Positions 1 to 64,000 of a stretch of DNA of 64,000 nucleotides are shown in pieces. The notes under the pieces are model-generated. The model did no database searches and was not told where the DNA came from. It saw only the letters and a program-made list of their open reading frames with translations. Source of the DNA: Exiguobacterium sp. FSL W8-0210 (GTDB lineage: Bacteria > Bacillota > Bacilli > Exiguobacteriales > Exiguobacteriaceae); assembly GCF_038006045.1 (NCBI RefSeq), contig NZ_JBBOUK010000001.1:971001-1035000 (forward strand), written 5' to 3'. Position numbers and translations under genes: made by a program. Position 1 is the first letter of the stretch. Every line of letters starts with the position of its first letter.

Positions 1-1
1 C

Positions 2-1459
2 ATTGACGCTACAGGAGAAACTGGCGTACTTGAGCAATTGATTCATGATTTTCCGGGAGCAGCGGTCTTACCGGGTGAATTCGTCAGAGTGTTGCTTGAG
101 CGATTGACTGAAAAAGAGAAAATGCTCGAAGCAATCATTCATTGTACGAGCGAGGCGATTTCCGTCGCCGATCAAGACGGACAGACGATGCTGATCAATC
201 CAGCATATACGCGTATGACTGGTTTCACGGAGCGAGACGTTGTCGGAAAACCGGCAAGTGCCGATATCGGAATGCAGGAATCCGTTCATTTGAAAGTCTT
301 GAATACGGGCGAGAACGTGCGGGATGTTCGCATGAAGATCGGGCAAGATCAACGTGATATCATCGTCAATGCGGCACCCGTCATCGTCGATGGACAAGTC
401 CGCGGTTCCGTTGGGGTCATTCGGGATATTTCAGAAATGAAGGCACTCGCCAAAGAATTGAAGGCAGCGCGACAAAAAATCCGGACGCTCGAAGCCAAAT
501 ATACTTTTGACGATATCATCGCTGAGAGTGAAGCGATGCGCTTCGTCGTCGATCAAGCAAAGCTTGCGGCAACGATGCCCGTCAACGTCTTGATTCGCGG
601 TGAATCCGGAACCGGCAAGGAACTGTTTGCACATGCGATCCATGCAGCGAGCGAACGTAAATATGAACAATTCGTCCGCGTCAACTGTGCGGCAATCGCA
701 CCGACGTTACTCGAAAGTGAACTATTCGGCTACGAGGAAGGCGCGTTCTCAGGAGCGCGACGTGGTGGGAAGCGGGGGTATTTCGAAGAAGCACATGGAG
801 GTTCGCTATTCTTAGATGAGATTGGCGAACTACCACTCGACGTCCAGGCCAAACTATTACGGGTGTTACAGGAAAATGAAGTCGTTCGCGTCGGTGGGAC
901 GAAGGCGATTCCAGTCGATGTCCGGATTATCGCGGCGACGAATGCGAATCTAGAGCAAAAGATCATCATGAATGAGTTCCGAGAAGATCTCTACTACCGG
1001 ATCAATCGTTTACCGATTCACATACCGGCACTACGTGAGCGACCGGATGATATCGCACCATTGACCTTGCACTTACTCCGTAAATTGAATCAAAGTTATG
1101 GACGATCGGTCGGACGGATCTCAGATGATGTACTTGAAGCAATGAAGAAGCAACCGTGGAAAGGAAATGTCCGCGAGCTTGAAAATGTCATCGGTCGCGC
1201 GTTGATTTTTACGGATAAAACAGAAACCGTCTTGCGAAAAGGTCATCTTCAGCTTGTCGTGCCACAAACAACGAAAGTCACGACGAGACAGAAAAAGGAA
1301 ATCAAGCATCTATCGGACGAGATGTCACACGTCGAAGAACGGTTGATTCGGGAAGCGCTTACTGCCTTTAATGGCAACAAAACAGAAGCGGCGAAACAAC
1401 TAGGAATTTCTCTTCGGGCACTTTATTACAAAGTGGAACGATTTAACATCTATTCGTGA
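2..1459 (+). CDS. bkdR: Sigma-54-dependent activator BkdR-like (5' end cut by window)
   Basis: Enhancer-binding activator that probably turns on the adjacent branched-chain keto acid operon. The frame is open to the left edge, and 485 codons are visible. Family members such as Bacillus BkdR are near 690 aa, so the N-terminus lies outside; a TTG at 38 is not needed as a start. In order I see a PAS domain (about DNA 110-430), then an AAA+ sigma-54 interaction domain with Walker A GESGTGKE (DNA near 599), GAFSGA (a Ser variant of the GAFTGA loop) and Walker B SLFLDEIGELP. A C-terminal Fis-type helix-turn-helix contains NKTEAAKQLGISLRALYYK. The sigma-54 promoter directly downstream supports the role. 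The PAS ligand is unknown. Confidence 0.9.
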   Translation: MDATGETGVLEQLIHDFPGAAVLPGEFVRVLLERLTEKEKMLEAIIHCTSEAISVADQDGQTMLINPAYTRMTGFTERDVVGKPASADIGMQESVHLKVLNTGENVRDVRMKIGQDQRDIIVNAAPVIVDGQVRGSVGVIRDISEMKALAKELKAARQKIRTLEAKYTFDDIIAESEAMRFVVDQAKLAATMPVNVLIRGESGTGKELFAHAIHAASERKYEQFVRVNCAAIAPTLLESELFGYEEGAFSGARRGGKRGYFEEAHGGSLFLDEIGELPLDVQAKLLRVLQENEVVRVGGTKAIPVDVRIIAATNANLEQKIIMNEFREDLYYRINRLPIHIPALRERPDDIAPLTLHLLRKLNQSYGRSVGRISDDVLEAMKKQPWKGNVRELENVIGRALIFTDKTETVLRKGHLQLVVPQTTKVTTRQKKEIKHLSDEMSHVEERLIREALTAFNGNKTEAAKQLGISLRALYYKVERFNIYS

Positions 1460-1460
1460 A

Positions 1461-1510
1461 GCGCAAATTTTTGCGTGCAATATATTGCAAAAAATGCAAA
1501 AGCGTGCAAA
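1461..1510 (+). promoter_or_regulatory. Candidate BkdR upstream activating sequence
   Basis: TGCAA occurs four times in 34 bases (1476-1480, 1486-1490, 1495-1499, 1505-1509). Two small palindromes are present: CGCAAA-tt-TTTGCG at 1462-1475 and TTGC-GT-GCAA at 1471-1480. The cluster lies about 45-90 bases upstream of the -24 element, within the usual range for enhancer-binding activators. That BkdR binds here is inferred. Confidence 0.5.
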
Positions 1511-1550
1511 ATTAAAGACGTTCTTGCTTAACCTACCGTCTCTTTTGAAT

Positions 1551-1566
1551 TGGCACGAAAATTGCT
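1551..1566 (+). promoter_or_regulatory. Sigma-54 promoter of the bkd operon
   Basis: TGGCAC at 1551-1556 and TTGCT at 1562-1566 are separated by 5 bases, matching the -24/-12 consensus TGGCAC-N5-TTGC exactly. The site is about 38 bases upstream of ptb, directly after the gene for the sigma-54 activator. SigL (RpoN) must be encoded elsewhere. Confidence 0.92.
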
Positions 1567-1603
1567 ATTACTATTTATGTATGACAGGTGAGGGGGGAAT
1601 ACG

Positions 1604-2524
1604 GTGAGATTCAGTGAAATGGTCGAGCAGGCAGCTCGACTCGAAGATTCCGTCGTTGCGATTGCAGCTGCGGATGACGAAGAAGTGATGGATGCTGTCG
1701 CATTAGCAATTGAGAACGATTTAGCGCGTTTTCATTTGTTCGGGGATGCGACACGGATTCAGCAGATGATTCAAAAGCGAGCATTACGAGAGTCACAGTT
1801 CGTGATCACTCATACTTCTACATCGCAAGAAGCGGCAGAACGTGCCGCTCATGCCGTTCGCAAAGGGGATGCGAGCGTCTTGATGAAAGGTCTTGTTCCG
1901 ACAGCAACGTTCATGAAAGCTGTCTTGAACAAAGAAACGGGTCTGCGTTCAGGGAATGTCTTGTCGCATGTCGCGTTGTTTGAAGTACCGGGGCGTGAAT
2001 CAGCAATCGGATTAACCGATGCAGCGATTCATATCCAACCGACACTCGAAGACAAAGTGAAGATCATCGAAAACGGTGTCTCCGCCTTACGAGCGCTTGG
2101 ATACGGCTTACCAAAAGTCGCAGTCTTAGCAGCTGTCGAAGTCGTCAATCCAACGATGCAGGCGACGATTGATGCCGCTCTGCTAACACAAATGAACCGA
2201 CGTGGTCAAATCAAGGATTGCCTTGTAGACGGACCACTCGCACTCGACAATGCCGTAAATCTCGTCGCTGCCCAGCAAAAAGGGCTAACGGGAGACGTAG
2301 CAGGTCAGGCGGATTTACTCGTCGTTCCGCAAATTGAAGTCGGAAACGTCATCTACAAATCACTCATGTATTTCGCACATGCCTCGGTTGCGGCGATTCT
2401 CGTCGGAGCGCGGGCGCCAGTCGTTTTGACTAGCCGTGCCGATACAGCAGAAGCAAAAATGTACTCACTAGCCTTTGCGCTATTAAATGCCCAACAGACG
2501 AAAAAAGTAAAACAAACAATCTGA
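1604..2524 (+). CDS. ptb: Phosphate butyryltransferase
   Basis: Cytosolic enzyme of the PTA_PTB family that exchanges CoA for phosphate on butyryl- and branched acyl-CoAs, giving acyl phosphates for the butyrate kinase encoded two genes downstream. It has 306 aa, the normal family length. The GTG start follows a strong purine-rich ribosome site (GAGGGGGG). It is the first gene after the sigma-54 promoter and is followed after 13 bases by bcd. Position and length separate it from the general phosphotransacetylase Pta. Confidence 0.92.
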
Positions 2525-2537
2525 GGAGGAACTTAAA

Positions 2538-3662
2538 ATGGTCGAAACAAACGTAGAATCACGCTTCAGCATCTTTGAAACAATGGAGATGGAAGATTAC
2601 GAACAAGTCGTTTTTTGCCACGATAAAGTATCAGGACTAAAAGCAATCATTGCGATTCATGACACGACACTCGGACCGGCACTCGGTGGACTTCGCATGT
2701 GGAACTATGCATCAGACGAAGAGGCATTGATTGATGCGCTCCGTTTATCAAAAGGAATGACGTATAAGAACGCAGCCGCTGGGTTGAACCTTGGTGGTGG
2801 TAAAGCTGTCATCATCGGCGATGCGAAGACACAAAAGTCAGAAGCACTCTTCCGGGCATTCGGACGTTACGTCCAGTCACTGAACGGTCGTTACATCACA
2901 GCAGAAGATGTCAATACGACGGTTGCAGACATGGATTACATCCACATGGAGACAGATTTCGTTACTGGTGTCAGCCCAGCATTCGGATCAAGCGGTAACC
3001 CATCACCGGTTACGGCATACGGTGTCTACCGTGGAATGAAAGCAGCGGCAAAAGAAGTGTACGGAACAGATTCACTTGGTGGAAAAACGATTGCGATCCA
3101 AGGTGTCGGTAACGTTGCCTTCAATCTATGCCGTCATTTACATGAAGAAGGGGCGAAACTGATCGTCACGGACATCAACCAAGAAGCACTTCAACGTGCA
3201 GAAGAAGCATTCGGTGCCTTGATCGTCGCACCAGAAGACATCTACAGTGTCGAAGCGGATATCTTTGCACCATGTGCCCTCGGTGCGACATTGAACGACG
3301 AGACGATTTCACAATTGAAAGTCAAGATCATCGCTGGTGCAGCAAATAACCAACTCAAAGAAGACCGTCACGGTGACATGCTTGAAGAACGCGATATCTT
3401 ATACGTACCAGACTTCGTCATCAATGCCGGTGGTGTCATCAACGTTGCCGATGAACTCGACGGATACAACCGTGATCGTGCCATGAAAAAAGTTGAACTC
3501 GTCTACGATGCAGTCACGAAAGTGTTCGAAATCGCAAAACGCGATCATTTACCGACATACCGGGCGGCTGAGAAAATGGCAGAAGAGCGCATTGCGACGA
3601 TGCGTAGTGCCCGCAGCCAGTTCCTGCGTCGTGATAAAAACATTCTAGGATCACGCGGCTGA
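2538..3662 (+). CDS. bcd: Leucine dehydrogenase (branched-chain amino acid dehydrogenase)
   Basis: NAD-dependent oxidative deamination of leucine, isoleucine and valine to 2-keto acids, which feed the dehydrogenase complex encoded downstream. It is 374 aa, close to the Bacillus enzyme. Visible signatures are the Glu/Leu/Phe/Val dehydrogenase active-site segment [13 protein letters not shown] (around residues 75-87, with the catalytic Lys) and a Rossmann fold with [10 protein letters not shown] (near residue 190). An AGGAGG site lies 8-10 bases before the ATG. It sits between ptb and buk. Confidence 0.95.
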
Positions 3663-3678
3663 TCAGAGGAGGATATCC

Positions 3679-4782
3679 ATGAGCGAACGTATTTTAACGA
3701 TCAATCCCGGTTCGACGTCGACGAAGATTGGTATCTTCGAAGGGGCGAATCAGGTGTTCACGAAGACGTTACGCCATCCAGCGGAGGCGGTCGGAGGACC
3801 GCTTCCAGCGCAGCTGGAGATGCGTCGTCATGTGTTACTCGAAGTGTTAGCTGAAGAACAGATCGATTTGAAAGCGCTTACTGCAGTCGTGGGACGCGGA
3901 GGACTACTCCGACCACTCGTTAGCGGTACGTACGCCGTTAACCAGGAAATGCGAGAAGACTTACTCAGCGGTATTTTTGGCGTCCATGCCTCGAACCTCG
4001 GTGGACTCCTCGCGGATGAGATTGCTCGGACACTCGATATCCCATCGTTCATCGTTGATCCAGTCGTCGTTGACGAACTTGAGCCGATTGCGCGAATTAC
4101 AGGCTTACCTGAACTTGAACGAAAGAGTATTTTCCATGCCTTGAATCAAAAAGCTGTCGCGAAGCGGTACGCGAAGGAAATCGGACGTCCATATGAGGAA
4201 CTACGTCTGATCATCGCACACATGGGCGGCGGCATTACGGTCGGTGCGCACCAAGAGGGGCGTGTCATCGATGTCAACAACGGACTCGATGGAGAAGGAC
4301 CGTTTTCGCCGGAACGAAGCGGATCGCTACCTGTTGGTCAACTAGTAGAACTATGTTATAGTACCAAGTATAAACTCGAAGAGATGAAGCGTCTGGTCGT
4401 TGGGTCAGGCGGACTTGTCGCGCACTTGGGAACGTTTGACGCGATCGAGATCGAGCACCGGATTGAGGAAGGCGACGAAAAAGCGGCGTTGTTATATGAC
4501 GCGATGGCGTACCGGATCGCAAAAGAGATCGCTGGTCAAAGTGCCGTCTTGTTCGGTCAGATCGACGCGATCATCCTAACAGGCGGACTTGCCTATAGTG
4601 ATCGATTGACGCGTGCGATCGAAGAACGCATCGCCCACCTCGGTCAAGTCGTACGTAGTCCTGGTGAAGATGAGTTGCAGGCGCTCGCAGAAGGAGTGTT
4701 GCGTGTCTTACGTGGGGAAGAAGAAGTTAAGGAATATGGAGGCGAACCAACATGGCTAGAGAATTCGACGTCGTTGTCCTAG
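3679..4782 (+). CDS. buk: Butyrate kinase
   Basis: Transfers phosphate from butyryl or branched acyl phosphates to ADP, yielding ATP and free acid. It belongs to the acetokinase fold: the N-terminal phosphate loop reads [12 protein letters not shown], and the central motifs are [12 protein letters not shown] and [16 protein letters not shown]. The 367-aa length is typical. Ptb and Buk make the last step of branched-chain catabolism energy-yielding. The gene overlaps lpdV by 31 bp in another frame, which suggests translational coupling. Confidence 0.94.
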
Positions 4783-6173
4783 GTGGTGGACCCGGTGGAT
4801 ATGTCGCCGCGATTCGTGCGGCACAAGCCGGGAAGTCGGTAGCAATCGTGGAACAAGGAAAATTAGGCGGGACATGCTTACATCGTGGCTGTATCCCATC
4901 TAAAGCCTTTTTAAAATCAGCAGCAGTCTATCAGACGGTCAAACACGCTGCTACATATGGCGTGGACGTACCGGAATCGTTTTTACGATTCGAACAGGTC
5001 AAACAACGTAAACAAGAGATCGTAGATGGGTTAGAGGCAGGTATTCAGCATCTGATGAAAAAAGGAAAGATTGAAGTCTTTCATGGTCGGGGTTCGATTC
5101 TTGGACCAAGTATCTTTTCACCAATGCCGGGAACAATCAGCGTTGAGCCGGAAGAAGGCGAAGGCGAGTTGATCCTTCCGCGTCAATTGATCGTCGCGAC
5201 AGGGTCGCGTCCACGTCCATTGAACGGACTTGCTTTTGATTCAGAGTATGTCCTCAGCTCGGATGATGCCCTCGATATGGCAGATTTGCCAAAGTCGATC
5301 GTCATCATCGGTGGCGGCGTCATCGGTGTCGAATGGGCATCGATGTTGACGGATTTTGACGTCGCAGTAACGGTCGTCGAATTCAGCGACCGGATTTTAC
5401 CGACGGAAGATGCGGCAGTCAGTCGTGAAGTCGCCCGTCAATTGAAAAAGCGGGGCGTCAAGATTCATACCGGCGCAGCTGCACAAAGTGACACGTTCCG
5501 GATGTCAGAAGACGGTGTCTCGATCGCGATCGACCGTAACGGAGAACAAACGACGCTTGAAGCGGATAAATTGCTTGTCGCAATCGGTCGAATAGCGAAC
5601 GTCGAAGGCATTGGGATTGAAAACACGAATATCGTCGTCGAAAATGGCTTCATCCAAGTAGATGACCATTTCCGGACGAAGGATCAACATATCTATGCGA
5701 TCGGGGATGTCATCGGTCGCTTACAACTGGCGCACGTCGCGTCAGCAGAAGGTGTCAAAGCGGTCGAGGCGATCGTAAACGGAACGACGACACCACTTGA
5801 GTATGCGTTCGTACCACGTTGTATCTACAGCGTACCGGAAGCGGCATCGGTCGGTTTGACGGAAGACGAAGCGAAACGTGCCGGAATGGACGTTAAGGTC
5901 GGAAGCTTCTCGTTCAACGGATTAGGGAAAGCGCGAATCGAAGGAGAGGCGGCAGGATTCATCAAGCTCGTCTCCGATGCGAAGACAGATGATCTTGTCG
6001 GCGTTCACATCGTCGGACCAAAAGCAACGGAACTGATCAGTGAAGGTGGATTAGCGCTCGTACTCAATGCAACGGCATGGGAAGTCGGACAGCTCGTGCA
6101 TCCACACCCGGCCTTGTCAGAAGCATTCGGAGAAGCAGCACTTGCAGTCGACGGACTTGCGGTTCACGCCTAA
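4752..6173 (+). CDS. lpdV: Dihydrolipoyl dehydrogenase, E3 of branched-chain keto acid complex
   Basis: FAD flavoenzyme that reoxidises the dihydrolipoyl arms of BkdB using NAD. The N-terminal FAD site reads [13 protein letters not shown], the redox disulfide lies in [13 protein letters not shown], the NAD-binding glycine motif is [13 protein letters not shown], and the C-terminal catalytic His is in HPHPALSE. Length is 473 aa. The start overlaps the end of buk. The location between buk and bkdAA marks it as the operon-specific E3 rather than the pyruvate dehydrogenase E3. Confidence 0.94.
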
Positions 6174-6186
6174 GGAGGAATTACGG

Positions 6187-7200
6187 ATGGAAAAAATAGA
6201 ATTCAAAGAATTAGTAGAACTCGGATTAACGGAACAGGACGCGATTCAGATGTTCGAAACGATGGTCCGTGCGCGGAAGATCGACGAACGGATGTGGAAG
6301 TTGAACCGAGCGGGTAAAATTCCCTTCCTCGTCTCATGTCAAGGACAAGAAGCGGCTCAAGTCGGTGCAGCGTTCGCCCTTGAAAAAGGAACGGACTACA
6401 TTTTGCCGTATTACCGTGATTTAGGCGTCGTCTTACACTTCGGTCAAACGTCACGCGATATCATGCTGTCGGCATTCGCAAAGGCAGAAGATCCGAACTC
6501 AGGTGGTCGTCAAATGCCAGGACACTATGGTTCACGTGCCTTGAATATCGTCACGGGTTCAAGTCCGGTCACGACACAAGTCCCACATGCTGTTGGAATT
6601 GCACTGGCTGCGAAGATGCGTAAGGAACCACTCGTTGCTTACGTCTCGTTCGGAGAGGGCTCTTCAAACCAAGGAGACTTCCATGAAGGGGCGAACTTCG
6701 CCGGAATTCATAAACTTCCGGTCATCTTGTTCTGTGAAAACAATAAATACGCGATCTCGACACCTCTCTCGAAACAGCTGTCGGCGAAACACGTTGCTGA
6801 TCGGGCGATCGGCTATGGTATGCCAGGCTATACGGTGGACGGCATCGACCCACTCGCTGTCTACAAGGTCGTCAAGGAAGCACGCGAGCGCGGATTACGG
6901 GGAGAAGGTCCGACCTTGATTGAAGTTGAAGTCGAACGTCTCGTGCCACACTCATCGGATGATGACGATAAATCGTACCGTTCTGCTGAAGAACTCGATG
7001 CCTTAAAAGCACGTGACGGGATCAAACTCTTCCGGGCGCGTTTGATTGAAATGGGCGTCCTGACGGAAGAATCAGCGACTGAAATCGAACAAGCGATGGA
7101 GAAAGAAGTCGACGAAGCAACGGCTTATGCGGAAGCAGCAGCTTACGATGCGCCAGAAAATGCATTACGTTACGTGTACGACGAGGAGGAAACGAAATGA
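6187..7200 (+). CDS. bkdAA: Branched-chain 2-oxoacid dehydrogenase E1 alpha
   Basis: Thiamine-diphosphate decarboxylase subunit that with BkdAB decarboxylates branched-chain 2-keto acids and acylates the BkdB lipoyl arm. The ATG at 6187 is chosen because AAGGAGG ends 7-10 bases upstream; the frame is open further upstream but would run into lpdV. The ThDP/Mg segment is visible as GEGSSNQGDFHEGANFAG followed by FCENNKYAISTP. Length is 337 aa. It overlaps bkdAB by 4 bases (ATGA). Confidence 0.95.
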   Translation: MEKIEFKELVELGLTEQDAIQMFETMVRARKIDERMWKLNRAGKIPFLVSCQGQEAAQVGAAFALEKGTDYILPYYRDLGVVLHFGQTSRDIMLSAFAKAEDPNSGGRQMPGHYGSRALNIVTGSSPVTTQVPHAVGIALAAKMRKEPLVAYVSFGEGSSNQGDFHEGANFAGIHKLPVILFCENNKYAISTPLSKQLSAKHVADRAIGYGMPGYTVDGIDPLAVYKVVKEARERGLRGEGPTLIEVEVERLVPHSSDDDDKSYRSAEELDALKARDGIKLFRARLIEMGVLTEESATEIEQAMEKEVDEATAYAEAAAYDAPENALRYVYDEEETK

Positions 7201-8180
7201 CGACGTTAAGTTTAATCGAAGCGATCAATAGTGCAATCAAAGAAGAAATGGAACGCGACGAGTCCGTCTTCATCCTCGGTGAAGACGTTGGTGTCCGTGG
7301 TGGTGTCTTCCGGGCGACCCAAGGATTGCTCGAACAATTCGGAGAAGAGCGTGTCATCGATGCACCACTCGCTGAGAGTGCGATTGCCGGTGTCGGAATC
7401 GGAGCTGCGATGTACGGCATGCGTCCGATTGCTGAAATGCAATTCGCTGACTTCATCATGCCAGCGGTCAACCAAATCGTCAGTGAAGCAGCGAAGATTC
7501 GGTACCGTTCGAATAATGACTGGACGTGTCCGATCGTCATCCGCGCACCGTTCGGCGGCGGTATTCACGGGGCACTTTATCATTCTCAGTCGGTCGAAGC
7601 GATGTTCAACTCGACGCCAGGACTGAAAATCGTCATCCCATCGAATCCATATGACGCAAAAGGATTGCTAAAGGCAGCGATTCGTTCGAATGATCCGGTC
7701 TTGTTCTTTGAGCACAAAAGAGGCTATCGTCTGTTAAAAGGAGATGTTCCTGAAGGCGACTATACGGTCGAAATCGGTAAAGCAGACGTCAAGCGTGAGG
7801 GCGAAGACGTGACGATCATCACTTACGGGCTATGTGTTCATATGGCACTTGAGGCAGCAACACGCCTTGAAAAAGACGGAATCGATGTCCACATCCTTGA
7901 CTTGCGGACGGTGTATCCAATCGACCGCGAAGCAGTCGTCGAAGCAGCGAAAAAGACGGGGAAAGTCTTGCTCGTCACGGAAGACAATAAAGAAGGTAGC
8001 GTCATGAGTGAAGTGTCGGCGATCATTGCAGAAGAAGCATTGTTCGATCTCGATGCACCAATCGAACGACTCTGTGGTCCAGACGTCCCAGCGATGCCAT
8101 ACGCTCCGACGATGGAGAAGTTCTTCAACATCTCAAGCGAGAAAATTGAAGATAAAATCCGGACGTTACACGCATACTAA
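7197..8180 (+). CDS. bkdAB: Branched-chain 2-oxoacid dehydrogenase E1 beta
   Basis: Beta subunit of the alpha2-beta2 E1 component, 327 aa, the normal size. The conserved N-terminal LGEDVGVRGGVFRAT and central PFGGGIHGALYHSQS segments match E1-beta, and the C-terminal transketolase domain includes HILDLRTVYPIDREA. Its start overlaps the stop of bkdAA, as is common for equimolar partner subunits. bkdB follows after 14 bases. Confidence 0.95.
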   Translation: MTTLSLIEAINSAIKEEMERDESVFILGEDVGVRGGVFRATQGLLEQFGEERVIDAPLAESAIAGVGIGAAMYGMRPIAEMQFADFIMPAVNQIVSEAAKIRYRSNNDWTCPIVIRAPFGGGIHGALYHSQSVEAMFNSTPGLKIVIPSNPYDAKGLLKAAIRSNDPVLFFEHKRGYRLLKGDVPEGDYTVEIGKADVKREGEDVTIITYGLCVHMALEAATRLEKDGIDVHILDLRTVYPIDREAVVEAAKKTGKVLLVTEDNKEGSVMSEVSAIIAEEALFDLDAPIERLCGPDVPAMPYAPTMEKFFNISSEKIEDKIRTLHAY

Positions 8181-8194
8181 GGGGGAACTGACCG

Positions 8195-9463
8195 ATGAAG
8201 ACTGAAACACTTACGATGCCACAACTCGGGGAAAGTGTTACTGAAGGAACGATTTCGATGTGGCTTGTCAAACCGGGCGATACTGTCAAAAAATATGATC
8301 CGATTGCAGAAGTCATTACCGATAAGGTAACGGCAGAAGTCCCATCTTCGTTTGATGGTGTGATTGAAAAACTGCTTGCAGAAGAAGGTGATACGTTGCA
8401 AGTCGGTGACGCGATCGTCACGATGCAAGTCAGCGGCGGATCGACGGAAGTCGCGGCGACCGAACAAGAAGTGCCGGCTGTCGAAGAAACGACGTCGGCT
8501 GATACATCGATGAAAAAACGCTATTCACCAGCGGTCTTGAAACTCTCGGGTGAGCATGGCATTGATCTCGAACAAGTGACGGGTACAGGAGCGGGCGGCC
8601 GGATTACCCGGAAAGATCTCTTGAAATTGATCGACTCTGGATCGATCCCGACACCACAAGCAACGGAACCAAAACCGGAAGCGCAAGCGGCTCCGGTAGC
8701 GCCTCCGGCAGAAGCACCACCCGCACCAAAACGTCCGGTCAGTGCACCACAACCGACGGAAACGGGCGACATCGAGATTCCGACTGCCGGTGTGCGTCAA
8801 GCGATCGCTTCGAACATGGTTCGCGCGAAACACGAAGCGCCACATGCTTGGTTGATGATCGAAGTTGATGTCACGAACTTGGTCGAAGCACGTAATCGTC
8901 ATAAAGATGCGTTCTTCAAACAAGAAGGGGTCAAATTGACGTTCTTACCGTTCTTCATGAAGGCGACAGTCGAAGGATTGAAGAAACATCCAATCATGAA
9001 CTCGACATGGGCGGGAGATAAGATCATTCAAAAGAAAGCGATCAACCTATCACTTGCTGTCGCGACGCAGGACGCTCTGTTCGTACCGGTCGTCAAGAAT
9101 GCGGATGAATTAAGCATCAAGGGGATCGCACGCGCGATCGATGACTTCGGGAAACGCGCACAAGCCGGCACGTTGTCATCTGCAGAGATGCAAGGTGGGA
9201 CGTTTACGGTTAACAATACGGGATCATTCGGTTCGATCCAATCAGCACCGATTCTTAACTTCCCGCAAGCGGCGATTCTATCCGTTGAATCAATCGTCAA
9301 ACGTCCAGTTTGGGTGAACGGCATGTTCGCAGCACGCGACATGGTCAACCTCTGTATGTCGATCGACCACCGGGTGCTCGACGGACTCGTAGCCGGACAG
9401 TTCCTACAAACTGTCAAACAAGCGCTCGAATCGATTGATCCGAACCAACTTTCCTTATACTGA
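8195..9463 (+). CDS. bkdB: Branched-chain 2-oxoacid dehydrogenase E2 (lipoamide acyltransferase)
   Basis: Core acyltransferase that passes the acyl group from lipoyl-lysine to CoA. Domains in order: one lipoyl domain (residues 1-75, lipoylated Lys in EVITDKVTAEVPS), an E3/E1-binding domain near residues 110-145 (YSPAVLKLSGEHG to GRITRKDLL), an Ala/Pro-rich linker near 150-190, and a catalytic domain ending with the SIDHRVLDG active-site motif. It has 422 aa and is the last gene of the operon. No clear intrinsic terminator lies before the trp promoter, which begins 10 bases after the stop. Confidence 0.95.
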   Translation: MKTETLTMPQLGESVTEGTISMWLVKPGDTVKKYDPIAEVITDKVTAEVPSSFDGVIEKLLAEEGDTLQVGDAIVTMQVSGGSTEVAATEQEVPAVEETTSADTSMKKRYSPAVLKLSGEHGIDLEQVTGTGAGGRITRKDLLKLIDSGSIPTPQATEPKPEAQAAPVAPPAEAPPAPKRPVSAPQPTETGDIEIPTAGVRQAIASNMVRAKHEAPHAWLMIEVDVTNLVEARNRHKDAFFKQEGVKLTFLPFFMKATVEGLKKHPIMNSTWAGDKIIQKKAINLSLAVATQDALFVPVVKNADELSIKGIARAIDDFGKRAQAGTLSSAEMQGGTFTVNNTGSFGSIQSAPILNFPQAAILSVESIVKRPVWVNGMFAARDMVNLCMSIDHRVLDGLVAGQFLQTVKQALESIDPNQLSLY

Positions 9464-9473
9464 GTTTTTCCAG

Positions 9474-9502
9474 TTGACAGGGAAGAAGAAGCATCGTAAT
9501 AT
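9474..9502 (+). promoter_or_regulatory. Sigma-A promoter of the trp operon
   Basis: TTGACA at 9474-9479 and TAATAT at 9497-9502 are separated by 17 bases, a near-consensus vegetative promoter. Transcription should start near 9509 and run through two T-box leaders before trpE. Confidence 0.85.
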
Positions 9503-9539
9503 AAGAATCAATTCAACACACGATAGCAAAGACGAAGAG

Positions 9540-9803
9540 AAGTAACTTGTGAAACGATTCAAGAGAGCTGATGGGTGGTGCGAATCAGTATCGGGCAACA
9601 AGCGAATGGCCTTCTGAGCTTCAGACCGAATCCCTTCAATGGGTAGTAGGCTCTGACGGGTTCCTCCCGTTATCGGGGTCGACGAATCAGGACAACGGTC
9701 CGGTTCGTTTCAAAGGGGACGGTGTCAGCATCGTCAACGAAGGTGGTACCGCGGGTCTTCCCGTCCTTCATGTTCTACATGAATGGGCGAGAAGACCCTT
9801 TTC
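9540..9803 (+). promoter_or_regulatory. T-box riboswitch 1 of the trp operon leader
   Basis: Leader RNA that senses uncharged tRNA. Stem I begins with GATTC (9556-9560) pairing with GAATC (9628-9632) and contains the AGAGAG and GGTGGTG elements. AGTAGG and the ACGGG/CCCGTTA stem follow at 9645-9672. The T-box AAGGTGGTACCGCGG is at 9740-9754. A terminator helix (GGGTCTTC 9753-9760 with GAAGACCC 9791-9798) competes with the antiterminator. The specifier codon is not certain by eye: a UGG lies at 9640-9642 but outside the expected specifier loop. Confidence 0.9.
9753..9803 (+). terminator. Regulated terminator of T-box 1
   Basis: GGGTCTTC (9753-9760) pairs with GAAGACCC (9791-9798). An inner stem is TTCATG-ttcta-CATGAA. 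Only a short CTTTTCG tract follows, so it is weaker than the second terminator. Its 5' arm overlaps the T-box, as expected for a mutually exclusive antiterminator. Confidence 0.75.
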
Positions 9804-9839
9804 GTATACAATCGAATCAAACAAATCGTAGAGTGAGTT

Positions 9840-10098
9840 AAGTAGCGAGACAACATCGGCGTTTCAGAGAGCGGGAGAATGGTGTGACTTCCGTACGGCG
9901 AGGTTTCGTGAATGGTCTCATGAGAGCGTGGCTGAACGAAGAAGTAGGTCGCGACGGATGCCCCCGTTATCGTAGGCTATGATGTCTCTTATTAAGACGC
10001 ATCAGACAAAGTGGGAACGGTCAAACCGTTCCAATCGAGAGGTGGCACCGCGAGATAATCGTCCTCCATGCAGCATACGCTGTGTGGGGGACTTTTTT
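9840..10098 (+). promoter_or_regulatory. T-box riboswitch 2 of the trp operon leader
   Basis: A second complete T-box unit directly after the first. The basal Stem I pairs GTTTCAG (9861-9867) with CTGAAC (9932-9937), one base bulged. It has AGAG, GGTGTGA, AGTAGG, an ACGG/CCCGTTA stem, and the T-box GAGGTGGCACCGCGA at 10039-10053. A UGG (Trp) triplet at 9929-9931 lies just before the 3' basal strand, where a specifier would be. The trpE context makes tRNA-Trp the expected ligand. Confidence 0.9.
10061..10098 (+). terminator. Regulated terminator of T-box 2
   Basis: GTCCTCCA pairs with TGGGGGAC around an inner CAGC-atac-GCTG stem and is followed by six T residues at 10093-10098. The helix begins 7 bases after the T-box sequence. 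This is the last decision point before trpE, whose ribosome site begins at 10106. Confidence 0.9.
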
Positions 10099-10120
10099 AT
10101 ATTCCAGGAGGCGAACAGGG

Positions 10121-11515
10121 ATGGTTCAGACAGACACACTTATCATCGAACAACTTGAACTAAACGGCGACGAGATGACGCCGATCATGATTTTTCAACA
10201 ACTGAGCGGAACACAGAAATGTTTGCTTGAAAGTTCTGCGCATACGGATCAAGGACGGTATTCGATCATCGGTGTTGATCCGGTGGAGATGATTCGCGCA
10301 GAGGGACGGACCGTGACGCGGGAACAGTTGACGACAGGTCGATTGACGCAGGAAACGGGTGATCCAGTACGACTGATGCAACAGATGATCCTCCGGGGTG
10401 GCGTCGAAGAAGACCTTCCGTTTTTAGCGGGTGGGATCGGATATGTCGGTTACGACATGATGCGCGCATATGAAACGCTTGGTGATATTCCAGAGCGAAC
10501 GAGACAACTACCGGACGCGCTACTCGCTGTATACGACCAAATCATCCTGTTCGATCATCTCGAACATCGTGTTCATTTGATTCAGACGTCGCTCGGTGGC
10601 ATCACTGATCGTGATGAATTACGTCAACGTTTAGCAGAACGAAAAGCACAACTTGAGCAACCACGGGAGCGAACGGATATCGAGCGTCCTCTCCGGGATG
10701 TCGTCTATGAACCGTTGATGGATCAAGAGACGTTTGAAGGACTCGTCGAACAAGCAAAGAAACATATTCGCCAAGGCGACGTCTTCCAACTCGTTCTCTC
10801 ACAACGCCTCGATGCGACGTTCTCAGGTGACCCGTTCCAGTTTTACCGGAAGCTCCGCAAGGACAATCCAAGCCCTTATCTCTTCTATATCGACTTAGGC
10901 GAAGCGATCGTACTCGGGGCCTCCCCGGAAAGTTTGGTCCAAGTCAAAGGGAATCGAGTGACGACGAATCCGATTGCCGGCACACGCCGCCGGGGGAAGA
11001 CGAAAGAAGAGGACGAACGACTGGCAGAGGAGTTGCTTCACGATGAGAAGGAACGGGCCGAGCACCGGATGCTTGTCGATCTCGGACGCAACGACCTCGG
11101 TCGGATTTGTCAGATTGGTACCGTCGAGGTGACGCGATTCATGCAAATCGAGCGCTTCAAGAACGTCATGCACCTCGTTTCTGTCGTTGAAGGGACGTTA
11201 GCAGACGGAAAGACCGGCGCAGACGCACTCGTCTCTTGTCTACCGGCTGGGACGGTCACGGGAGCTCCGAAAATCCGAGCGATGCAGTTGATCGACCAGT
11301 ACGAACAGGTGAAACGAGAAGTATATGCCGGGGCGGTCGGCTATTTCGATGTTCGAGGGAATATGGATTTTGCCCTCGCGATCCGGACGATGGTGATCAA
11401 GGATGGTGTCGCTTCTGTTCAAGCAGGAGCTGGCATCGTCTACGACTCGATTCCACGCCTCGAGTACCAGGAGACGTTACACAAAGCGAAATCACTACTG
11501 GAGGTTTGGAAATGA
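10121..11515 (+). CDS. trpE: Anthranilate synthase component I
   Basis: Converts chorismate to anthranilate using ammonia from TrpG. It has 464 aa. The ATG at 10121 is chosen because AGGAGG at 10106-10111 precedes it; the frame is open a little further upstream but overlaps the terminator. LLESS near residue 30 corresponds to the tryptophan feedback pocket of the family. The C-terminal chorismate-binding domain has NPIAGTRRRG, DEKERAEHRMLVDLGRNDLG and GAPKIRAM. The stop overlaps the trpG start (ATGA). Control is by the two upstream T-boxes and probably tryptophan inhibition. Confidence 0.96.
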   Translation: MVQTDTLIIEQLELNGDEMTPIMIFQQLSGTQKCLLESSAHTDQGRYSIIGVDPVEMIRAEGRTVTREQLTTGRLTQETGDPVRLMQQMILRGGVEEDLPFLAGGIGYVGYDMMRAYETLGDIPERTRQLPDALLAVYDQIILFDHLEHRVHLIQTSLGGITDRDELRQRLAERKAQLEQPRERTDIERPLRDVVYEPLMDQETFEGLVEQAKKHIRQGDVFQLVLSQRLDATFSGDPFQFYRKLRKDNPSPYLFYIDLGEAIVLGASPESLVQVKGNRVTTNPIAGTRRRGKTKEEDERLAEELLHDEKERAEHRMLVDLGRNDLGRICQIGTVEVTRFMQIERFKNVMHLVSVVEGTLADGKTGADALVSCLPAGTVTGAPKIRAMQLIDQYEQVKREVYAGAVGYFDVRGNMDFALAIRTMVIKDGVASVQAGAGIVYDSIPRLEYQETLHKAKSLLEVWK

Positions 11516-12078
11516 TCGTCCTAATTGATAATTATGATTCCTTTACCTATAACCTATACCAATACGCATCCGTTTATACGGACGTTCACGTCATTCGAAA
11601 CGATGCGGTCAGCATCGAAGAACTACGCGAGATGAAACCAGACGGCATCATCCTCTCACCCGGTCCCGGTCGCCCGGCTGACGCTGGCATCTGCATCGAT
11701 CTCATTCGTCAATTATCGGGTCGAGTACCGATTCTCGGTGTCTGTCTCGGACATCAGGCAATCGGCGAAGCATTCGGAGGACGCGTCGTCGAAGCACCAG
11801 TCATCATGCACGGGAAGACATCGATGATTCGACAATCGGGACAACTCTTCGACGAAATGACGGAAACGTTAGAGGTCATGCGCTATCATTCGCTGATCGT
11901 CGCTCGCAACGACTTACCGACGGAGCTCGTCATCACAGCAGAAACGGATGACCGGACGATCATGGCACTCGAGCACCGGACGCATCCGACGTTCGGAATC
12001 CAGTTCCATCCTGAATCTGTCGGAACACCACAAGGACAGCAGATGATTAAACGATTCATTGAATTGACAAAGGAGTGA
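11512..12078 (+). CDS. trpG: Anthranilate synthase component II (glutamine amidotransferase)
   Basis: Class I glutamine amidotransferase supplying ammonia to TrpE. It has 188 aa starting at the ATG that overlaps the trpE stop. The catalytic triad is visible: Cys in LGVCLGHQAIGEAFGG and His-Glu in FGIQFHPESVGTPQG. The N-terminal DNYDSFTYNLYQY segment is typical. A copy inside the trp operon means tryptophan synthesis here does not depend on a PabA subunit shared with folate synthesis, as it does in Bacillus subtilis. Confidence 0.95.
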   Translation: MIVLIDNYDSFTYNLYQYASVYTDVHVIRNDAVSIEELREMKPDGIILSPGPGRPADAGICIDLIRQLSGRVPILGVCLGHQAIGEAFGGRVVEAPVIMHGKTSMIRQSGQLFDEMTETLEVMRYHSLIVARNDLPTELVITAETDDRTIMALEHRTHPTFGIQFHPESVGTPQGQQMIKRFIELTKE

Positions 12079-12084
12079 CGAACG

Positions 12085-13101
12085 ATGAAAGAGACGTTAT
12101 TGAAATTAGCAGAAGCAAAACATTTACGATATGAAGAGATGCAACAGGCAGCACGCGAACTATTTGCGGAAGACGTTACCGATAGCGAAATTGCCGCTTT
12201 TCTCGTCGCATTGAAAGCAAAAGGAGAGACTGCAGAAGAATTAGCCGGTCTCGCTTCAATCATGCGCGAGGTCGCCCTCGACATTCCGGTCACCGGCGAT
12301 TTCATGGATAACTGCGGCACTGGAGGCGACGGCTCACAATCGTTCAACATCAGTACGACAGCCGCCTTCGTTCTGGCAGGTGCCGGCATAAAAGTCGCGA
12401 AGCACGGGAATCGGAGTGTCTCGAGTAAAACGGGAAGCGCTGATGTGCTCGAAGCACTCGGGGTTTCGCTCGATGCGACACCGGAACGTTTAGCAGAACA
12501 GCTCGAGTCGAACGGAATCGCCTTCTTGTTTGCGCAACGGATGCACCCACGCGTCAAGCAAATCATGAAGGTCCGACGCGATCTGCGGATTCCAACGATC
12601 TTTAACTTGATCGGGCCGTTGACGAATCCGGTCCCGCTCAAGACACAACTATTAGGAATTTACCGGGAGGATATGCTTGAGACGATGGCGTTGACATTGC
12701 ATCGACTCGGACGGAAGCGGGCAATCGTCTTACACGGTGCGAATGGAATGGATGAAGCATCCCTTGCCGGAACGAACCAACTCGTCTTACTCGACGAAGG
12801 CGAGCTGATCCGCTTCAGTCTTCATCCGGAGGAAGTCGGACTGAAGACCGCACCGCTTGAAGCAATTCGCGGAGGTAGTGCACAAGAGAATGCGGCGATT
12901 TTACTCCGTGTTCTTGGTGGAGAGCATGGTGCTTATCGCGACACGGTCCTACTCAATGCCGGAATTGCCCTCTTTGCAGCAAATCGGGCGAAGACGATCG
13001 AAGAAGGAATCGCCTTAGCAGCGGATAGCATCGACTCAGGACGGGCGATGGAACGATTGAATCAATTACGACAAATGACACGGGAGGAAGCAATCGGATG
13101 A
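12085..13101 (+). CDS. trpD: Anthranilate phosphoribosyltransferase
   Basis: Joins anthranilate to PRPP. It has 338 aa, normal for the family. The PRPP-binding glycine loop is [15 protein letters not shown] (near residue 75), and anthranilate-site residues lie in [21 protein letters not shown]. The start is 6 bases after trpG with GGAGTG as ribosome site. The stop overlaps trpC by 4 bases. Confidence 0.96.
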
Positions 13102-13865
13102 ATATCTTAGATCGCATCATCGAAACGAAACGAGCAGAAGTCCTGCAATTAAAATTAACTGGTGTCGAACGGATCAGTCGGGAGGCATTGAAGCCGTCGA
13201 TTAAGCAACGACTAGCGGGAGCGGATTTATCCGTCATCGCGGAAATCAAACGAGCGTCGCCATCAAAAGGTGCCATCGCACTCGACGTCGACGTCGTCAC
13301 TCAGGCCAAACAATATGAAGCGAGTGGGGCGACTGTCATCTCCGTCTTGACGGACGAGACGTACTTCAAAGGATCGATGGACGATTTAGCGGCAGTCGCT
13401 GCAGCAGTCGATATCCCGGTGCTTTGTAAGGATTTCATGATTGATCGGATTCAAATCGACCGGGCAAAAGCACATGGGGCACGGTTGATTCTCTTAATCG
13501 TCGCCGCTCTCGAGCAGGAGACGCTTGCTGACTTGTATGCGTATGCTTACGCAGAAGGACTTGAGGTCTTGGTCGAAGTCCATGACGAAGAGGAGTTACG
13601 CCGAGCAGAGGCGATTGGTGCGCAAATCATTGGCATCAACAACCGGAACTTGAAAAAGTTCGAAGTTGATTTACAGACATCGGTCGGATTACTCGAACAA
13701 AAACAATCGGACGTCCGGTATATCAGTGAGAGTGGCATCAAGACGGTCGAGGAAGCACAGCGATTACACGCTGCCGGTGCAGACGGGATCCTCGTCGGCG
13801 AGACGTTGATGCGGGCAGACGATCCGCAAGTCTTCATCCGAGAAGTGAGTGGCGTTCGCGTATGA
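13098..13865 (+). CDS. trpC: Indole-3-glycerol phosphate synthase
   Basis: TIM-barrel enzyme that closes CdRP to indole-3-glycerol phosphate. It has 255 aa and shows the family signature [13 protein letters not shown] (near residue 48), [12 protein letters not shown] and the phosphate-binding C-terminal [12 protein letters not shown]. It overlaps both neighbours by 4 bases, so trpD, trpC and trpF are probably translationally coupled. Confidence 0.96.
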
Positions 13866-14431
13866 CACGGATTAAGTTCTGTGGTCTCCGGGAAAGAGAA
13901 CATGTCGAAGCGGCAGTTCGCTTAGCGGACTACATCGGCTTTATCTTTGCTAAAAGTAAACGACAGGTCACGCTGGAAGAGGCGGCTCGTCTCAGACGCG
14001 ACATTCCAAAAACGGTCCAAGTCGTCGGTGTCTTCGTCTCCCCGACTTACCAGCAGGTGACCGATGCGGTCGAACAAGTCGCGCTAGATCTCGTCCAAAT
14101 TCATGGTGTCATTCCGGACGGAGAGATACCAGTTCCCGTCATTCAAGCGATTCCGGTGACGGACATCGGACAAGTAGAGCAACAGACGGATTATTTGCTC
14201 GTTGACGCACCGGTTGCTGGAAGTGGCGAGACATTCGACTGGTCACGAGACATTCAAGCCGATCGACCACTGTTCATTGCCGGTGGCTTGACAGCAGGAA
14301 ACGTCGGAGAAGCAATCAAACGATATCACCCGTTCGTCGTCGATGTCTCAAGTGGCATCGAGACGGATGGACGGAAAGATCCCATCAAAATGCAGGCATT
14401 CGCAGATGCCGTAAAGGAGAGAGAAGTATGA
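13862..14431 (+). CDS. trpF: Phosphoribosylanthranilate isomerase
   Basis: Isomerises PRA to CdRP. It has 189 aa, slightly short for the family. The N-terminal IKFCGLRE motif carries the catalytic Cys. [15 protein letters not shown] and [15 protein letters not shown] form the phosphate-binding end of the barrel. It overlaps trpC and trpB by 4 bases each. Confidence 0.94.
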
Positions 14432-15624
14432 GCTACGCACAACCAGATACACTCGGACAATACGGTAAATACGGAGGACGCTACATCCCGGAAACATTGA
14501 TGCACGCGGTGATCGAACTCGAAGAAGCTTACGCAACGGTAATAGAAGATCCAGCGTTTCAAGCGCGGATGGACGAATTATTGAAAGAATACGTCGGACG
14601 TGAAACACCACTTTATTTTGCCGAACATTTGACGCAAACGATCGGTGGCGCAAAGATCTATTTGAAACGAGAAGACTTGAACCATACCGGTGCACATAAA
14701 ATCAACAATACGATCGGTCAAGCGTTACTGGCTGAACGGATGGGGAAACGAAAAATCGTTGCTGAGACAGGGGCAGGACAACACGGTGTCGCGACAGCGA
14801 CGGTCTGTGCCTTACTCGATCTCGAATGTGTCATCTTCATGGGAGAAGAGGACGTCCGTCGTCAAGAATTGAACGTCTTCCGGATGGAGTTACTTGGAGC
14901 AACCGTCATCCCAGTCACACAAGGCAGTCGGACACTCAAAGATGCCGTCAATGAAGCACTCCGCTACTGGGTCAAACATGTCGAAGACACGCATTACTTG
15001 ATGGGTTCTGTTCTCGGACCACACCCATTCCCGCAACTCGTCCGTGATTTCCAAGCAGTCATCGGAAAAGAGACACGACGCCAAATCATCGAAAAAGAGG
15101 GGCGTCTACCAGAGGCGATCGTCGCTTGTGTCGGCGGCGGTAGTAATGCGATCGGGATGTTCCACCCGTTCATCGATGATACAGATGTAAAATTGTATGG
15201 CATTGAAGCGGCGGGCAGCGGAATCGACACAGAGAAACACGCAGCGACGATGACAAAAGGAGAGGTCGGTGTCTTGCACGGCTCGATGATGTATCTCTTA
15301 CAGGATGCACACGGTCAAGTACAAGAAGCGCATTCGATCTCAGCTGGACTCGATTACCCGGGTGTCGGACCGGAGCATAGCTTGCTAAAAGATATCGGTC
15401 GTGTCCAATATGAAGCGGTGACCGATGAACAAGCACTGGAAGCACTCCAGTTGTTGAGCCGCAAGGAGGGAATCATCCCGGCACTTGAGTCGGCACACGC
15501 GATTGCCTACGCGACTCAACTCGCGGCAGAGATGGACAAGGAAGAGATTCTCGTCATCTGCTTATCAGGACGGGGCGATAAAGACGTCGTCACTGTCAGA
15601 AACGCACTAAAGGGGGAAGCGTGA
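14428..15624 (+). CDS. trpB: Tryptophan synthase beta chain
   Basis: PLP enzyme that condenses indole with serine to tryptophan. It has 398 aa. The PLP lysine lies in [15 protein letters not shown] (near residue 90), and the phosphate-binding loop is [11 protein letters not shown]. The N-terminal [16 protein letters not shown] is typical of TrpB1. The start overlaps the trpF stop and the stop overlaps trpA, as expected for subunits of one alpha2-beta2 complex. Confidence 0.97.
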
Positions 15625-16406
15625 TGCGATTAGAAACAGCCATTCGTACCGTTACGAGCAAAGGGGAGAAAGCCTTCATTCCGTACGTCATGGGGGGAGA
15701 CGGAGGGATTGATCAACTCCCGGAAATCCTGTCGTTTCTCGCTGAATCCGGAGCGACAGCGATTGAAGTCGGTGTTCCGTTTTCGGATCCTGTCGCTGAC
15801 GGTCCAGTCATTCAAGAAGCGGGACTTCGCGCACTAGAAGCGAACGTCGGACTGAAGGATGTCCTCGAGGCAGTTCGCGTTGCTCGTCAGACCGTCGATG
15901 TTCCTGTCGTCTTGATGACGTACTTAAATCCGATTTTCCGCTACGGATTAACGGTGTTTCTAGCGACATGTCGCGAAGTCGGGGTCGACGGACTGATTAT
16001 TCCTGATTTGCCGCTTGAGCAGAGCGAACAGTTCTTCGAGCAAGAGGACAAATCGGACATCGCGCTCGTCCAGCTCGTCTCCTTGACGAGTCCGATGGAG
16101 CGGATTCAAAAGATTGCCGATAAAAGTGAAGGATTCCTCTATGCGGTCACGGTCAACGGAACGACAGGTGGACAGACGACGTTTGATACGGCGCTTGAAG
16201 ACCACTTAGCGAACGTCGCAGCAAACAGTCCAGTACCTGTACTTGCCGGGTTCGGGATCAGTACACCGGAACACGTCAAACAATTGAGCCGCCCAGTCTC
16301 GGGGGTCATCGTCGGCAGTAAAATCGTCGATTTACTGCACCAGAACGATCGAGAAACAATTCAACAGTTGATGGCAGCACGTCTTGCGGCGACGCCGTCG
16401 CATTAA
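15621..16406 (+). CDS. trpA: Tryptophan synthase alpha chain
   Basis: Cleaves indole-3-glycerol phosphate and channels indole to TrpB. It has 261 aa. The catalytic Glu lies in [20 protein letters not shown], and a second acid is expected in the [10 protein letters not shown] loop. YVMGGDG replaces the more common YITAGDP near the N-terminus. It is the last trp gene; two bases after its stop a 254-bp inverted-repeat element begins, whose hairpins may end transcription. Confidence 0.95.
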
Positions 16407-16407
16407 T

Positions 16408-16661
16408 AAAAAGGACCTGACTCAAAGGACAGTCTCTACAAAGATAAGGGTGGCAGAATGATGATCTGCCACCCTTATCTCGTAACAAAAAGAATGACGC
16501 GTCACACACCACTCTTACAGGATCAGGCGCATTTATGCGCTGTTAGAGACGAACAAGACCCGCTTTCCTGCTTAAATGAAGCAGGGAAGCGGGCTTGTGT
16601 CTCGCCTGAGGAAAGGGCGTGAAAAGACGCGTCATTCTTTTTTTTGAGTCAGCCCCTTTTT
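16408..16661. repeat. MITE-like inverted-repeat element, copy 1 (full length)
   Basis: Terminal inverted repeats AAAAAGGacCTGACTCAAA (16408-16426) and the complement of 16643-16661 match at 17 of 19 bases. Inside lie a 15-bp perfect hairpin (GATAAGGGTGGCAGA with its complement, 16444-16480), an inverted pair GAATGACGCGTC / GACGCGTCATTC (16492-16503 and 16626-16637), a GCGCAT-tt-ATGCGC palindrome, and a long hairpin built on CCCGCTT and CCTGCTT (about 16553-16596). No coding frame is evident. A shortened copy lies at 36575-36709, which shows it is dispersed. It may double as terminator between trpA and the convergent gene. Confidence 0.85.
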
Positions 16662-16671
16662 CGTATAGATG

Positions 16672-17142
16672 TCACTGTTGAACGAGCGACTTCTGCAAGT
16701 TGGTATACAGCGGTTCAAATCCAAGTTCCTCATAAAACGTGGCGGCACGGTCGTTGACCGCCCAAACGTTTAAGCGAACAGCATCGACCTTTCGCTCGAG
16801 TGCGAGTTCTTCTGCAGCCTGCATTAACTGGCGACCAATTCCGAATGAACGATGGGATGAGGTGACACCGACGTCGGTGATGTTCAAGATCCGGACTGGT
16901 GTAAATCGATCGGATGCTGGCGCAGTCCACTTGCCGAACAAGTAACCAACGAGTGTTTCTCCGTCAAGCGCTGTCAGACAGAGTTGTTGTTCTGCTTCCA
17001 CCATCTGACTTAAAGACTCCAGCGTGTACGGTGTCGTTACATCTGGATGAAAGTGAGGCGATAATCGTTGATGGTGCAAGAAGGTCTCTGCCGTCAGTGC
17101 AAGCAGGGCAGGGAGGTCTGAAGTACGGCTCGTGCGGATCAT
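16672..17142 (-). CDS. GNAT family N-acetyltransferase
   Basis: Acetyl-CoA-dependent acetyltransferase of unknown substrate, 156 aa. The start MIRTSRTSDLPAL at 17142 is preceded by GGAGTG at the right distance; the frame extends upstream but into the neighbouring gene. The acetyl-CoA loop is VTSSHRSFGIGRQLMQAAEELA, followed by LNVWAVNDRAATFYEELGF, the usual GNAT motif B. It lies 16 bases downstream of the penicillin-binding protein on the same strand and is probably cotranscribed. Confidence 0.85.
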   Translation of the reverse strand: MIRTSRTSDLPALLALTAETFLHHQRLSPHFHPDVTTPYTLESLSQMVEAEQQLCLTALDGETLVGYLFGKWTAPASDRFTPVRILNITDVGVTSSHRSFGIGRQLMQAAEELALERKVDAVRLNVWAVNDRAATFYEELGFEPLYTNLQKSLVQQ

Positions 17143-17158
17143 CAAGCAATCACTCCAA

Positions 17159-19132
17159 TCATCGATTTTGTTTGAGTACTTCGGCAACAAGACCCGATAC
17201 ATACGGACTGCCACGATCTTCTTTTTCGACCGATTCGATCATGATGGCAACGAGAAGATCTTTTTTGTCGTTATCGTAACCGACGAAGAAGCCATTCTCT
17301 TTTCCATCGGTTTCGCCTGCCTTTTTCAATTCTGCCGTACCGGTCTTACCGGCAACATCGACTTCCTTGATATCGGCCGGGAGCGTGTAGCCGTTATGGA
17401 CAACGTCATAGAGATCATCACGAATCATCTTCGCGTCTTTCGCATCCAGCAGATCTTTTTTGAAGACTTGCTTCGTTTTTTCCTCTTGTAAAAGAGTCGG
17501 ACGATAGATTGTTCCATCGGTCAAGAAAATTTCATACATCGACGTTAGATGGAGAATGTTCGTCAGCATCTGTCCTTGTCCGTAGGACGTATCCATCAGC
17601 TGTCCATCTGAAGAGATCGTCCCGTCGTTTGAAATCTGAGAAGCGCGTAACGGATACGTAAACGGTAGCTTCTCTCCGTATCCGAGTGATTCAAGTCCAG
17701 ACGTGAACGCTTTCGTTCCGACCTGTTCGAGTGTTGAGCGGGCGAAATAGATGTTATCTGAATAAACGAGCGCATTGTGCAGATTAACGGGTGCTGGCGT
17801 CTCGTGAATCCGCGTGACGTTAAAACCATCGATCTTATTTTTCAGTCCATTGATCGTATAGGCTTTTTCCGGGTCAAGTGTTCCACTCTTTAAGCCAACG
17901 GCGGCCGTCAGGGGTTTTTGGGTCGAACCGGGTGCGAAGGCACTCGTGAATCGGTTCAACAATGGTTGATCCGGATCCTGCGTCAGTTCATCGAGTCGCG
18001 CTTGCGAGATCCCTGACATGAATTCAGAAGGATCAAAGCCCGGGGAGCTAAGTAAGACACGCGTCTCACCAGTCCGCGGATCGATTGCCGATGCCGTTCC
18101 CGGATCCTCTTGCATCGTGTCGTACGTCTTTTTCTGGAGCGTAGCATCAATCGTCAACGGAATATCCTCACCATTCGTCGGCTTCGTTTCAGCGACGGTA
18201 ACGCTTGATCCGTCTTTCTTTTGTAGAATGATCGAAGCACCGGTTTTACCGCGTAACCGATCATCAAGGACTTGTTCAAGACCTCGTTTCCCGACTTGTT
18301 CACCAGCTTGGATTTTATTTTTCGATTCTTTAATTTCGTCTGCTGTTGCCGAACCGATATATCCAATTAAATGAGAGGCTGCTTTACCAAGTGGATACGT
18401 TCGGACTTCTGTCTCCTTGACGCTGATTCCAGGAATGTCACGCAATTTTTCAACCGTTGCTTCGTCGGTCAGTGTTTTGAGCGGAACGAATTGTCCATCC
18501 TTGACCCAACTTGCTTTTAAGGAATCTTCGACCGATGAGGTCGGGCGGTCGAGCAACTCGGCAACTTGGTCGACATCTTTAAGTTGTCCTGCAGTTGCTC
18601 CGACAGTATACCCTTTACCGGAGGTCGCGAGCGGTTTATCGTTCGCGTCGAGTAAATCACCACGTTTGCCTTCTACGGTTTCTAACTGAACCTTGTCTTC
18701 TTTCTTAAAGTCTTTTAGAACAAACGAAGAGTCCCAGTCAATGAACCAGTTTTCTGTTTCTCCTTGTTTCTCGAATGTTAACGGGACTTGTTTATCATAA
18801 GCAACGGCTCCTGCAACCGTATCAAAGGAGATTCGTACGGGAAGGGACGCTTTTTCGTCATCCGTTGCTTCCTTCGCTTTCTTCCGTTCGACGGATAACT
18901 TTTTGATATCAAGCGATTTCGACAACTGTTTTGTCCGGTCGATGAATTCTTTTTTTCCGTATTCCTTTTTAGTAGCCGTACTCGCGTACGTATACATCTT
19001 ATCGTAATCTTGTTTTTCCCAAAGTTTGATGTAGGCATCAAGACGTTCTTCAGGTGTCGGCTGATCTTGACATCCGGCAAGTAACGTCACACCAAACGTC
19101 GCTGATAAAAGAAAGGAGATCGTTCGTTTCAT
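17159..19132 (-). CDS. pbpC: Class B penicillin-binding protein with MecA_N domain (PBP3/PbpC type)
   Basis: Lipoprotein transpeptidase for peptidoglycan cross-linking. It has 657 aa: a lipobox signal peptide (LLAGC, Cys 21), an NTF2-like MecA_N domain (about 25-150), a dimerisation domain (about 155-330), then the transpeptidase domain. Active-site motifs are intact: SXXK in APGSTQKPLT, SXN in YSDNIYF and KTG in AGKTGTAELK. The start has GGAGG 8 bases upstream. This architecture is shared by Bacillus PbpC, Listeria and enterococcal low-affinity PBPs and staphylococcal PBP2a; whether this one has low beta-lactam affinity cannot be read here. Confidence 0.9.
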   Translation of the reverse strand: MKRTISFLLSATFGVTLLAGCQDQPTPEERLDAYIKLWEKQDYDKMYTYASTATKKEYGKKEFIDRTKQLSKSLDIKKLSVERKKAKEATDDEKASLPVRISFDTVAGAVAYDKQVPLTFEKQGETENWFIDWDSSFVLKDFKKEDKVQLETVEGKRGDLLDANDKPLATSGKGYTVGATAGQLKDVDQVAELLDRPTSSVEDSLKASWVKDGQFVPLKTLTDEATVEKLRDIPGISVKETEVRTYPLGKAASHLIGYIGSATADEIKESKNKIQAGEQVGKRGLEQVLDDRLRGKTGASIILQKKDGSSVTVAETKPTNGEDIPLTIDATLQKKTYDTMQEDPGTASAIDPRTGETRVLLSSPGFDPSEFMSGISQARLDELTQDPDQPLLNRFTSAFAPGSTQKPLTAAVGLKSGTLDPEKAYTINGLKNKIDGFNVTRIHETPAPVNLHNALVYSDNIYFARSTLEQVGTKAFTSGLESLGYGEKLPFTYPLRASQISNDGTISSDGQLMDTSYGQGQMLTNILHLTSMYEIFLTDGTIYRPTLLQEEKTKQVFKKDLLDAKDAKMIRDDLYDVVHNGYTLPADIKEVDVAGKTGTAELKKAGETDGKENGFFVGYDNDKKDLLVAIMIESVEKEDRGSPYVSGLVAEVLKQNR

Positions 19133-19204
19133 GTGTTTCGCCTCCGTTGTGGATTAGACTCATAACCATACCGTACCATTCCTGTCAGGAGATTTCATCT
19201 GAAA

Positions 19205-19239
19205 CACAAAACCCGGACTTCTCATGGGGAGAAGTCCGG
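19205..19239 (-). terminator. Intrinsic terminator after the M23 peptidase gene
   Basis: CCGGACTTCTC (19213-19223) pairs with GAGAAGTCCGG (19229-19239). Read on the minus strand it is followed by GGTTTTGTG. It lies between the M23 gene and the downstream PBP gene. Confidence 0.8.
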
Positions 19240-19249
19240 TGAATCAAGC

Positions 19250-19966
19250 TTAGTTGAAGTAATTGAGTGGATTGACACTGTTTGCAGCAGACGTTCCGCT
19301 GTAGACGTAAGGACCACGATGCATTTCAAAATGGAGATGCGCACCAAACGCGTTACCTGTTGCACCAATCGTACCGATTTTCGATCCTTTTGCAATCGTC
19401 TGTCCGACTGAGACGGAGCGACTATTCAAGTGTGCATACACCGTCGTATATTGGATGCCGTTGACGGTATGCGTCATCATGACGTAATTTCCGTATGCGC
19501 CGTAATAACGGGATGTGATGACTTTACCAGCGGCTGATGCATAGACAGGTGTACCTGTTGGAGCGCCGATATCGATACCGTTATGGAACGTATAACCGTA
19601 AACTCCACTTGCAGCACCATATCCTTGCGTGATTGGACCGCTTGCTGGACGCGAGAAGCCAGTCGTTGCTTTTGTTGAAGTCGTTGTGCTGTATTTTTTT
19701 ACGTATGTAGAAGAAACGTAGCGTGATGCGCCACCGTATGAAATTTTTGTCCATGAACCGGAAACACCAAGATAATTGAATGTCTGTCCTGTATTGACGC
19801 TACCGACGATTTTATAAGCTGTTGATGGACCTGTACGAACACGAAGTCCGTCTGCCATGACCTTTACTTTATATGTCGTTGCAGCTTCAACTTTCGAAGC
19901 ACTCGTTGTTGCAAAACCTGAAACTACCAAAGCTGCCATTGTCATTGTTGTAAGTAAACGTTTCAT
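19250..19966 (-). CDS. Secreted SH3b-M23 endopeptidase (LytM-type)
   Basis: Exported peptidoglycan endopeptidase or LytM-like factor, 238 aa. It has a Sec signal peptide (residues 1-28, cleavage near KVEA), a bacterial SH3 domain (about 30-90, YKVKVMADGLRVRTGPS), a Ser/Thr-rich linker, and an M23 zinc peptidase domain (about 105-235). The metal and catalytic motifs are complete: HNGIDIG supplies His and Asp, and AHLHFEMH supplies the HxH. The intact motif set argues for an active metallopeptidase. The transcript stands alone with its own terminator. Confidence 0.9.
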   Translation of the reverse strand: MKRLLTTMTMAALVVSGFATTSASKVEAATTYKVKVMADGLRVRTGPSTAYKIVGSVNTGQTFNYLGVSGSWTKISYGGASRYVSSTYVKKYSTTTSTKATTGFSRPASGPITQGYGAASGVYGYTFHNGIDIGAPTGTPVYASAAGKVITSRYYGAYGNYVMMTHTVNGIQYTTVYAHLNSRSVSVGQTIAKGSKIGTIGATGNAFGAHLHFEMHRGPYVYSGTSAANSVNPLNYFN

Positions 19967-20162
19967 TGAGTGTATTTCCTCCTTAAAAATCTGAAGCGCC
20001 AGAACTGATCATTACAAAATTGTAAGATTTTATGTATAATTATTTATTTTAAAGAATGATTTTTCGCCTGAGATGATTATAGCATCGTCAATAACACGAA
20101 AATATTTCAAATATGTTTCAAAATTACGCTTTGTTAACATATATTGTAATGGATTAATAAGT

Positions 20163-20195
20163 AAAAAAGAACTGACGAAGAGTCAGTTCTTTTTT
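20163..20195. terminator. Bidirectional intrinsic terminator
   Basis: AAAAAAGAACTGAC (20163-20176) pairs with GTCAGTTCTTTTTT (20182-20195) around a 5-base loop, with an A/T run on each side. It follows the lipid kinase gene on the minus strand. Confidence 0.85.
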
Positions 20196-20211
20196 CTATG
20201 AACCTATACTG

Positions 20212-21105
20212 TTATTCATTAGAAGATGGTGAAAACACAGTTAAATGTTGCGGGAGTACCTCGACAGTCACGGGAACATGACCTGCTGTATCCCCATCGG
20301 CATTAATCGGCAATTCTTCTTTCGAGCGAATTTCGACACGTGTCGTCGTGAAGTGTTCGATTTGATCTGCTTTTGATAATCCACCCGTGATGAGTTTGGG
20401 TAATGCTTGGAGCGCATCAAAGAATCCAAGCTTCGTAATGATGAAACCGTGCAACAACCCGTCATCGACTTTTGCGTCTTCTGCAAAGGATTCGAACCCG
20501 CCAACGGAATTCGTTAAGGCGATGATCAACAAGTGCGCTTCTCCATCGAATTGTTTCTCAGCAGAATTGATTTCAATCGGATAGGGGCTATGATCCTTGA
20601 AGGCTTTTAGACCTTCAATGAAATAAGCGACCGATCCGAGTGACGTCTTTTGTTCGACACTGACCTCCTCGACGGCTTCCGCAATCAGACCAACAGCGAT
20701 GACGTTCATGAAGTAATGGTCATCATATTTACCGATATCGAGCGGTCGGGCAGGGGAGTCAGCTAGAATCTGGATCGCCTCTTCCGGATCCGTCGGAATG
20801 TGTAATGCGCGCGATAAGTCATTTACCGTTCCGAGTGGGACGATTCCGAGCGTTGGGCGATGCGGTTGTTCGGCAATTCCGGTGATGACTTCATTGACCG
20901 TTCCGTCACCTCCCATGGCGATGACAGCGTCGTAATTAGACTGGGCAGCATGACGCGCAAATTCCGTCGCATCGTGTTCTTTTTCCGTGAACCGAACGTC
21001 GACGGTTTCAAAGCGAGTAGCAAGCGTTTCCTCAGCAAGCGTTGCGTGTTTTTTTCCGAGTTCTTTTCCAGAAGACGGGTTGATGATCAACATGGCTTGA
21101 GACAA
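20212..21105 (-). CDS. Diacylglycerol/lipid kinase (DagK/YegS family)
   Basis: Soluble kinase phosphorylating diacylglycerol or a related lipid, which recycles DAG released by lipoteichoic acid synthesis in Bacillota. The TTG start at 21105 is chosen because AAGGAGG stands 8 bases upstream; a longer frame exists but lacks a ribosome site. It has 297 aa. The N-terminal MLIINPSSGK and the nucleotide-binding AMGGDGTVNEVITGI motif define the DAGK catalytic domain, and GTVNDLSRALHIP follows. DgkB is the likely Bacillus equivalent; YegS-type substrates are the alternative. Confidence 0.88.
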   Translation of the reverse strand: MSQAMLIINPSSGKELGKKHATLAEETLATRFETVDVRFTEKEHDATEFARHAAQSNYDAVIAMGGDGTVNEVITGIAEQPHRPTLGIVPLGTVNDLSRALHIPTDPEEAIQILADSPARPLDIGKYDDHYFMNVIAVGLIAEAVEEVSVEQKTSLGSVAYFIEGLKAFKDHSPYPIEINSAEKQFDGEAHLLIIALTNSVGGFESFAEDAKVDDGLLHGFIITKLGFFDALQALPKLITGGLSKADQIEHFTTTRVEIRSKEELPINADGDTAGHVPVTVEVLPQHLTVFSPSSNE

Positions 21106-21185
21106 GATGAATTCCTCCTTCGGGGCAATCTGTTGACTTTTTCCCTGTCCGATGAAAACATAATCCAAATTCTTTTTTACAAATA

Positions 21186-21222
21186 AAAACACCGAGTAGG
21201 CGCATGGCTTACTCGGTGCTGA
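21186..21222 (-). terminator. Intrinsic terminator after the AGCS symporter gene
   Basis: CACCGAGTA pairs with TACTCGGTG around an 11-base loop. On the minus strand it is followed by TTTTTATTTG. It separates the symporter from the downstream lipid kinase gene. Confidence 0.85.
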
Positions 21223-21242
21223 AGTTCGAACTCAGAAGTGAT

Positions 21243-22706
21243 TTATTGTGATGGCGGCACTTCGCCAGCCGCAGGACGAGCTTCTTCTTCAACGTCCCAA
21301 CACTCCGTATTTTCGATCCCGAGTGCTTTTGCTGAGAAGACAGGATCGAGTCCCTGTTTCCGTTGTTCCTGATAATCTTTGATGACTTTGAGAGCGATGC
21401 CGCTCAAGAGGAGGATCGCTGTCATATTGATTAATGTCATGCCTGCCATGAAGAGATCGGCAAAACTCCATACCATACCGAGGCTGAGAACAGATCCGAT
21501 GAAGACGAAGCCCATTGTCGCAATCCGGAAACCGAAGACGGCTGCTGGACTTTGTTTGATGAACTCGATGTTCGTCTCACCGTAGTAGTAACTACCAACG
21601 ATCGAACTAAAAGCAAACAAGAAGACGCTGAGTGCGATGAATGGTGGGGCAATTGCACCAAATTCTTCGGAGAGCGCGTTTTGCAACATGCCGATTCCTT
21701 CGCCATTTCCAGCAGCATAACTATCACTGAGGAGAATAATCGTTGCTGTCGCTGTACAGACGATCAACGTATCAAGGAATACACCAAGTGTTTGTAAGAA
21801 ACCTTGTTTTGCTGGGTGAGAGACTTCAGCCGCTGCCGCAGCGTTCGGAGCAGACCCCATTCCGGCTTCGTTTGAGAACAATCCACGTTTGACACCGAGT
21901 GAAATCGCAGCACCGACCGATCCACCGAATGCTTGCTCGATTCCGAAAGCACTTTTAAAGATCATTGCGAACACACCAGGAAGTTCCGTCAGGTTCGTGA
22001 CGACGACATAAAGAGCAGCAAGCAAGTAAAGACCTGCCATGATAGGAACGATGATTGCAGAGAACTTCGCGACACGGTGGACACCACCAAAGATGACGAG
22101 ACCCGTCAAGACGACGAGTGCAGCACCGACGACAGCTGTGTTGATACCGAACGCATTGTCAAAGGCAGCGGCAATCGTGTTCGATTGAACGGAGTTGAAA
22201 ATAAGCCCGAATGTAACGGCAATCAAGATTGCAAAGACGATTCCGAGAGCCCGGTTCTTCAAGCCCTTTTCGATATAGTAGGCAGGACCACCACGGTACG
22301 CGTTCGATTTCGTATCGCGCACTTTATAAACTTGAGCCAGTGTACTTTCGATGAGAGCCGTCGCACCACCAAGAAGAGCGACCATCCACATCCAGAAGAC
22401 GGCACCCGGTCCGCCGAGTGTGACAGCAATTGTGACACCGGCAAGGTTACCCGTACCGATTCGAGTCGCAGCACCGATGAAGAATGACTGGAGGGAAGTG
22501 ATGCTTTCTCCTTTATCGTCTGTTGTTTGTTCACTTTTATCGAGCGTGACGCGGAACATCTCTTTTAAGTACGTGAATTGGATGAAGCCAGTTCGGATCG
22601 TGAAGTAGATCCCGCCGCCAATCAATACGGCGATCAATACATACGACCATAAAATATTGTTGGCGTAATCGACACTTCCTTGAATGACTTGCTGAATGGC
22701 GTTCAT
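21243..22706 (-). CDS. Alanine/glycine:cation symporter (AGCS, AlsT/GlyP family)
   Basis: Membrane protein of 487 aa with about 10-11 transmembrane helices that takes up alanine or glycine with Na+ or H+. Family signatures are GAATRIGTGNLAGVTIAVTLGG (near residue 58), GGPAYYIEKGLKNRALG (near 140) and GLFSNEAGMGSAPNAAAAA (near 285), the last being the AGCS hallmark. A GGAGG site stands just before the ATG. It is a single-gene transcript with promoter and terminator visible. Substrate choice cannot be settled by eye. Confidence 0.93.
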   Translation of the reverse strand: MNAIQQVIQGSVDYANNILWSYVLIAVLIGGGIYFTIRTGFIQFTYLKEMFRVTLDKSEQTTDDKGESITSLQSFFIGAATRIGTGNLAGVTIAVTLGGPGAVFWMWMVALLGGATALIESTLAQVYKVRDTKSNAYRGGPAYYIEKGLKNRALGIVFAILIAVTFGLIFNSVQSNTIAAAFDNAFGINTAVVGAALVVLTGLVIFGGVHRVAKFSAIIVPIMAGLYLLAALYVVVTNLTELPGVFAMIFKSAFGIEQAFGGSVGAAISLGVKRGLFSNEAGMGSAPNAAAAAEVSHPAKQGFLQTLGVFLDTLIVCTATATIILLSDSYAAGNGEGIGMLQNALSEEFGAIAPPFIALSVFLFAFSSIVGSYYYGETNIEFIKQSPAAVFGFRIATMGFVFIGSVLSLGMVWSFADLFMAGMTLINMTAILLLSGIALKVIKDYQEQRKQGLDPVFSAKALGIENTECWDVEEEARPAAGEVPPSQ

Positions 22707-22749
22707 GATGGTGTATTCCTCCCAAAGAATAATAAAAGCTATACGCTAA

Positions 22750-22777
22750 ATTATACGAATTTTCAGACAATAAGCAA
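22750..22777 (-). promoter_or_regulatory. Candidate sigma-A promoter of the AGCS symporter gene
   Basis: On the minus strand TTGCTT (22777-22772) and a perfect TATAAT (22755-22750) are 16 bases apart, about 45 bases upstream of the ATG. Confidence 0.65.
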
Positions 22778-22852
22778 CAACAAAATAAAATAAAATTTTA
22801 AAACTTAATAAAGTTAGCTAAATGTTAGGAGTTAAAAACATTGTAGGTGAAC

Positions 22853-22892
22853 GAAAAAACTGCCACTCTCGGTATCGAGAGTGACAGGCAAG
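22853..22892 (-). terminator. Intrinsic terminator after the ABC-F gene
   Basis: CACTCTCG-gtat-CGAGAGTG with flanking partial pairing forms a hairpin. The minus-strand RNA ends in TTTTTTCG. It lies just after the ABC-F stop codon at 22903. Confidence 0.85.
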
Positions 22893-22902
22893 TAAAGCTA
22901 AA

Positions 22903-24708
22903 TCATCCATGCTGTAGCAATTGTTCGTATAGGTCATCGAGTTGCTGTTGGATGCTTTTAGAAACGGTATCGGTCGGTTTTTCACGTTTTGCTAATTTCT
23001 GTTCAAGCCGCTCGATCTGCACTTCTAACTCATGTTGTGACAAGCGTTTTGGTTTTTGAGGAGTTACGTGGAGTGAGGAAGACGTAGCGAACTCAGCACG
23101 CTTCTGTTGAGCATACGTATACGTACCATGATAACGCGTCAGACCATTTTCGAGCCACAGGATCTGCGGAAATAGCCGATTCAAGAAATAGCGGTCGTGT
23201 GAGACGGCAATCAATGTTCCAGAAAAATTCTCGAGTGCTTCTTCCAACGTCTCTCTTGATTCAATATCGAGATGATTCGTCGGCTCGTCGAGAATTAATA
23301 CATTGACCGACGAATGAACGAGGACGGCGAGTTGCAATCGCACACGTTCGCCTCCGCTCAGTGACAAAATGGACCGAAAGACAGTTGGTCCAAAGAACAG
23401 GAACCGGGCTAGGATATGGCGGGCTTCCGCTTCTGGAACGGCAATCCGGTCTCTAAACCAGTCGATTAACCGCGCGTCCTCCTCGAAATGGGCATGCTGG
23501 GACAGGTAACCGATCCGATTCGATGGTCCACGCGTGAGTGTGCCTGCCTCTGGTGATAATTCGTCAAGCAGCAGTGAGAGCAACGTCGATTTCCCGCTCC
23601 CATTCGTTCCGACGATCGCGATCCGATCCTGTGCCATGATCTCGAACGAGACGTCATCAAAAATGTGACGGGTTCCATAAGCAAACGAGAGTTCTTCAGC
23701 GCGAAAGACGACTTGGCTCGAGTGATCAGTGGAAGAGAAGGAGACATCAGCGGTTTTGGCTTCGAGTTGTGGTCGTTTAATCCGTTCGATCCGCTCGAGT
23801 GCCCGTTCCATCGATTTTGCTTTACGGAATAATTTCTCACTCGGTGGAGACGCTTCGTTTGCCCATTGCCGGAGTCGACGAATCGCTTCCTTCATTTTCT
23901 TTATTTTTTTCTGTTGCTCTTGGTAGGCGTGGAACTGTTCCATCAAGCGACGTTCTCGTTCGACGACGAACGCGCTGTAATTCCCTATATAGGTTGTCAG
24001 TTCACCGTCCTCGAGTTCAACGATCGAGGTGACGACGGCGTCTAAGAAGACCCGGTCGTGAGAGACGAGCAGGATGGTTCCTGTGTAGTCCCGTAAGAAC
24101 TGCTCCAGCCATTCCACGGCAGCTAAATCGAGATGGTTCGTCGGTTCGTCAAGAATGAGCAGATTTGGCTCCATGAGTAACATGCGACCGAGACAAATCT
24201 TCGTCTGTTCACCACCGCTCAACTGGTGGAAAGGACGAGTGAGTAACGGACGAAGGTGTAACCCGTTCACCATGCGCTCGATCTTCGAGTCGAGTAGATA
24301 GCCATCCTTTTGTTCGAACGCATTCGTCGCTTCCGCATATCGCGCGAGTAACGCATCAAGATTCTCTGGTGCTGTCGCCATCATTTGCTCCAACTGTTGC
24401 ATCCGAGAACGGATCACGAGAGTCTCTGCAAACGCTGTCCAAAGGACGTCGAGTCCGGTCAGCGTCTCACTATATACAGGAAGTTGTTCCAAATAGCCGA
24501 TCGTCAAACCGCTCTTTTGATAGATGACACCACCGTCCGGTTGCTCAAGGCGAGCAAGCAAGCGGAGTAATGTCGTCTTACCACTCCCGTTTCGTCCAAT
24601 CAGACCGACACGGTCGTGTTCGTTTAAGAAGAGGGAAACATCCGCTAAGATCGTCTCGCCTCCGAATTGTTTTGTCAGGTGTTGAATGTCGCAAATCATC
24701 ATATTCAA
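22903..24708 (-). CDS. ABC-F family ATPase (ribosomal translation/antibiotic-protection type)
   Basis: Cytosolic protein with two ABC domains and no membrane segments, 601 aa. NBD1 has Walker A GRNGSGKTT, signature LSGGEQTK and Walker B LLILDEPTNHLD. NBD2 has GTNGSGKST, LSGGERVR and VLILDEPTNHLD. A basic coiled linker between them (about residues 245-325: EQQKKIKKMKEAIRRLRQW to FRKAKSMERALERIERIKR) is the P-site tRNA-interaction region of ABC-F proteins. The C-terminus is a short coiled coil. ABC-F members either assist translation or displace ribosome-targeting antibiotics; the attenuator-like leader upstream favours antibiotic protection. The drug class cannot be read from sequence. Confidence 0.9.
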   Translation of the reverse strand: MNMMICDIQHLTKQFGGETILADVSLFLNEHDRVGLIGRNGSGKTTLLRLLARLEQPDGGVIYQKSGLTIGYLEQLPVYSETLTGLDVLWTAFAETLVIRSRMQQLEQMMATAPENLDALLARYAEATNAFEQKDGYLLDSKIERMVNGLHLRPLLTRPFHQLSGGEQTKICLGRMLLMEPNLLILDEPTNHLDLAAVEWLEQFLRDYTGTILLVSHDRVFLDAVVTSIVELEDGELTTYIGNYSAFVVERERRLMEQFHAYQEQQKKIKKMKEAIRRLRQWANEASPPSEKLFRKAKSMERALERIERIKRPQLEAKTADVSFSSTDHSSQVVFRAEELSFAYGTRHIFDDVSFEIMAQDRIAIVGTNGSGKSTLLSLLLDELSPEAGTLTRGPSNRIGYLSQHAHFEEDARLIDWFRDRIAVPEAEARHILARFLFFGPTVFRSILSLSGGERVRLQLAVLVHSSVNVLILDEPTNHLDIESRETLEEALENFSGTLIAVSHDRYFLNRLFPQILWLENGLTRYHGTYTYAQQKRAEFATSSSLHVTPQKPKRLSQHELEVQIERLEQKLAKREKPTDTVSKSIQQQLDDLYEQLLQHG

Positions 24709-24718
24709 TTGATCCTTT

Positions 24719-24777
24719 CGCGCGCATCAAAAAAGGAGAGCGCAAATAGCACTCTCCCTAACGTGTGAAAGATGCGC
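24719..24777 (-). terminator. Leader terminator (attenuator) of the ABC-F gene
   Basis: On the minus strand GGAGAGTGC-tattt-GCGCTCTCC is followed by TTTTTTG, a strong terminator at 24757-24729, upstream of the ABC-F start and after a short leader ORF. A second possible pairing, GCGCATC (24777-24771) with GATGCGC (24728-24722), encloses the terminator and could form part of an alternative fold. Its place between leader ORF and gene is that of an attenuator. Confidence 0.85.
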
Positions 24778-24828
24778 TTTGCAGTATTTTTCATTCATGA
24801 AGTTCTTAAAAAAGGACAGACGGGTGCC

Positions 24829-24909
24829 TTAGAACGCCATTTCATGAAAAATCGCGCGCAACAGATACAATTGTTCCATCAACCAGTGTTTGCACGCGGC
24901 AAAGTCCAT
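24829..24909 (-). CDS. 26-aa leader peptide upstream of the ABC-F gene
   Basis: A short ORF begins with ATG at 24909, preceded by AAAGGTGGTG as a strong ribosome site, and ends with TAA at 24829. The peptide starts MDFAACKHWLMEQLYLL and ends RAIFHEMAF. About 70 bases separate its stop from the leader terminator. The order ribosome site, leader ORF, terminator, ABC-F gene is the known design of ribosome-stalling attenuators such as those of Bacillus vmlR and other ABC-F and erm genes. Stalling itself is inferred. Confidence 0.7.
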   Translation of the reverse strand: MDFAACKHWLMEQLYLLRAIFHEMAF

Positions 24910-24978
24910 CTTTTCACACCACCTTTCGTTTCAGATACATCTAGTTTACTATTTTTTTGTCAGTTAAGGAAGTCTGAA

Positions 24979-25860
24979 TTATTTGAACACACCCGCGATT
25001 GAACTGAAGAAGTCACTGAGTCCATCAAATAATTTAGCGAAAAATCCTTTCGTTTCTTCTGAAGTTGCGAACGCGTGGATGTCTTGTCCCGCATTTTTCA
25101 ATCCACTCTCGATTTGTCCCCAGTTGATGTTCGCTTGCTCCATTTGATTGAATAGATTCGTCAACCGGTCCATTTGTGCGTCAGACAACTGGATATTGTT
25201 GTTTTGAATGACTTGGACGATCAGGTTTTCGATCTCGACTTTGGTTTCCGGTTTTTGATTGGCGATCTCAGCCTTGATCTCATTCATTAAGTCAGCGACT
25301 TTATCCGTGCCGACCGTTTTTCCGACGTCTGATGTGACCGATAATTCTTGCTGTGCTAAATCCTTGCGTTCGTCACTTAACTTAATTCCCGTCTCAGCGG
25401 AAGTTTGATCGTACGCTTTCATGATTCCTGTCAGTGCCGATGTCCCGGTCACCTTGTAGGGAGAAGTGATCGTGATGTCGGCATCTTTGACACCCGCTGT
25501 GACGAGAGCGTTGAGATACATATCCTTCGTCACCCATGTGATGTTCTCCGTCGAGACGGAAAGTCCATCTCCTTTTTCCGTCAGTTCAATCTTAGCCGAA
25601 GAATACATGTTGCCACCTTTTTGCGACTGTGGAATGTTTTTCCCGAGATATTTTTCTTCGTCAGCAGAGGTTGCGATGATCGGCGTGATGCCTTCCGGTG
25701 CATTGAGACGGGAAAGCACCCATGCTTTATCCTTTGCGCCGAGTGACTCCCCGAGTGTGACGATCGTCTTATCGACGACTTGTTCGGCGGATGCGGCTGT
25801 TGGGAGTAATAAAGCAGAAGCGATAACGGCTGACGCCATGATTTTTGTTGGTGTATGCAT
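24979..25860 (-). CDS. DUF1002 exported protein (YpuA-like)
   Basis: Secreted or surface protein of unknown function, 293 aa. The start MHTPTKIM at 25860 is chosen for its GGAGG site 8 bases upstream; the open frame further upstream lacks one. A Sec signal peptide covers residues 1-27 (cleavage near ASAEQ). The body matches DUF1002 as in Bacillus YpuA: VVTLGESLG-like start, TVGTDKVADLMNEIK, and a C-terminal segment WGQIESGLKNAGQDIHAF. No catalytic motif is visible. It is divergent from tenA. Confidence 0.85.
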   Translation of the reverse strand: MHTPTKIMASAVIASALLLPTAASAEQVVDKTIVTLGESLGAKDKAWVLSRLNAPEGITPIIATSADEEKYLGKNIPQSQKGGNMYSSAKIELTEKGDGLSVSTENITWVTKDMYLNALVTAGVKDADITITSPYKVTGTSALTGIMKAYDQTSAETGIKLSDERKDLAQQELSVTSDVGKTVGTDKVADLMNEIKAEIANQKPETKVEIENLIVQVIQNNNIQLSDAQMDRLTNLFNQMEQANINWGQIESGLKNAGQDIHAFATSEETKGFFAKLFDGLSDFFSSIAGVFK

Positions 25861-26011
25861 AATGAAATCCTCCAATTTGTAAGTAACAGAATAAATTATA
25901 GTATCAGGTACTAAAGTTAGTGTACGAGAACGAAAGAAGTTCGGAATCGGTCTGTAGATGGAGACGGCATCCGTCTTCTGACACTCCATAGTATAGCGAA
26001 AAGAGGACAAC

Positions 26012-26039
26012 TTGACTTCCATTTTCAGCATGCTATAGT
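26012..26039 (+). promoter_or_regulatory. Sigma-A promoter of tenA
   Basis: TTGACT (26012-26017) and TATAGT (26034-26039) are 16 bases apart. The predicted start, near 26046, lies just before the TPP riboswitch. Confidence 0.75.
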
Positions 26040-26055
26040 GGATGGGAATCGAATA

Positions 26056-26150
26056 ATGACCACTAGGGGAGTCGGTAGGCTGACTGAGACGAACGAAGAC
26101 GTTCGGACCCTTTGAACCTGATTAAGTTCGTACTTACGGAGGGAAGTGGC
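26056..26150 (+). promoter_or_regulatory. TPP riboswitch (THI box)
   Basis: The closing stem pairs CCACT (26060-26064) with AGTGG (26145-26149). Conserved elements are present in order: AGGGGAGTC, CTGAGACGAA, ACCCTTTGAACCTGATTAAG and ACTTACGGAGGGAAGTGG. These are the pyrimidine and pyrophosphate sensor arms of the TPP aptamer. A terminator follows before tenA, so thiamine pyrophosphate should switch the gene off. Confidence 0.95.
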
Positions 26151-26159
26151 GTCAAGTCT

Positions 26160-26210
26160 TGTTCTTCTTGCGCCATGCCCGTGTGTTTCGGGGTGGTGTT
26201 TTTTCGTTTC
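26160..26210 (+). terminator. Expression-platform terminator of the TPP riboswitch
   Basis: A hairpin with one bulge pairs CGCCAT-CCC with GGG-GTGGTG and is followed by TTTTTT at about 26201-26206, upstream of the tenA ribosome site (AGGAGG, 26221). Confidence 0.7.
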
Positions 26211-26234
26211 ATACCAAACGAGGAGGATGAGATC

Positions 26235-26930
26235 ATGACATTCACACAAGAAATCAAACAAGCGGCACAAGCGTATTGGAACAGTAGTTTTACGCACCCA
26301 TTCGTTCAAGGAATCGGAGAGGGGACGTTACCACTCTCGAAATTTCGGCATTACGTCATGCAGGATGCCTATTACTTAAAACACTTTGCGAAGATTCAAG
26401 CGAAGGCAGCGTCAAAAGCGGACGACTTCGCGACGATCGCGACACTTGCCGAACATGCTACTTCGACTTACGAGGCAGAACTGAGCTTACATCAATCATT
26501 TTTTAAGCCGCTCGGTATTACGGCAGCAGACCTTGAAGCATTTGAACCGGCACCGACAGCATATGCGTACGTCTCGCACATGCATCATGCGAGTGAAGGA
26601 ACGCTTGGTGAGACGATTGCTGCCATCTTGCCATGTTACTGGTTGTATTATGAAGTCGGGCAACAATTACTGACGTGTACACCGGAAGAAAAAATCTATC
26701 AGCAATGGATCGACACGTATAGCTCGGAATGGTTCGAAAAGGTCGTCTTTGAACAGATTGCACGGCTTGATGCGCTGGCGGAGCAAGCGAGCCCAGCGGA
26801 ACGCGAGCGAATGAAACGTCATTTCGTGACAAGTTGTTACTATGAGTTACTCTTCTGGCACATGGGGTGGACGGAAGAGACGTTTGCGTCAGTTTACGAA
26901 ACGATTCCGGCACGAGAGGTATCTTCTTGA
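26235..26930 (+). CDS. tenA: Aminopyrimidine aminohydrolase / thiaminase II
   Basis: TenA hydrolyses aminomethylpyrimidines from degraded thiamine so the pyrimidine can be reused. It has 231 aa. The ATG at 26235 follows AGGAGGATGAG; the frame is open upstream but overlaps the riboswitch. Family motifs include the N-terminal FTHPFVQGIGEGTLP, then YVMQDAYYLKHF, a catalytic Cys in ILPCYWLYYEVG, and the C-terminal YYELLFWHMGW. It stands alone under a TPP riboswitch, which fits a salvage role; other thi genes are not in the window. Confidence 0.93.
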   Translation: MTFTQEIKQAAQAYWNSSFTHPFVQGIGEGTLPLSKFRHYVMQDAYYLKHFAKIQAKAASKADDFATIATLAEHATSTYEAELSLHQSFFKPLGITAADLEAFEPAPTAYAYVSHMHHASEGTLGETIAAILPCYWLYYEVGQQLLTCTPEEKIYQQWIDTYSSEWFEKVVFEQIARLDALAEQASPAERERMKRHFVTSCYYELLFWHMGWTEETFASVYETIPAREVSS

Positions 26931-26932
26931 AT

Positions 26933-26966
26933 CACTAAATGGTAGAATTAGGAATACCATTTAGTG
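26933..26966. repeat. 12-bp perfect inverted repeat between tenA and a small membrane gene
   Basis: CACTAAATGGTA (26933-26944) and TACCATTTAGTG (26955-26966) are exact complements with a 10-base spacer. No T run follows, so it is not a standard terminator. It could be an RNA hairpin ending tenA or an operator for the next gene. Confidence 0.75.
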
Positions 26967-26981
26967 AGAGTTGGGATTGGA

Positions 26982-27290
26982 ATGGAAATCATCGTGATCG
27001 CACTTGTGATTCTCGCGGCATATGTCGTGCAACAGGTGCTCGGAAAAGTAAAAGTGAGATTTGTTGGGTACATCATTCCCATCTTGATGGCGGTGTACGG
27101 AACATATGCTACGATTCAGAATTTTCAGGGGTTGCTTCAGTTCGGTTTTACAACGGGGAGTTCCATCGCGACTATCCTAGTCGTCATCCTCTATGTTTCG
27201 TTGACTTATTCACTTCATCGTGTCTACAAGCGTTCGAAAGAAGAAGCCGAATATCCGTATCAATCGTTAAAAGACCGAGGCATCCTTTAA
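26982..27290 (+). CDS. Small integral membrane protein, function unknown
   Basis: Predicted 102-aa membrane protein with three or four hydrophobic helices (IIVIALVILAAYVVQ, FVGYIIPILMAVYGTY, ATILVVILYVSLTYSL) and a charged C-terminal tail ending YPYQSLKDRGIL. I chose the ATG at 26982; a GTG at 26964 in the same frame is possible, but neither has a strong ribosome site. The codons are consistent with a real gene, and a terminator overlaps the stop. I do not recognise the family; the layout resembles CcdC-like proteins, but that is a weak impression. Confidence 0.7.
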   Translation: MEIIVIALVILAAYVVQQVLGKVKVRFVGYIIPILMAVYGTYATIQNFQGLLQFGFTTGSSIATILVVILYVSLTYSLHRVYKRSKEEAEYPYQSLKDRGIL

Positions 27291-27308
27291 GGAGCTTCGG
27301 TCTTTTGG
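27269..27308 (+). terminator. Intrinsic terminator overlapping the small membrane gene stop
   Basis: AAGACCGA pairs with TTCGGTCTT, one base mismatched, followed by TTTTGG. It also lies at the convergent end of the GH3 gene. Confidence 0.75.
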
Positions 27309-27320
27309 TGTATCACGTCA

Positions 27321-29237
27321 TCATTTTTTCCAGTTTTTAAAGCCGTCACCGAATTCGAGATGCAGTTGATCGGTAAAGACACCGTTCTGAAAGACCGGCA
27401 CATCTACCGGTAAAGTGCCTTGCGGTTTGAACGTTCCGAAGATCGCTCGGATACCTGCAGGCAGGTTCGGTCCCGCTGATTTCAGATTGCCTGCTTCGGA
27501 GTCTGGTCCGTTCGGGTCGCCTTTGAAGCCATAGACGAGGACGTGTGCCGGTGCGTCCGGTTGAACGGCGACATCGTATGGGTTACGGAGACTGAGCAGG
27601 ACGGATGGTGAATCCGTTTGTTTCGCATAGCGGAAGATCGAAGCCGGAACCGCTTGTTCTGGTGCAGTAGGTAGTAGTTTAGCACTCGTGTTGACGTTGG
27701 AACCGACGATGATGTAATCTGCTGCATCGAGTTGCGCCCGTAATGTCGGGTTTTGGTCGAGCGGTAGCGTAGTAGTTGAGTAATTCGCTGTCGTCACGTG
27801 CCAGTTCCGATTCTTCGGTAGGGACGCGATCGTTTTTTTCATGCTGTCCGTTTGATCCGTCGCAGGAGCGATCACAAGAACATTTGCATTCTTTTTCGGT
27901 TTGAATGGTAACGTCCGCTGATCATTTTTCACGAGTGTGACCGCGGCTTCCGTCATCGCGCGTTCTTTTGCTTTATGCTCGGGACTGCCGACGATTTGGT
28001 TCGAGTGCGCGATTTTTTCAGCTAGGGATGTCGTGTCAGTCGTACCGTTCCAAATCCCACGCTCTGCTTTTAGCGTCAAGATTCGTTCAACCGATTGATC
28101 AATTCGTTTCTCTGAAAGGCGACCGTCTTTGACTGCTGCGATCACATCCTTGAAAATCTGATCGAGCTTTGTGACATCTTGCTCGGAACGAAGGATCGTC
28201 GGCATGAGCGCGATGTCGACTCCAGCGTCAAACGTCTTTAAGACGGCTTCTGATTCCGTGAAGTTGTCGGCGATCGCCTGCATGTTCAACGCGTCTGTGA
28301 TGACGATGCCATCGTAGCCAAGTTTTTCGCGCAGTACGCCCGTGATGACATCATCCGATAACGTCGCAGGTAAAGGGAAGGCACCATTTGTCGACGTGAC
28401 GACTTCAGGTTCGATTTGCGGCATCCCGATGTGTCCTGTCATGATCATATCGATGTCTTCAGCAATAGCTCGCTTGAACGGTACGAGCTCGACTTGTTCT
28501 AGCTCCTGCAGGGATCGGTCAACGACCGGTAATCCATAGTGGGAATCGGTCGCCGTATCGCCGTGACCCGGGAAGTGTTTGGCAGTCGCCGCGACACCTT
28601 CAGACTGAATTCCCTTCATTAGAGCGGAACCGAGTGTGCCGACGAGCTCCGGATCACTCGAGAACGAGCGGACACCAATGACAGGATTTCCAGGATTGCT
28701 GTTGACGTCGAGAACCGGACCAAAGTTGACATTGATGCCGAGCGCACGCAGTTCGGAACCGATGATATGACCGGCATCATTGGCATATGTGCTACTGCGG
28801 GTCGCACCTAACGCCATGTTGCCAGGTAAGTTCGTCCCTGTTCCGAGCCGAGTAACGATTCCACCTTCTTGGTCGATCGTGACGAAGAGTGGAATATCGT
28901 TGCTAGCATCTTGTTTGACGACTTCTTGCAGATCATGAACGAGTTTCGTCGTCTGTTCGGTTTCGCTGACGTTCTCAGCAAACAAGATGACGCCGCCTAA
29001 ATCATAGCGATCGATGATGTTCGCGACTTCTGGGGCAAGCGACGTATGATTGCTGCCATTCCACTGCCGGAAGTCCGGCATGATCATCTGCCCGATTTTT
29101 TGTTCGAGTGTCATCGTGTCGATTTTGTGACTGATCCGATCGGCTGAAGATCCTGCCTCTGCCATGACAGGTAAACTACTTGAGACGAGTACTGCTGCGA
29201 GTCCGGCTGTTAACGTGAACTGTCCGATTTTTTTCAT
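27321..29237 (-). CDS. Secreted family 3 glycoside hydrolase, beta-N-acetylhexosaminidase (NagZ type)
   Basis: Exported enzyme removing terminal GlcNAc from peptidoglycan fragments, as does Bacillus NagZ/YbbD. It has 638 aa. A signal peptide covers residues 1-29 (cleavage near MAEAG). A GH3 N-terminal barrel follows (about 35-370) with the NagZ signature KHFPGHGDTATDSHYG carrying the catalytic Asp-His pair and GIVITDALNMQA carrying the nucleophile Asp. A C-terminal domain (about 430-638) follows, as in the long Bacillota enzymes. A consensus cre site lies about 100 bases upstream of the start, suggesting CcpA control. Confidence 0.9.
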   Translation of the reverse strand: MKKIGQFTLTAGLAAVLVSSSLPVMAEAGSSADRISHKIDTMTLEQKIGQMIMPDFRQWNGSNHTSLAPEVANIIDRYDLGGVILFAENVSETEQTTKLVHDLQEVVKQDASNDIPLFVTIDQEGGIVTRLGTGTNLPGNMALGATRSSTYANDAGHIIGSELRALGINVNFGPVLDVNSNPGNPVIGVRSFSSDPELVGTLGSALMKGIQSEGVAATAKHFPGHGDTATDSHYGLPVVDRSLQELEQVELVPFKRAIAEDIDMIMTGHIGMPQIEPEVVTSTNGAFPLPATLSDDVITGVLREKLGYDGIVITDALNMQAIADNFTESEAVLKTFDAGVDIALMPTILRSEQDVTKLDQIFKDVIAAVKDGRLSEKRIDQSVERILTLKAERGIWNGTTDTTSLAEKIAHSNQIVGSPEHKAKERAMTEAAVTLVKNDQRTLPFKPKKNANVLVIAPATDQTDSMKKTIASLPKNRNWHVTTANYSTTTLPLDQNPTLRAQLDAADYIIVGSNVNTSAKLLPTAPEQAVPASIFRYAKQTDSPSVLLSLRNPYDVAVQPDAPAHVLVYGFKGDPNGPDSEAGNLKSAGPNLPAGIRAIFGTFKPQGTLPVDVPVFQNGVFTDQLHLEFGDGFKNWKK

Positions 29238-29328
29238 GATGTACGTCCTCCTTTAGTCAAACCGTGACTGGAATTCTTTTCAATACGGACAGTATAGCAA
29301 GGTGTTTGTTTTAAAACAATATTTTATT

Positions 29329-29342
29329 TGTAAACGATTTCA
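29329..29342. promoter_or_regulatory. Consensus cre (CcpA) site upstream of the GH3 gene
   Basis: TGTAAACGATTTCA matches the cre consensus TGWNANCGNTNWCA at every fixed position. It lies about 92 bases upstream of the GH3 start. Repression by CcpA is inferred. Confidence 0.65.
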
Positions 29343-29390
29343 AATTGAAATAAATTTCAAAGATGTTTTTAGACAAACTGACTTGAATGA

Positions 29391-29428
29391 AAAAAAGTGA
29401 CTCCCCCTGAAGAGGAATCACTTTCAAG
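29391..29428 (-). terminator. Intrinsic terminator after spo0M
   Basis: On the minus strand AAGTGATTCC pairs with GGAGTCACTT (one G-T pair), followed by TTTTTTTC. Confidence 0.85.
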
Positions 29429-29445
29429 TAAAGTCGATCGATTGA

Positions 29446-30219
29446 TCAGCTATAGCGTTCCACGATGCTTGTCAGCTGACGTTCGACGAACGATTGATCC
29501 TGCAGTTCACTATTGGACAGACGCAGTTTGATCATCGACTCATCCGCACCAGCCATTTCACTGAATAATGAACCAAGACTGTGCGCACGACGGTCGACTT
29601 GGACGATTAAATCAATCCCTGAGCTGTCTTGAAGCATGATGATTTCGATCTCATCCAGTTTATGGGCGTAGTGTGTATTGCGAGCTGAATACTCAAGCTC
29701 CTGAGCAATCGGTAAATCTTTCCGGAATCGTCCAGGTAATTTTTCCGTATCGGCTTTTTTCAATCGGAAGCCAAGTGATTCCATCGCGTCTAAGACCGTC
29801 GCTTGGTAGCGGTTTGCTTCGACGATGACGGCGTCACGGTCCGATGGATCAACGGCTTGAGCGATGTCGAGTCCCGTCTCGATCCACGATTTCGATTGAC
29901 TGACGGAGAGTGGTGTATTCAGCGGTACGCGTAATGTAAAGGGAATTTCCCGCTCGACACCCGCTTCAATCGTGAACTTCGCTTCATTTAAGGCAAATCG
30001 GTCGAGCGTGAAGGTCGTAAACGTCGTGCTATCATTGACTTCTTGTTTGTACTGCGTGTTGAATTCAAGATAAATTCGATCAATTTCTTGATCGACGTTT
30101 CCGCCCTTGATATGGACGACACCGTGAATTTGACCGCCTGGTTCACAGCGGTCATCCGTCAAGCGTGTATCGACCGTTGCGGCACCGATTCCGATTTGTG
30201 AGAGAATTTTTTTGAACAT
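29446..30219 (-). CDS. spo0M: Spo0M family arrestin-like protein
   Basis: Cytosolic protein with the arrestin-like Spo0M fold, 257 aa (Bacillus Spo0M is 258). It starts MFKKILSQIGIGAATVDTRL and contains EPGGQIHGVVHIKGG and IDRIYLEFNTQ, which are diagnostic. In Bacillus it influences sporulation control and cell division or shape. It also occurs in non-sporulating Bacillales, so its presence does not imply sporulation. GGAGG precedes the ATG, and the gene is a single transcription unit. Confidence 0.93.
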   Translation of the reverse strand: MFKKILSQIGIGAATVDTRLTDDRCEPGGQIHGVVHIKGGNVDQEIDRIYLEFNTQYKQEVNDSTTFTTFTLDRFALNEAKFTIEAGVEREIPFTLRVPLNTPLSVSQSKSWIETGLDIAQAVDPSDRDAVIVEANRYQATVLDAMESLGFRLKKADTEKLPGRFRKDLPIAQELEYSARNTHYAHKLDEIEIIMLQDSSGIDLIVQVDRRAHSLGSLFSEMAGADESMIKLRLSNSELQDQSFVERQLTSIVERYS

Positions 30220-30329
30220 GATGAATTCCTCCTTTTGATTACGTACGAATGATAAAGCGTGTAAACTTGTCGAACAGGTACGAATTTGCTACAGTTTCGA
30301 AAGAACATCAGAAAAGGACGGGACGACTA

Positions 30330-31514
30330 GTGGAACTACATGAATTAAAAGCGAGTCTTGCCTCGCAAATCACGCAAGGAATACTGATCCATGCAACGAT
30401 AAGTAATCCGCGTCAAAAATCAAATGATCTCCGACGAATCAAGGTAAAACCGATTCTATTAAGAGATACGGTGATGATGCAGGTAGAGTTTCAATTTGAA
30501 CGCGTTATGAAGCATGAAAATATTTTAATTGACGATTTCGTCGGACGACTCGATGACTGGTTCACGGAATTCCGTCAATTCTTATTCCGTTTTGAAGAAG
30601 AAGAATGGCAATTCCAGCTCTCGAAAAAGATGAAAGTCGCGATCAAGACATCCAAAAAGGAGCCGATGAAAGCTCTCTTGTCGCATGACCGCAAAAAAAC
30701 CTATCTATTAGAAGACGGTGTGCCGGTTCCGTTTCTGATTCGCTTAGGCGTCATGACGGAAGCGGGTCAGGTCAAAAAACAGAAGTACGATAAGTTTAAA
30801 CAAATCAATCGTTTCCTTGAATTCGTCGAGGATAGCATCGCTGCCTTACCAAAAGGAAAAAAACTCCGGATCTTGGACTTTGGCTGCGGGAAGTCGTATT
30901 TGACGTTCGCTCTCTATCATTATCTAAAAGTCGTCAAAGGATTCGACCTCGAAGTGACAGGTCTTGATCTAAAGAAAGAAGTCATCGAAGAATGTACACA
31001 AATTGCGCGTGATCTGGATTATACCGATCTAACATTCCGTGTCGGAGACGTTCATGATTACACAGGGGAGACGGAAGTCGACCTGATGGTGACACTTCAC
31101 GCTTGTGATGTCGCAACTGACGTCGCACTCGCGCGAGCTGTTGACTGGAATGCATCGGTCATCCTGAGCGTACCGTGCTGTCAAAAGGAATTGAACCGTC
31201 AACTGGACTGTTCGCCACTCGATGTCATGCTCCAGCACGGACTGATTAAAGAAAAATTCGCATCACTTGCGACAGATTCGATTCGTGCCGAGTTACTGAC
31301 GCTCGTCGGTTATGAAGCGCAACTTCTCGAATTCATCGACCTCGAGCACACACCGAAGAACATCTTGATTCGCGCCTATAAACAAAATAAACGACCAACA
31401 GAAGAAAAGATTGATCGTTATATCGCTTTCCGTGATTTGTTGCATGCCCGTCCATTTTTAGAAAGTGAATTAAGCGGCAGACTTGGACAGATTTCACCGA
31501 AACTCGTACAATAA
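30330..31514 (+). CDS. SAM-dependent methyltransferase
   Basis: Class I methyltransferase of unknown target, 394 aa from the GTG at 30330. The SAM-binding motif I is LRILDFGCGKSYLTFALYHY (near residue 205), followed by VTGLDLKKEVIEECTQIA (motif II). A later NASVILSVPCCQKELNRQL segment contains a Cys-Cys pair. The N-terminal 190 residues form a separate domain. AAGGACGGGACG before the GTG is a moderate ribosome site; an ATG at 30249 in the same frame gives 421 aa but overlaps the likely promoter region. The Cys pair may bind metal or take part in catalysis. Confidence 0.8.
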   Translation: MELHELKASLASQITQGILIHATISNPRQKSNDLRRIKVKPILLRDTVMMQVEFQFERVMKHENILIDDFVGRLDDWFTEFRQFLFRFEEEEWQFQLSKKMKVAIKTSKKEPMKALLSHDRKKTYLLEDGVPVPFLIRLGVMTEAGQVKKQKYDKFKQINRFLEFVEDSIAALPKGKKLRILDFGCGKSYLTFALYHYLKVVKGFDLEVTGLDLKKEVIEECTQIARDLDYTDLTFRVGDVHDYTGETEVDLMVTLHACDVATDVALARAVDWNASVILSVPCCQKELNRQLDCSPLDVMLQHGLIKEKFASLATDSIRAELLTLVGYEAQLLEFIDLEHTPKNILIRAYKQNKRPTEEKIDRYIAFRDLLHARPFLESELSGRLGQISPKLVQ

Positions 31515-31544
31515 GATGGAGAACGAATCAAAGGAGGCAATACG

Positions 31545-31970
31545 ATGGATTTCCAAATGTATTTTGAAGATGTTGTCCAAACAGCCCGCAAAGAAGCGCA
31601 AGCTGCTGGATTTGAAGAATTAACGACGCCAGAGAGCGTAGATGAAGCAATGAAACGCGAAGGGTTAACACTTGTCCTTGTCAATTCTGTTTGTGGATGT
31701 GCTGGCGGGATCGCCCGTCCTGCTGCAGCGTATGTCAATCGGAAAGAGGGCATCAAGCCCGATCATTTCGTTACGGTATTCGCTGGACAAGATCGCGAAG
31801 CGACAGACCGTGCACGTGAATACTTCGAAGGTTATCCACCTTCATCTCCATCATTTGCATTAATGCAAGACGGAAACATCCTCTCGATGGTCGAGCGGTT
31901 CGACATCGAATCGTTCACGGCAGAAGAAGTCGTCGAGAAACTTGAATCATTGATTGAAATCTACGCATAA
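31545..31970 (+). CDS. Bacilliredoxin (BrxA/BrxB family, DUF1094)
   Basis: Thiol-disulfide protein that removes bacillithiol from S-bacillithiolated proteins. It has 141 aa, the usual length. The family CGC motif is present in [15 protein letters not shown] (Cys 54 and Cys 56, approximately). [18 protein letters not shown] near the C-terminus is also conserved. AAAGGAGG precedes the ATG. YphP (BrxA) and YqiW (BrxB) are the Bacillus paralogues, and I cannot separate them by eye. It implies that this organism makes bacillithiol. Confidence 0.92.
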
Positions 31971-31972
31971 AC

Positions 31973-32007
31973 AAAGAAGACTCCTGATAAAGGGGTCTTT
32001 TTTTTTG
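31973..32007 (+). terminator. Intrinsic terminator after the bacilliredoxin gene
   Basis: AGACTCC pairs with GGGGTCT around a 7-base loop, followed by a run of nine or more T residues. Confidence 0.85.
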
Positions 32008-32042
32008 CGCATTCATGAGATTAAAATAATAAATTTGAAATT

Positions 32043-32056
32043 TGAAAGCGTTTGCA
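32043..32056. promoter_or_regulatory. Near-consensus cre site upstream of the amino-acid ABC operon
   Basis: TGAAAGCGTTTGCA matches the cre consensus except for one weak position. It lies about 204 bases upstream of the binding-protein gene in an A+T-rich intergenic region (32008-32259) with no coding evidence. Confidence 0.4.
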
Positions 32057-32259
32057 AAACTATATAAAAAGTCATTTATGCATGAATTATGAATAGAAAG
32101 TCAAAAAAATTTATATATTTATGCTTTACAGTGAATAAATATTCGTATATCCTAAAAGCAATAGAACAGGTCAGGCTTTTCGGTATTGAATTGGATATAC
32201 ACATAAGTCATACTATTGTTAAAGTTCTGACAATTGAGCGTTGGAAGGGGAAAACTCGA

Positions 32260-33033
32260 ATGAAAAAATTATTAGCAACGGCAATGGCAGGCATTCTGGC
32301 AGTCACGATGGCAGCATGTGGCGCGTCGGAAGAATCAACAGGTGGATCAAGTAAAAGCGATAAAGTATTGACGATGGGAACGTCAGCGGATTACTTCCCA
32401 TTTGAATACATCGATACGAAAAAAGGAGAGGACATCGTCGGGTTCGACGTTGCGATCGCCAAGGAAGTCACAAAAAATCTCGGGTATGACTTAAAAATCG
32501 AAGACATGGAATTTGGTAGCTTACTTGGTGCCCTCAGCTCAGGTCGTGTCGATTTCGTCATGGCGGGCATGACACCGACAGAAGAGCGTAAGAAAAATGC
32601 TGACTTCACGGACATCTACTTCGAATCAAAAAACTTAGTCATGACGAAGGATAAAGCGATTAGTTCGGAAGACGAACTCAAAGGCAAAAAAATCGGTGTC
32701 CAGCTTGGTTCGATCCAAGAGGGACTCGCAAAAGATCGCTTCAAAGATAGCGAAGCGGTTCCTTTAAACAAAATCCCAGAAATCATTCAAGAATTGAATA
32801 CAGGTCGGATTGATGCCCTCATCATCGAGGATGCAGTTGCCGTCAAATACATGGATCAAGATGCATCCCTAAAAACGTACCAGATTAAAGAAGATGGTCC
32901 AGCTGGATCAGCGATCGCCTTCAAAAAAGGGGATAAGATGCGTGACGATTTCAACAAAGAGTTGAAGAAGATGATCGACAGTGGTGAAATCGATAAATTG
33001 GCAGAAGAATGGTTCCAAAAAGAAGCAAAATAA
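32260..33033 (+). CDS. Polar amino-acid ABC transporter, substrate-binding lipoprotein
   Basis: Family 3 solute-binding protein anchored by lipid, 257 aa. The ATG at 32260 is preceded by GGAAGGGG; the frame is open upstream but A+T-rich and lacks a ribosome site. The signal peptide ends in the lipobox MAACG (Cys near 21). The mature part begins VLTMGTSADYFPFEYID and includes GFDVAIAKEVTKNLGY and FVMAGMTPTEERKKNADFTDIYFES, hallmarks of SBP_bac_3. It is the first gene of a three-gene importer. Cystine, glutamine or arginine are possible ligands. Confidence 0.92.
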   Translation: MKKLLATAMAGILAVTMAACGASEESTGGSSKSDKVLTMGTSADYFPFEYIDTKKGEDIVGFDVAIAKEVTKNLGYDLKIEDMEFGSLLGALSSGRVDFVMAGMTPTEERKKNADFTDIYFESKNLVMTKDKAISSEDELKGKKIGVQLGSIQEGLAKDRFKDSEAVPLNKIPEIIQELNTGRIDALIIEDAVAVKYMDQDASLKTYQIKEDGPAGSAIAFKKGDKMRDDFNKELKKMIDSGEIDKLAEEWFQKEAK

Positions 33034-33093
33034 GTCAAGTGCATGGGGGTGGGGGTAACCTCATCCCTTTTGTGCGACGTTAGGAGATTGATT

Positions 33094-33750
33094 ATGATAG
33101 ACTTTACAAAGATTCAAGATTCAATTCCATATATTCTTGAGGGGATTCCGGTCCTGTTCCAAGTCGTCATCGCGGCGGCCATTGCCGGGATGCTGATCGG
33201 AATCGTCGTCGCGGCACTGAAAATCACGAAGAGCCGTTTCCTCCGTTTCATTGGTCATGCTTACACAGCGATCTTCCGGGGGACACCGCTGATCTTGCAA
33301 CTGGCGATCGTCCACTTCGGATTACCGCAACTGACAGGGTATGTGACGACAGGATATCAATCGGCAATCATTGCCTTCTCCCTAAACTCCGGAGCGTATA
33401 TCTCGGAAATCATCCGGGCAGGGATTCAGGCTGTTGATCGTGGACAGTGGGAAGCGGCGGATGCGCTCGGTATTTCGTATTTCAAACAACTCCGTTCGAT
33501 CATTTTACCGCAAGCCTTTAAAAATATCCTTCCTGCGATCATGAACGAATTGATCACGTTGACGAAGGAATCAGCACTCGTCTCGACGGTCGGTGTGCTT
33601 GATGTCATGCGTCGTGCGCAAATCGTCGGAGGAGAAAAGGCGATTTATTTCGAACCGTTATTGTTTGCCGGATTCGTATATTTTGTTCTCGTCATGGGAT
33701 TGAGCTTGATAGGCCAACAAGTCGAAAAAGCTATGAGAAAGAGTGGGTAA
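33094..33750 (+). CDS. Polar amino-acid ABC transporter, permease
   Basis: HisM/GlnP-family inner-membrane permease, 218 aa with about five helices. The start [15 protein letters not shown] at 33094 follows TTAGGAG; a longer frame lacks support. The EAA loop that docks the ATPase is [44 protein letters not shown] near residue 60 is typical. It probably works as a homodimer because only one permease gene is present. Confidence 0.93.
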
Positions 33751-33754
33751 TCAG

Positions 33755-34486
33755 ATGGAACCTATGATCCAAGTCACCGATTTGCATAAGCAGTTCGGAA
33801 AATTAGAAGTATTAAAAGGTATCTCGACGACGGTTACACGCGGTGAAGTCGTCGCTGTCATCGGACCGTCGGGATCCGGTAAATCAACATTTCTGCGGTG
33901 TATCAACTTACTTGAACAACCAACGAGTGGAACAATCATTGTCGATGGTTTCGAATTGACGAAACCAAAAGCAAATATCTCAAAAGCACGTCAGAACATC
34001 GGAATGGTTTTCCAACAGTTCAACTTGTTCCCGCATAAGTCCGTTCTCGATAACTTGACGTACGCACCGATCAACGTCCTTGGTATCTCAAAGGATGAGG
34101 CAGTTAAACGGGCGGAGACGTTACTTGAGCGTGTCGGTCTAGCGGAAAAACGTGATAATTATCCGAACCAGTTGTCAGGTGGGCAAAAACAACGGGTCGC
34201 GATCGCCCGTGCGCTTGCGATGGAACCGAACGTCATGCTGTTTGATGAACCGACGTCCGCTCTTGACCCGGAGATGGTCAACGAAGTGCTTGACGTCATG
34301 AAGCAGCTGGCTGAGAGTGGGATGACGATGGTCATCGTCACACACGAGATGGGCTTCGCGAAAGAAGTTGCGGATCGTGTCCTGTTCCTCGACGAAGGAA
34401 TTTTGATGGAAGAAGGTTCACCGGTCGAACTCTTCGACAATCCGAAGACGGACCGGGCGAAAAAATTCCTCGAAAAAGTTTTATGA
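33755..34486 (+). CDS. Polar amino-acid ABC transporter, ATP-binding protein
   Basis: Importer ATPase of 243 aa that powers the preceding permease. Walker A is GPSGSGKST, the Q-loop lies in [14 protein letters not shown], the signature is LSGGQKQR and Walker B is [14 protein letters not shown], with H-loop VTHEMGFA. All motifs are intact. I chose the ATG at 33755; a GTG at 33743 overlapping the permease stop is an alternative. A terminator follows within 10 bases. Confidence 0.94.
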
Positions 34487-34492
34487 TCACAG

Positions 34493-34526
34493 TACGCTAA
34501 CTCTGAAAAAGGGTTAGCGTTTTTCG
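34493..34526 (+). terminator. Intrinsic terminator after the amino-acid ABC operon
   Basis: ACGCTAAC pairs with GTTAGCGT around an 11-base loop, followed by TTTTCGG. Confidence 0.85.
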
Positions 34527-34551
34527 GTTTTTAGTAGAGAGGGGGATAAAA

Positions 34552-35088
34552 TTGAAAAAACTACTGGAAGGTCACCACATCCGGCTGACGCGTTTTCAAC
34601 GGGAAGATACCGAAGTGATGCAACGTCTGCTTGACGATGTAACGTTTGCCCGTCATTTTAGTGCGACGCCATACCGCCATTTATCGATGGACAAGGTCGA
34701 ACAGATGATGGCGACAGATGCACCGGAAACATTCCGTTTTGCCATTCGCAATTTTGAAGATGAACGGATGATTGGCGTCGTTGCACTGGAAGATATTCTA
34801 TTTACACACGGAACGGCATGGCTGATGATCGGGATTGATCCGGATTGTGAAGGGCAAGGGTATGCGACGGATGCGCTACAGACAATCCTCGAATACGCCT
34901 TCTTAGAGCTGAACCTGTACCGGATTCAATTGACGGTCTTTGAGTATAATACACGTGCGGTTAAGCTGTACGAACGCCTTGGATTCGTACAGGAAGGAAG
35001 ATACCGTGCCTTTTTACGACGAGACGGAGAGCGGCATGACATGTTACTTTATGGATTACTCGAACCAGAATGGAGGAATCGACAATGA
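34552..35088 (+). CDS. GNAT family N-acetyltransferase (RimJ/RimL type)
   Basis: Acetyltransferase of 178 aa with a TTG start preceded by GAGAGGGGG. The RimJ/RimL pattern is clear: RLTRFQREDTEVMQRL at the N-terminus, then WLMIGIDPDCEGQGYATDALQTILEYAF (acetyl-CoA loop) and RIQLTVFEYNTRAVKLYERLGFVQEG. Relatives acetylate ribosomal protein N-termini, but many have small-molecule targets, so the substrate is open. Its stop overlaps the next gene by 4 bases. Confidence 0.88.
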   Translation: MKKLLEGHHIRLTRFQREDTEVMQRLLDDVTFARHFSATPYRHLSMDKVEQMMATDAPETFRFAIRNFEDERMIGVVALEDILFTHGTAWLMIGIDPDCEGQGYATDALQTILEYAFLELNLYRIQLTVFEYNTRAVKLYERLGFVQEGRYRAFLRRDGERHDMLLYGLLEPEWRNRQ

Positions 35089-35696
35089 TTCAAGAAACAG
35101 AAATCTTTGTCCGGTCGTTTCATGCGACGGACTTTTCAGGTCATGATTATGCCCATATCGAACGGGTTCGTCGTTTAGCTTTACATATTGCCAAACAAGA
35201 AGGCGGAAACGTCAAGATCATCGAACTGGCAGCCTTACTTCATGATGTAGCAGATAGCAAACTCGGGGGAACGGCAGAGAAGGTCGCGACCTTCTTGCAA
35301 GGAAAGGTGACGGAAGAAGAACAGGAACAGATTCTAGCCATCATCACGAGCTTGTCCTATAAAGACGGTACACGCCCACCAATGCGGACAATTGAAGGGA
35401 AAATCGTCCAGGATGCTGATCGTCTCGATGCGATCGGTGCAATCGGGATTGCGCGCACATTTCAGTTCGCTGGTCGGTTCGGGGAGCCGATGCATGTACC
35501 TGGACTAGCACCACGAGAACCGGGTGATCGAAAGGGAGAGACGAGTGCCCTGAATCATTTTGAAGAAAAGTTATTCCGGCTAAAAGATTTAATGAATACG
35601 AAAACAGCACTTCATTTAGCAGAGGAGCGGCATCGCTATATGGAAGAGTTTGTTGCTCGGTTCAAGCAAGAGTGGGACGGTACGACAGACAGCTGA
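35085..35696 (+). CDS. HD-domain phosphohydrolase (YedJ/YpgQ-like)
   Basis: Metal-dependent phosphohydrolase of 203 aa. The HD signature is spread over HDYAHIERVRRLA (first His-Asp), ALLHDVADSKLGG (HD pair near residue 50) and IVQDADRLDAIGAIGIART (distal Asp), the arrangement of YpgQ- and YedJ-type proteins that hydrolyse nucleoside triphosphates in vitro. The ATG overlaps the upstream stop and has GGAGG 8 bases before it. The physiological substrate is unknown. Confidence 0.88.
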   Translation: MIQETEIFVRSFHATDFSGHDYAHIERVRRLALHIAKQEGGNVKIIELAALLHDVADSKLGGTAEKVATFLQGKVTEEEQEQILAIITSLSYKDGTRPPMRTIEGKIVQDADRLDAIGAIGIARTFQFAGRFGEPMHVPGLAPREPGDRKGETSALNHFEEKLFRLKDLMNTKTALHLAEERHRYMEEFVARFKQEWDGTTDS

Positions 35697-35721
35697 AGAC
35701 CGATTTTCGAAATGACTAAAA

Positions 35722-35772
35722 AACAATGCGCGTTTCCGACTAAACTTACGGAAAATGCGCATTGTTTTTGTT
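35722..35772. terminator. Bidirectional terminator between the HD gene and the ZIP gene
   Basis: AACAATGCGC and GCGCATTGTT pair around a partly paired interior (TTTCCG with CGGAAA), with A and T runs on the two sides. It serves two convergent genes. Confidence 0.85.
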
Positions 35773-35773
35773 A

Positions 35774-36487
35774 TTAACTGAGGATAATTGCTGTAATCAA
35801 CCCAAGTGCTGCGAACAGACCTACGATCGCGCCGCCTTCCTCGTGAGCTTCCGGCATCATCGTCGAAGCGAGCATCGCGATGATCCCACCGCTTGCGAAG
35901 CCACCAATCATGGCGAATTGCATGTCCGGGAGTTCTGCAAGAATCGTGTAGCCGGCAAGAGAAGCGAGAGCGGAGATCAACCAGACGACTCCCCACATCA
36001 GCAATACTTTATTCTTCGAGAAGCCATCTTTTCGCAAACCGGTCGTACTCGATAAACCTTCCGGAATGTTACTGACGAAAATCGCCGCGACGAGTGCCGC
36101 GCTGACATTTCCGGATAACAGACTGGCACCGATCATGATTGATTCAGGGATCGCATCAAGGATCGTCCCGAAGAAAATCGCTGTTCCTGTGCCTTCGTTC
36201 CCACCAGACGAGCGTTTCCGTTTACTCGCGCCGCGTGACGAAACGAATAGGTCGAATCCTGTAAAGACGAGTGCTCCGACGATAAAGGAAATCGCGACAA
36301 CGAGTGTCGTTGACTTCTTTAATGCTTCATCGAGTAACTCAAACGTCGCTGCTCCAATCAAGATGCCGGTCCCAAACGACATGATATAGCCGATCAGGCG
36401 TTGTTTTAAGGGTAAGTACAATCCAAACAGGGCACCGATGACGACGGCACCACCTGCTAGCGCTCCCCAACCGAACGCTTCCCACAT
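35774..36487 (-). CDS. ZIP family metal transporter
   Basis: Membrane carrier for zinc or other divalent metals, 237 aa with about eight helices. A hydrophilic basic loop (SSRGASKRKRSSGGNEG, near residue 85) lies between helices 3 and 4. FVSNIPEGLSSTTGLRKDG carries the conserved helix-4 SNIPE motif, and the following segment supplies helix-5 SGG/E residues (FASGGIIAMLASTMMPEAHEEGG). The length and motifs resemble ZupT-like bacterial ZIPs. GGAGG precedes the start at 36487. Metal choice is open. Confidence 0.9.
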   Translation of the reverse strand: MWEAFGWGALAGGAVVIGALFGLYLPLKQRLIGYIMSFGTGILIGAATFELLDEALKKSTTLVVAISFIVGALVFTGFDLFVSSRGASKRKRSSGGNEGTGTAIFFGTILDAIPESIMIGASLLSGNVSAALVAAIFVSNIPEGLSSTTGLRKDGFSKNKVLLMWGVVWLISALASLAGYTILAELPDMQFAMIGGFASGGIIAMLASTMMPEAHEEGGAIVGLFAALGLITAIILS

Positions 36488-36574
36488 ACGATCGCCTCCT
36501 TCTTGTCCTTTCTACCTGTTCTAGGTGATTCATAAACATAGCGAAAAGAAAGAAAAATAGTTCGAGACGCATGC

Positions 36575-36709
36575 AAGAGGCTGACTCCAAAAAAGGAATG
36601 ACGCGTCTTTTCAAGCCCTTTTCTCAGGCGAGACACAAGATCCTGTAGGAGTGACGTGAAACGCGTCCTTCTTATCTTTGTGGAGACCGACTTCTTAAGT
36701 CATTAAATC
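36575..36709. repeat. MITE-like inverted-repeat element, copy 2 (internally deleted)
   Basis: This stretch matches the reverse complement of the element at 16408-16661: GGCTGACTC, GAATGACGCGTCTTTTCA, CTCAGGCGAGACACAAG, ATCCTGTA-GAGTG and TATCTTTGT-GAGAC occur in the same order. It lacks the long CCCGCTT/CCTGCTT hairpin and the 15-bp hairpin, leaving about 135 bp. The terminal repeat at the right end has drifted (GACTTCTTAAGTCATT). Confidence 0.8.
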
Positions 36710-36716
36710 TCAATCA

Positions 36717-37481
36717 TTAGAATGGTTGTTTATTTAACCAATGACCACCGTCAAGAGCAATACATTCTCCGTTCAAGTAGCGGGCTTGATCTGATACCAT
36801 CCAGCTTGCGAGCGTTGCGATCTCTTCCGGTGTACCGAATCGACCGAGCGGGACGTTGCGACGAATTCGTTCCGCGTGTTCCGGTGATAAAGCGAGTTTG
36901 TCAGCACCACCTGTCCGTTCGATCGGGCCTGGACTGATCGCGTTGACACGGGCTTGATATTTATAGCCCCATTCGACGGCAAGCGTCCGCGTCAAGTTCA
37001 GAACACCGGCTTTCGCAGCAGCACTCGGAGCGACACCAGCGCCGGCCTGCCACGCATAAGACGCAACGATGTTGACGATTTGTCCGCCAACGACTTGATC
37101 TTCCTGCCATCCTTTGACCAGAGCGTGACAGCAGTTGAATGTCCCGTTGAGGACGATATCGATGACCGTCTTCCATCCATTTGATGATAACTCGTCGGTC
37201 GGACAGATGAAGTTCCCGGCAGCATTGTTGATCAATGCTTCGAGACGACCAAACCGTTCGCGTGCTTGATTGACAGCAGCCAGACAAGCGTCAGCATCAC
37301 GGACATCCATCTGAATCGTCAGATGTTCACCTTGAATCTGACCCAATGCTTCATCCATCAGTCGCAAGCGTTCCGCGTCGCGTCCTGTAACGACGACGTT
37401 CCAGCCGGCTTCCTTTAAGGCGAGCGCCATCGCTTTCCCCATTCCGTTCGTTCCACCCGTCACCATGATCGTTTGTGTCAT
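36717..37481 (-). CDS. fadH: SDR oxidoreductase, probable 2,4-dienoyl-CoA reductase
   Basis: NADPH-dependent short-chain reductase of 254 aa, the size of Bacillus FadH (YkuF). The cofactor loop is MVTGGTNGMGKAMA, NNAAGNFICPTDELSSNGW follows as in 2,4-dienoyl-CoA reductases, and GPIERTGGADKL lies near the substrate site. The usual SDR catalytic Tyr-x-x-x-Lys is replaced by the dienoyl reductase pattern (APSAAAKAGVLNL, Lys retained). The start MTQTIM at 37481 has GGAGGAAG 6-8 bases upstream. Role: removal of pre-existing double bonds during unsaturated fatty acid oxidation. Confidence 0.85.
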   Translation of the reverse strand: MTQTIMVTGGTNGMGKAMALALKEAGWNVVVTGRDAERLRLMDEALGQIQGEHLTIQMDVRDADACLAAVNQARERFGRLEALINNAAGNFICPTDELSSNGWKTVIDIVLNGTFNCCHALVKGWQEDQVVGGQIVNIVASYAWQAGAGVAPSAAAKAGVLNLTRTLAVEWGYKYQARVNAISPGPIERTGGADKLALSPEHAERIRRNVPLGRFGTPEEIATLASWMVSDQARYLNGECIALDGGHWLNKQPF

Positions 37482-37530
37482 ATTGCTTCCTCCTTTATGT
37501 AATGAATGAACAGCCATTCATATTCTTTAT

Positions 37531-37563
37531 TCAAAAAAGAAGGAGCGAACTCCTTCTTTTTCT
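37531..37563 (-). terminator. Intrinsic terminator after ppaC
   Basis: AAAAAGAAGGAG pairs with CTCCTTCTTTTT around GCGAA. The minus-strand RNA ends with a run of T residues. It separates ppaC from fadH. Confidence 0.85.
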
Positions 37564-37566
37564 GAC

Positions 37567-38502
37567 TTATTGTGTTGCAAGAGCTGTATCTGTTAAGACA
37601 GGAACGACTTGTTTCTTACGTGATACGACACCTTCGAGGTAAACAAGGTTGTTCGTCGCTTCAAGACCGTAAGCACGCTCGACAAGATTTGCTTCTTTCC
37701 CGAGGACGAGTCCGACTGAGTTGTTCGTCAAGATATCCGTGACGATGAAGACGAATAGATCAAGACCTTTTGCAAGGATGACTTCATTGATCGCTGTTTC
37801 GAGTTCTGCTTGGCGAAGCAAGACTTCTGCTGTATCGACCGTGTTGACTTGAGCGATTTCGACTTTGAGTGTTCCCATCGTGAATTCTTTTGCATCAAGT
37901 GAGATCAATTCAGGAACGGATTTTTTCGAGAGATCAGCTCCAGCTTTGAGCATCTCAAGACCGTAGACGTTCGCATCGACACCAGCGATTTCTGCGAGTT
38001 CACGCGCTGCGATGATATCTTGCTCCGTGCAAGTCGGCGATTTGAACAGAAGCGAGTCAGAAATGATCGCTGATAACATCAACCCAGCGATTTCTGGTTT
38101 GATGGCAACACCATGCTCTTTGTAGAGCTTGTTCAGGATTGTTGCTGTACAGCCGACCGGTTCTGCTCGGTAGTAAACAGGGTCTGATGTCTCGAAGTTT
38201 GCGATCCGGTGATGGTCGATGACTTCTGTTACGGTAACAGCGTCGATATCGTTCGCACTTTGTTGACGTTCGTTGTGGTCGACTAAAATGACGTGTGACG
38301 CTTCCGTCGCGACTTCTGTCACGAGACGTGGTGCTGAAACTTTGAACGTATCGAGTGCGAATAACGTTTCATCATTCATTTCACCGAGGCGGATGGCTTC
38401 GGCATTGACACCGAGTGCTTTCTTTAATTCTGCATAAGCGATTGCCGATGTGATCGTATCGGTATCAGGATTCTTGTGACCAAATACTAAAACTTTTTCC
38501 AT
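37567..38502 (-). CDS. ppaC: Manganese-dependent inorganic pyrophosphatase
   Basis: Family II (DHH) pyrophosphatase that drives biosynthesis by hydrolysing PPi. It has 311 aa. Metal ligands are in [15 protein letters not shown] (His and Asp residues), [13 protein letters not shown] and [11 protein letters not shown] (the DHH motif). The C-terminal DHHA2 domain carries [11 protein letters not shown]. The start MEKVLVFG at 38502 has GGAGTGAACACGTC upstream, a moderate ribosome site. Confidence 0.94.
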
Positions 38503-38559
38503 GACGTGTTCACTCCTCAATGATTGTTGTCTCGCCCTATAGTGTATCATATCTCGGAT

Positions 38560-39636
38560 TTAGAAAGCGTTCATTTTCACCATGATACCAGCGATTTTTT
38601 CACTCCAGAAAGGGTCTGACGCGTAAAAGACGTTCATGCCTTTTTGTTTGTTCCCAAGGTACGCCCCGCGGAAATAACGTCCATCCCGATCGAGATAATC
38701 CTTTGCGATGAATCGACCGGTCTGCTCGATCGAGTCCGTCAAGGATTTATAGACGGTCGCATCTTCTCCCGGTGCGGAATCGGTCGCATTGACGCCGAAC
38801 AAGTTATTTTTCTCGCGAGCAATCTCAGACCGTCCATAATCCGATTCGTGAATCGCATGTGCAAGCAGATAGGCAGCGTTGACACGGTATTTCTTTTCAA
38901 CGGACTTAAAGACTTTCCCTTTACCGATCAAGGGGCTGTCCGGTGCTTGCTCCTTGATGAACGCATCGAGTTGTTTGGCACTGAGACGCGTCGGTTTCGT
39001 CAAATCACGCGTTAATGTCTTCGATTCGACATATTTGCTCGTCCGAGGCGTCGTTTTCGTCGCTTCGCCGGCAACAATCAGCCCACCAAGTCCGCTGTCC
39101 GCGACGATGTAGTGAAGGAGTCGATCGCCCTTCGTCTGATAATACGATGCATTCGAGACACGTTCTGCCGGGAACGGACGTAAGCGGTCCGTTGGGACAT
39201 GCCCCGTCACGCCGGCGATGCTGACACGACTCGTCTGTTCACCGAACTCAAGCAACTGGACACGTGTGCCGGAAGCGACGTAAGTGAGCCGTTTCTTTAA
39301 CTCAGGGTCACGATGAATCGATAGAATACCACGATCGTCGACGATCCCAGTACCTGGTCCACCGAGGTAGACGTAGCGGTCGTCCGATGAACGTTTCACC
39401 GCGCCGCGCTGTCCCGCGTACTCCTTCGCTTCGGTGAACGTCTGGAACTCTTGTTCCATGATTTTGCCTTTTTCATAGCGCTCAGCTGAATAAGGCGCTG
39501 GTGGGGTTAAGACGGTCTTCGGTTCCTCGCGGAGCCAAAAGAACAAGAGAACTCCGATGAGGAAGAAAAAAAGCAATCCTTTTATCGAACCGGTCCGGCG
39601 CACGGGGCGACCGGGGCGGATAGTGCGTGTCGTCAA
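38560..39636 (-). CDS. Membrane-anchored N-acetylglucosaminidase (GH73 glucosaminidase domain)
   Basis: Peptidoglycan hydrolase held in the membrane by one N-terminal helix (about residues 20-38, IKGLLFFFLIGVLLFFWL, after a basic stretch), 358 aa. The middle (about 60-150) is an SH3-like region. The C-terminal glucosaminidase domain (about 225-355) contains YLLAHAIHESDYGRSEIA, with the catalytic Glu in HES, then NNLFGVNATD. It resembles LytG-type exoglucosaminidases that set glycan strand length. It stands next to ppaC with only 10 bases between stop and that gene's frame region. Confidence 0.85.
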   Translation of the reverse strand: MTTRTIRPGRPVRRTGSIKGLLFFFLIGVLLFFWLREEPKTVLTPPAPYSAERYEKGKIMEQEFQTFTEAKEYAGQRGAVKRSSDDRYVYLGGPGTGIVDDRGILSIHRDPELKKRLTYVASGTRVQLLEFGEQTSRVSIAGVTGHVPTDRLRPFPAERVSNASYYQTKGDRLLHYIVADSGLGGLIVAGEATKTTPRTSKYVESKTLTRDLTKPTRLSAKQLDAFIKEQAPDSPLIGKGKVFKSVEKKYRVNAAYLLAHAIHESDYGRSEIAREKNNLFGVNATDSAPGEDATVYKSLTDSIEQTGRFIAKDYLDRDGRYFRGAYLGNKQKGMNVFYASDPFWSEKIAGIMVKMNAF

Positions 39637-39718
39637 AGTAAATCACGTCCTTTAAAAAGCAATGGACATTCGTGTCCAACGTAGGTAGTCTAACAAAGAA
39701 AAACAAAAGGGGGTGAAC

Positions 39719-40675
39719 ATGTTGCAAATCGGTTATCGCACGCTGAAGACAGCGGTCGCTGCTGCGCTCGCGATGTGGATCGCAGAACAGCTCAAGCTCG
39801 ATTATTACGTCTTCGCTGCCATCATCGCCATCTTGAGCATCCAGTCGACACGAAAGAAGACGTTTCGGTCTTCTTACGAACGCATCATCGCATCATTACT
39901 TGCCATCGTGCTCGGATTTATTCTATTCGAGGTCATCGGCTATCGTCCGGTGACATTATTGATCTATTTCATTTTATTCCTTCCATCCGTTCAACGCCTC
40001 CGACTTCAGGACGGTTTCATCACGAGTGTCGTCATTCTGACACATTTGTATACGGAACGTCAGCTCAACGCGCACATCCTGTTAAATGAATCCTTATTGC
40101 TTGGCATTGGTGTTGGTGTCGGATTGCTTGTCAACATGTACATGCCAAGTCTCGATTTGTTGATTGACGACCGCCGAGAAAAGATTGATCAACGGATCGC
40201 TGCCTTATTCTTCGAAGTCGCCGCTGCGATCGAGACAGGGCGGGTCAATCATCATGCGTTGACGCTTGACGAGACAGAACGACTGTTACGTGAAGGGAAG
40301 GATGCCGCCTTAAAACGGATGGGAAACGCGATCGGTCGTCGGAACGATGATGAGGATTATGCCTACTTCCGGATGCGCGAACAACAATTCGAGTTACTGC
40401 GCGGTATCGTCCATCATGCCGAGGAACTGGTCCTCGTCGTCGAAGAAGGAAAAAAAGTCGCCGACTTCTTTCGGACGATTGGTGACAATGTCCGACCTGA
40501 AGCCGACGCAATGGTGTACATTTCAGAACTAGAGGCGTTATTGACACGTTTCCGTGCCTCTGCCTTACCCGTCACGCGGGAAGAATTCGAGGTCCGCTCT
40601 GCCTTACTACACATGCTACAAGAAGCGGAGCAATATTTACGTTTAAAACAACGCTACGTCAATCAAAAGAAATAA
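39719..40675 (+). CDS. Aromatic acid exporter family protein (ArAE_1/DUF939, YqjA-like)
   Basis: Membrane protein of 318 aa from the ATG at 39719, preceded by AAAGGGGGTG. The N-terminal half has about five or six helices (KTAVAAALAMWIAEQ, VFAAIIAILSIQSTRKKTF, LLIYFILFL, LGIGVGVGLLVNMYMPS). The C-terminal half (about 155-318) is cytosolic and helical, with LLIDDRREKIDQRIAALFFE, the DUF939_C region. Bacillus YqjA is the probable counterpart; nearby PepT-like and RNase Z genes match the yqj gene neighbourhood. The substrate is unknown. Confidence 0.85.
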   Translation: MLQIGYRTLKTAVAAALAMWIAEQLKLDYYVFAAIIAILSIQSTRKKTFRSSYERIIASLLAIVLGFILFEVIGYRPVTLLIYFILFLPSVQRLRLQDGFITSVVILTHLYTERQLNAHILLNESLLLGIGVGVGLLVNMYMPSLDLLIDDRREKIDQRIAALFFEVAAAIETGRVNHHALTLDETERLLREGKDAALKRMGNAIGRRNDDEDYAYFRMREQQFELLRGIVHHAEELVLVVEEGKKVADFFRTIGDNVRPEADAMVYISELEALLTRFRASALPVTREEFEVRSALLHMLQEAEQYLRLKQRYVNQKK

Positions 40676-40770
40676 AACATCGTCGAGGCAAACGTACCGA
40701 TCAGGAAGATTGCTAAGATCCCGATCGTCGTCCATTTGATGATGCGTTGTTGTTTCGATGGTTTTGCCAT
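40663..40770 (-). CDS. 35-aa single-pass membrane protein (Prli42/DUF4044-like)
   Basis: A short frame starts with ATG at 40770 and ends with TGA at 40663. It encodes a basic, hydrophilic start (MAKPSKQQRIIKWTTIG) followed by a single hydrophobic helix (ILAIFLIGTFASTMFYFF). GAGAGGAG lies 11 bases upstream. Size, basic N-terminus and single C-terminal helix resemble Prli42, the short membrane protein that anchors the stressosome in Listeria, and DUF4044 peptides. Its last 13 bases overlap the end of the YqjA-like gene on the other strand. Identity is an inference from layout only. Confidence 0.6.
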   Translation of the reverse strand: MAKPSKQQRIIKWTTIGILAIFLIGTFASTMFYFF

Positions 40771-40907
40771 ATCGTCATTGACTCCTCTCTCGTATCGACT
40801 GATTACTGCCATTGTACAAACAACCTTTCAGAAGTGCAAATGACGATGGGGATGGTATACTAAAAAAGCGCTAGTGGATTGAAACATAATAAGAGGAGGG
40901 TTTTGTC

Positions 40908-42032
40908 ATGGTCAATGAACAACGTGTATTAGATACGTTTTTAGAACTTGTCCAGATCGATTCGGAATCAAAAGAGGAGGCACGCATTTGTGCTCACTTG
41001 AAAAAAACGTTCGAGGATCTCGGATGTGAAGTGTTCGAGGATGACGCTTCGTCCAAGACGGAACATAAAGGAAACAATTTAATCGTCACGCTTCCAGCAA
41101 CAAAAGAAGGCGTCGATAAAATTTATTTCACTTCCCATATGGATACGGTATTCCCGGGTCAAGGCATTAAACCAATCATCGAGGACGGTTACGTCAAGAC
41201 GGACGGCACAACGATTCTTGGGGCAGATGATAAAACAGGTCTCGCATCTCTGATCGAACTCGTGCATGTATTAAATGAAACGAAACAACCTCACGGGAAA
41301 ATTCAGTTCGTCATCACAGTCGGTGAAGAATCTGGGCTCGTCGGTGCGATGGTTCTTGATCCATCCAAAATCGATGCCGATTATGGTTTTGCACTTGATT
41401 CAGATGGAAAAGTCGGAGACATCATTACGGCTGCTCCAACGCAAGCAAAAGTCAATGCGAAGATTTTCGGGAAAACAGCGCATGCTGGTGTCGCACCGGA
41501 AAAAGGTGTCTCGGCGATTACGATTGCGTCGAAAGCGATCGCGAAGATGCCGCTCGGTCGGATTGATGAAGAGACGACAGCGAACATCGGACGGTTCAGC
41601 GGTGGTGGTCCATCAACGAACATCGTTTGTGATTATGTCGAAATCTTCGCGGAAGCACGGTCACTCGTCGCTCCGAAGATGGAAGCACAGACAGAGAAAA
41701 TGAAAGCGGCGTTCGAAGAAGCAGCAGCAGAACTTGGTGGTCGTGCTGAAGTTGAAGTCAAGGTCATGTACCCGGGCTTTAAGTTCGAAGATGGAGATCA
41801 AGTCGTCGAAGTCGCGAAAGCAGCGATCACACAACTCGGACGCACGCCACGCCTCTTACATTCTGGTGGCGGATCAGATGCCAATGTCATTGCTGGTTTT
41901 GGTATCCCAACGGTCAACTTGGCTGTCGGATATGAAGATATCCACACGACGAATGAAAAGATGCCAATCGAAGAACTCGTCAAAACAGCGGAACTTTGCG
42001 TGACGTTAGTTGATTACATCACGAACAAATAA
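40908..42032 (+). CDS. M20-family peptidase T-like protein (YqjE-like)
   Basis: Zinc-dependent cytosolic aminopeptidase of 374 aa, related to tripeptidase PepT. Metal and catalytic sites: FTSHMDTVFPG (His-Asp), LGADDKTGLASLIE (bridging Asp), TVGEESGLVGA (catalytic Glu-Glu) and LALDSDGKVGD. A dimerisation domain lies at about 180-290, and the final ligand is in IPTVNLAVGYEDIHT. GAGGAGG precedes the ATG. A strong terminator follows. Confidence 0.9.
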   Translation: MVNEQRVLDTFLELVQIDSESKEEARICAHLKKTFEDLGCEVFEDDASSKTEHKGNNLIVTLPATKEGVDKIYFTSHMDTVFPGQGIKPIIEDGYVKTDGTTILGADDKTGLASLIELVHVLNETKQPHGKIQFVITVGEESGLVGAMVLDPSKIDADYGFALDSDGKVGDIITAAPTQAKVNAKIFGKTAHAGVAPEKGVSAITIASKAIAKMPLGRIDEETTANIGRFSGGGPSTNIVCDYVEIFAEARSLVAPKMEAQTEKMKAAFEEAAAELGGRAEVEVKVMYPGFKFEDGDQVVEVAKAAITQLGRTPRLLHSGGGSDANVIAGFGIPTVNLAVGYEDIHTTNEKMPIEELVKTAELCVTLVDYITNK

Positions 42033-42044
42033 GCTGATGAAACA

Positions 42045-42084
42045 CAAAAAAGAGTGTACCGCAACATTGCGGTACACTCTTTAT
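42045..42084. terminator. Bidirectional terminator after the PepT-like gene
   Basis: AAAGAGTGTACCGCAA and TTGCGGTACACTCTTT are exact complements around a short loop. It serves the peptidase gene and the convergent small gene. Confidence 0.9.
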
Positions 42085-42094
42085 CATTGTACGA

Positions 42095-42274
42095 TTAAAC
42101 TACTTGAGGACGATCCACATATTCCATAGACTCTAGAACGAGTTCTTCTGTACATAATAAGGTCGAAGCGATTTCATCGATTTGAATCGACTTTCCGTAT
42201 TTTTGCCGATAACTCTCGTTCAGTTTGCGGGCTTCCCGGACGATGCGGGCATAGGTCCGTTCAATCTTAGTCAT
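42095..42274 (-). CDS. 59-aa protein resembling sigma-70 region 3
   Basis: A small basic protein begins at the ATG 42274 with GGAAGGTGG about 8 bases upstream. The sequence runs MTKIERTYARIVREARKLNE, then YRQKYGKSIQIDEIASTLLC, then TEELVLESMEY. This follows the pattern of region 3 of SigB/SigF-type sigma factors (helical R/K-rich stretch, then I-x-EIA-x-L-x-x-x-EE-x-V-x-x-x-ME). Regions 2 and 4 are absent. It could be a free-standing RNA-polymerase or DNA-binding module, or just a short helix-turn-helix protein. Divergent from rnz. Confidence 0.6.
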   Translation of the reverse strand: MTKIERTYARIVREARKLNESYRQKYGKSIQIDEIASTLLCTEELVLESMEYVDRPQVV

Positions 42275-42382
42275 GGAAAAAACCACCTTCCAAATCTGAA
42301 TAGGTACAGTTTACCATGCTTCAACAGACGAAAGGTGTATTTTGTGTATAAAAAATGCTAATTTTACGAAAAGGGGAAAAAG

Positions 42383-43288
42383 ATGGAATTTTATTTTTTA
42401 GGGACAGGGGCCGGTATGCCGTCGAAACAACGGAACGTCACATCGATTGCCTTGTTACACCCCAAAATGACCTGGTTGTTCGATTGTGGAGAAGCGACAC
42501 AACATCAAATCTTACACAGTCCGATCAAACCACGGAAAGTCAACGCAATCTTCATTACCCATTTACACGGGGATCATATCTTTGGTTTACCAGGATTCAT
42601 TAGTACAAGAGCTGCCTTAGAGGGAACGACGCCACTAACGATCTATGGACCGACCGGGATTAAGGAATGGATGGACGCGACGTTACGGATCACAGGGACG
42701 TATTTGCGATATCCGCTCCGAATCGTCGAAGTCGAGGACGGTCAAACGTATGAACAAAATGGTTTCCGCGTGACAGTGCGGTCACTTGAACACCGCTTCC
42801 CGGCGTTCGGGTACCGACTTGAAGGACCAGAAGAGCGTGGTGCATTACGTGTCGATGCCTTGCAAACGTTAGGCGTGCCGTCTGGTCCGCTCTATCGCCG
42901 GATCACACAGGAAGAAACGTTCGAGTTCGATGGCACGGTCTATACGTCGTCCGATTTTTTAGAAGCACCGAAACCAGGTGTCAAACTTGCGGTTCTTGGT
43001 GATACGATGCCGTGTGCGGCATCAATCGATCTTGCGCGTGACGTCGATGTATTAGTCCATGAAGCGACGTTTGCAGATCGAGAAGTCGAACATGCGGGAC
43101 GCTTCGGTCACTCGACTGCCCGTCAGGCAGCTGTCATCGCTGATACGGCTCAGGCGAAAAAGCTTCTCTTGACGCACGTATCCGCGCGTTATGTCGAGCA
43201 AGAAGAAGTACTGGAACAAGAAGCACGAGAAGTGTTCGCGAACAGTCATTTGATGTTTGATCACCGGATTGTTCCGGTGAAAGGATAA
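42383..43288 (+). CDS. rnz: Ribonuclease Z
   Basis: Zinc endonuclease that matures the 3' ends of tRNA precursors lacking an encoded CCA. It has 301 aa. The metallo-beta-lactamase motif is THLHGDHIFGLPG (near residue 63), followed by VRSLEHRFPAFGYRL, LAVLGDTMPC and the C-terminal HVSARY. The substrate-binding exosite loop is in the middle. AAAAGGGGAAAAAG precedes the ATG. Four bases separate its stop from the next ORF, so it heads the ECF-containing gene run. Confidence 0.94.
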   Translation: MEFYFLGTGAGMPSKQRNVTSIALLHPKMTWLFDCGEATQHQILHSPIKPRKVNAIFITHLHGDHIFGLPGFISTRAALEGTTPLTIYGPTGIKEWMDATLRITGTYLRYPLRIVEVEDGQTYEQNGFRVTVRSLEHRFPAFGYRLEGPEERGALRVDALQTLGVPSGPLYRRITQEETFEFDGTVYTSSDFLEAPKPGVKLAVLGDTMPCAASIDLARDVDVLVHEATFADREVEHAGRFGHSTARQAAVIADTAQAKKLLLTHVSARYVEQEEVLEQEAREVFANSHLMFDHRIVPVKG

Positions 43289-43291
43289 CCG

Positions 43292-44188
43292 ATGGACTTT
43301 CTTATTCTTTGGGCACTCTTTTTATTGGCCGCTAGTGGTTTAGGATTTTTGCTCGAACGTCGGACCGAAAAAGAAACATACTTGTACATGAAATTCATTT
43401 TTTATGCGTGTCTCGGGGCCGTGTCGTTTCCGGTCTATGATATTCAATTACCACTCGGCATCATCATCTTCTTGATCGTATTGCATCCAAAAAAGAATTC
43501 GCGTTACAAACGGTACATGGCATTATTCGGATTCCTGTTCTTCCTGTTCCAACTTTTCCTTGGACCGTTTGATGCCGGAACGTTGCGGGAAGAAACCCAA
43601 CAGATTGGTCGCGTGGCCATCACAGATGACTCGTTTGATAGCTTTCTTAATCAAATCGAACGCCGTGTCGGAGAAGACGGGCTGCGGATGGAACAAAGTC
43701 GGTTGATGTTCGATCGGGGCGGGAATCTCCGGAACGCCTCGTTTGAGATGCTCGTCGAAACACCGAAACGCTTCATTCGTTACGATGTCAGTTACCAGGA
43801 GTTGACGGGAACGATTTCCTATCGACCGCGTGAAGAGTTGACGACAAAATCGTTGACGTCGTATTACCAGAAACTGATTGATGCGAATCAATCGTTTGAG
43901 ACGTTGCGAAAGCTTTCGATTCATGAGATTTTACATGATTCCAAAACACCCTATGTCGAGATGGATCTCGATGGGCTCTATGAAACGTTTAGTCTGCAGG
44001 ATGCAACGGTCTTCTTGATTGATGACGAAGGAAAACTGATTCCGTACGTCAATACAGGGGACGATGTCTTAGCGAATGCGGTCCGTCTGACCTATTACCG
44101 TTCTGACGGTCAATCCTTACGCAATAAAACTATTCTGTTATATAATTACAGCTTTGAGACATCAAGGCGAAAAGGAGTCGTACGATGA
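43292..44188 (+). CDS. Membrane protein of unknown function (ECF operon, gene 1)
   Basis: Predicted 298-aa protein that I do not recognise. The N-terminal third is membrane-embedded with three or four helices (ILWALFLLAASGLGFLL, YMKFIFYACLGAVSF, LGIIIFLIVLHP, YMALFGFLFFLFQLFL). Residues about 95-298 are soluble and carry no obvious catalytic motif. It begins 4 bases after rnz and overlaps the DUF4430 lipoprotein gene by 4 bases, so it is likely made together with the uptake system. Confidence 0.8.
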   Translation: MDFLILWALFLLAASGLGFLLERRTEKETYLYMKFIFYACLGAVSFPVYDIQLPLGIIIFLIVLHPKKNSRYKRYMALFGFLFFLFQLFLGPFDAGTLREETQQIGRVAITDDSFDSFLNQIERRVGEDGLRMEQSRLMFDRGGNLRNASFEMLVETPKRFIRYDVSYQELTGTISYRPREELTTKSLTSYYQKLIDANQSFETLRKLSIHEILHDSKTPYVEMDLDGLYETFSLQDATVFLIDDEGKLIPYVNTGDDVLANAVRLTYYRSDGQSLRNKTILLYNYSFETSRRKGVVR

Positions 44189-44589
44189 AAAAATGGTTAT
44201 TTGCCGCAAGTATCGTGTTACTTGCCGGTTGCGCGGAAGCAAAAGAGGAACAACAAACAGCGTCTTGTGAGGCGGAAATTAAGGTATCGGTCGTGGATCA
44301 CGTCAAGGATAAGACGTTGTTTGATAAAGACGTATGCTTGAACGAAAACGATACAGCACTGGATGCACTTGAAGATACGACGCTCGATGTCGTCAAAACA
44401 GGTAAAGGTGAGATGGCATATGTCACTGCAGTCGATGGGATTCGAGAGAAATCAGCTGGAGCAGGTAGTGGCTGGGTCTTCGGGGTCAACGGCAAACCAG
44501 GCGAAGTCGGTGCTGGAAGTTACGAACTGAAAAAAGGAGATCGTCTCGAATGGCGATTTGAAAAAGATGCAATGGCTTATTTTGAGTAA
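44185..44589 (+). CDS. DUF4430 lipoprotein
   Basis: Surface lipoprotein of 134 aa. The signal peptide ends in the lipobox VLLAGC (Cys 17). The mature domain matches DUF4430: SGWVFGVNGKPGEVGAGSYELKKGDRLEWRFE at the C-terminus, the GW-x-x-x-(V/L)NG ... GD-x-(L/I)-(E/V)-W pattern seen in cobalamin-binding-like domains. DUF4430 proteins often accompany ECF transporters and are proposed to capture the substrate for the S component. The following T, A and S genes support that. It overlaps ecfT by 32 bp. Confidence 0.85.
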   Translation: MKKWLFAASIVLLAGCAEAKEEQQTASCEAEIKVSVVDHVKDKTLFDKDVCLNENDTALDALEDTTLDVVKTGKGEMAYVTAVDGIREKSAGAGSGWVFGVNGKPGEVGAGSYELKKGDRLEWRFEKDAMAYFE

Positions 44590-45286
44590 ACCAGAACGGG
44601 AGCGACTTCACCCAGTGAACGTCGCTCTCTTTTTCATCGGGATGATTACGATCCCGTTCGTCCTCACACATGATCAATCCGTGATCGTCGTCTATCATCT
44701 GCTCTTGTTTTTATTCGTTCAAGAACGGACAGTGTTTCGCTATTTAGTTCTCCCGGCTCTTTATGCGGTCATGATGTGCGTCCCGCTTCTTTATGGTGCA
44801 AGTATCGACACGGTGGCAATCTATGAAACGACGGTCCAAGTGACGTTATTCATCACGTCGAGTCAATGGATTTTTACATTGGTTCGACTCGATCAGATGG
44901 GACCGTTGTTTCGTTTCTTACCTCGACTGACACGATTGACGGGGATGGTGTTGGCGCTGATTCCGTCTTTCTTACGGACTTGGCCGGAAGTCAAGATGAG
45001 TCATCCGAAAGCGTCGCTTGCTGTTCGACTGGAGCGGATGGCCGCCTATCATATCGTACCGATCGAAGCGGTGCCGTCTCGCTTAAGACCGATCATGCGA
45101 CGTGATGTTCAGACAGGCTTATTGCTTGCGGCAGGACTGGCTCTTTGTCTGACACCATGGGCGATCATTCCGGCGCTGATTTTGCCTATAGTGCTATTAT
45201 TTACAAAAGGAGGAATCCGGGATGCCTATCATGTATATCGACACAAATCGCGAAGAGCGACTACGTCAACAGGCGAGCGAACATGA
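44558..45286 (+). CDS. ECF transporter T component (EcfT-like permease)
   Basis: Transmembrane energy-coupling protein of 242 aa that links ATPase and substrate-binding S component. About five helices are evident (NVALFFIGMITIPFVLT, VVYHLLLFLFVQ, YLVLPALYAVMMCVPLLYG, MVLALIPSFL and ALCLTPWAIIPALILPIVLLF). The cytosolic coupling region includes LTGMVLALIPSFLRTWPEVKMSHPKA and SRLRPIMRRDVQTGL, weakly like the A-R-(G/A) coupling helices of EcfT. A start at 44567 (MQWLIL) is also possible. It overlaps the upstream gene by 32 bp and the ATPase gene by 65 bp. Confidence 0.8.
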   Translation: MKKMQWLILSKPERERLHPVNVALFFIGMITIPFVLTHDQSVIVVYHLLLFLFVQERTVFRYLVLPALYAVMMCVPLLYGASIDTVAIYETTVQVTLFITSSQWIFTLVRLDQMGPLFRFLPRLTRLTGMVLALIPSFLRTWPEVKMSHPKASLAVRLERMAAYHIVPIEAVPSRLRPIMRRDVQTGLLLAAGLALCLTPWAIIPALILPIVLLFTKGGIRDAYHVYRHKSRRATTSTGERT

Positions 45287-46175
45287 ACAACCCGTCTTGA
45301 CACCGGAGCGCTTACTACATGGACGTGTCCGAGATCTTCTGGCGACGGGTTCCTTGTTTCGGGCAGGAGAACTCGCGACCTTGCTTGGACTAGAAGCTTT
45401 TTTTGAAGCGGAGTCGAGTGAACTCTCATCCGGAGAACAACAGCTCGTCGGACTCGGTCATGCGTTGTCTTCGTCACCAAAGACCCTGTTCTTGTCGGAA
45501 CCGTTTCTCTTTCTTGATCATGTCAGGCGAAAGCGATTGATGGGATTGCTTGAAGAAATCGAACGACGGTTTGGTTGTCAGATTCATTGCTCGATGACGA
45601 TACAATCCGACTTGTCAATTACGAGTCGCGCTACTGAATTGACAGGTCGTACCCTGAATCGGATCGAAAACGTCCAACACCGTTATCCGTTACAGACACG
45701 CTATGCACTCGCAACAGAAAAATTGTCGTTTCATCAAGGTGAACGCATTGCGATCATTGGTGCGAATGGTAGTGGGAAATCGACGTTACTACGACTCGCG
45801 CTCGGTGTCGAGCGACCGCTGTACGGAAAAGTCCGGCGCTCGGGGGAGACGCATTATGTACCAGCGCATCCGATGCTTGCGCCATTAGACGATCGAAGCG
45901 GTAGTTTTACGACACAAAAAAAACGTCTCTTGGACGGTATCGATTGGAGTAAAGACAGCTATTACTTTGATGAGCCGACAGCGGGTCTCGATGACATGGA
46001 TCGAACGACTTTCATCAATTCGTGGAATACGAACCCGACAACGCTCATTGTCATGGCGACGCATGATTCAGCTCTGATTCGAGCAGCACAGCGCATCATC
46101 TATCTCGTGCACGGAGAAGTAGCGTTTGACGGACCAACGGAGCAATTTTTACGTGAAAGCCGGTTGTTCGTATGA
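45222..46175 (+). CDS. ECF ATPase: fused, complementarily degenerate NBD pair
   Basis: Single gene of 317 aa in place of two EcfA subunits. Half 1 (about 1-155) has no Walker A and is truncated at its start; it keeps the signature ELSSGEQQLVG (near residue 67) and a Walker B-like TLFLSEPFLFLD with Ser before Glu-Pro. Half 2 (about 160-317) has Walker A IGANGSGKST (near 178), Walker B YYFDEPTAGLDD (near 247) and H-loop VMATHD, but its signature is eroded to SFTTQKKR. Together one complete ATP site could form from Walker A/B/H of half 2 and the signature of half 1. AGGAGG stands 8 bases before the ATG, so a lost upstream exon-like part is unlikely. Confidence 0.82.
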   Translation: MPIMYIDTNREERLRQQASEHEQPVLTPERLLHGRVRDLLATGSLFRAGELATLLGLEAFFEAESSELSSGEQQLVGLGHALSSSPKTLFLSEPFLFLDHVRRKRLMGLLEEIERRFGCQIHCSMTIQSDLSITSRATELTGRTLNRIENVQHRYPLQTRYALATEKLSFHQGERIAIIGANGSGKSTLLRLALGVERPLYGKVRRSGETHYVPAHPMLAPLDDRSGSFTTQKKRLLDGIDWSKDSYYFDEPTAGLDDMDRTTFINSWNTNPTTLIVMATHDSALIRAAQRIIYLVHGEVAFDGPTEQFLRESRLFV

Positions 46176-46735
46176 TCGTCGCAACGATTCTGATTATGGG
46201 TCTGTTCTTGATCATCTTCGAAAAACTACCGATGACGGATCAACGATTACGGTTCATCGCTATCATCACGGCAGCGGCAATCGTCGGACGATTGTTGTTC
46301 TCCAGTTTGCCGAACGTCCAGCCGGCAACGGCACTCATCTTATTAGTAGCCGTCTTCATCCATCCGATCGTCGGTGCCATTTCTGGGATGCTTGTCGTCG
46401 TGTTAACGAGCTTGTTTCTCGGAAGCGGTCCGTTCGTCCTCTTTCAAGCGCTGGCGTATGCAACGATTGCCAGTCTAGGATTCGTTCCGTTTCTTCGTTA
46501 CCGGATCGTATTGACTGGATATGGATTTCTCGCTGGTTTCTTATACGGATGGGTGAGCAATCTTGGGTTCTTGGTATTGACCGGATTCTCGTGGCAAGCT
46601 TTTTTGACACTGCTTGTAGCCGGAGGAACGTTTGATATGCTTCACGGATTCAGTAACGCGATCTTCATTTGGATATTGTTTCCGATTTTTTTACGAATTA
46701 TGCATTCATTCGATGAAAAGAGGGGTACAGAATAG
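46172..46735 (+). CDS. ECF transporter S component (substrate-binding membrane protein)
   Basis: Hydrophobic protein of 187 aa with about six helices that would bind the substrate. It contains FSSLPNVQPATALILLVAVFIHPIVGAISGM followed by LGSGPFVLFQALAYATIASLGF, a pattern shared by ECF S components of the group that includes predicted cobalamin transporters. With the DUF4430 lipoprotein, a corrinoid substrate is plausible but unproven; no cobalamin riboswitch precedes the run. The ATG overlaps the ATPase stop by 4 bases. Confidence 0.82.
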   Translation: MIVATILIMGLFLIIFEKLPMTDQRLRFIAIITAAAIVGRLLFSSLPNVQPATALILLVAVFIHPIVGAISGMLVVVLTSLFLGSGPFVLFQALAYATIASLGFVPFLRYRIVLTGYGFLAGFLYGWVSNLGFLVLTGFSWQAFLTLLVAGGTFDMLHGFSNAIFIWILFPIFLRIMHSFDEKRGTE

Positions 46736-46762
46736 TAACATACCGAACAGGAGGGAAGGCAT

Positions 46763-47134
46763 ATGCTGGGATCGTCGATTTCGCTTGCTTATGTCGTCAT
46801 GTTGCTCATCGTCTCGAGTGTCGGCTTAGTGTTTGGCAGTATTCTGTTGATGAAAGGTACGATTAGAGGACGTTACGCTGCTTGTTACTTACTTGCTGCC
46901 GCCATCTTCCCAAGCGCCATGCTCATTACCTCATCAGAAGGATTACTTTGGCAACATTTACGGTTCGAGAGTTCATGGTTCCTCGCGATTGTCTCCTGGT
47001 TACTCGTCTTATCGACGGGCTACATCGTCTCGATCACGGGTGCGCTCGTCATTCGTTATCTGTATCGCTATACGACGACCTTTGATCGCTTCAAACGTTA
47101 TGCAACGCGGCGTTTTCGTCATCACGAGGCATAA
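46763..47134 (+). CDS. Small membrane protein (end of the ECF gene run)
   Basis: Predicted 123-aa membrane protein with three or four helices (SISLAYVVMLLIVSSVGLVFG, YAACYLLAAAIFPSAMLI, WFLAIVSWLLVLSTGYIVSITGALVI) and a basic C-terminus (RFKRYATRRFRHHEA). I do not recognise a family. AGGAGG precedes the ATG, 27 bases after the S component, and a terminator follows, so it is probably the last gene of the operon. Confidence 0.75.
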   Translation: MLGSSISLAYVVMLLIVSSVGLVFGSILLMKGTIRGRYAACYLLAAAIFPSAMLITSSEGLLWQHLRFESSWFLAIVSWLLVLSTGYIVSITGALVIRYLYRYTTTFDRFKRYATRRFRHHEA

Positions 47135-47139
47135 ATACA

Positions 47140-47178
47140 AAAACGGAAGAACCAGCTATCTGGTCCTTCCGTTTTTTT
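47140..47178. terminator. Bidirectional terminator after the ECF gene run
   Basis: AAAAACGGAAG and CTTCCGTTTTTTT pair around an inner ACCAG-ctat-CTGGT stem with one bulged base. It also ends the convergent SDR gene. Confidence 0.9.
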
Positions 47179-47993
47179 CATGAATTCGCGTACAGGAGTT
47201 CTTCTTCTGTCGACGATTCTTGCTGGCGAGCAGGATCTTGGATTCGACCTGTCACTTCTGTCAGGAGACGGCGTGGCAAGAGACGGGACAAGGAAACCAT
47301 GGCGCGGTTGCTCGCACCTGGAACAACGACGCGACGCCCTTTGAGCATACCGCGATATCCAGCGAAGGCGACGAGGTGTGACGGCATACTCTTAAACGGT
47401 AGCGTGATGTTCGCCCGGTCGAAGAAGTTCGTATCAGTTGGTCCCGGGCAGAGACAAGTCACACTGACACCCGAGCCGTCGACTTCTGTCGCAAGTGCTT
47501 CCGAGAACGACAGAACATAGGCTTTCGTCGCGTAGTAGACACTCATGTATGGTCCTGGCATGAAGGCAGCGACCGACGCGACATTCAGGATGCGTCCAAA
47601 GCCACGTTCAACCATTCCTGGTAAAAGACGCTTCGTCAAATCCGTCAAGGCGACGACGTTGACCTGGATTGAGTTGATGTCTTCTGTTGGATCAATTTCC
47701 GCAAAGCGTCCCGACGTGGCGAAGCCGGCGTTATTGAACAGCAGATCAACTGTCAACTCCTGCTCCTCTAAGTACTGCACAAGGCGATCGACGCTGTCGC
47801 TCAGCGAGAGATCGGCAGCAAAAACATACACTTTGATCTGATAGCGTTTTTCAAGGACCTGTTGAAGCTCCTTCAATTTCTTTTCATTGCGGGCAACGAG
47901 GACACAATCGAAGCCATCTCGCGCTGCAAGGACAGCGAGATCGAGTCCGATTCCACCCGATGCACCGGTAATCAGTGCTGTTTTTCGTAACAT
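47178..47993 (-). CDS. Short-chain dehydrogenase/reductase
   Basis: Classical SDR of 271 aa with unknown substrate. The start MLRKTALITGASGG at 47993 has GGAGG 8 bases upstream. The cofactor motif is GASGGIG (near residue 11), the structural NNAG motif follows (LLFNNAGFATSG), and the catalytic Tyr-Lys pair is in YMSVYYATKAYVLSFSEAL with Ser in LNVASVAAF. It belongs to the DltE/YqjQ-like group of SDRs. It is divergent from the downstream-facing MFS gene. Confidence 0.88.
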   Translation of the reverse strand: MLRKTALITGASGGIGLDLAVLAARDGFDCVLVARNEKKLKELQQVLEKRYQIKVYVFAADLSLSDSVDRLVQYLEEQELTVDLLFNNAGFATSGRFAEIDPTEDINSIQVNVVALTDLTKRLLPGMVERGFGRILNVASVAAFMPGPYMSVYYATKAYVLSFSEALATEVDGSGVSVTCLCPGPTDTNFFDRANITLPFKSMPSHLVAFAGYRGMLKGRRVVVPGASNRAMVSLSRLLPRRLLTEVTGRIQDPARQQESSTEEELLYANS

Positions 47994-48138
47994 AGGACAT
48001 TCCTCCATTCGAAATCGTGAATCTGAGTCTAGTGTATACCATTCCATACCGTTCCCGCGAATCCTGTTTCGTAAGCATTTACTTTTCTTATCATTGGTCC
48101 AACCAGTATGATAGAACAGTAGAGGGGAAGTGGAACAA

Positions 48139-49599
48139 ATGAGGAAAAAAGTAACCGTCGCCTTGTTGCTCGCGACGTTTTTAGCTGCGATCGAGGGGAC
48201 GATCGTCGCAACAGCTACGCCTGTCATGGCGAGTGAACTGAACGGGGCGAAATTAGTCAGTTGGATCTTTGCCGGGTTCTTATTGTTCATGGCGGTCTCG
48301 ACGCCGATTTACGGAAAGATGGCAGATTTATATGGGCGAAAACGGGTCCTGTTATTCGGGATTGGTGTCTTCACCGTCGCGTCACTAGCCTGTGGACTTG
48401 CTCAATCGATGGAGATGTTGATCGTCTTTCGCGCCGTCCAAGGCATCGGGGCAGGAGCCGTATTGCCGATTGCGATGACGATCATCGGTGATTTGTATAC
48501 ATATGAGGAACGAGGTAAGATTCAAGGGGTGCTGAGCGCGGTTTGGGGCATCTCGGGTGTCGCTGGACCACTCGTCGGTGGATTCCTCGTTGAATCGCTA
48601 TCGTGGCGGTATATTTTCTTACTAAACGTACCGTTTGCGTTATTGTCGTTCTTCATGATCGTCGTTTACTACAAAGAGACGGTCCGTGAAACAGAGCGGA
48701 AAATTGATTACCGGGGTGCCTTGTTGTTTGCGCTCGGGATGAGTGCGTTTCTGTACGGCTTATTGTCGGGGAGTGAGTCGGAGACGTTCTTGCGTCCGAT
48801 CATTCTAGCGAGCTTTTTCATTAGTTTCGTGTTATTGTTCACATTTTACCGGGTCGAGAAAAAGGCGAGCGATCCACTCTTACCGCCAGCAGTCATTCGC
48901 CATCCGGTCATTCTCGTGATCAACTTAGCGGTCTTCTTTTCCGCATGGGTGCTCGTCTCGATGTCAGCGTATATTCCGATTTTCGCCCAAGGGGTACTCG
49001 GTAAGAGTCCGACCGAAGCTGGTTTCATGTTGATGCCACTGTCGCTTTTTTGGACGCTGACCGCCATCATCGGTGGACGGACGATTGGTGTGGCTTCACC
49101 CCGGTACCGGACGATGACCGGAATGGGACTGCTGATCGTCGGTACAGTGATTTTATCGTTGATCACGCGCGAATCAAGTGATGTTTTCATCTATCTTGCC
49201 GTTTCGCTGATCGGAATTGGTTTTGGTCTCTCACAACCCGTCTTTATGGTCGTCTTGCAGACTTCCGTCGATTGGTCACTTCGTGGCTCAGCGACGGCCG
49301 TCAACTCGTTCTTGAGTACGACGGGGCAGACGCTCGGTGTTGCGATTTTCGGTACGATCTTCAACCTATCGATCCTTCGTTCATTTGCAGCGTCAGACAC
49401 GCTGTCAGGGTACGCGATTGATCCATTCTTCCAATCGAGTACGGCAAAAACGTTCGGACAGGACGTGCAGTATGCGGCAGAAATCGCGTTATCACATGGA
49501 TTACGTTACGTCTTCATCGGTGGCGTTCTTTGTGCGATTCTCGCATTCGCGATGACATGGCGTTTACCGAAAGTTCGACCTGACGATCCACGATCGTAA
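48139..49599 (+). CDS. MFS multidrug exporter, DHA2 (14-helix) family
   Basis: Drug:H+ antiporter of 486 aa with about 14 helices. The start MRKKVTVALLLATFLAA at 48139 follows GAGGGGAAG. DHA2 features are EGTIVATATPVMASEL in helix 1 (family motif D1), GKMADLYGRKRVLLFG (motif A) and SAVWGISGVAGPLVGGFLVE (motif C, antiporter signature). The substrate cannot be assigned. Its stop lies just before the IS1182-type element. Confidence 0.9.
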   Translation: MRKKVTVALLLATFLAAIEGTIVATATPVMASELNGAKLVSWIFAGFLLFMAVSTPIYGKMADLYGRKRVLLFGIGVFTVASLACGLAQSMEMLIVFRAVQGIGAGAVLPIAMTIIGDLYTYEERGKIQGVLSAVWGISGVAGPLVGGFLVESLSWRYIFLLNVPFALLSFFMIVVYYKETVRETERKIDYRGALLFALGMSAFLYGLLSGSESETFLRPIILASFFISFVLLFTFYRVEKKASDPLLPPAVIRHPVILVINLAVFFSAWVLVSMSAYIPIFAQGVLGKSPTEAGFMLMPLSLFWTLTAIIGGRTIGVASPRYRTMTGMGLLIVGTVILSLITRESSDVFIYLAVSLIGIGFGLSQPVFMVVLQTSVDWSLRGSATAVNSFLSTTGQTLGVAIFGTIFNLSILRSFAASDTLSGYAIDPFFQSSTAKTFGQDVQYAAEIALSHGLRYVFIGGVLCAILAFAMTWRLPKVRPDDPRS

Positions 49600-49635
49600 T
49601 GAAAGAGGCTGGGACATAACTAGCTGAATTTAACG

Positions 49636-49680
49636 AAAAGAAGGAATTGCCATCACTGAGGATGTGCAATTCCTTCTTTT
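49636..49680. terminator. Left inner hairpin of the IS element
   Basis: AAAAGAAGGAATTGC (49636-49650) and GCAATTCCTTCTTTT (49666-49680) are exact complements with a 15-base loop. It directly follows the transposase stop and faces the MFS gene, so it can stop transcription from either side. Confidence 0.8.
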
Positions 49681-49694
49681 TTCATTGTCTCTCG

Positions 49695-51278
49695 TCAAGC
49701 TGCCCTTCGGGCAACGCTTTGGATGAGCCATTTCCTCAAATTTACGGCCATGAGGATGAAGCCGAGCTCACGCTTCACCTTCGCTTTTCCTCGCACAGAA
49801 AAGCGAGTGAAACTCAAATTAGCCTTCAGATATCCAAAAACTGGTTCCACGTCTATCTTCCGTTTCGCATAGAGGGATCCTGTTTTTTGATCTGAAAGCC
49901 ATTTTTTCATCTGTTCTTTTTGTTCTTCCCATGAAGTGTTTATGTGTACCTGTCGGTGACGCCCTTCTTCGGCCTTTGTACAACGGGAGCGGAACGGGCA
50001 GCCATCACACCCTTCACTTTCATACACCTTGAAATCACGCGTGAATCCGTAACGATCTGTTCTCTTGGACATGTAACGGAACGTTACGTCCTGTCCATTC
50101 GGGCACACAAACCGATCCGCCGTTTCATCGTAAGACCAGTTCGCTGTGTTAAAGGGATCGTTGCGCCATTTTCGCGACTTTTCTTTTTCGAACATCGTGT
50201 AAGGGATGAGTGGAATGCGCCCACGGCGCATCAGAATATCCTGATAATTCTCCTGACTCCCATAGCCGGCATCCGCAACGATATGCGGTGGTAGTGGTAA
50301 ATATGAGCTGACCTCATCTAAAAAGGGGAGTAACGTCCGGGCATCCGTCGGATTCGGATAAATATCATAAGCGAGTGTGTATTGTCCTTCGGTCGCGATT
50401 TGAACGTTATAGCCTGGTTTGAGTTGTCCATTTTGCATATGATCTTCTTTCATTCGCATGAACGTCGCGTCCGTGTCCGTTTTCGAATAGCTGTTCCGTC
50501 CAGCGAGCGTCCTCTTTTGAAGGGCGTATCTCTGTTTCCGCTCGATGAAATCTGTAATTTCCTTTCGAAGGAGACGTGGTTCCTTCCGTTCAGAACGCAG
50601 ACGTTTTCTTTCTTGGGTGTCCGTACTCGCCTCGATTTTTTGGTTGATGGAAGCGATATGTGCGTCTACAGCTTCACCCATGTGTTCGAGTTCTGAGAGA
50701 GTAAGCTCGTCCGGGTTTTCTCGTTCAATTTCCGGTAGGATGTCTTGTTCGACGAGGTTGTCATAGATACGATTCGATTTGTCCACGAGAGACGCACTAT
50801 GACGTTCAATCGATTTCCGCCAAACAAAGGTATATCGGTTCGCATTCGCCTCTAACTTTGTACCATCGATAAAGATGGCTTCTTCATTGATTTCTCCCAT
50901 CTCGACGAGATGGCAACGGAAGGTAACGAAGGCTTGCTTCAATATCGGAGTGACTGCGGGATGCACTCGAAAACGGTTGATGGTACGATAGCTCGGCGCA
51001 TTCCCTTGTGCTAGCCACATCATCCGCAGACTATCGGATAGTAATCCTTCAATCTTCCGACCGGAGAAGACCGATTGTGTGTAGGCACATAAGATAATTT
51101 TCATCATCATGCGTGGATGGTAAGCCGGGCATCCTGTCGTGCGCATGAAAGGCTCGAACACATCGTCTGGAATGGATTCGACGAGATGGTGGACAGCGAA
51201 CGCAATATCATTTTCTTGAAGACGAACTTCTAAATCTAAGGGCAGAACCAGCTGGTTCATGTTATAATCTTTAAACAT
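49695..51278 (-). CDS. IS1182-family transposase
   Basis: Intact transposase of 527 aa. The N-terminal DUF772 domain (about 1-120) contains YHPRMMMKIILCAYTQSVFSGRKIE. The catalytic DDE domain shows the first Asp in IFIDGTKLEANANRYTFVW, the second in IVADAGYGSQENY and the Glu in RKIDVEPVFGYLKANLSFTRF. A cysteine cluster (CDGCPFRSRC) precedes the Glu region, as in IS1182 relatives. No frameshift is evident, so the element may still move. Confidence 0.92.
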   Translation of the reverse strand: MFKDYNMNQLVLPLDLEVRLQENDIAFAVHHLVESIPDDVFEPFMRTTGCPAYHPRMMMKIILCAYTQSVFSGRKIEGLLSDSLRMMWLAQGNAPSYRTINRFRVHPAVTPILKQAFVTFRCHLVEMGEINEEAIFIDGTKLEANANRYTFVWRKSIERHSASLVDKSNRIYDNLVEQDILPEIERENPDELTLSELEHMGEAVDAHIASINQKIEASTDTQERKRLRSERKEPRLLRKEITDFIERKQRYALQKRTLAGRNSYSKTDTDATFMRMKEDHMQNGQLKPGYNVQIATEGQYTLAYDIYPNPTDARTLLPFLDEVSSYLPLPPHIVADAGYGSQENYQDILMRRGRIPLIPYTMFEKEKSRKWRNDPFNTANWSYDETADRFVCPNGQDVTFRYMSKRTDRYGFTRDFKVYESEGCDGCPFRSRCTKAEEGRHRQVHINTSWEEQKEQMKKWLSDQKTGSLYAKRKIDVEPVFGYLKANLSFTRFSVRGKAKVKRELGFILMAVNLRKWLIQSVARRAA

Positions 51279-51371
51279 AAGGGCACCTCCGATGGTTATG
51301 GTTTGATCACTTTAACTTTATCAGAGGTTGTCCTTATTTGTTTATTCAGAATCGGTTTTTTTTCATAGAAC

Positions 51372-51407
51372 AAGGCCCTCGAAACGTATAGTCGTTTCGA
51401 GGGCCTT
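51372..51407. terminator. Right inner hairpin of the IS element
   Basis: AAGGCCCTCGAAACG and CGTTTCGAGGGCCTT pair over 15 bp around TATAGT, followed by TTTGTTTG. It lies upstream of the transposase and would block outside transcription entering the IS. Confidence 0.8.
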
Positions 51408-51445
51408 TTGTTTGTGAAACTGAGTTATGTCCCAGCCTCTTGTCA

Positions 51446-52342
51446 TTAAGAAGATTGACTAGTGGCACTCTCACGCTGGGCGATTTGTTCGCGAATATCG
51501 CGTTCGTTGCGTCGGAGGAACAATCCGATTCCGATCAATAGTAAAGCGGCACCGGTGATTTGAATCCATGTCAGCTTCTCATCGAACAGATAGTATCCGA
51601 AGATCATCCCCCAAACCGCTTCGCCAAGGATCGTGATGCTGACGATGCTGGCACTGACACGAGCGAGCGCCCAGTTGAATAAATTGTGACCGAGTAACGT
51701 CGGGAAGACGGCAAGAAGAATATACAGCCACCAATCTTGTTGGAACGCAGCAACGAGATTCGTTGATTGAATCAACGATAACAAAAGCAAGACGAGCGAC
51801 GCGACAGCGTAGACACCGAACGAATAGAGATTCGTCGAAACGCTTGTGCGGACGTGTTGACCGAGCAACCAGTAACCAGCGACTAAAATCGTTGCGAGCA
51901 AAGCAAGACCGTCCCCGATCAAGGCGCGCATACCGACGGCGATATCTCCGTAAGCGACGAGACCGCCACCGAACAAGGCGACAGCAACGAACAGGAGTGC
52001 CTTGCGCGACGGGTGTTGTTTGAAGAATAATGCGTTACCGGCCAGGACAAAAATCGGACTCGCGGTCACGAAGAGCGTCGAGCTCGCAACTGTCGTATAA
52101 TCAAGAGAGAGGAACCACAGCCAAAAATGCCCGGCGAGCAAAATGCCACTTAATAGCATATGCCGGATCGTTGACGAACTGAGTTGCAAAAGTTCCTTCA
52201 ATCGAATGAGCGGGAGCAACAACAAGGTCGAGAACAACATGCGGTAAAAGGCGACAGCCTCGATCGGGGTCTCCGCCCACTTGACGAAGATTGCCGATGT
52301 TGAAATAAAGAATAAAGCCATGAATAACGTAAAATAGGGCAT
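51446..52342 (-). CDS. EamA/DMT-family transporter (RhaT-like)
   Basis: Drug/metabolite transporter of 298 aa with ten predicted helices in two EamA repeats (about 1-135 and 145-285). The start MPYFTLFMALFF at 52342 has GGAGG 5 bases upstream. Hallmarks are ALFFISTSAIFVKWAETP in helix 1 and AVFPTLLGHNLFNWALARVSASIVSITILGEAVWGMIFGYYLFDE in the second repeat, listed here as its start FPTLLGHN and end FGYYLFDE. The C-terminal tail is charged. Substrate unknown; it ends 5 bases from the IS boundary. Confidence 0.88.
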   Translation of the reverse strand: MPYFTLFMALFFISTSAIFVKWAETPIEAVAFYRMLFSTLLLLPLIRLKELLQLSSSTIRHMLLSGILLAGHFWLWFLSLDYTTVASSTLFVTASPIFVLAGNALFFKQHPSRKALLFVAVALFGGGLVAYGDIAVGMRALIGDGLALLATILVAGYWLLGQHVRTSVSTNLYSFGVYAVASLVLLLLSLIQSTNLVAAFQQDWWLYILLAVFPTLLGHNLFNWALARVSASIVSITILGEAVWGMIFGYYLFDEKLTWIQITGAALLLIGIGLFLRRNERDIREQIAQRESATSQSS

Positions 52343-52386
52343 GGGTACCTCCACATGTCTGAAGTAAGGAAATGAGGGTGAAGCGT

Positions 52387-54504
52387 GTGCAATTGATCAT
52401 TGCTGAAAAACCAAAACAAGCTGAAAAACTGGCAGCACCGTATCCGTCCGTGAAGCGGGACGGCTACATTGAAATCAAGCCGTGTGACCGGTTTCCGCAA
52501 GGAGCAAAACTCGCCTATGCGGTCGGACACTTATGTGAACTGCAGGAGCCGGCGCATTATGACGCCAAATGGAAACGATGGAACTACGATCATCTGCCGA
52601 TCATCCCGGAACGATTTGATTACCGACTGGCAAAAGGCAAGAGTAAACCGTACCAAGTCATCAAGAAATTATTGAATGAGCGGACGACGACTTCCATCAT
52701 TATAGCATCGGATGCCGAGCGAGAGGGAGAGGCAATCGTCCGATTGATCTTACGTCTCGCGAACAACGCGAAACCACTGCAACGACTCTGGATTTCGAGT
52801 CTGACGCCTCAAGCGGTTGATCATGGGTTTGCGAACCTGCTCGATGGTAAGGAAACGGAGAACATTTTTCATGAGGCGATGAGTCGCGCTTGCGCCGATT
52901 GGTTGATCGGGATGAATGCGTCCCGTGCGTATACGACGTTACTGAAGAAGAAGGGCATCGCCGACGTCTTTTCCCTCGGACGGGTCCAGACACCGACGCT
53001 CGCACTGATTGTCGAACGGGAAAAACAGATCGAGAACTTCCGACCGGAGACGTACTACGAAGTCGAGGCGGATTTTACGCGATACAAAGGAAAATACATC
53101 AATGCGAAGAAACAGACGAAGCTGAGTGACCGGGAACAGGCACAAGCGATCGTGGATCGGACGAAAGGAACCGGAGTCGTCGCATCGATCGAGAAAAAAC
53201 GTCAGACGGAACGTCCACCGTTTTGGTTCAGTTTATCGCTCTTACAAACAGAAGCGAGCCGACGGTTTGGTCTCGGTGCAAAAGAGACGCTCGATATCGC
53301 GCAAAAACTCTATATCCGTGGTTGGATCAGTTATCCACGAACGGACTCTTCCTTCGTGACGAAAGAGGAGGCGGGACAGTTCCCGGTCATTCTTGATCGG
53401 TTATTGAAGCAAGCGGAATATAGCCCAATCAAGGATGTCCTGACGAACAATCCAGCTAACGATAAACGCTACGTCAATCCGGCAAAGGTCAGCGACCACT
53501 ATGCGATCATTCCAACAGAAGAGGCGGGTGCCGTCGCGAAGCTCTCTGGACGAGATGCGCAAGTCTACGATTTAATCGTTCGCCGTTTCCTTGCTGCCTT
53601 TGCACCGGACGCTGTCTCGGAGAAAACGGAAATCGTGACGACGCGTGAGATGGACCGTTTTTTGACACGCGGCAGTCGGACGATTGATCCGGGCTTTAAA
53701 CAGGTCTTACAAATCGAGTCAAAGGAAGTCGAATTACCAGCCGTCGAACAAGGACAAGAGATGCCGATCAAAGGCTGTCGTCTGCTTGAGAAACAAACGG
53801 AGCCGCCGAAACGCTATACGGAAGGGACACTCATCCTCGGCATGAAAACAGCTGGCAAATTACTCGAAGATGAGCTACAAGCGATCATGAAGGAAGTCGA
53901 GGGACTCGGGACGGAAGCAACCCGTGCCGGGATCATCGACGGACTAAAACGACGCGAGTACATTAAACTTGTCAAAAAAGAGATTCATCCGACGCCAAAA
54001 GGTCGAATCTTGATCGATGCCGTGACGGGAAGTATTCTTGCTTCACCAGAGATGACAGCGAAGTGGGAAAGCCGTCTCGAGCAAATCGGCAAAGGAGAAG
54101 CATCTGCTGCCCAGTTCATTGAACAGGCGAAAAAATTATCAGAGCATCTCGTCGTCGATGCCAAACAACGGATCGAACAACTCGCTGTTGATCCGACGCA
54201 AGTCAAGAGTAAGTCTCCGCGGGGTGCAACGAATCGTCCGGTCGGTCCGTGCCCACTGTGTCAATCAGCGGTGCTTGATCGTGGGAAGTTTTATGGCTGC
54301 AGCGGCTATCAGAAGAACAACTGTGGCTTTACGTTACCGAAAACGATCCTTGGTGCCAAATTGACACAAACGGAAGTCAAAAAAGTACTCGCAGGTCAAA
54401 AAACAAAGCCACTCGAGATGAAAAAGAATGCGCGCCAGTTTAAGGCGATGCTTTATCTCGAGCGCGATCAATTAAAATTCGAATTCACGAAAGGGGAAGA
54501 CTGA
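52387..54504 (+). CDS. topB: DNA topoisomerase III
   Basis: Type IA topoisomerase for decatenation and recombination intermediates, 705 aa. The GTG at 52387 (VQLIIAEKPKQAEKL) has TGAGGGTG 6 bases upstream; an ATG at 52372 is the alternative start. The Toprim acidic triad is in IIASDAEREGEAIVRL, and the active Tyr is in GWISYPRTDSSFV (near residue 318). A C-terminal zinc-like element with four Cys is visible in GPCPLCQS through YGCSGYQKNNCGF. The next gene starts within its stop (TGATG). Confidence 0.93.
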   Translation: MQLIIAEKPKQAEKLAAPYPSVKRDGYIEIKPCDRFPQGAKLAYAVGHLCELQEPAHYDAKWKRWNYDHLPIIPERFDYRLAKGKSKPYQVIKKLLNERTTTSIIIASDAEREGEAIVRLILRLANNAKPLQRLWISSLTPQAVDHGFANLLDGKETENIFHEAMSRACADWLIGMNASRAYTTLLKKKGIADVFSLGRVQTPTLALIVEREKQIENFRPETYYEVEADFTRYKGKYINAKKQTKLSDREQAQAIVDRTKGTGVVASIEKKRQTERPPFWFSLSLLQTEASRRFGLGAKETLDIAQKLYIRGWISYPRTDSSFVTKEEAGQFPVILDRLLKQAEYSPIKDVLTNNPANDKRYVNPAKVSDHYAIIPTEEAGAVAKLSGRDAQVYDLIVRRFLAAFAPDAVSEKTEIVTTREMDRFLTRGSRTIDPGFKQVLQIESKEVELPAVEQGQEMPIKGCRLLEKQTEPPKRYTEGTLILGMKTAGKLLEDELQAIMKEVEGLGTEATRAGIIDGLKRREYIKLVKKEIHPTPKGRILIDAVTGSILASPEMTAKWESRLEQIGKGEASAAQFIEQAKKLSEHLVVDAKQRIEQLAVDPTQVKSKSPRGATNRPVGPCPLCQSAVLDRGKFYGCSGYQKNNCGFTLPKTILGAKLTQTEVKKVLAGQKTKPLEMKKNARQFKAMLYLERDQLKFEFTKGED

Positions 54505-54923
54505 TGCAATACGAACTGATTCAAAATCAATCATTTCGTCCTGTCTTTGAACGACTGTTACAGGAAGGGCGCCGCTTGACGGTCTGGTTTCCGGATCATA
54601 TCGAGGTACAGTCGGCAGAAGGACTGGTCGAAGAAGCAGAAGAACTGTTTGGTGTGACAGCGGAAGTGATCGATGATCCACAATCATTCGGCAAGCATAT
54701 CCTGCTTCCGTACTTGACGGAAGTCGAGCATCGGGAAGATGGATTCATCCGCTACGAAGCTGAGCTGACGGAAGAATTACGCCAACTCGTCCGCGAATTG
54801 ACATTACCGATGTTGACGGAAGGAGACTTCGAAGTGTTGTATTCATATCAAATCGAGACGGAGACGGAACGCTTCTTCGTTGAAGACTGGTTCCAAGCTG
54901 ACTTACAAAAACTACCTAACTAG
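54504..54923 (+). CDS. Conserved-looking cytosolic protein of unknown function
   Basis: Acidic 139-aa soluble protein with no motif I recognise. It begins MQYELIQNQSFRPVFERLL and has a central VEEAEELFGVTAEVIDD and a C-terminal FEVLYSYQIETETERFFVEDWF. Its ATG overlaps the topB stop by one base, and its ribosome site (GAAAGGGGAAGA) lies inside topB, so the two are translationally coupled. A role linked to topoisomerase III is only suggested by position. Confidence 0.75.
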   Translation: MQYELIQNQSFRPVFERLLQEGRRLTVWFPDHIEVQSAEGLVEEAEELFGVTAEVIDDPQSFGKHILLPYLTEVEHREDGFIRYEAELTEELRQLVRELTLPMLTEGDFEVLYSYQIETETERFFVEDWFQADLQKLPN

Positions 54924-54994
54924 GTGAAACTTCCTTGAAGAGGATGACGTAGGATAAGTGATCGTCATCATTCTAGTCATTTGGAGGGTTCACT

Positions 54995-55435
54995 ATGTTC
55001 ACAGTAGCATTCATGGAAAGCGAATTGGGAGGCGACGGCTTCTTCTCGGGCATGCCGATTTTTATGGTCGGATTTTTCGTTCTCATCATCGGGTTCATTC
55101 TGTTCGGAGTCATATCTGCAGCCTCAAAGGGGATCTCAACGAATTCTTTGACGCAGCAACTGCGCGAGCATGCGGCGCGTCTCGTGAGTCCGGGTGAATC
55201 GGACGCACTGAACTACGTCGCATACTTAAAGACGTTGACACGGTTTCCGGTCGAAAAGACGAATCTTGAACCATTCCGGATTGCGACTGGTATCTTAAAG
55301 CTCGTTCAAGGGACAGATCTAATCTCTGAAACGATTAAAAAGCAGATCGAAGTCCAGTACTTACGGCTCGGCATTTTAGATGCGGATCATTTAGCTGATG
55401 AACAGCCGGTCCATCGACATCACCATCACCATTAA
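54995..55435 (+). CDS. Membrane-anchored protein with native C-terminal His tail
   Basis: Predicted 146-aa protein. Residues about 17-48 form one hydrophobic helix (MPIFMVGFFVLIIGFILFGVI), and the rest is a soluble helical domain (STNSLTQQLREHAARLVSPG to IEVQYLRLGILDADHL). The last residues are PVHRHHHHH, a natural metal-binding run. TTTGGAGGG stands before the ATG, and a terminator follows. I do not recognise the family; metal sensing or storage is possible but unproven. Confidence 0.78.
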   Translation: MFTVAFMESELGGDGFFSGMPIFMVGFFVLIIGFILFGVISAASKGISTNSLTQQLREHAARLVSPGESDALNYVAYLKTLTRFPVEKTNLEPFRIATGILKLVQGTDLISETIKKQIEVQYLRLGILDADHLADEQPVHRHHHHH

Positions 55436-55462
55436 AAAGAGTCCTAAGGGCTCTTTTTTTGT
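55430..55462 (+). terminator. Intrinsic terminator after the His-tail gene
   Basis: AAAAAGAGTCC and GGGCTCTTTTTTT pair around TAA with one G-T pair, ending in seven T residues. The following 55463-55641 is A+T-rich promoter-like sequence. Confidence 0.85.
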
Positions 55463-55621
55463 TGAAAACGGTTGAATCGTGACATCTAATTGTCATATAC
55501 AACGATTTAGATTAAAGTTGTATGAAATTGAAATCTTTTTGAGCAGAATACTGTGTATCGATTGAAAAAAGTTTACAATGAATGAACGGGAATACCTTTA
55601 TTGCTGGAGAAAGATAAAGGG

Positions 55622-55640
55622 AAAGGAGTTGAATTCCTTT
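55622..55640 (+). promoter_or_regulatory. Hairpin over the ribosome-binding site of the histidine kinase
   Basis: AAAGGA (55622-55627) and TCCTTT (55635-55640) are exact complements with a 7-base loop. The first arm is the start of the ribosome site AAAGGAG, and the second arm ends one base before the ATG. It could lower or regulate translation. Confidence 0.45.
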
Positions 55641-55641
55641 A

Positions 55642-58197
55642 ATGAAAACATGGCTGAATCGAACGATTGGACGGCAAATCATGTCTGCGTTTTATGTGAT
55701 TTTTCTGACACTGCTGCTAACGACAGGTGGTGTCTACCTATATACGAAACAACAGGTGGATGAATCACGCCAAGAATTAAAGATGTTAAACGAACATCGG
55801 ACACGAGCGACGGATTTATACGAATCATGGCAAAGTATGCAGTACGAGATGCGTGGCTTCGTCTTGCTTGGTGACGAAGAGATGTTAAAAGAAATCGAAG
55901 AAAAGAAAAATGGTATCAATCAACAAACGACGTGGTTCGAGCGAAATGCACGTTTTAAAGAAGAACGACAGTATGCAACGGACGCACGGGAACTCTACAC
56001 GGCGTATACCCAACGCGTCATGCCAAGCCTCGTCAATTATGTCGCGGCGAAAAAAGACGGCAAAGTGACGGAGCCGTTCTTGAAGATGACGACGCTTGGA
56101 AAAGTCACGAAATCAAAACCACTCGATCCACAGCGAAAGTTCAACATCAAGACGAAGAGTGCGGCTGATATGAGTTCAAGTATCGTTGATATGGAGAGCG
56201 TTTTTACAAAATATCGTAATTCCTTGAACGATCAAGAGATGGCGGCACAAGAGCGGCTTGGTAAACAAGTCAACTCGTCGCAAATTCTCGGAGCAGTCAA
56301 TATCGCAATCCTCTTATTGATCACGCTCGTTTTCGTCCGACCATTCGTCCGCCGCTTGACGCGTCAGTTGCGTCAGTTGAACCGGGAAAGTGGACGACTC
56401 GCTAAAGGTGAAGATGCGACGCCGATCGTCATCACGAATCGTCAAGATGAGATTGGTGAATTGACGACAACGTTCAACCAGATGGCAGCCGCCATTTCCG
56501 GGCAAAAACATCAACTTGTCGCAAGTAACGACGAACTCCAAAGTCAACAAGAAGAATTAATTGCTCAGCAAGAAGAACTGCAATCGCAACAGGAAGAGCT
56601 CGAAGAAGCACTCGACATCACGTTACGTAACGAGATTCATTTGCGTTATCGCAATGAGTTGACCGAGACACTCGCGTCTCGCGAAACGTTGACGGCGTAT
56701 CCGGCGATCATCGAAAAATTGATCACAATTACCGATGCGGAGCTCGGAGCGATCGTCTTCTTAGAGCAAGACCGCTATACGAATCTCGTCTCGTACGGGA
56801 TGACGAAGGAGCAAGAGTATCAGTTATTACATGCTTCGACGTCATTACTTGAACGCGCCCGTCTAAACAAACGTGCCGTTCGTTCAAGTAAACAAGTCGC
56901 GAGTCATCATCCGCTCCCATATCCGTACACGATGTACGAAATCGTCGTACCAGTGATGGACCCGGCGACGAACACGATGATTGCAAGCATTTATCTCGTC
57001 CGTTACCGAGATGCTTTTACGGAAGAGCAGACGAACGAAATCTGGTCGTTCTCCCGTCAATTGGCACTCTCCTTGCTCCGGATGCGTGTCTTTGAAGAAG
57101 TCGAACGAGAACGGGAAAAGACGTCCAAACTTCTCCGTTCGATTCGGGAAGCGGTCATCTATATCGAAGGAGAGACGATTTTTGCCAATAAACCATTGCT
57201 CGCTTTATTCCATCATCCGGCGCACGATCAAGTGGCGGAAGAAGGATTGATGACGCTCGACGTCAAAATCGAAGAGTTGGCAGTGCAAGTCGATCAACAT
57301 GAGGCGTTCTTAACCTACATGGATCATGTCTGCAGTCAGGAAATTCCGACGGAGAGCTTGGCGTTGTCCTTAAACAAGGAAGAGCGATTCGTCACGCTGT
57401 ATGCAGAGGAAATTCATTACGGTGGTTGTTTCCGCGGTACGATGCTCGTCTTACGTGACGTGACGGCAGAGACAGCGATCGACCGGATGAAATCGGAATT
57501 CGTCTCGACCGTCTCGCATGAGTTGCGGACACCGCTTGCCTCGATTTACGGCTACACGGAATTGATGCTCGCGCGCGACGTACAGGAATCAAAACGTCAA
57601 CGGTATCTCGAGACGATTCATGCAGAAACCGAACGGTTGACGAATCTCGTCAACGACTTCCTCGATGTCCAGCGCATGGAATCGAGTCAGCAACAGTATG
57701 ACTTTAAACCGCTTGATCTGACGAAAGTCATTCAGGAAACGGTCGAGTTCCATACCGCTTCGGCAAAAGATCACGAGCTTGTCCTTGATTTTGAAGAAAC
57801 GACGACGGGTCGGATTCATGCCGATGAACAAAAAATACGCCAGTTGTTCACGAACCTGATCAACAATGCGATCAAGTATTCACCAGATGGTGGTCAGATC
57901 ACGATTACGATGCGTCAAGTCGAAGACCGGGTTCAGTTGAAGATCGAAGACGAAGGGATTGGTATTCCCCGTCACGCGCTACCACAACTGTTCAGTAAGT
58001 TTTACCGAGTCGATAATTCGGATAGTCGAAAAATCGGCGGTACCGGTCTTGGTCTTGCGATTTGTCAGGAAATCGTTCGTTCGCATGAAGGAATGATTCA
58101 TGTCGAATCAACGGAAGGTGTCGGGTCAGCGTTCATCGTCGAACTACCGATCGTCCAGTCCGTCGTACCGGTCACGGAATCGGCAGATGAATGTTAA
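55642..58197 (+). CDS. Hybrid-architecture sensor histidine kinase (CHASE3-HAMP-GAF-HisKA), orphan
   Basis: Membrane sensor kinase of 851 aa. Order: helix 1 (about 12-34), an extracellular CHASE3-like domain (about 35-205, with QYEMRGFVLLGDEEML), helix 2 (about 212-233), HAMP (about 234-287), a Gln/Glu-rich coiled coil with repeated QSQQEEL/AQQEEL units (about 300-335), a GAF-like domain (about 345-485) and a PAS-like stretch (about 500-600). HisKA follows with His 626 in VSTVSHELRTPLA, then HATPase with N box NLINNAIKYSP, G1 DEGIGIP and G2 GGTGLGLAI. No response-regulator gene is adjacent, so its partner is elsewhere. Confidence 0.92.
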   Translation: MKTWLNRTIGRQIMSAFYVIFLTLLLTTGGVYLYTKQQVDESRQELKMLNEHRTRATDLYESWQSMQYEMRGFVLLGDEEMLKEIEEKKNGINQQTTWFERNARFKEERQYATDARELYTAYTQRVMPSLVNYVAAKKDGKVTEPFLKMTTLGKVTKSKPLDPQRKFNIKTKSAADMSSSIVDMESVFTKYRNSLNDQEMAAQERLGKQVNSSQILGAVNIAILLLITLVFVRPFVRRLTRQLRQLNRESGRLAKGEDATPIVITNRQDEIGELTTTFNQMAAAISGQKHQLVASNDELQSQQEELIAQQEELQSQQEELEEALDITLRNEIHLRYRNELTETLASRETLTAYPAIIEKLITITDAELGAIVFLEQDRYTNLVSYGMTKEQEYQLLHASTSLLERARLNKRAVRSSKQVASHHPLPYPYTMYEIVVPVMDPATNTMIASIYLVRYRDAFTEEQTNEIWSFSRQLALSLLRMRVFEEVEREREKTSKLLRSIREAVIYIEGETIFANKPLLALFHHPAHDQVAEEGLMTLDVKIEELAVQVDQHEAFLTYMDHVCSQEIPTESLALSLNKEERFVTLYAEEIHYGGCFRGTMLVLRDVTAETAIDRMKSEFVSTVSHELRTPLASIYGYTELMLARDVQESKRQRYLETIHAETERLTNLVNDFLDVQRMESSQQQYDFKPLDLTKVIQETVEFHTASAKDHELVLDFEETTTGRIHADEQKIRQLFTNLINNAIKYSPDGGQITITMRQVEDRVQLKIEDEGIGIPRHALPQLFSKFYRVDNSDSRKIGGTGLGLAICQEIVRSHEGMIHVESTEGVGSAFIVELPIVQSVVPVTESADEC

Positions 58198-58199
58198 TG

Positions 58200-58243
58200 T
58201 CAAAAACGTTCTTTGATTGAAAAATCAAAGAACGTTTTTTGTT
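58200..58243 (+). terminator. Intrinsic terminator after the histidine kinase gene
   Basis: AAAAACGTTCTTTGATT and AATCAAAGAACGTTTTTT pair over 17 bp around GAA, ending in a T run. Confidence 0.9.
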
Positions 58244-58298
58244 GGTTTCCTCTGCAAAACGGGAATTAACTACTATCAAACAGAAAGGAAGTGAGGAG

Positions 58299-59450
58299 AT
58301 GCGGCGAAGCAGATGGCCTTGTTAAGTCCGACGATCACTCATTCTTTGGATCCTGATCGAAGCCAGTAGTTCGTTCATTCCAGCTTATGTGATTGAACGC
58401 TTTTACTGGGAAGACCGGGGAATGAGCATTGCCGACGTCGTCATCGCAGAAATCGTCTTTGCTTGGGTCATGTTGATTGGTGAGGTTCCGTTCGGTTTGT
58501 TATCCGACCGGTGGGGTAGAAAGCCGTTTATTCTGGCTGGTTTCGTATGTGAGTGGTTATCGTTTACGGTGTTGATTGAAGCGCACTCCTTACTTGCCTT
58601 CCTCTTAGCGATGGTCTTTGCCGGCATCGGTGGCGCAGCACTTAGTGGAGCGATTGAAGCCCACGTCTATGAAACATTGCGAATGCAAAGGATAGAAGAG
58701 CGATTCGAGACGGTCTGGCGACTGATTTCAATCGGTGGTTTATTGACTTCAGGACTTGCGGCACTTGTCGGGAGTTACGCCGTGCGATCGGTAGACTTGA
58801 TTTGGCACTATCACGTGTCCTGGTGGATTTTGCTCGGAACAGTACTGCTGACGTTTTTCTTAAAGGAAGCATCGCGAGAACAAGACGGAGAGACGAGTTC
58901 GTTGAAGACGTTGCTAAACGGTTTTTCGTTTCGACGCGTCTACGTCCGAATTCTTTGTCTTGTCTTGTTATACGGGGCGACGATTGATTTCGTCGATGAG
59001 TTTTGGCAACTCTATCTACGGGATCAAACGATACCGATGGTCCATTTCGGATTCGTCTTCGTGTTATTCCAAATCATGCAGGCGATCGGTGCGTCATTAT
59101 CTCGGTTCCGATCGCCCGTCGGATGGGCGATGATCTATATCGTGTGTCTTGCCGGATTGTCGGTTGCCTCACCGCTCGTCAGTATCGGGTTACTCGGGAC
59201 GCTGTACTTGTGCTATGGCTGGGCTGATCCTTATTTGACCACTGTCATCCAAGAAGTTGCACCGCCAAATGGACGCGCAACGTTTACGTCGCTGATCTCA
59301 GTCATTGAACGTTTAACTGTGCTTGGAACCGGTACCCTATTCGTCTTCGTCGAACGTGTCTTTTCGCTTCAGATGACCTATGCCGCGCTTAGTCTCGTCT
59401 CACTTATGTTGCTTCTGTTGTATAGTGTGACGCGAACGCGTCAGAACTGA
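58299..59450 (+). pseudogene. MFS transporter with nonsense codon near the N-terminus
   Basis: Major facilitator protein with about 11 or 12 helices. An ATG at 58299 behind GAGGAG opens a frame reading MRRSRWPC, then TAA (58323-58325), then VRRSLILWILIEASSSFIPAY, which is clearly helix 1, and continues unbroken to 59450. The first possible restart in frame is GTG 58389, which would delete helix 1 (353 aa left). One base change (CAA to TAA) explains this. The intact part has LSDRWGRKPFILAGF (motif A) and a normal C-terminus. It may be a recent pseudogene, a sequencing error, or a start I have missed. Confidence 0.7.
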
Positions 59451-59454
59451 ATCA

Positions 59455-59495
59455 AAAAAAGGACAAAGGTGCATTGACCTTTGTCCTTTTGACTG
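59455..59495. terminator. Bidirectional terminator between the convergent MFS genes
   Basis: AAAAGGACAAAGG and CCTTTGTCCTTTT are exact complements around an 8-base loop with A and T runs on both sides. Confidence 0.9.
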
Positions 59496-59502
59496 TCATT
59501 TA

Positions 59503-60675
59503 TTACGACACGTGTCGTTGCTCCTGAGAGGAACGTGCTAATACCTGGCGAGCTGGTTGCCACATCAACAAGGAGAGGACTCCTGCGAGCGCATAGACAA
59601 TCTCGATCGCAAACAGATCGGCAAGCCATCCGAACAGCAGACTACCGAGACAGAAGCAGAGTGCATACACGGTTTGTTGCACGCTATAGACATACGGTAA
59701 CCGTTCGAGTGGTGTCGTCGTCTGCAACAACGTATTCAGCTCGATCGCTCGGACTTGACTTGCAAACCCTTGGAACAGACAAGCTATCACGACAAGTGTG
59801 ACGATTGGAGCGAAAGCAAACAAGAAGGTCGCAACAATCGAAAAGCCGATACTTCGATAAAGCAAAGAACGCGTTCCACGACGACGTAACATCATGTAAC
59901 TGCCGGCAATCATGCTCAGCAGATAGAAGGCATTTAGAATGCCCCACCAGCGTTCCGATAGCTGGAAATGTGTGTCGATGTAGACGAGGAACAGAGCAGA
60001 AATCCACGCCGTACTGACGAACGCATCGATTCCGACGAGATACGTGTTGGCTTTCGCGAAAGAATGCGATCGCGTGTAGCGAATACTCGACCGGAAGGAG
60101 ACGTCTTCTTCTTCCATCGAAGGGTCGGGTAGAGAGCGGACGCTTCGATAGAACAGATAGCTGATGAGACTGGCACCTAAAAACAGACTAGCCGAGACGG
60201 ACAAGACGGAAAGAGGCGATAACCAGCTGACCAGAATGGCGCCGAGCGGCCACATGATGAGCTGAATCACTTGATTCGAACCTTGTACGAGACTGTTAGC
60301 TTTCTGAACATCCTGACACAGTCGAGGGATGAAGGCACTTTCGATCGGACGAGCAAATCCGTCGAAGAAAGCGATACATCCAACGAGTGCGAGGATAAGT
60401 GGCAGTGGTAAATCAAATCCCCAGATGACGCCTAATAGAATCGTCTTGAGGAGTTGACTGCCGAACAACAAAGAGGCATGGGGAACACGTTGAGCGACTT
60501 GGGCGAATAAGAAGCCGCTTCCTGTCATGCCTGCTGTGACGAGAACAGGAAACAGGGCAGCGAGACTCGCTTGCCCTGTCGTTTGATAGATCATCGCGAT
60601 CAGGGAGACGATATAGAGCGCATCTCCCGCATTCGCAATCCATTGACTGACCAATAAAAGCGTAAACCGGTTCAT
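59503..60675 (-). CDS. MFS transporter
   Basis: Major facilitator of 390 aa with 12 predicted helices. The N-terminal helix FTLLLVSQWIANAGDALYIVSL and RVPHASLLFGSQLL (motif A position) resemble MFS_3-type exporters of macrolides or enterobactin. FFDGFARPIESAFIPRLCQ is typical of this group. The ATG at 60675 has GGAGG 5 bases upstream. It ends toward the other MFS gene with a shared terminator. The substrate is unknown. Confidence 0.88.
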   Translation of the reverse strand: MNRFTLLLVSQWIANAGDALYIVSLIAMIYQTTGQASLAALFPVLVTAGMTGSGFLFAQVAQRVPHASLLFGSQLLKTILLGVIWGFDLPLPLILALVGCIAFFDGFARPIESAFIPRLCQDVQKANSLVQGSNQVIQLIMWPLGAILVSWLSPLSVLSVSASLFLGASLISYLFYRSVRSLPDPSMEEEDVSFRSSIRYTRSHSFAKANTYLVGIDAFVSTAWISALFLVYIDTHFQLSERWWGILNAFYLLSMIAGSYMMLRRRGTRSLLYRSIGFSIVATFLFAFAPIVTLVVIACLFQGFASQVRAIELNTLLQTTTPLERLPYVYSVQQTVYALCFCLGSLLFGWLADLFAIEIVYALAGVLSLLMWQPARQVLARSSQEQRHVS

Positions 60676-60727
60676 TCTGAATGACCTCCATATCGTACGT
60701 ATTTAGTTAGGAGTGAGAATTCAGAAT
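60674..60727. promoter_or_regulatory. Pair of inverted 9-mers upstream of the minus-strand MFS gene
   Basis: ATTCTGAAT (60674-60682) and its exact complement ATTCAGAAT (60719-60727) frame the ribosome site and start of the MFS gene. Each is followed by GAC on the plus strand side. They could be an operator pair, but two 9-mers in A+T-rich DNA are weak evidence. Confidence 0.25.
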
Positions 60728-60789
60728 GACTTACATCGGACGCCCTCATTTCGTGTTTTTTTCTAGTGTAAGAGGAAAAAAATGGATTG

Positions 60790-61821
60790 TCAATCAGAAT
60801 CGTGACGGGAGTTCCGGGCAACGAGTGTAAAGGGATCGACCATCGACGTCGCAGCGGCTTCGTCTTGAGCACGAGATGCCGATAGCTTGATTGGTTTTAG
60901 TTGCTGGCGGAAGCGGAAAGCCCGTTCGAGTCGACTCATGAATAGATTGCTGAAAAAGACGACTAATGCTAGCCCAATCAGTGGAACAAGGAACATATGA
61001 TTGAGCCAAGACGTCGCTGAAAACTGGTTATAGTAATAACCGAACATCGAGGACCACTCAAAAATCGTTGGGGCAGTTCCTACATGTAAATTAACCGTTC
61101 CAGCGAAGAAAATTTTGAAAAGTGATAAGTGAACGAGTAACATCAACGTTTGGATGAACTGTTGCATAAAAACGATTGTCAACGTTGGAACAAGATGTGG
61201 CCAAATGTGGCGTCTGAACCGATGCCACGGACTGCCACCAAGCGTCTGGGCGACAATCATGAACTCTTGACTAAGTAACTGACGGGTCTCAGCAATCAGA
61301 TAAAGCGATAAAGAGGGGAGACCAAGCAAAATCAAGACGATTAACTCGAACGATACACGGTCGAACAACGATGGGATAGCAGTCGAATCAAAGAACGTAA
61401 GTGATGGAAGCAAAATGAGCAACGCGACAAGAGAGAGCGGTAAAACTAAAAATCCATCAAGAATAAGTTTTAAGTATCGATTGACGCGAGCACTTCTAAA
61501 AGCTAGCGGAATCGCAATCACTAGCGAAAGAAACATTCGACCGAGCGCAACAATCATACAAATACCGGCTGTCCATTTAAATCCTTCAATCATCAATTGA
61601 AAGAGGTCATAGCCAGAGCGGTCTGTACCGAGCCATTGATCACTTGACGGTTTTAGTGGTGATGTCGCAAGGAACGTACCGTCTTCAGCATACCGGTTCG
61701 AGATTTGATCGACTTGACCATCACGAAAGATCGTATTTCCAAAACTAAGGAGCAGTAAACCAGTGAGTAAAAATAAACATAGCCAGAAGACAGGATCTCG
61801 CATCAAAGTACGACGCATCAA
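60790..61821 (-). CDS. Oligopeptide-type ABC transporter permease (OppC/DppC-like)
   Basis: Inner-membrane permease of 343 aa with six predicted helices. The N-terminal extracytoplasmic segment includes SDQWLGTDRSGYDLFQLMIEG, the OppC signature (HPLGTD-R-G-D). The ATPase-docking EAA loop is AQTLGGSPWHRFRRHIWPHLVPT. The C-terminus is a long charged tail (about 305-343). It overlaps the upstream permease gene by 4 bases. No ATPase or binding protein gene is in view. Confidence 0.85.
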   Translation of the reverse strand: MMRRTLMRDPVFWLCLFLLTGLLLLSFGNTIFRDGQVDQISNRYAEDGTFLATSPLKPSSDQWLGTDRSGYDLFQLMIEGFKWTAGICMIVALGRMFLSLVIAIPLAFRSARVNRYLKLILDGFLVLPLSLVALLILLPSLTFFDSTAIPSLFDRVSFELIVLILLGLPSLSLYLIAETRQLLSQEFMIVAQTLGGSPWHRFRRHIWPHLVPTLTIVFMQQFIQTLMLLVHLSLFKIFFAGTVNLHVGTAPTIFEWSSMFGYYYNQFSATSWLNHMFLVPLIGLALVVFFSNLFMSRLERAFRFRQQLKPIKLSASRAQDEAAATSMVDPFTLVARNSRHDSD

Positions 61822-62678
61822 ATCCCCCCTTTCCAGGCGTTAGGAATAAGCCATTCTGCCAACAAATCAATGATGAAAATCGGTAGATAGATTAAGAACA
61901 AGATGACCATCAAAATCGGCATTTGTCCATTATAAAAGACGAACCGGAACATACCTTGCACTTCGAACGTGTATTCAATGATCACGAGACTCGATAAGAC
62001 CGTAATGATGTTCGCTCGGAAAAACAGATAAAACCGATAGATCATTGTCGGAATCAAGTGTTTCCAGAAAAGAGCGGCAGGACGAATGCCTTTAGCCCGT
62101 GCGAGTTCAAGAAAAGGAGCAGCTTCCTGTTCGAGTACTTGCGTCGTTAACCATTTGATGAAGAAGAATAGTGTTGTCAACGTTAGGGTAAGAATCGGTA
62201 AAAAACGAATGTACTCAGCATAGGATCCCGCAATTTCGATTTTGTCATACCCGGTCGTTTTAAACAGATAAAGGACAAGGAATTGTGAAAGAATGATCCA
62301 GAACAGATCCGGAACCATCTCAAGCGTCCGCGTTGTCTGTTTCAGCATCATGCGTGTTTTGCGGCCACTCCGATAAAACAAATAAGCATAAAAAATCGCA
62401 CACACAGCGGAGACCAGCATAGCTGTCGTAAAGATGATTAACGTCTCTTTAATAAAGGGACTGATGGTAGGAAGCAATAAGAACTCCTTTTGAGCGGTTA
62501 CGTTGAAATAGGTAATCTCATCAAGTTTCGTTAATTGAGCAAATTGCTGTTTCAGACCTTCCCAGTAGCTTGCTGGGTTGAATTTCATTTGCGCAACGAG
62601 TGCTGGAAGGGCGCTGATCGCAATCAAGACAAAAAAAGCCACGATGAGCTGAATTGATTTTCGGGCGATAAAAAACAT
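61818..62678 (-). CDS. Oligopeptide-type ABC transporter permease (OppB/DppB-like)
   Basis: Inner-membrane permease of 286 aa from the ATG at 62678 (MFFIARKSIQLIVAFFVL), with AAAGGAG 11 bases upstream; an ATG at 62738 overlapping DUF58 is possible. Six helices are predicted. The EAA loop is LELARAKGIRPAALFWKHLIPT, and the following EYTFEVQGMFRFVFY resembles the OppB loop (EYVFSIPGLG). The large external loop is shorter and unlike peptide permeases. It forms the membrane pair with the next gene. Confidence 0.83.
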   Translation of the reverse strand: MFFIARKSIQLIVAFFVLIAISALPALVAQMKFNPASYWEGLKQQFAQLTKLDEITYFNVTAQKEFLLLPTISPFIKETLIIFTTAMLVSAVCAIFYAYLFYRSGRKTRMMLKQTTRTLEMVPDLFWIILSQFLVLYLFKTTGYDKIEIAGSYAEYIRFLPILTLTLTTLFFFIKWLTTQVLEQEAAPFLELARAKGIRPAALFWKHLIPTMIYRFYLFFRANIITVLSSLVIIEYTFEVQGMFRFVFYNGQMPILMVILFLIYLPIFIIDLLAEWLIPNAWKGGI

Positions 62679-62706
62679 GAAGGGAAAAACTCCTTTCTTT
62701 GGATCC

Positions 62707-63774
62707 TCAACCGATGGCGAGGATTCGGTCATTGCCAATTTGGATCAACTGACTGTTCATATGTTTCCGGCGCAGTACGTAGCGTTCGAACTGTTGCGTC
62801 GCGATGAACGAATCACGCGTCGAGACCGTCGAGAGCGTCATCAGGACATGTTTTAATTGTGGTTGTCCTTCTTGTAATGAGAGATGCGTCATTCGGTTCG
62901 CTCCGTCGAGTCGATTGAGGAATAGTTCGATCTTACAGCCTTCTTTGATTAATTCACTGATCAGGAATGCGGCTTGTTCAATGAACGTCTCAAATTGTTG
63001 ATGGAGACCGTAACCGCTCGGGGCAGATAAGTTCAAGGCAATCGTAAACGTATCTTGATTGCTCGTTTCGAATACTTTTGCCTGCAAGCGACCGGTCTTC
63101 GCCGTCGCATACCAATCGATCTCTTTTGACGGTTCCGCCGTATAGGGTTTTGCACCGAGTTGAACCAGTTTGTTCTTGAGCGGTGAGTAACGGTCCGGTC
63201 GATCACCGATTCGTAAACGCTGTAAAAGAAGCGGCGTCGCTTGCGCCGTCAAGGACGGTAAGACTGTAAACGACGGATATGTATCGAACGTAAAGAGATA
63301 AACGCCCATCTTCCAGGGCAGGCGAATCGTCAAGATGATCTCATCGAACTCGGCTGGTCCGCGGCGAACCGTCTGAATCGGGATCGTCACTCCGTCTTCA
63401 GAGTCAATCACTGCATGAAACGTCGCCGGATGTAGTGGGTCCATCTCCGGGAAAATGACTCCGCCATCCGTGTGCAAACGAAGTGTCGCTTCGAGCCCAA
63501 GCTGACTCAAGGATTCGACGCCGAAGACTTGCAAATGGAGCGACGTCTTCTCCTGGTTGAACATCAATGATTCATAATGTTTCCATTCGATTGCGACATC
63601 CCGTCGTAACTGCTTTTCTGTTCGCCCGACGACGAAATGAATCGTCGCCAAAGCTGCGAACAGAAATCCGAGGACGGAAAGACGCGGAATGAAAAGAAAG
63701 AAGAACGTCATCGTGACGTACAGTGGAAAAAGTCGGCGTTCAAGCCAAAACGGGACGGAACGTTCAATCTGCAT
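62707..63774 (-). CDS. DUF58 domain protein
   Basis: Membrane-anchored protein of 355 aa. Two hydrophobic stretches near the N-terminus (about 13-48: PLYVTMTFFFLFIPRLSVLGFLF) precede the soluble part. The DUF58 core reads YSPLKNKLVQLGAKPYTAEP, then SKEIDWYATAKTGRLQAKVFE, matching the D-R-x-x-x-W-x-A-x-A-R-x-x-x-L-x-V-x-E pattern with some drift. DUF58 proteins carry a VWA-like fold and act with MoxR ATPases as chaperone pairs. moxR lies 6 bases upstream and the permease gene follows directly. Confidence 0.87.
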   Translation of the reverse strand: MQIERSVPFWLERRLFPLYVTMTFFFLFIPRLSVLGFLFAALATIHFVVGRTEKQLRRDVAIEWKHYESLMFNQEKTSLHLQVFGVESLSQLGLEATLRLHTDGGVIFPEMDPLHPATFHAVIDSEDGVTIPIQTVRRGPAEFDEIILTIRLPWKMGVYLFTFDTYPSFTVLPSLTAQATPLLLQRLRIGDRPDRYSPLKNKLVQLGAKPYTAEPSKEIDWYATAKTGRLQAKVFETSNQDTFTIALNLSAPSGYGLHQQFETFIEQAAFLISELIKEGCKIELFLNRLDGANRMTHLSLQEGQPQLKHVLMTLSTVSTRDSFIATQQFERYVLRRKHMNSQLIQIGNDRILAIG

Positions 63775-63780
63775 GATTCG

Positions 63781-64000
63781 TCACCCCATCTCGACCGGAA
63801 CCGGCACGTCGTCCAGAATATGCGTCAAGACAGCCGCTTTCGTCGTCTTGATTCCACCTTCAAGTGTCAGTGTCAGGCGATGGGACAGGACGTGTTTTGC
63901 AAGATATTTGATATCTTCCGGGATGATGAAGTCGCGTTGATTCAAGAACGCATAGCTTTGCGAGGCGCGAAGTAATGCAATCGCTCCACGCGGACTGACG
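63781..64000 (-). CDS. MoxR-family AAA+ ATPase (C-terminal end, cut by window)
   Basis: The last 72 codons of a MoxR ATPase run to the right edge, ending with TGA at 63781. Visible are VSPRGAIALLRASQSYAFLN, then QRDFIIPEDIKYLAKHVLSHRL, the typical MoxR lid domain with sensor 2 Arg. Walker motifs lie outside the window. Six bases separate it from DUF58, so the pair forms one operon with the two permeases. Confidence 0.9.
   Translation of the reverse strand, partial: VSPRGAIALLRASQSYAFLNQRDFIIPEDIKYLAKHVLSHRLTLTLEGGIKTTKAAVLTHILDDVPVPVEMG

Follow-up and report, generated by a model that had tools for sequence, protein, structure and literature searches.

The window, a stretch of 64,000 nucleotides from Exiguobacterium sp. 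FSL W8-0210, carries on its minus strand a gene for an ABC-F protein preceded by a short leader ORF (Table 1), with an intrinsic terminator between the two. The ribosome site, 26-codon ORF, spacer of about 70 bases, terminator with T-run and ABC-F ribosome site that a first-pass annotation had described were all found at the positions in Table 1, and the distance from the leader stop codon to the terminator stem is 69 nt. An alternative ABC-F start (TTG, 24708) is present in the ORF list. Transcription is expected to start near 24936. In the leaders of relatives, TAAACT, TAAAAT or TACAAT is found at the position of the candidate -10 element; a promoter scan of the locus did not pick up this candidate, and a consensus -35 is absent. 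A TPP riboswitch (RF00059, 76.6 bits) is found at 26055-26161 on the plus strand, just 5' of a plus-strand ORF.

Table 1. Features of the leader and ABC-F gene, in positions of the window
Feature	Position	Strand	Basis
Candidate -10 element TAAACT	24943-24948	-	putative; read from the sequence
Leader ribosome site (SD) AAAGGTGG	24919-24926	-	sequence
Leader ORF, ATG to TAA, 26 codons, MDFAACKHWLMEQLYLLRAIFHEMAF	24829-24909	-	sequence, pN/pS, NF041642 match
P0 5' strand (leader ribosome site and codons 1-4)	24899-24919	-	folding, alignment
P0 3' strand, directly before the terminator	24763-24782	-	folding, alignment; helix also in other Bacilli leaders
P1 hairpin within the ORF, CGCGTGCAA (24898-24890) with TTGCGCGCG (24861-24853)	24853-24898	-	folding
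P2, ATTTTTCAT (24852-24844, I-F-H codons) with ATGAAAAAT (24794-24786), enclosing P3	24786-24852	-	folding
P3 post-stop hairpin AGGCACCCGTCTGTCCT and T-run, probable RNA polymerase pause element	24808-24829	-	conservation; pause by analogy
Antiterminator, GCAAAGCGC(A)TC (24782-24771) with GAGTGCT (24754-24748) and TTGC (24745-24742)	24742-24782	-	partial-transcript folding
Intrinsic terminator, stem 24759-24733 (11 pairs), T-run to 24729	24729-24759	-	terminator call, alignment
Outer 7-bp pairing, GCGCATC (24777-24771) with GATGCGC (24728-24722)	24722-24777	-	sequence
ABC-F ribosome site GAAAGGA	24713-24719	-	sequence
ABC-F gene, ribosomal-protection-like, start ATG 24702	22903-24702	-	NF000355 match, orthologs

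The ABC-F protein matched the generic ribosomal-protection-like model NF000355 with 484.7 bits (cut-off 380), and its scores with the Msr, Vga, Sal, Lsa, OptrA and CplR models were all far below the family cut-offs. Orthologs that are approximately 42-53% identical are common in Bacilli, and matches at E 1e-115 were obtained in 154 of 300 Bacilli genomes; some more distant ABC-F proteins, with about 40% identity, also pass this threshold. Most of the 40 ABC-F copies read, and also the copies found in Listeria and on Staphylococcus plasmids, are preceded by a short ORF that has a ribosome site. The plasmid copies (L101 and L103) are about 44% identical, one is beside Pep5 lantibiotic genes, and a short ORF that has a good ribosome site lies 5' of each (MFLIAYCCRYLQIIRNKFS...).

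The leader ORF was present 5' of the orthologous ABC-F gene in all of the Exiguobacterium genomes (19/19). Its conservation in relatives had been set beforehand as a test able to refute the attenuator idea, which survived. In a sister genus of the same family the leader is also present (19 leaders read); its start codon there is GTG and its peptide resembles (M)NFVGRTHWSTEHLYILRAIFHDVA. The conservation of the leader is far beyond chance. Within Exiguobacterium, with E. flavidum left out, pN/pS was 0.09 in frame versus 1.65 and 2.07 out of frame; it was 0.22 in frame within the sister genus, and over all pairs it was 0.29 in frame versus approximately 1.1 in the other two frames. Because the in-frame values are so low compared with those in the other frames, translation of the ORF, and selection on the peptide it encodes, are very probable. 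In the genome contigs, matches to an exact 30-nt leader pattern were restricted to Exiguobacterium, and the 26-aa peptide had no match among plasmid and phage sequences. Weak tblastn matches outside the family (G382, G172 and G341), where no adjoining ABC-F was recognised, were taken as chance. In one leader (L075, genome G324) the stop codon has become a sense codon and the ORF continues through the P3 hairpin to a TAG. In another case (L019, genome G016) the leader is intact and the ABC-F match is in two pieces, as if frameshifted.

The first-pass annotation had judged the peptide unlike the leaders known to it, and a family can now be named. The peptide matched RAxF-45 (NCBIfam NF041642) with 19.0 bits (E 8.6e-4), which is below the curated cut-off of 27 bits, and the ORF read through its stop codon scored 47.1 bits. 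Many leader peptides of Bacilli fit the pattern LY.[LC]RA.F.......NGI.MPFF and others fit just part of it; the ORF in the window ends before the NGI.MPFF part, and the DNA past its stop codon is conserved as the P3 hairpin. By this match the window peptide, which shares the genomic place of the family 5' of an ABC-F ortholog, is identified as a shortened RAxF-45 family member. In the literature library searched for RAxF-45, no paper mentioning the family was found. When the 300 Bacilli genomes were examined using matches with E up to 0.01, 98 of the 116 RAxF-45 matches listed were found 59-304 nt upstream of the orthologous ABC-F gene on the same strand, as were 43 of the 45 strongest among the matches listed. 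Among the matches listed, there was none detected for 37 of the 135 genomes with this ABC-F gene. In most of the leaders read, 17-20 codons separate the RAxF arginine from the start (it is codon 18 in the window), a distance of about two ribosome lengths.

For the leader free of ribosomes, the predicted fold is a three-way junction that a helix of about 18 bp (P0) closes, with P1 and P2 inside and P3 within P2. P0 joins the leader ribosome site and start region to the segment preceding the terminator. The lineage means of the native P0 duplexes were between -24.1 and -29.9 kcal/mol, compared with -10.1 to -18.9 kcal/mol when partners were mixed between E. flavidum or the sister genus and other lineages; swaps among the closer Exiguobacterium clades discriminate poorly (-15.3 to -29.9 kcal/mol). 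In the alignment, 95.3% of cells were paired in P0, versus at most 52.3% with the partners slid, and both sides had changed in four of the eight counted pairs. The terminator was paired in 100% of cells, and both sides had changed in 3/8 pairs. Amongst 33 leaders of other Bacilli the native P0 mean was -29.5 versus -19.3 for mixed pairs, and in four leaders of other Bacilli (L083, L085, L095 and L105) the P0 pairing was no stronger than that of shuffled sequence. The two strands of P0 co-evolve. P2 had been our first guess for the anti-antiterminator; it was replaced by P0 because folding revealed P0 to be the stronger helix.

The 5' part of the P0 3' strand doubles as the antiterminator strand, and folding predicts that the P0 3' strand can pair alternatively with the 5' arm and loop of the terminator, so that P0 and the antiterminator are mutually exclusive. 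In partial transcripts ending before the 3' arm of the terminator, the antiterminator was freed in most leaders when folding was confined to the RNA 3' of the leader start. The outcome was then followed by codon in 13 leaders, using folding energies of partial transcripts that do not include kinetics and proteins. The antiterminator beat P0 in 13/13 leaders when the ribosome footprint was placed at codons 1-3; footprints at codons 4-9 had a mixed outcome, at codons 10-18 the antiterminator was ahead in none of the leaders, and at codons 19-27 in at most one. Based on this pattern, the modelled trigger is ribosome occupancy of the start region. Folding did not support a single ribosome on the RAxF codons as a direct trigger, as P0 still forms behind such a ribosome. 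By folding and covariation, the locus has a mutually exclusive anti-antiterminator and antiterminator set by ribosome position. The 7-bp pairing of GCGCATC with GATGCGC, which the first-pass annotation had put forward as an alternative fold, is present in the sequence. Transcription reaches the 3' half of this pairing only once the T-run has been made, so the helix is completed past the point of termination and cannot decide it, and in some relatives it is weakened; P0 and the antiterminator are predicted to decide instead.

An Rfam scan of 5 kb around the locus found nothing at the leader that reached E 1. In a 281-base search the leader matched rliI (RF01487) over its full length and on the right strand, with 20.0 bits (E 0.0028), which is under the gathering score of 45 bits; the Listeria leader scores 282.6 bits. 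RliI, listed in Rfam as an sRNA, likewise precedes an orthologous ABC-F gene in Listeria (L102, 49% identical to the window ABC-F), the closing helix in its Rfam structure is similar to P0, and the Listeria leader ORF includes an RAIFS motif. The Listeria ORF is, however, longer (36 aa), and its P3 hairpin is retained at approximately 2807-2830 of L102 with an A-run in place of the T-run. From this homology, the window RNA is regarded as a distant relative of rliI. The Listeria ABC-F gene is taken to be lmo2760, as rliI lies directly upstream of it and a review describes RliI, from term-seq, as a putative conditional terminator acting on lmo2760 (PMC8079631). In earlier work RliI was treated as a trans-acting sRNA, and the lmo1035-lmo1036 transcript and Rli51 have been reported as its binding partners (PMC8079631, PMC11394854). 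A model built from leaders outside the family found the window site with E 2.1e-10, the next-best site in the genome having E 0.28. RNAalifold retained only three pairs on the divergent alignment, so this model is essentially sequence-based. A leader match at E 1e-4 was found in eight of the 398 genomes of a phylum-wide sample, three of them outside the class Bacilli.

The pattern GGGA...GT.TG.CC followed by a T-run was found in most of the Bacilli leaders of the RAxF-45 kind. It lies in frame in some, out of frame in others (L113 and L120) and after the stop codon in Exiguobacterium; because of these different placements, selection on P3 probably acts on the nucleic acid and not on the peptide. 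The pattern is rare, with 0-2 occurrences per genome in 41 relatives. In several Exiguobacterium genomes the pattern occurs at a second site, where a leader with a ribosome site is lacking and the sequence resembles part of another gene. The same module is also found 3' of RLR-type macrolide leaders (L154-L157, L159-L161, L193 and L195). The genes scanned after them encode Msr (765.7 bits) and Erm (227.2 bits), both over the cut-off, and Mef-like and RlmA-like proteins, both below their cut-offs. By analogy with the NusG-dependent pause hairpins of the tlrB (PMC6851288) and vmlR leaders, P3 is probably an RNA polymerase pause element. Compared with the pause of the vmlR type (hairpin and TTNTTT), the hairpin and T-run in the window, as read from sequence alone, are both present and conserved.

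The combination of a uORF, mutually exclusive folds and an ABC-F target is shared with vmlR of Bacillus subtilis and lmo0919 (rli53) of Listeria, a likeness in layout. The vmlR leader has a uORF, an anti-antiterminator, antiterminator and terminator, a pause hairpin with a T-rich motif and ribosome arrest near the start codon (PMC9226507), and the lmo0919 leader has a related arrangement with a three-codon uORF (PMC8079631). Both uORFs have three codons and no conserved peptide, whereas leaders of the RAxF-45 type have 26-45 codons that are under selection. In the are5sc and tiaA leaders of Streptomyces the uORF ribosome site overlaps antiterminator hairpins, and lincosamide, streptogramin A and pleuromutilin drugs arrest the ribosome at the start codon (PMC12421871). 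This arrest in the start region follows the same logic as our model, but these leaders belong to a different phylum and a different ABC-F group and their short uORFs are unrelated to that in the window. Macrolide leaders of the RLR/RYR kind (msr, mef, erm and tlrB types) have the P3 module in common with the window in several Bacilli cases, but their arrest occurs during elongation, and their R/K-x-R/K arrest motif is absent from MDFAACKHWLMEQLYLLRAIFHEMAF.

The proposal that the ribosome controls transcription of the ABC-F gene by attenuation is well supported by the conservation, the covariation, the exclusive folds and the homology to RliI. We consider it likely that the locus is an attenuator of the RliI/RAxF-45 kind that is switched at the leader start region, with a modelled logic resembling that of vmlR. 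While the start region is unoccupied, the ribosome site and first codons would pair with the pre-terminator segment; the segment held in P0 would be unable to invade the terminator, which would therefore form, and a leader RNA of about 200-210 nt would be released. A ribosome held on codons 1-3, or a queue that extends back to them, would block P0, and the freed segment would pair with the 5' arm and loop of the terminator, so that RNA polymerase could read through into the ABC-F gene. Pausing of RNA polymerase at P3 and its T-run would probably let the ribosome load first. The natural signal may be a drug or stress under which ribosomes stall at initiation or immediately after it, and the ABC-F gene may be induced by a ribosome-targeting drug. 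Of the antibiotic-sensing attenuator proposed in the first-pass annotation, ribosome-controlled attenuation has been retained and the 7-bp pairing as its switch has been abandoned.

A pure start-region switch leaves the conservation of the peptide unexplained. This would be accounted for if RAxF-45 peptides were true arrest peptides, with a drug or metabolite arresting the ribosome at RAxF and the ribosomes stacked behind it, rather than the arrested one, covering the start codon, blocking P0 and freeing the antiterminator. The purifying selection on the peptide and the spacing of the RAxF arginine agree with this, and the switch flipped in 13/13 leaders with modelled stacks of three ribosomes at codons 22-12-2 and in 12/13 with stacks at codons 25-15-5. 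However, a lone ribosome at the RAxF codons leaves the switch unflipped, the peptide has no known arrest motif, and the RNA of codons 17-25 is also engaged in the pairing of P1 and P2, which means that part of the constraint may be on the RNA. We consider control by such queues unlikely. It is also conceivable, if doubtful, that the leader reports the general status of translation initiation rather than drugs, the expression being constitutive or linked to growth and the ABC-F protein a housekeeping translation factor. The retention of the gene in all of the Exiguobacterium genomes, its place outside the named resistance families and the reported rise of rliI in stationary phase (PMC8079631) would fit, but the architecture is like that of the drug-inducible vmlR and are5sc leaders and the P3 module is common to macrolide-resistance leaders.

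It is very improbable that the leader acts chiefly as an sRNA in trans or encodes a functional small protein, with the adjoining ABC-F gene incidental. Its conserved peptide and the reported binding of RliI to the lmo1035-lmo1036 transcript and Rli51 (PMC8079631, PMC11394854) are in keeping with such roles, but 98/116 of the RAxF-45 matches listed are directly 5' of the same ABC-F gene, and a conserved antiterminator would have no purpose in a free sRNA.

If the start-region attenuator is correct, one control device would explain both the RAxF-45 family of small proteins and the RliI sRNA of Listeria, which are separate catalogue entries, and the trans effects reported for RliI may need to be reread in the light of its acting as an attenuated mRNA leader. 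An ABC-F group that is widespread in Bacilli and falls outside the named resistance families is probably under translation-sensing control and is therefore a candidate for an intrinsic resistance or ribosome-rescue factor. The comparison also exposes a hairpin/T-run module that appears transferable and is common to several resistance leaders. In two instances (L162 and L163), an RAxF-like leader and terminator were found 5' of a gene for a protein of about 265 aa instead of an ABC-F gene. This protein had no NCBIfam match and resembles a SAM-dependent methyltransferase, and its gene is a possible further target of this type of leader.
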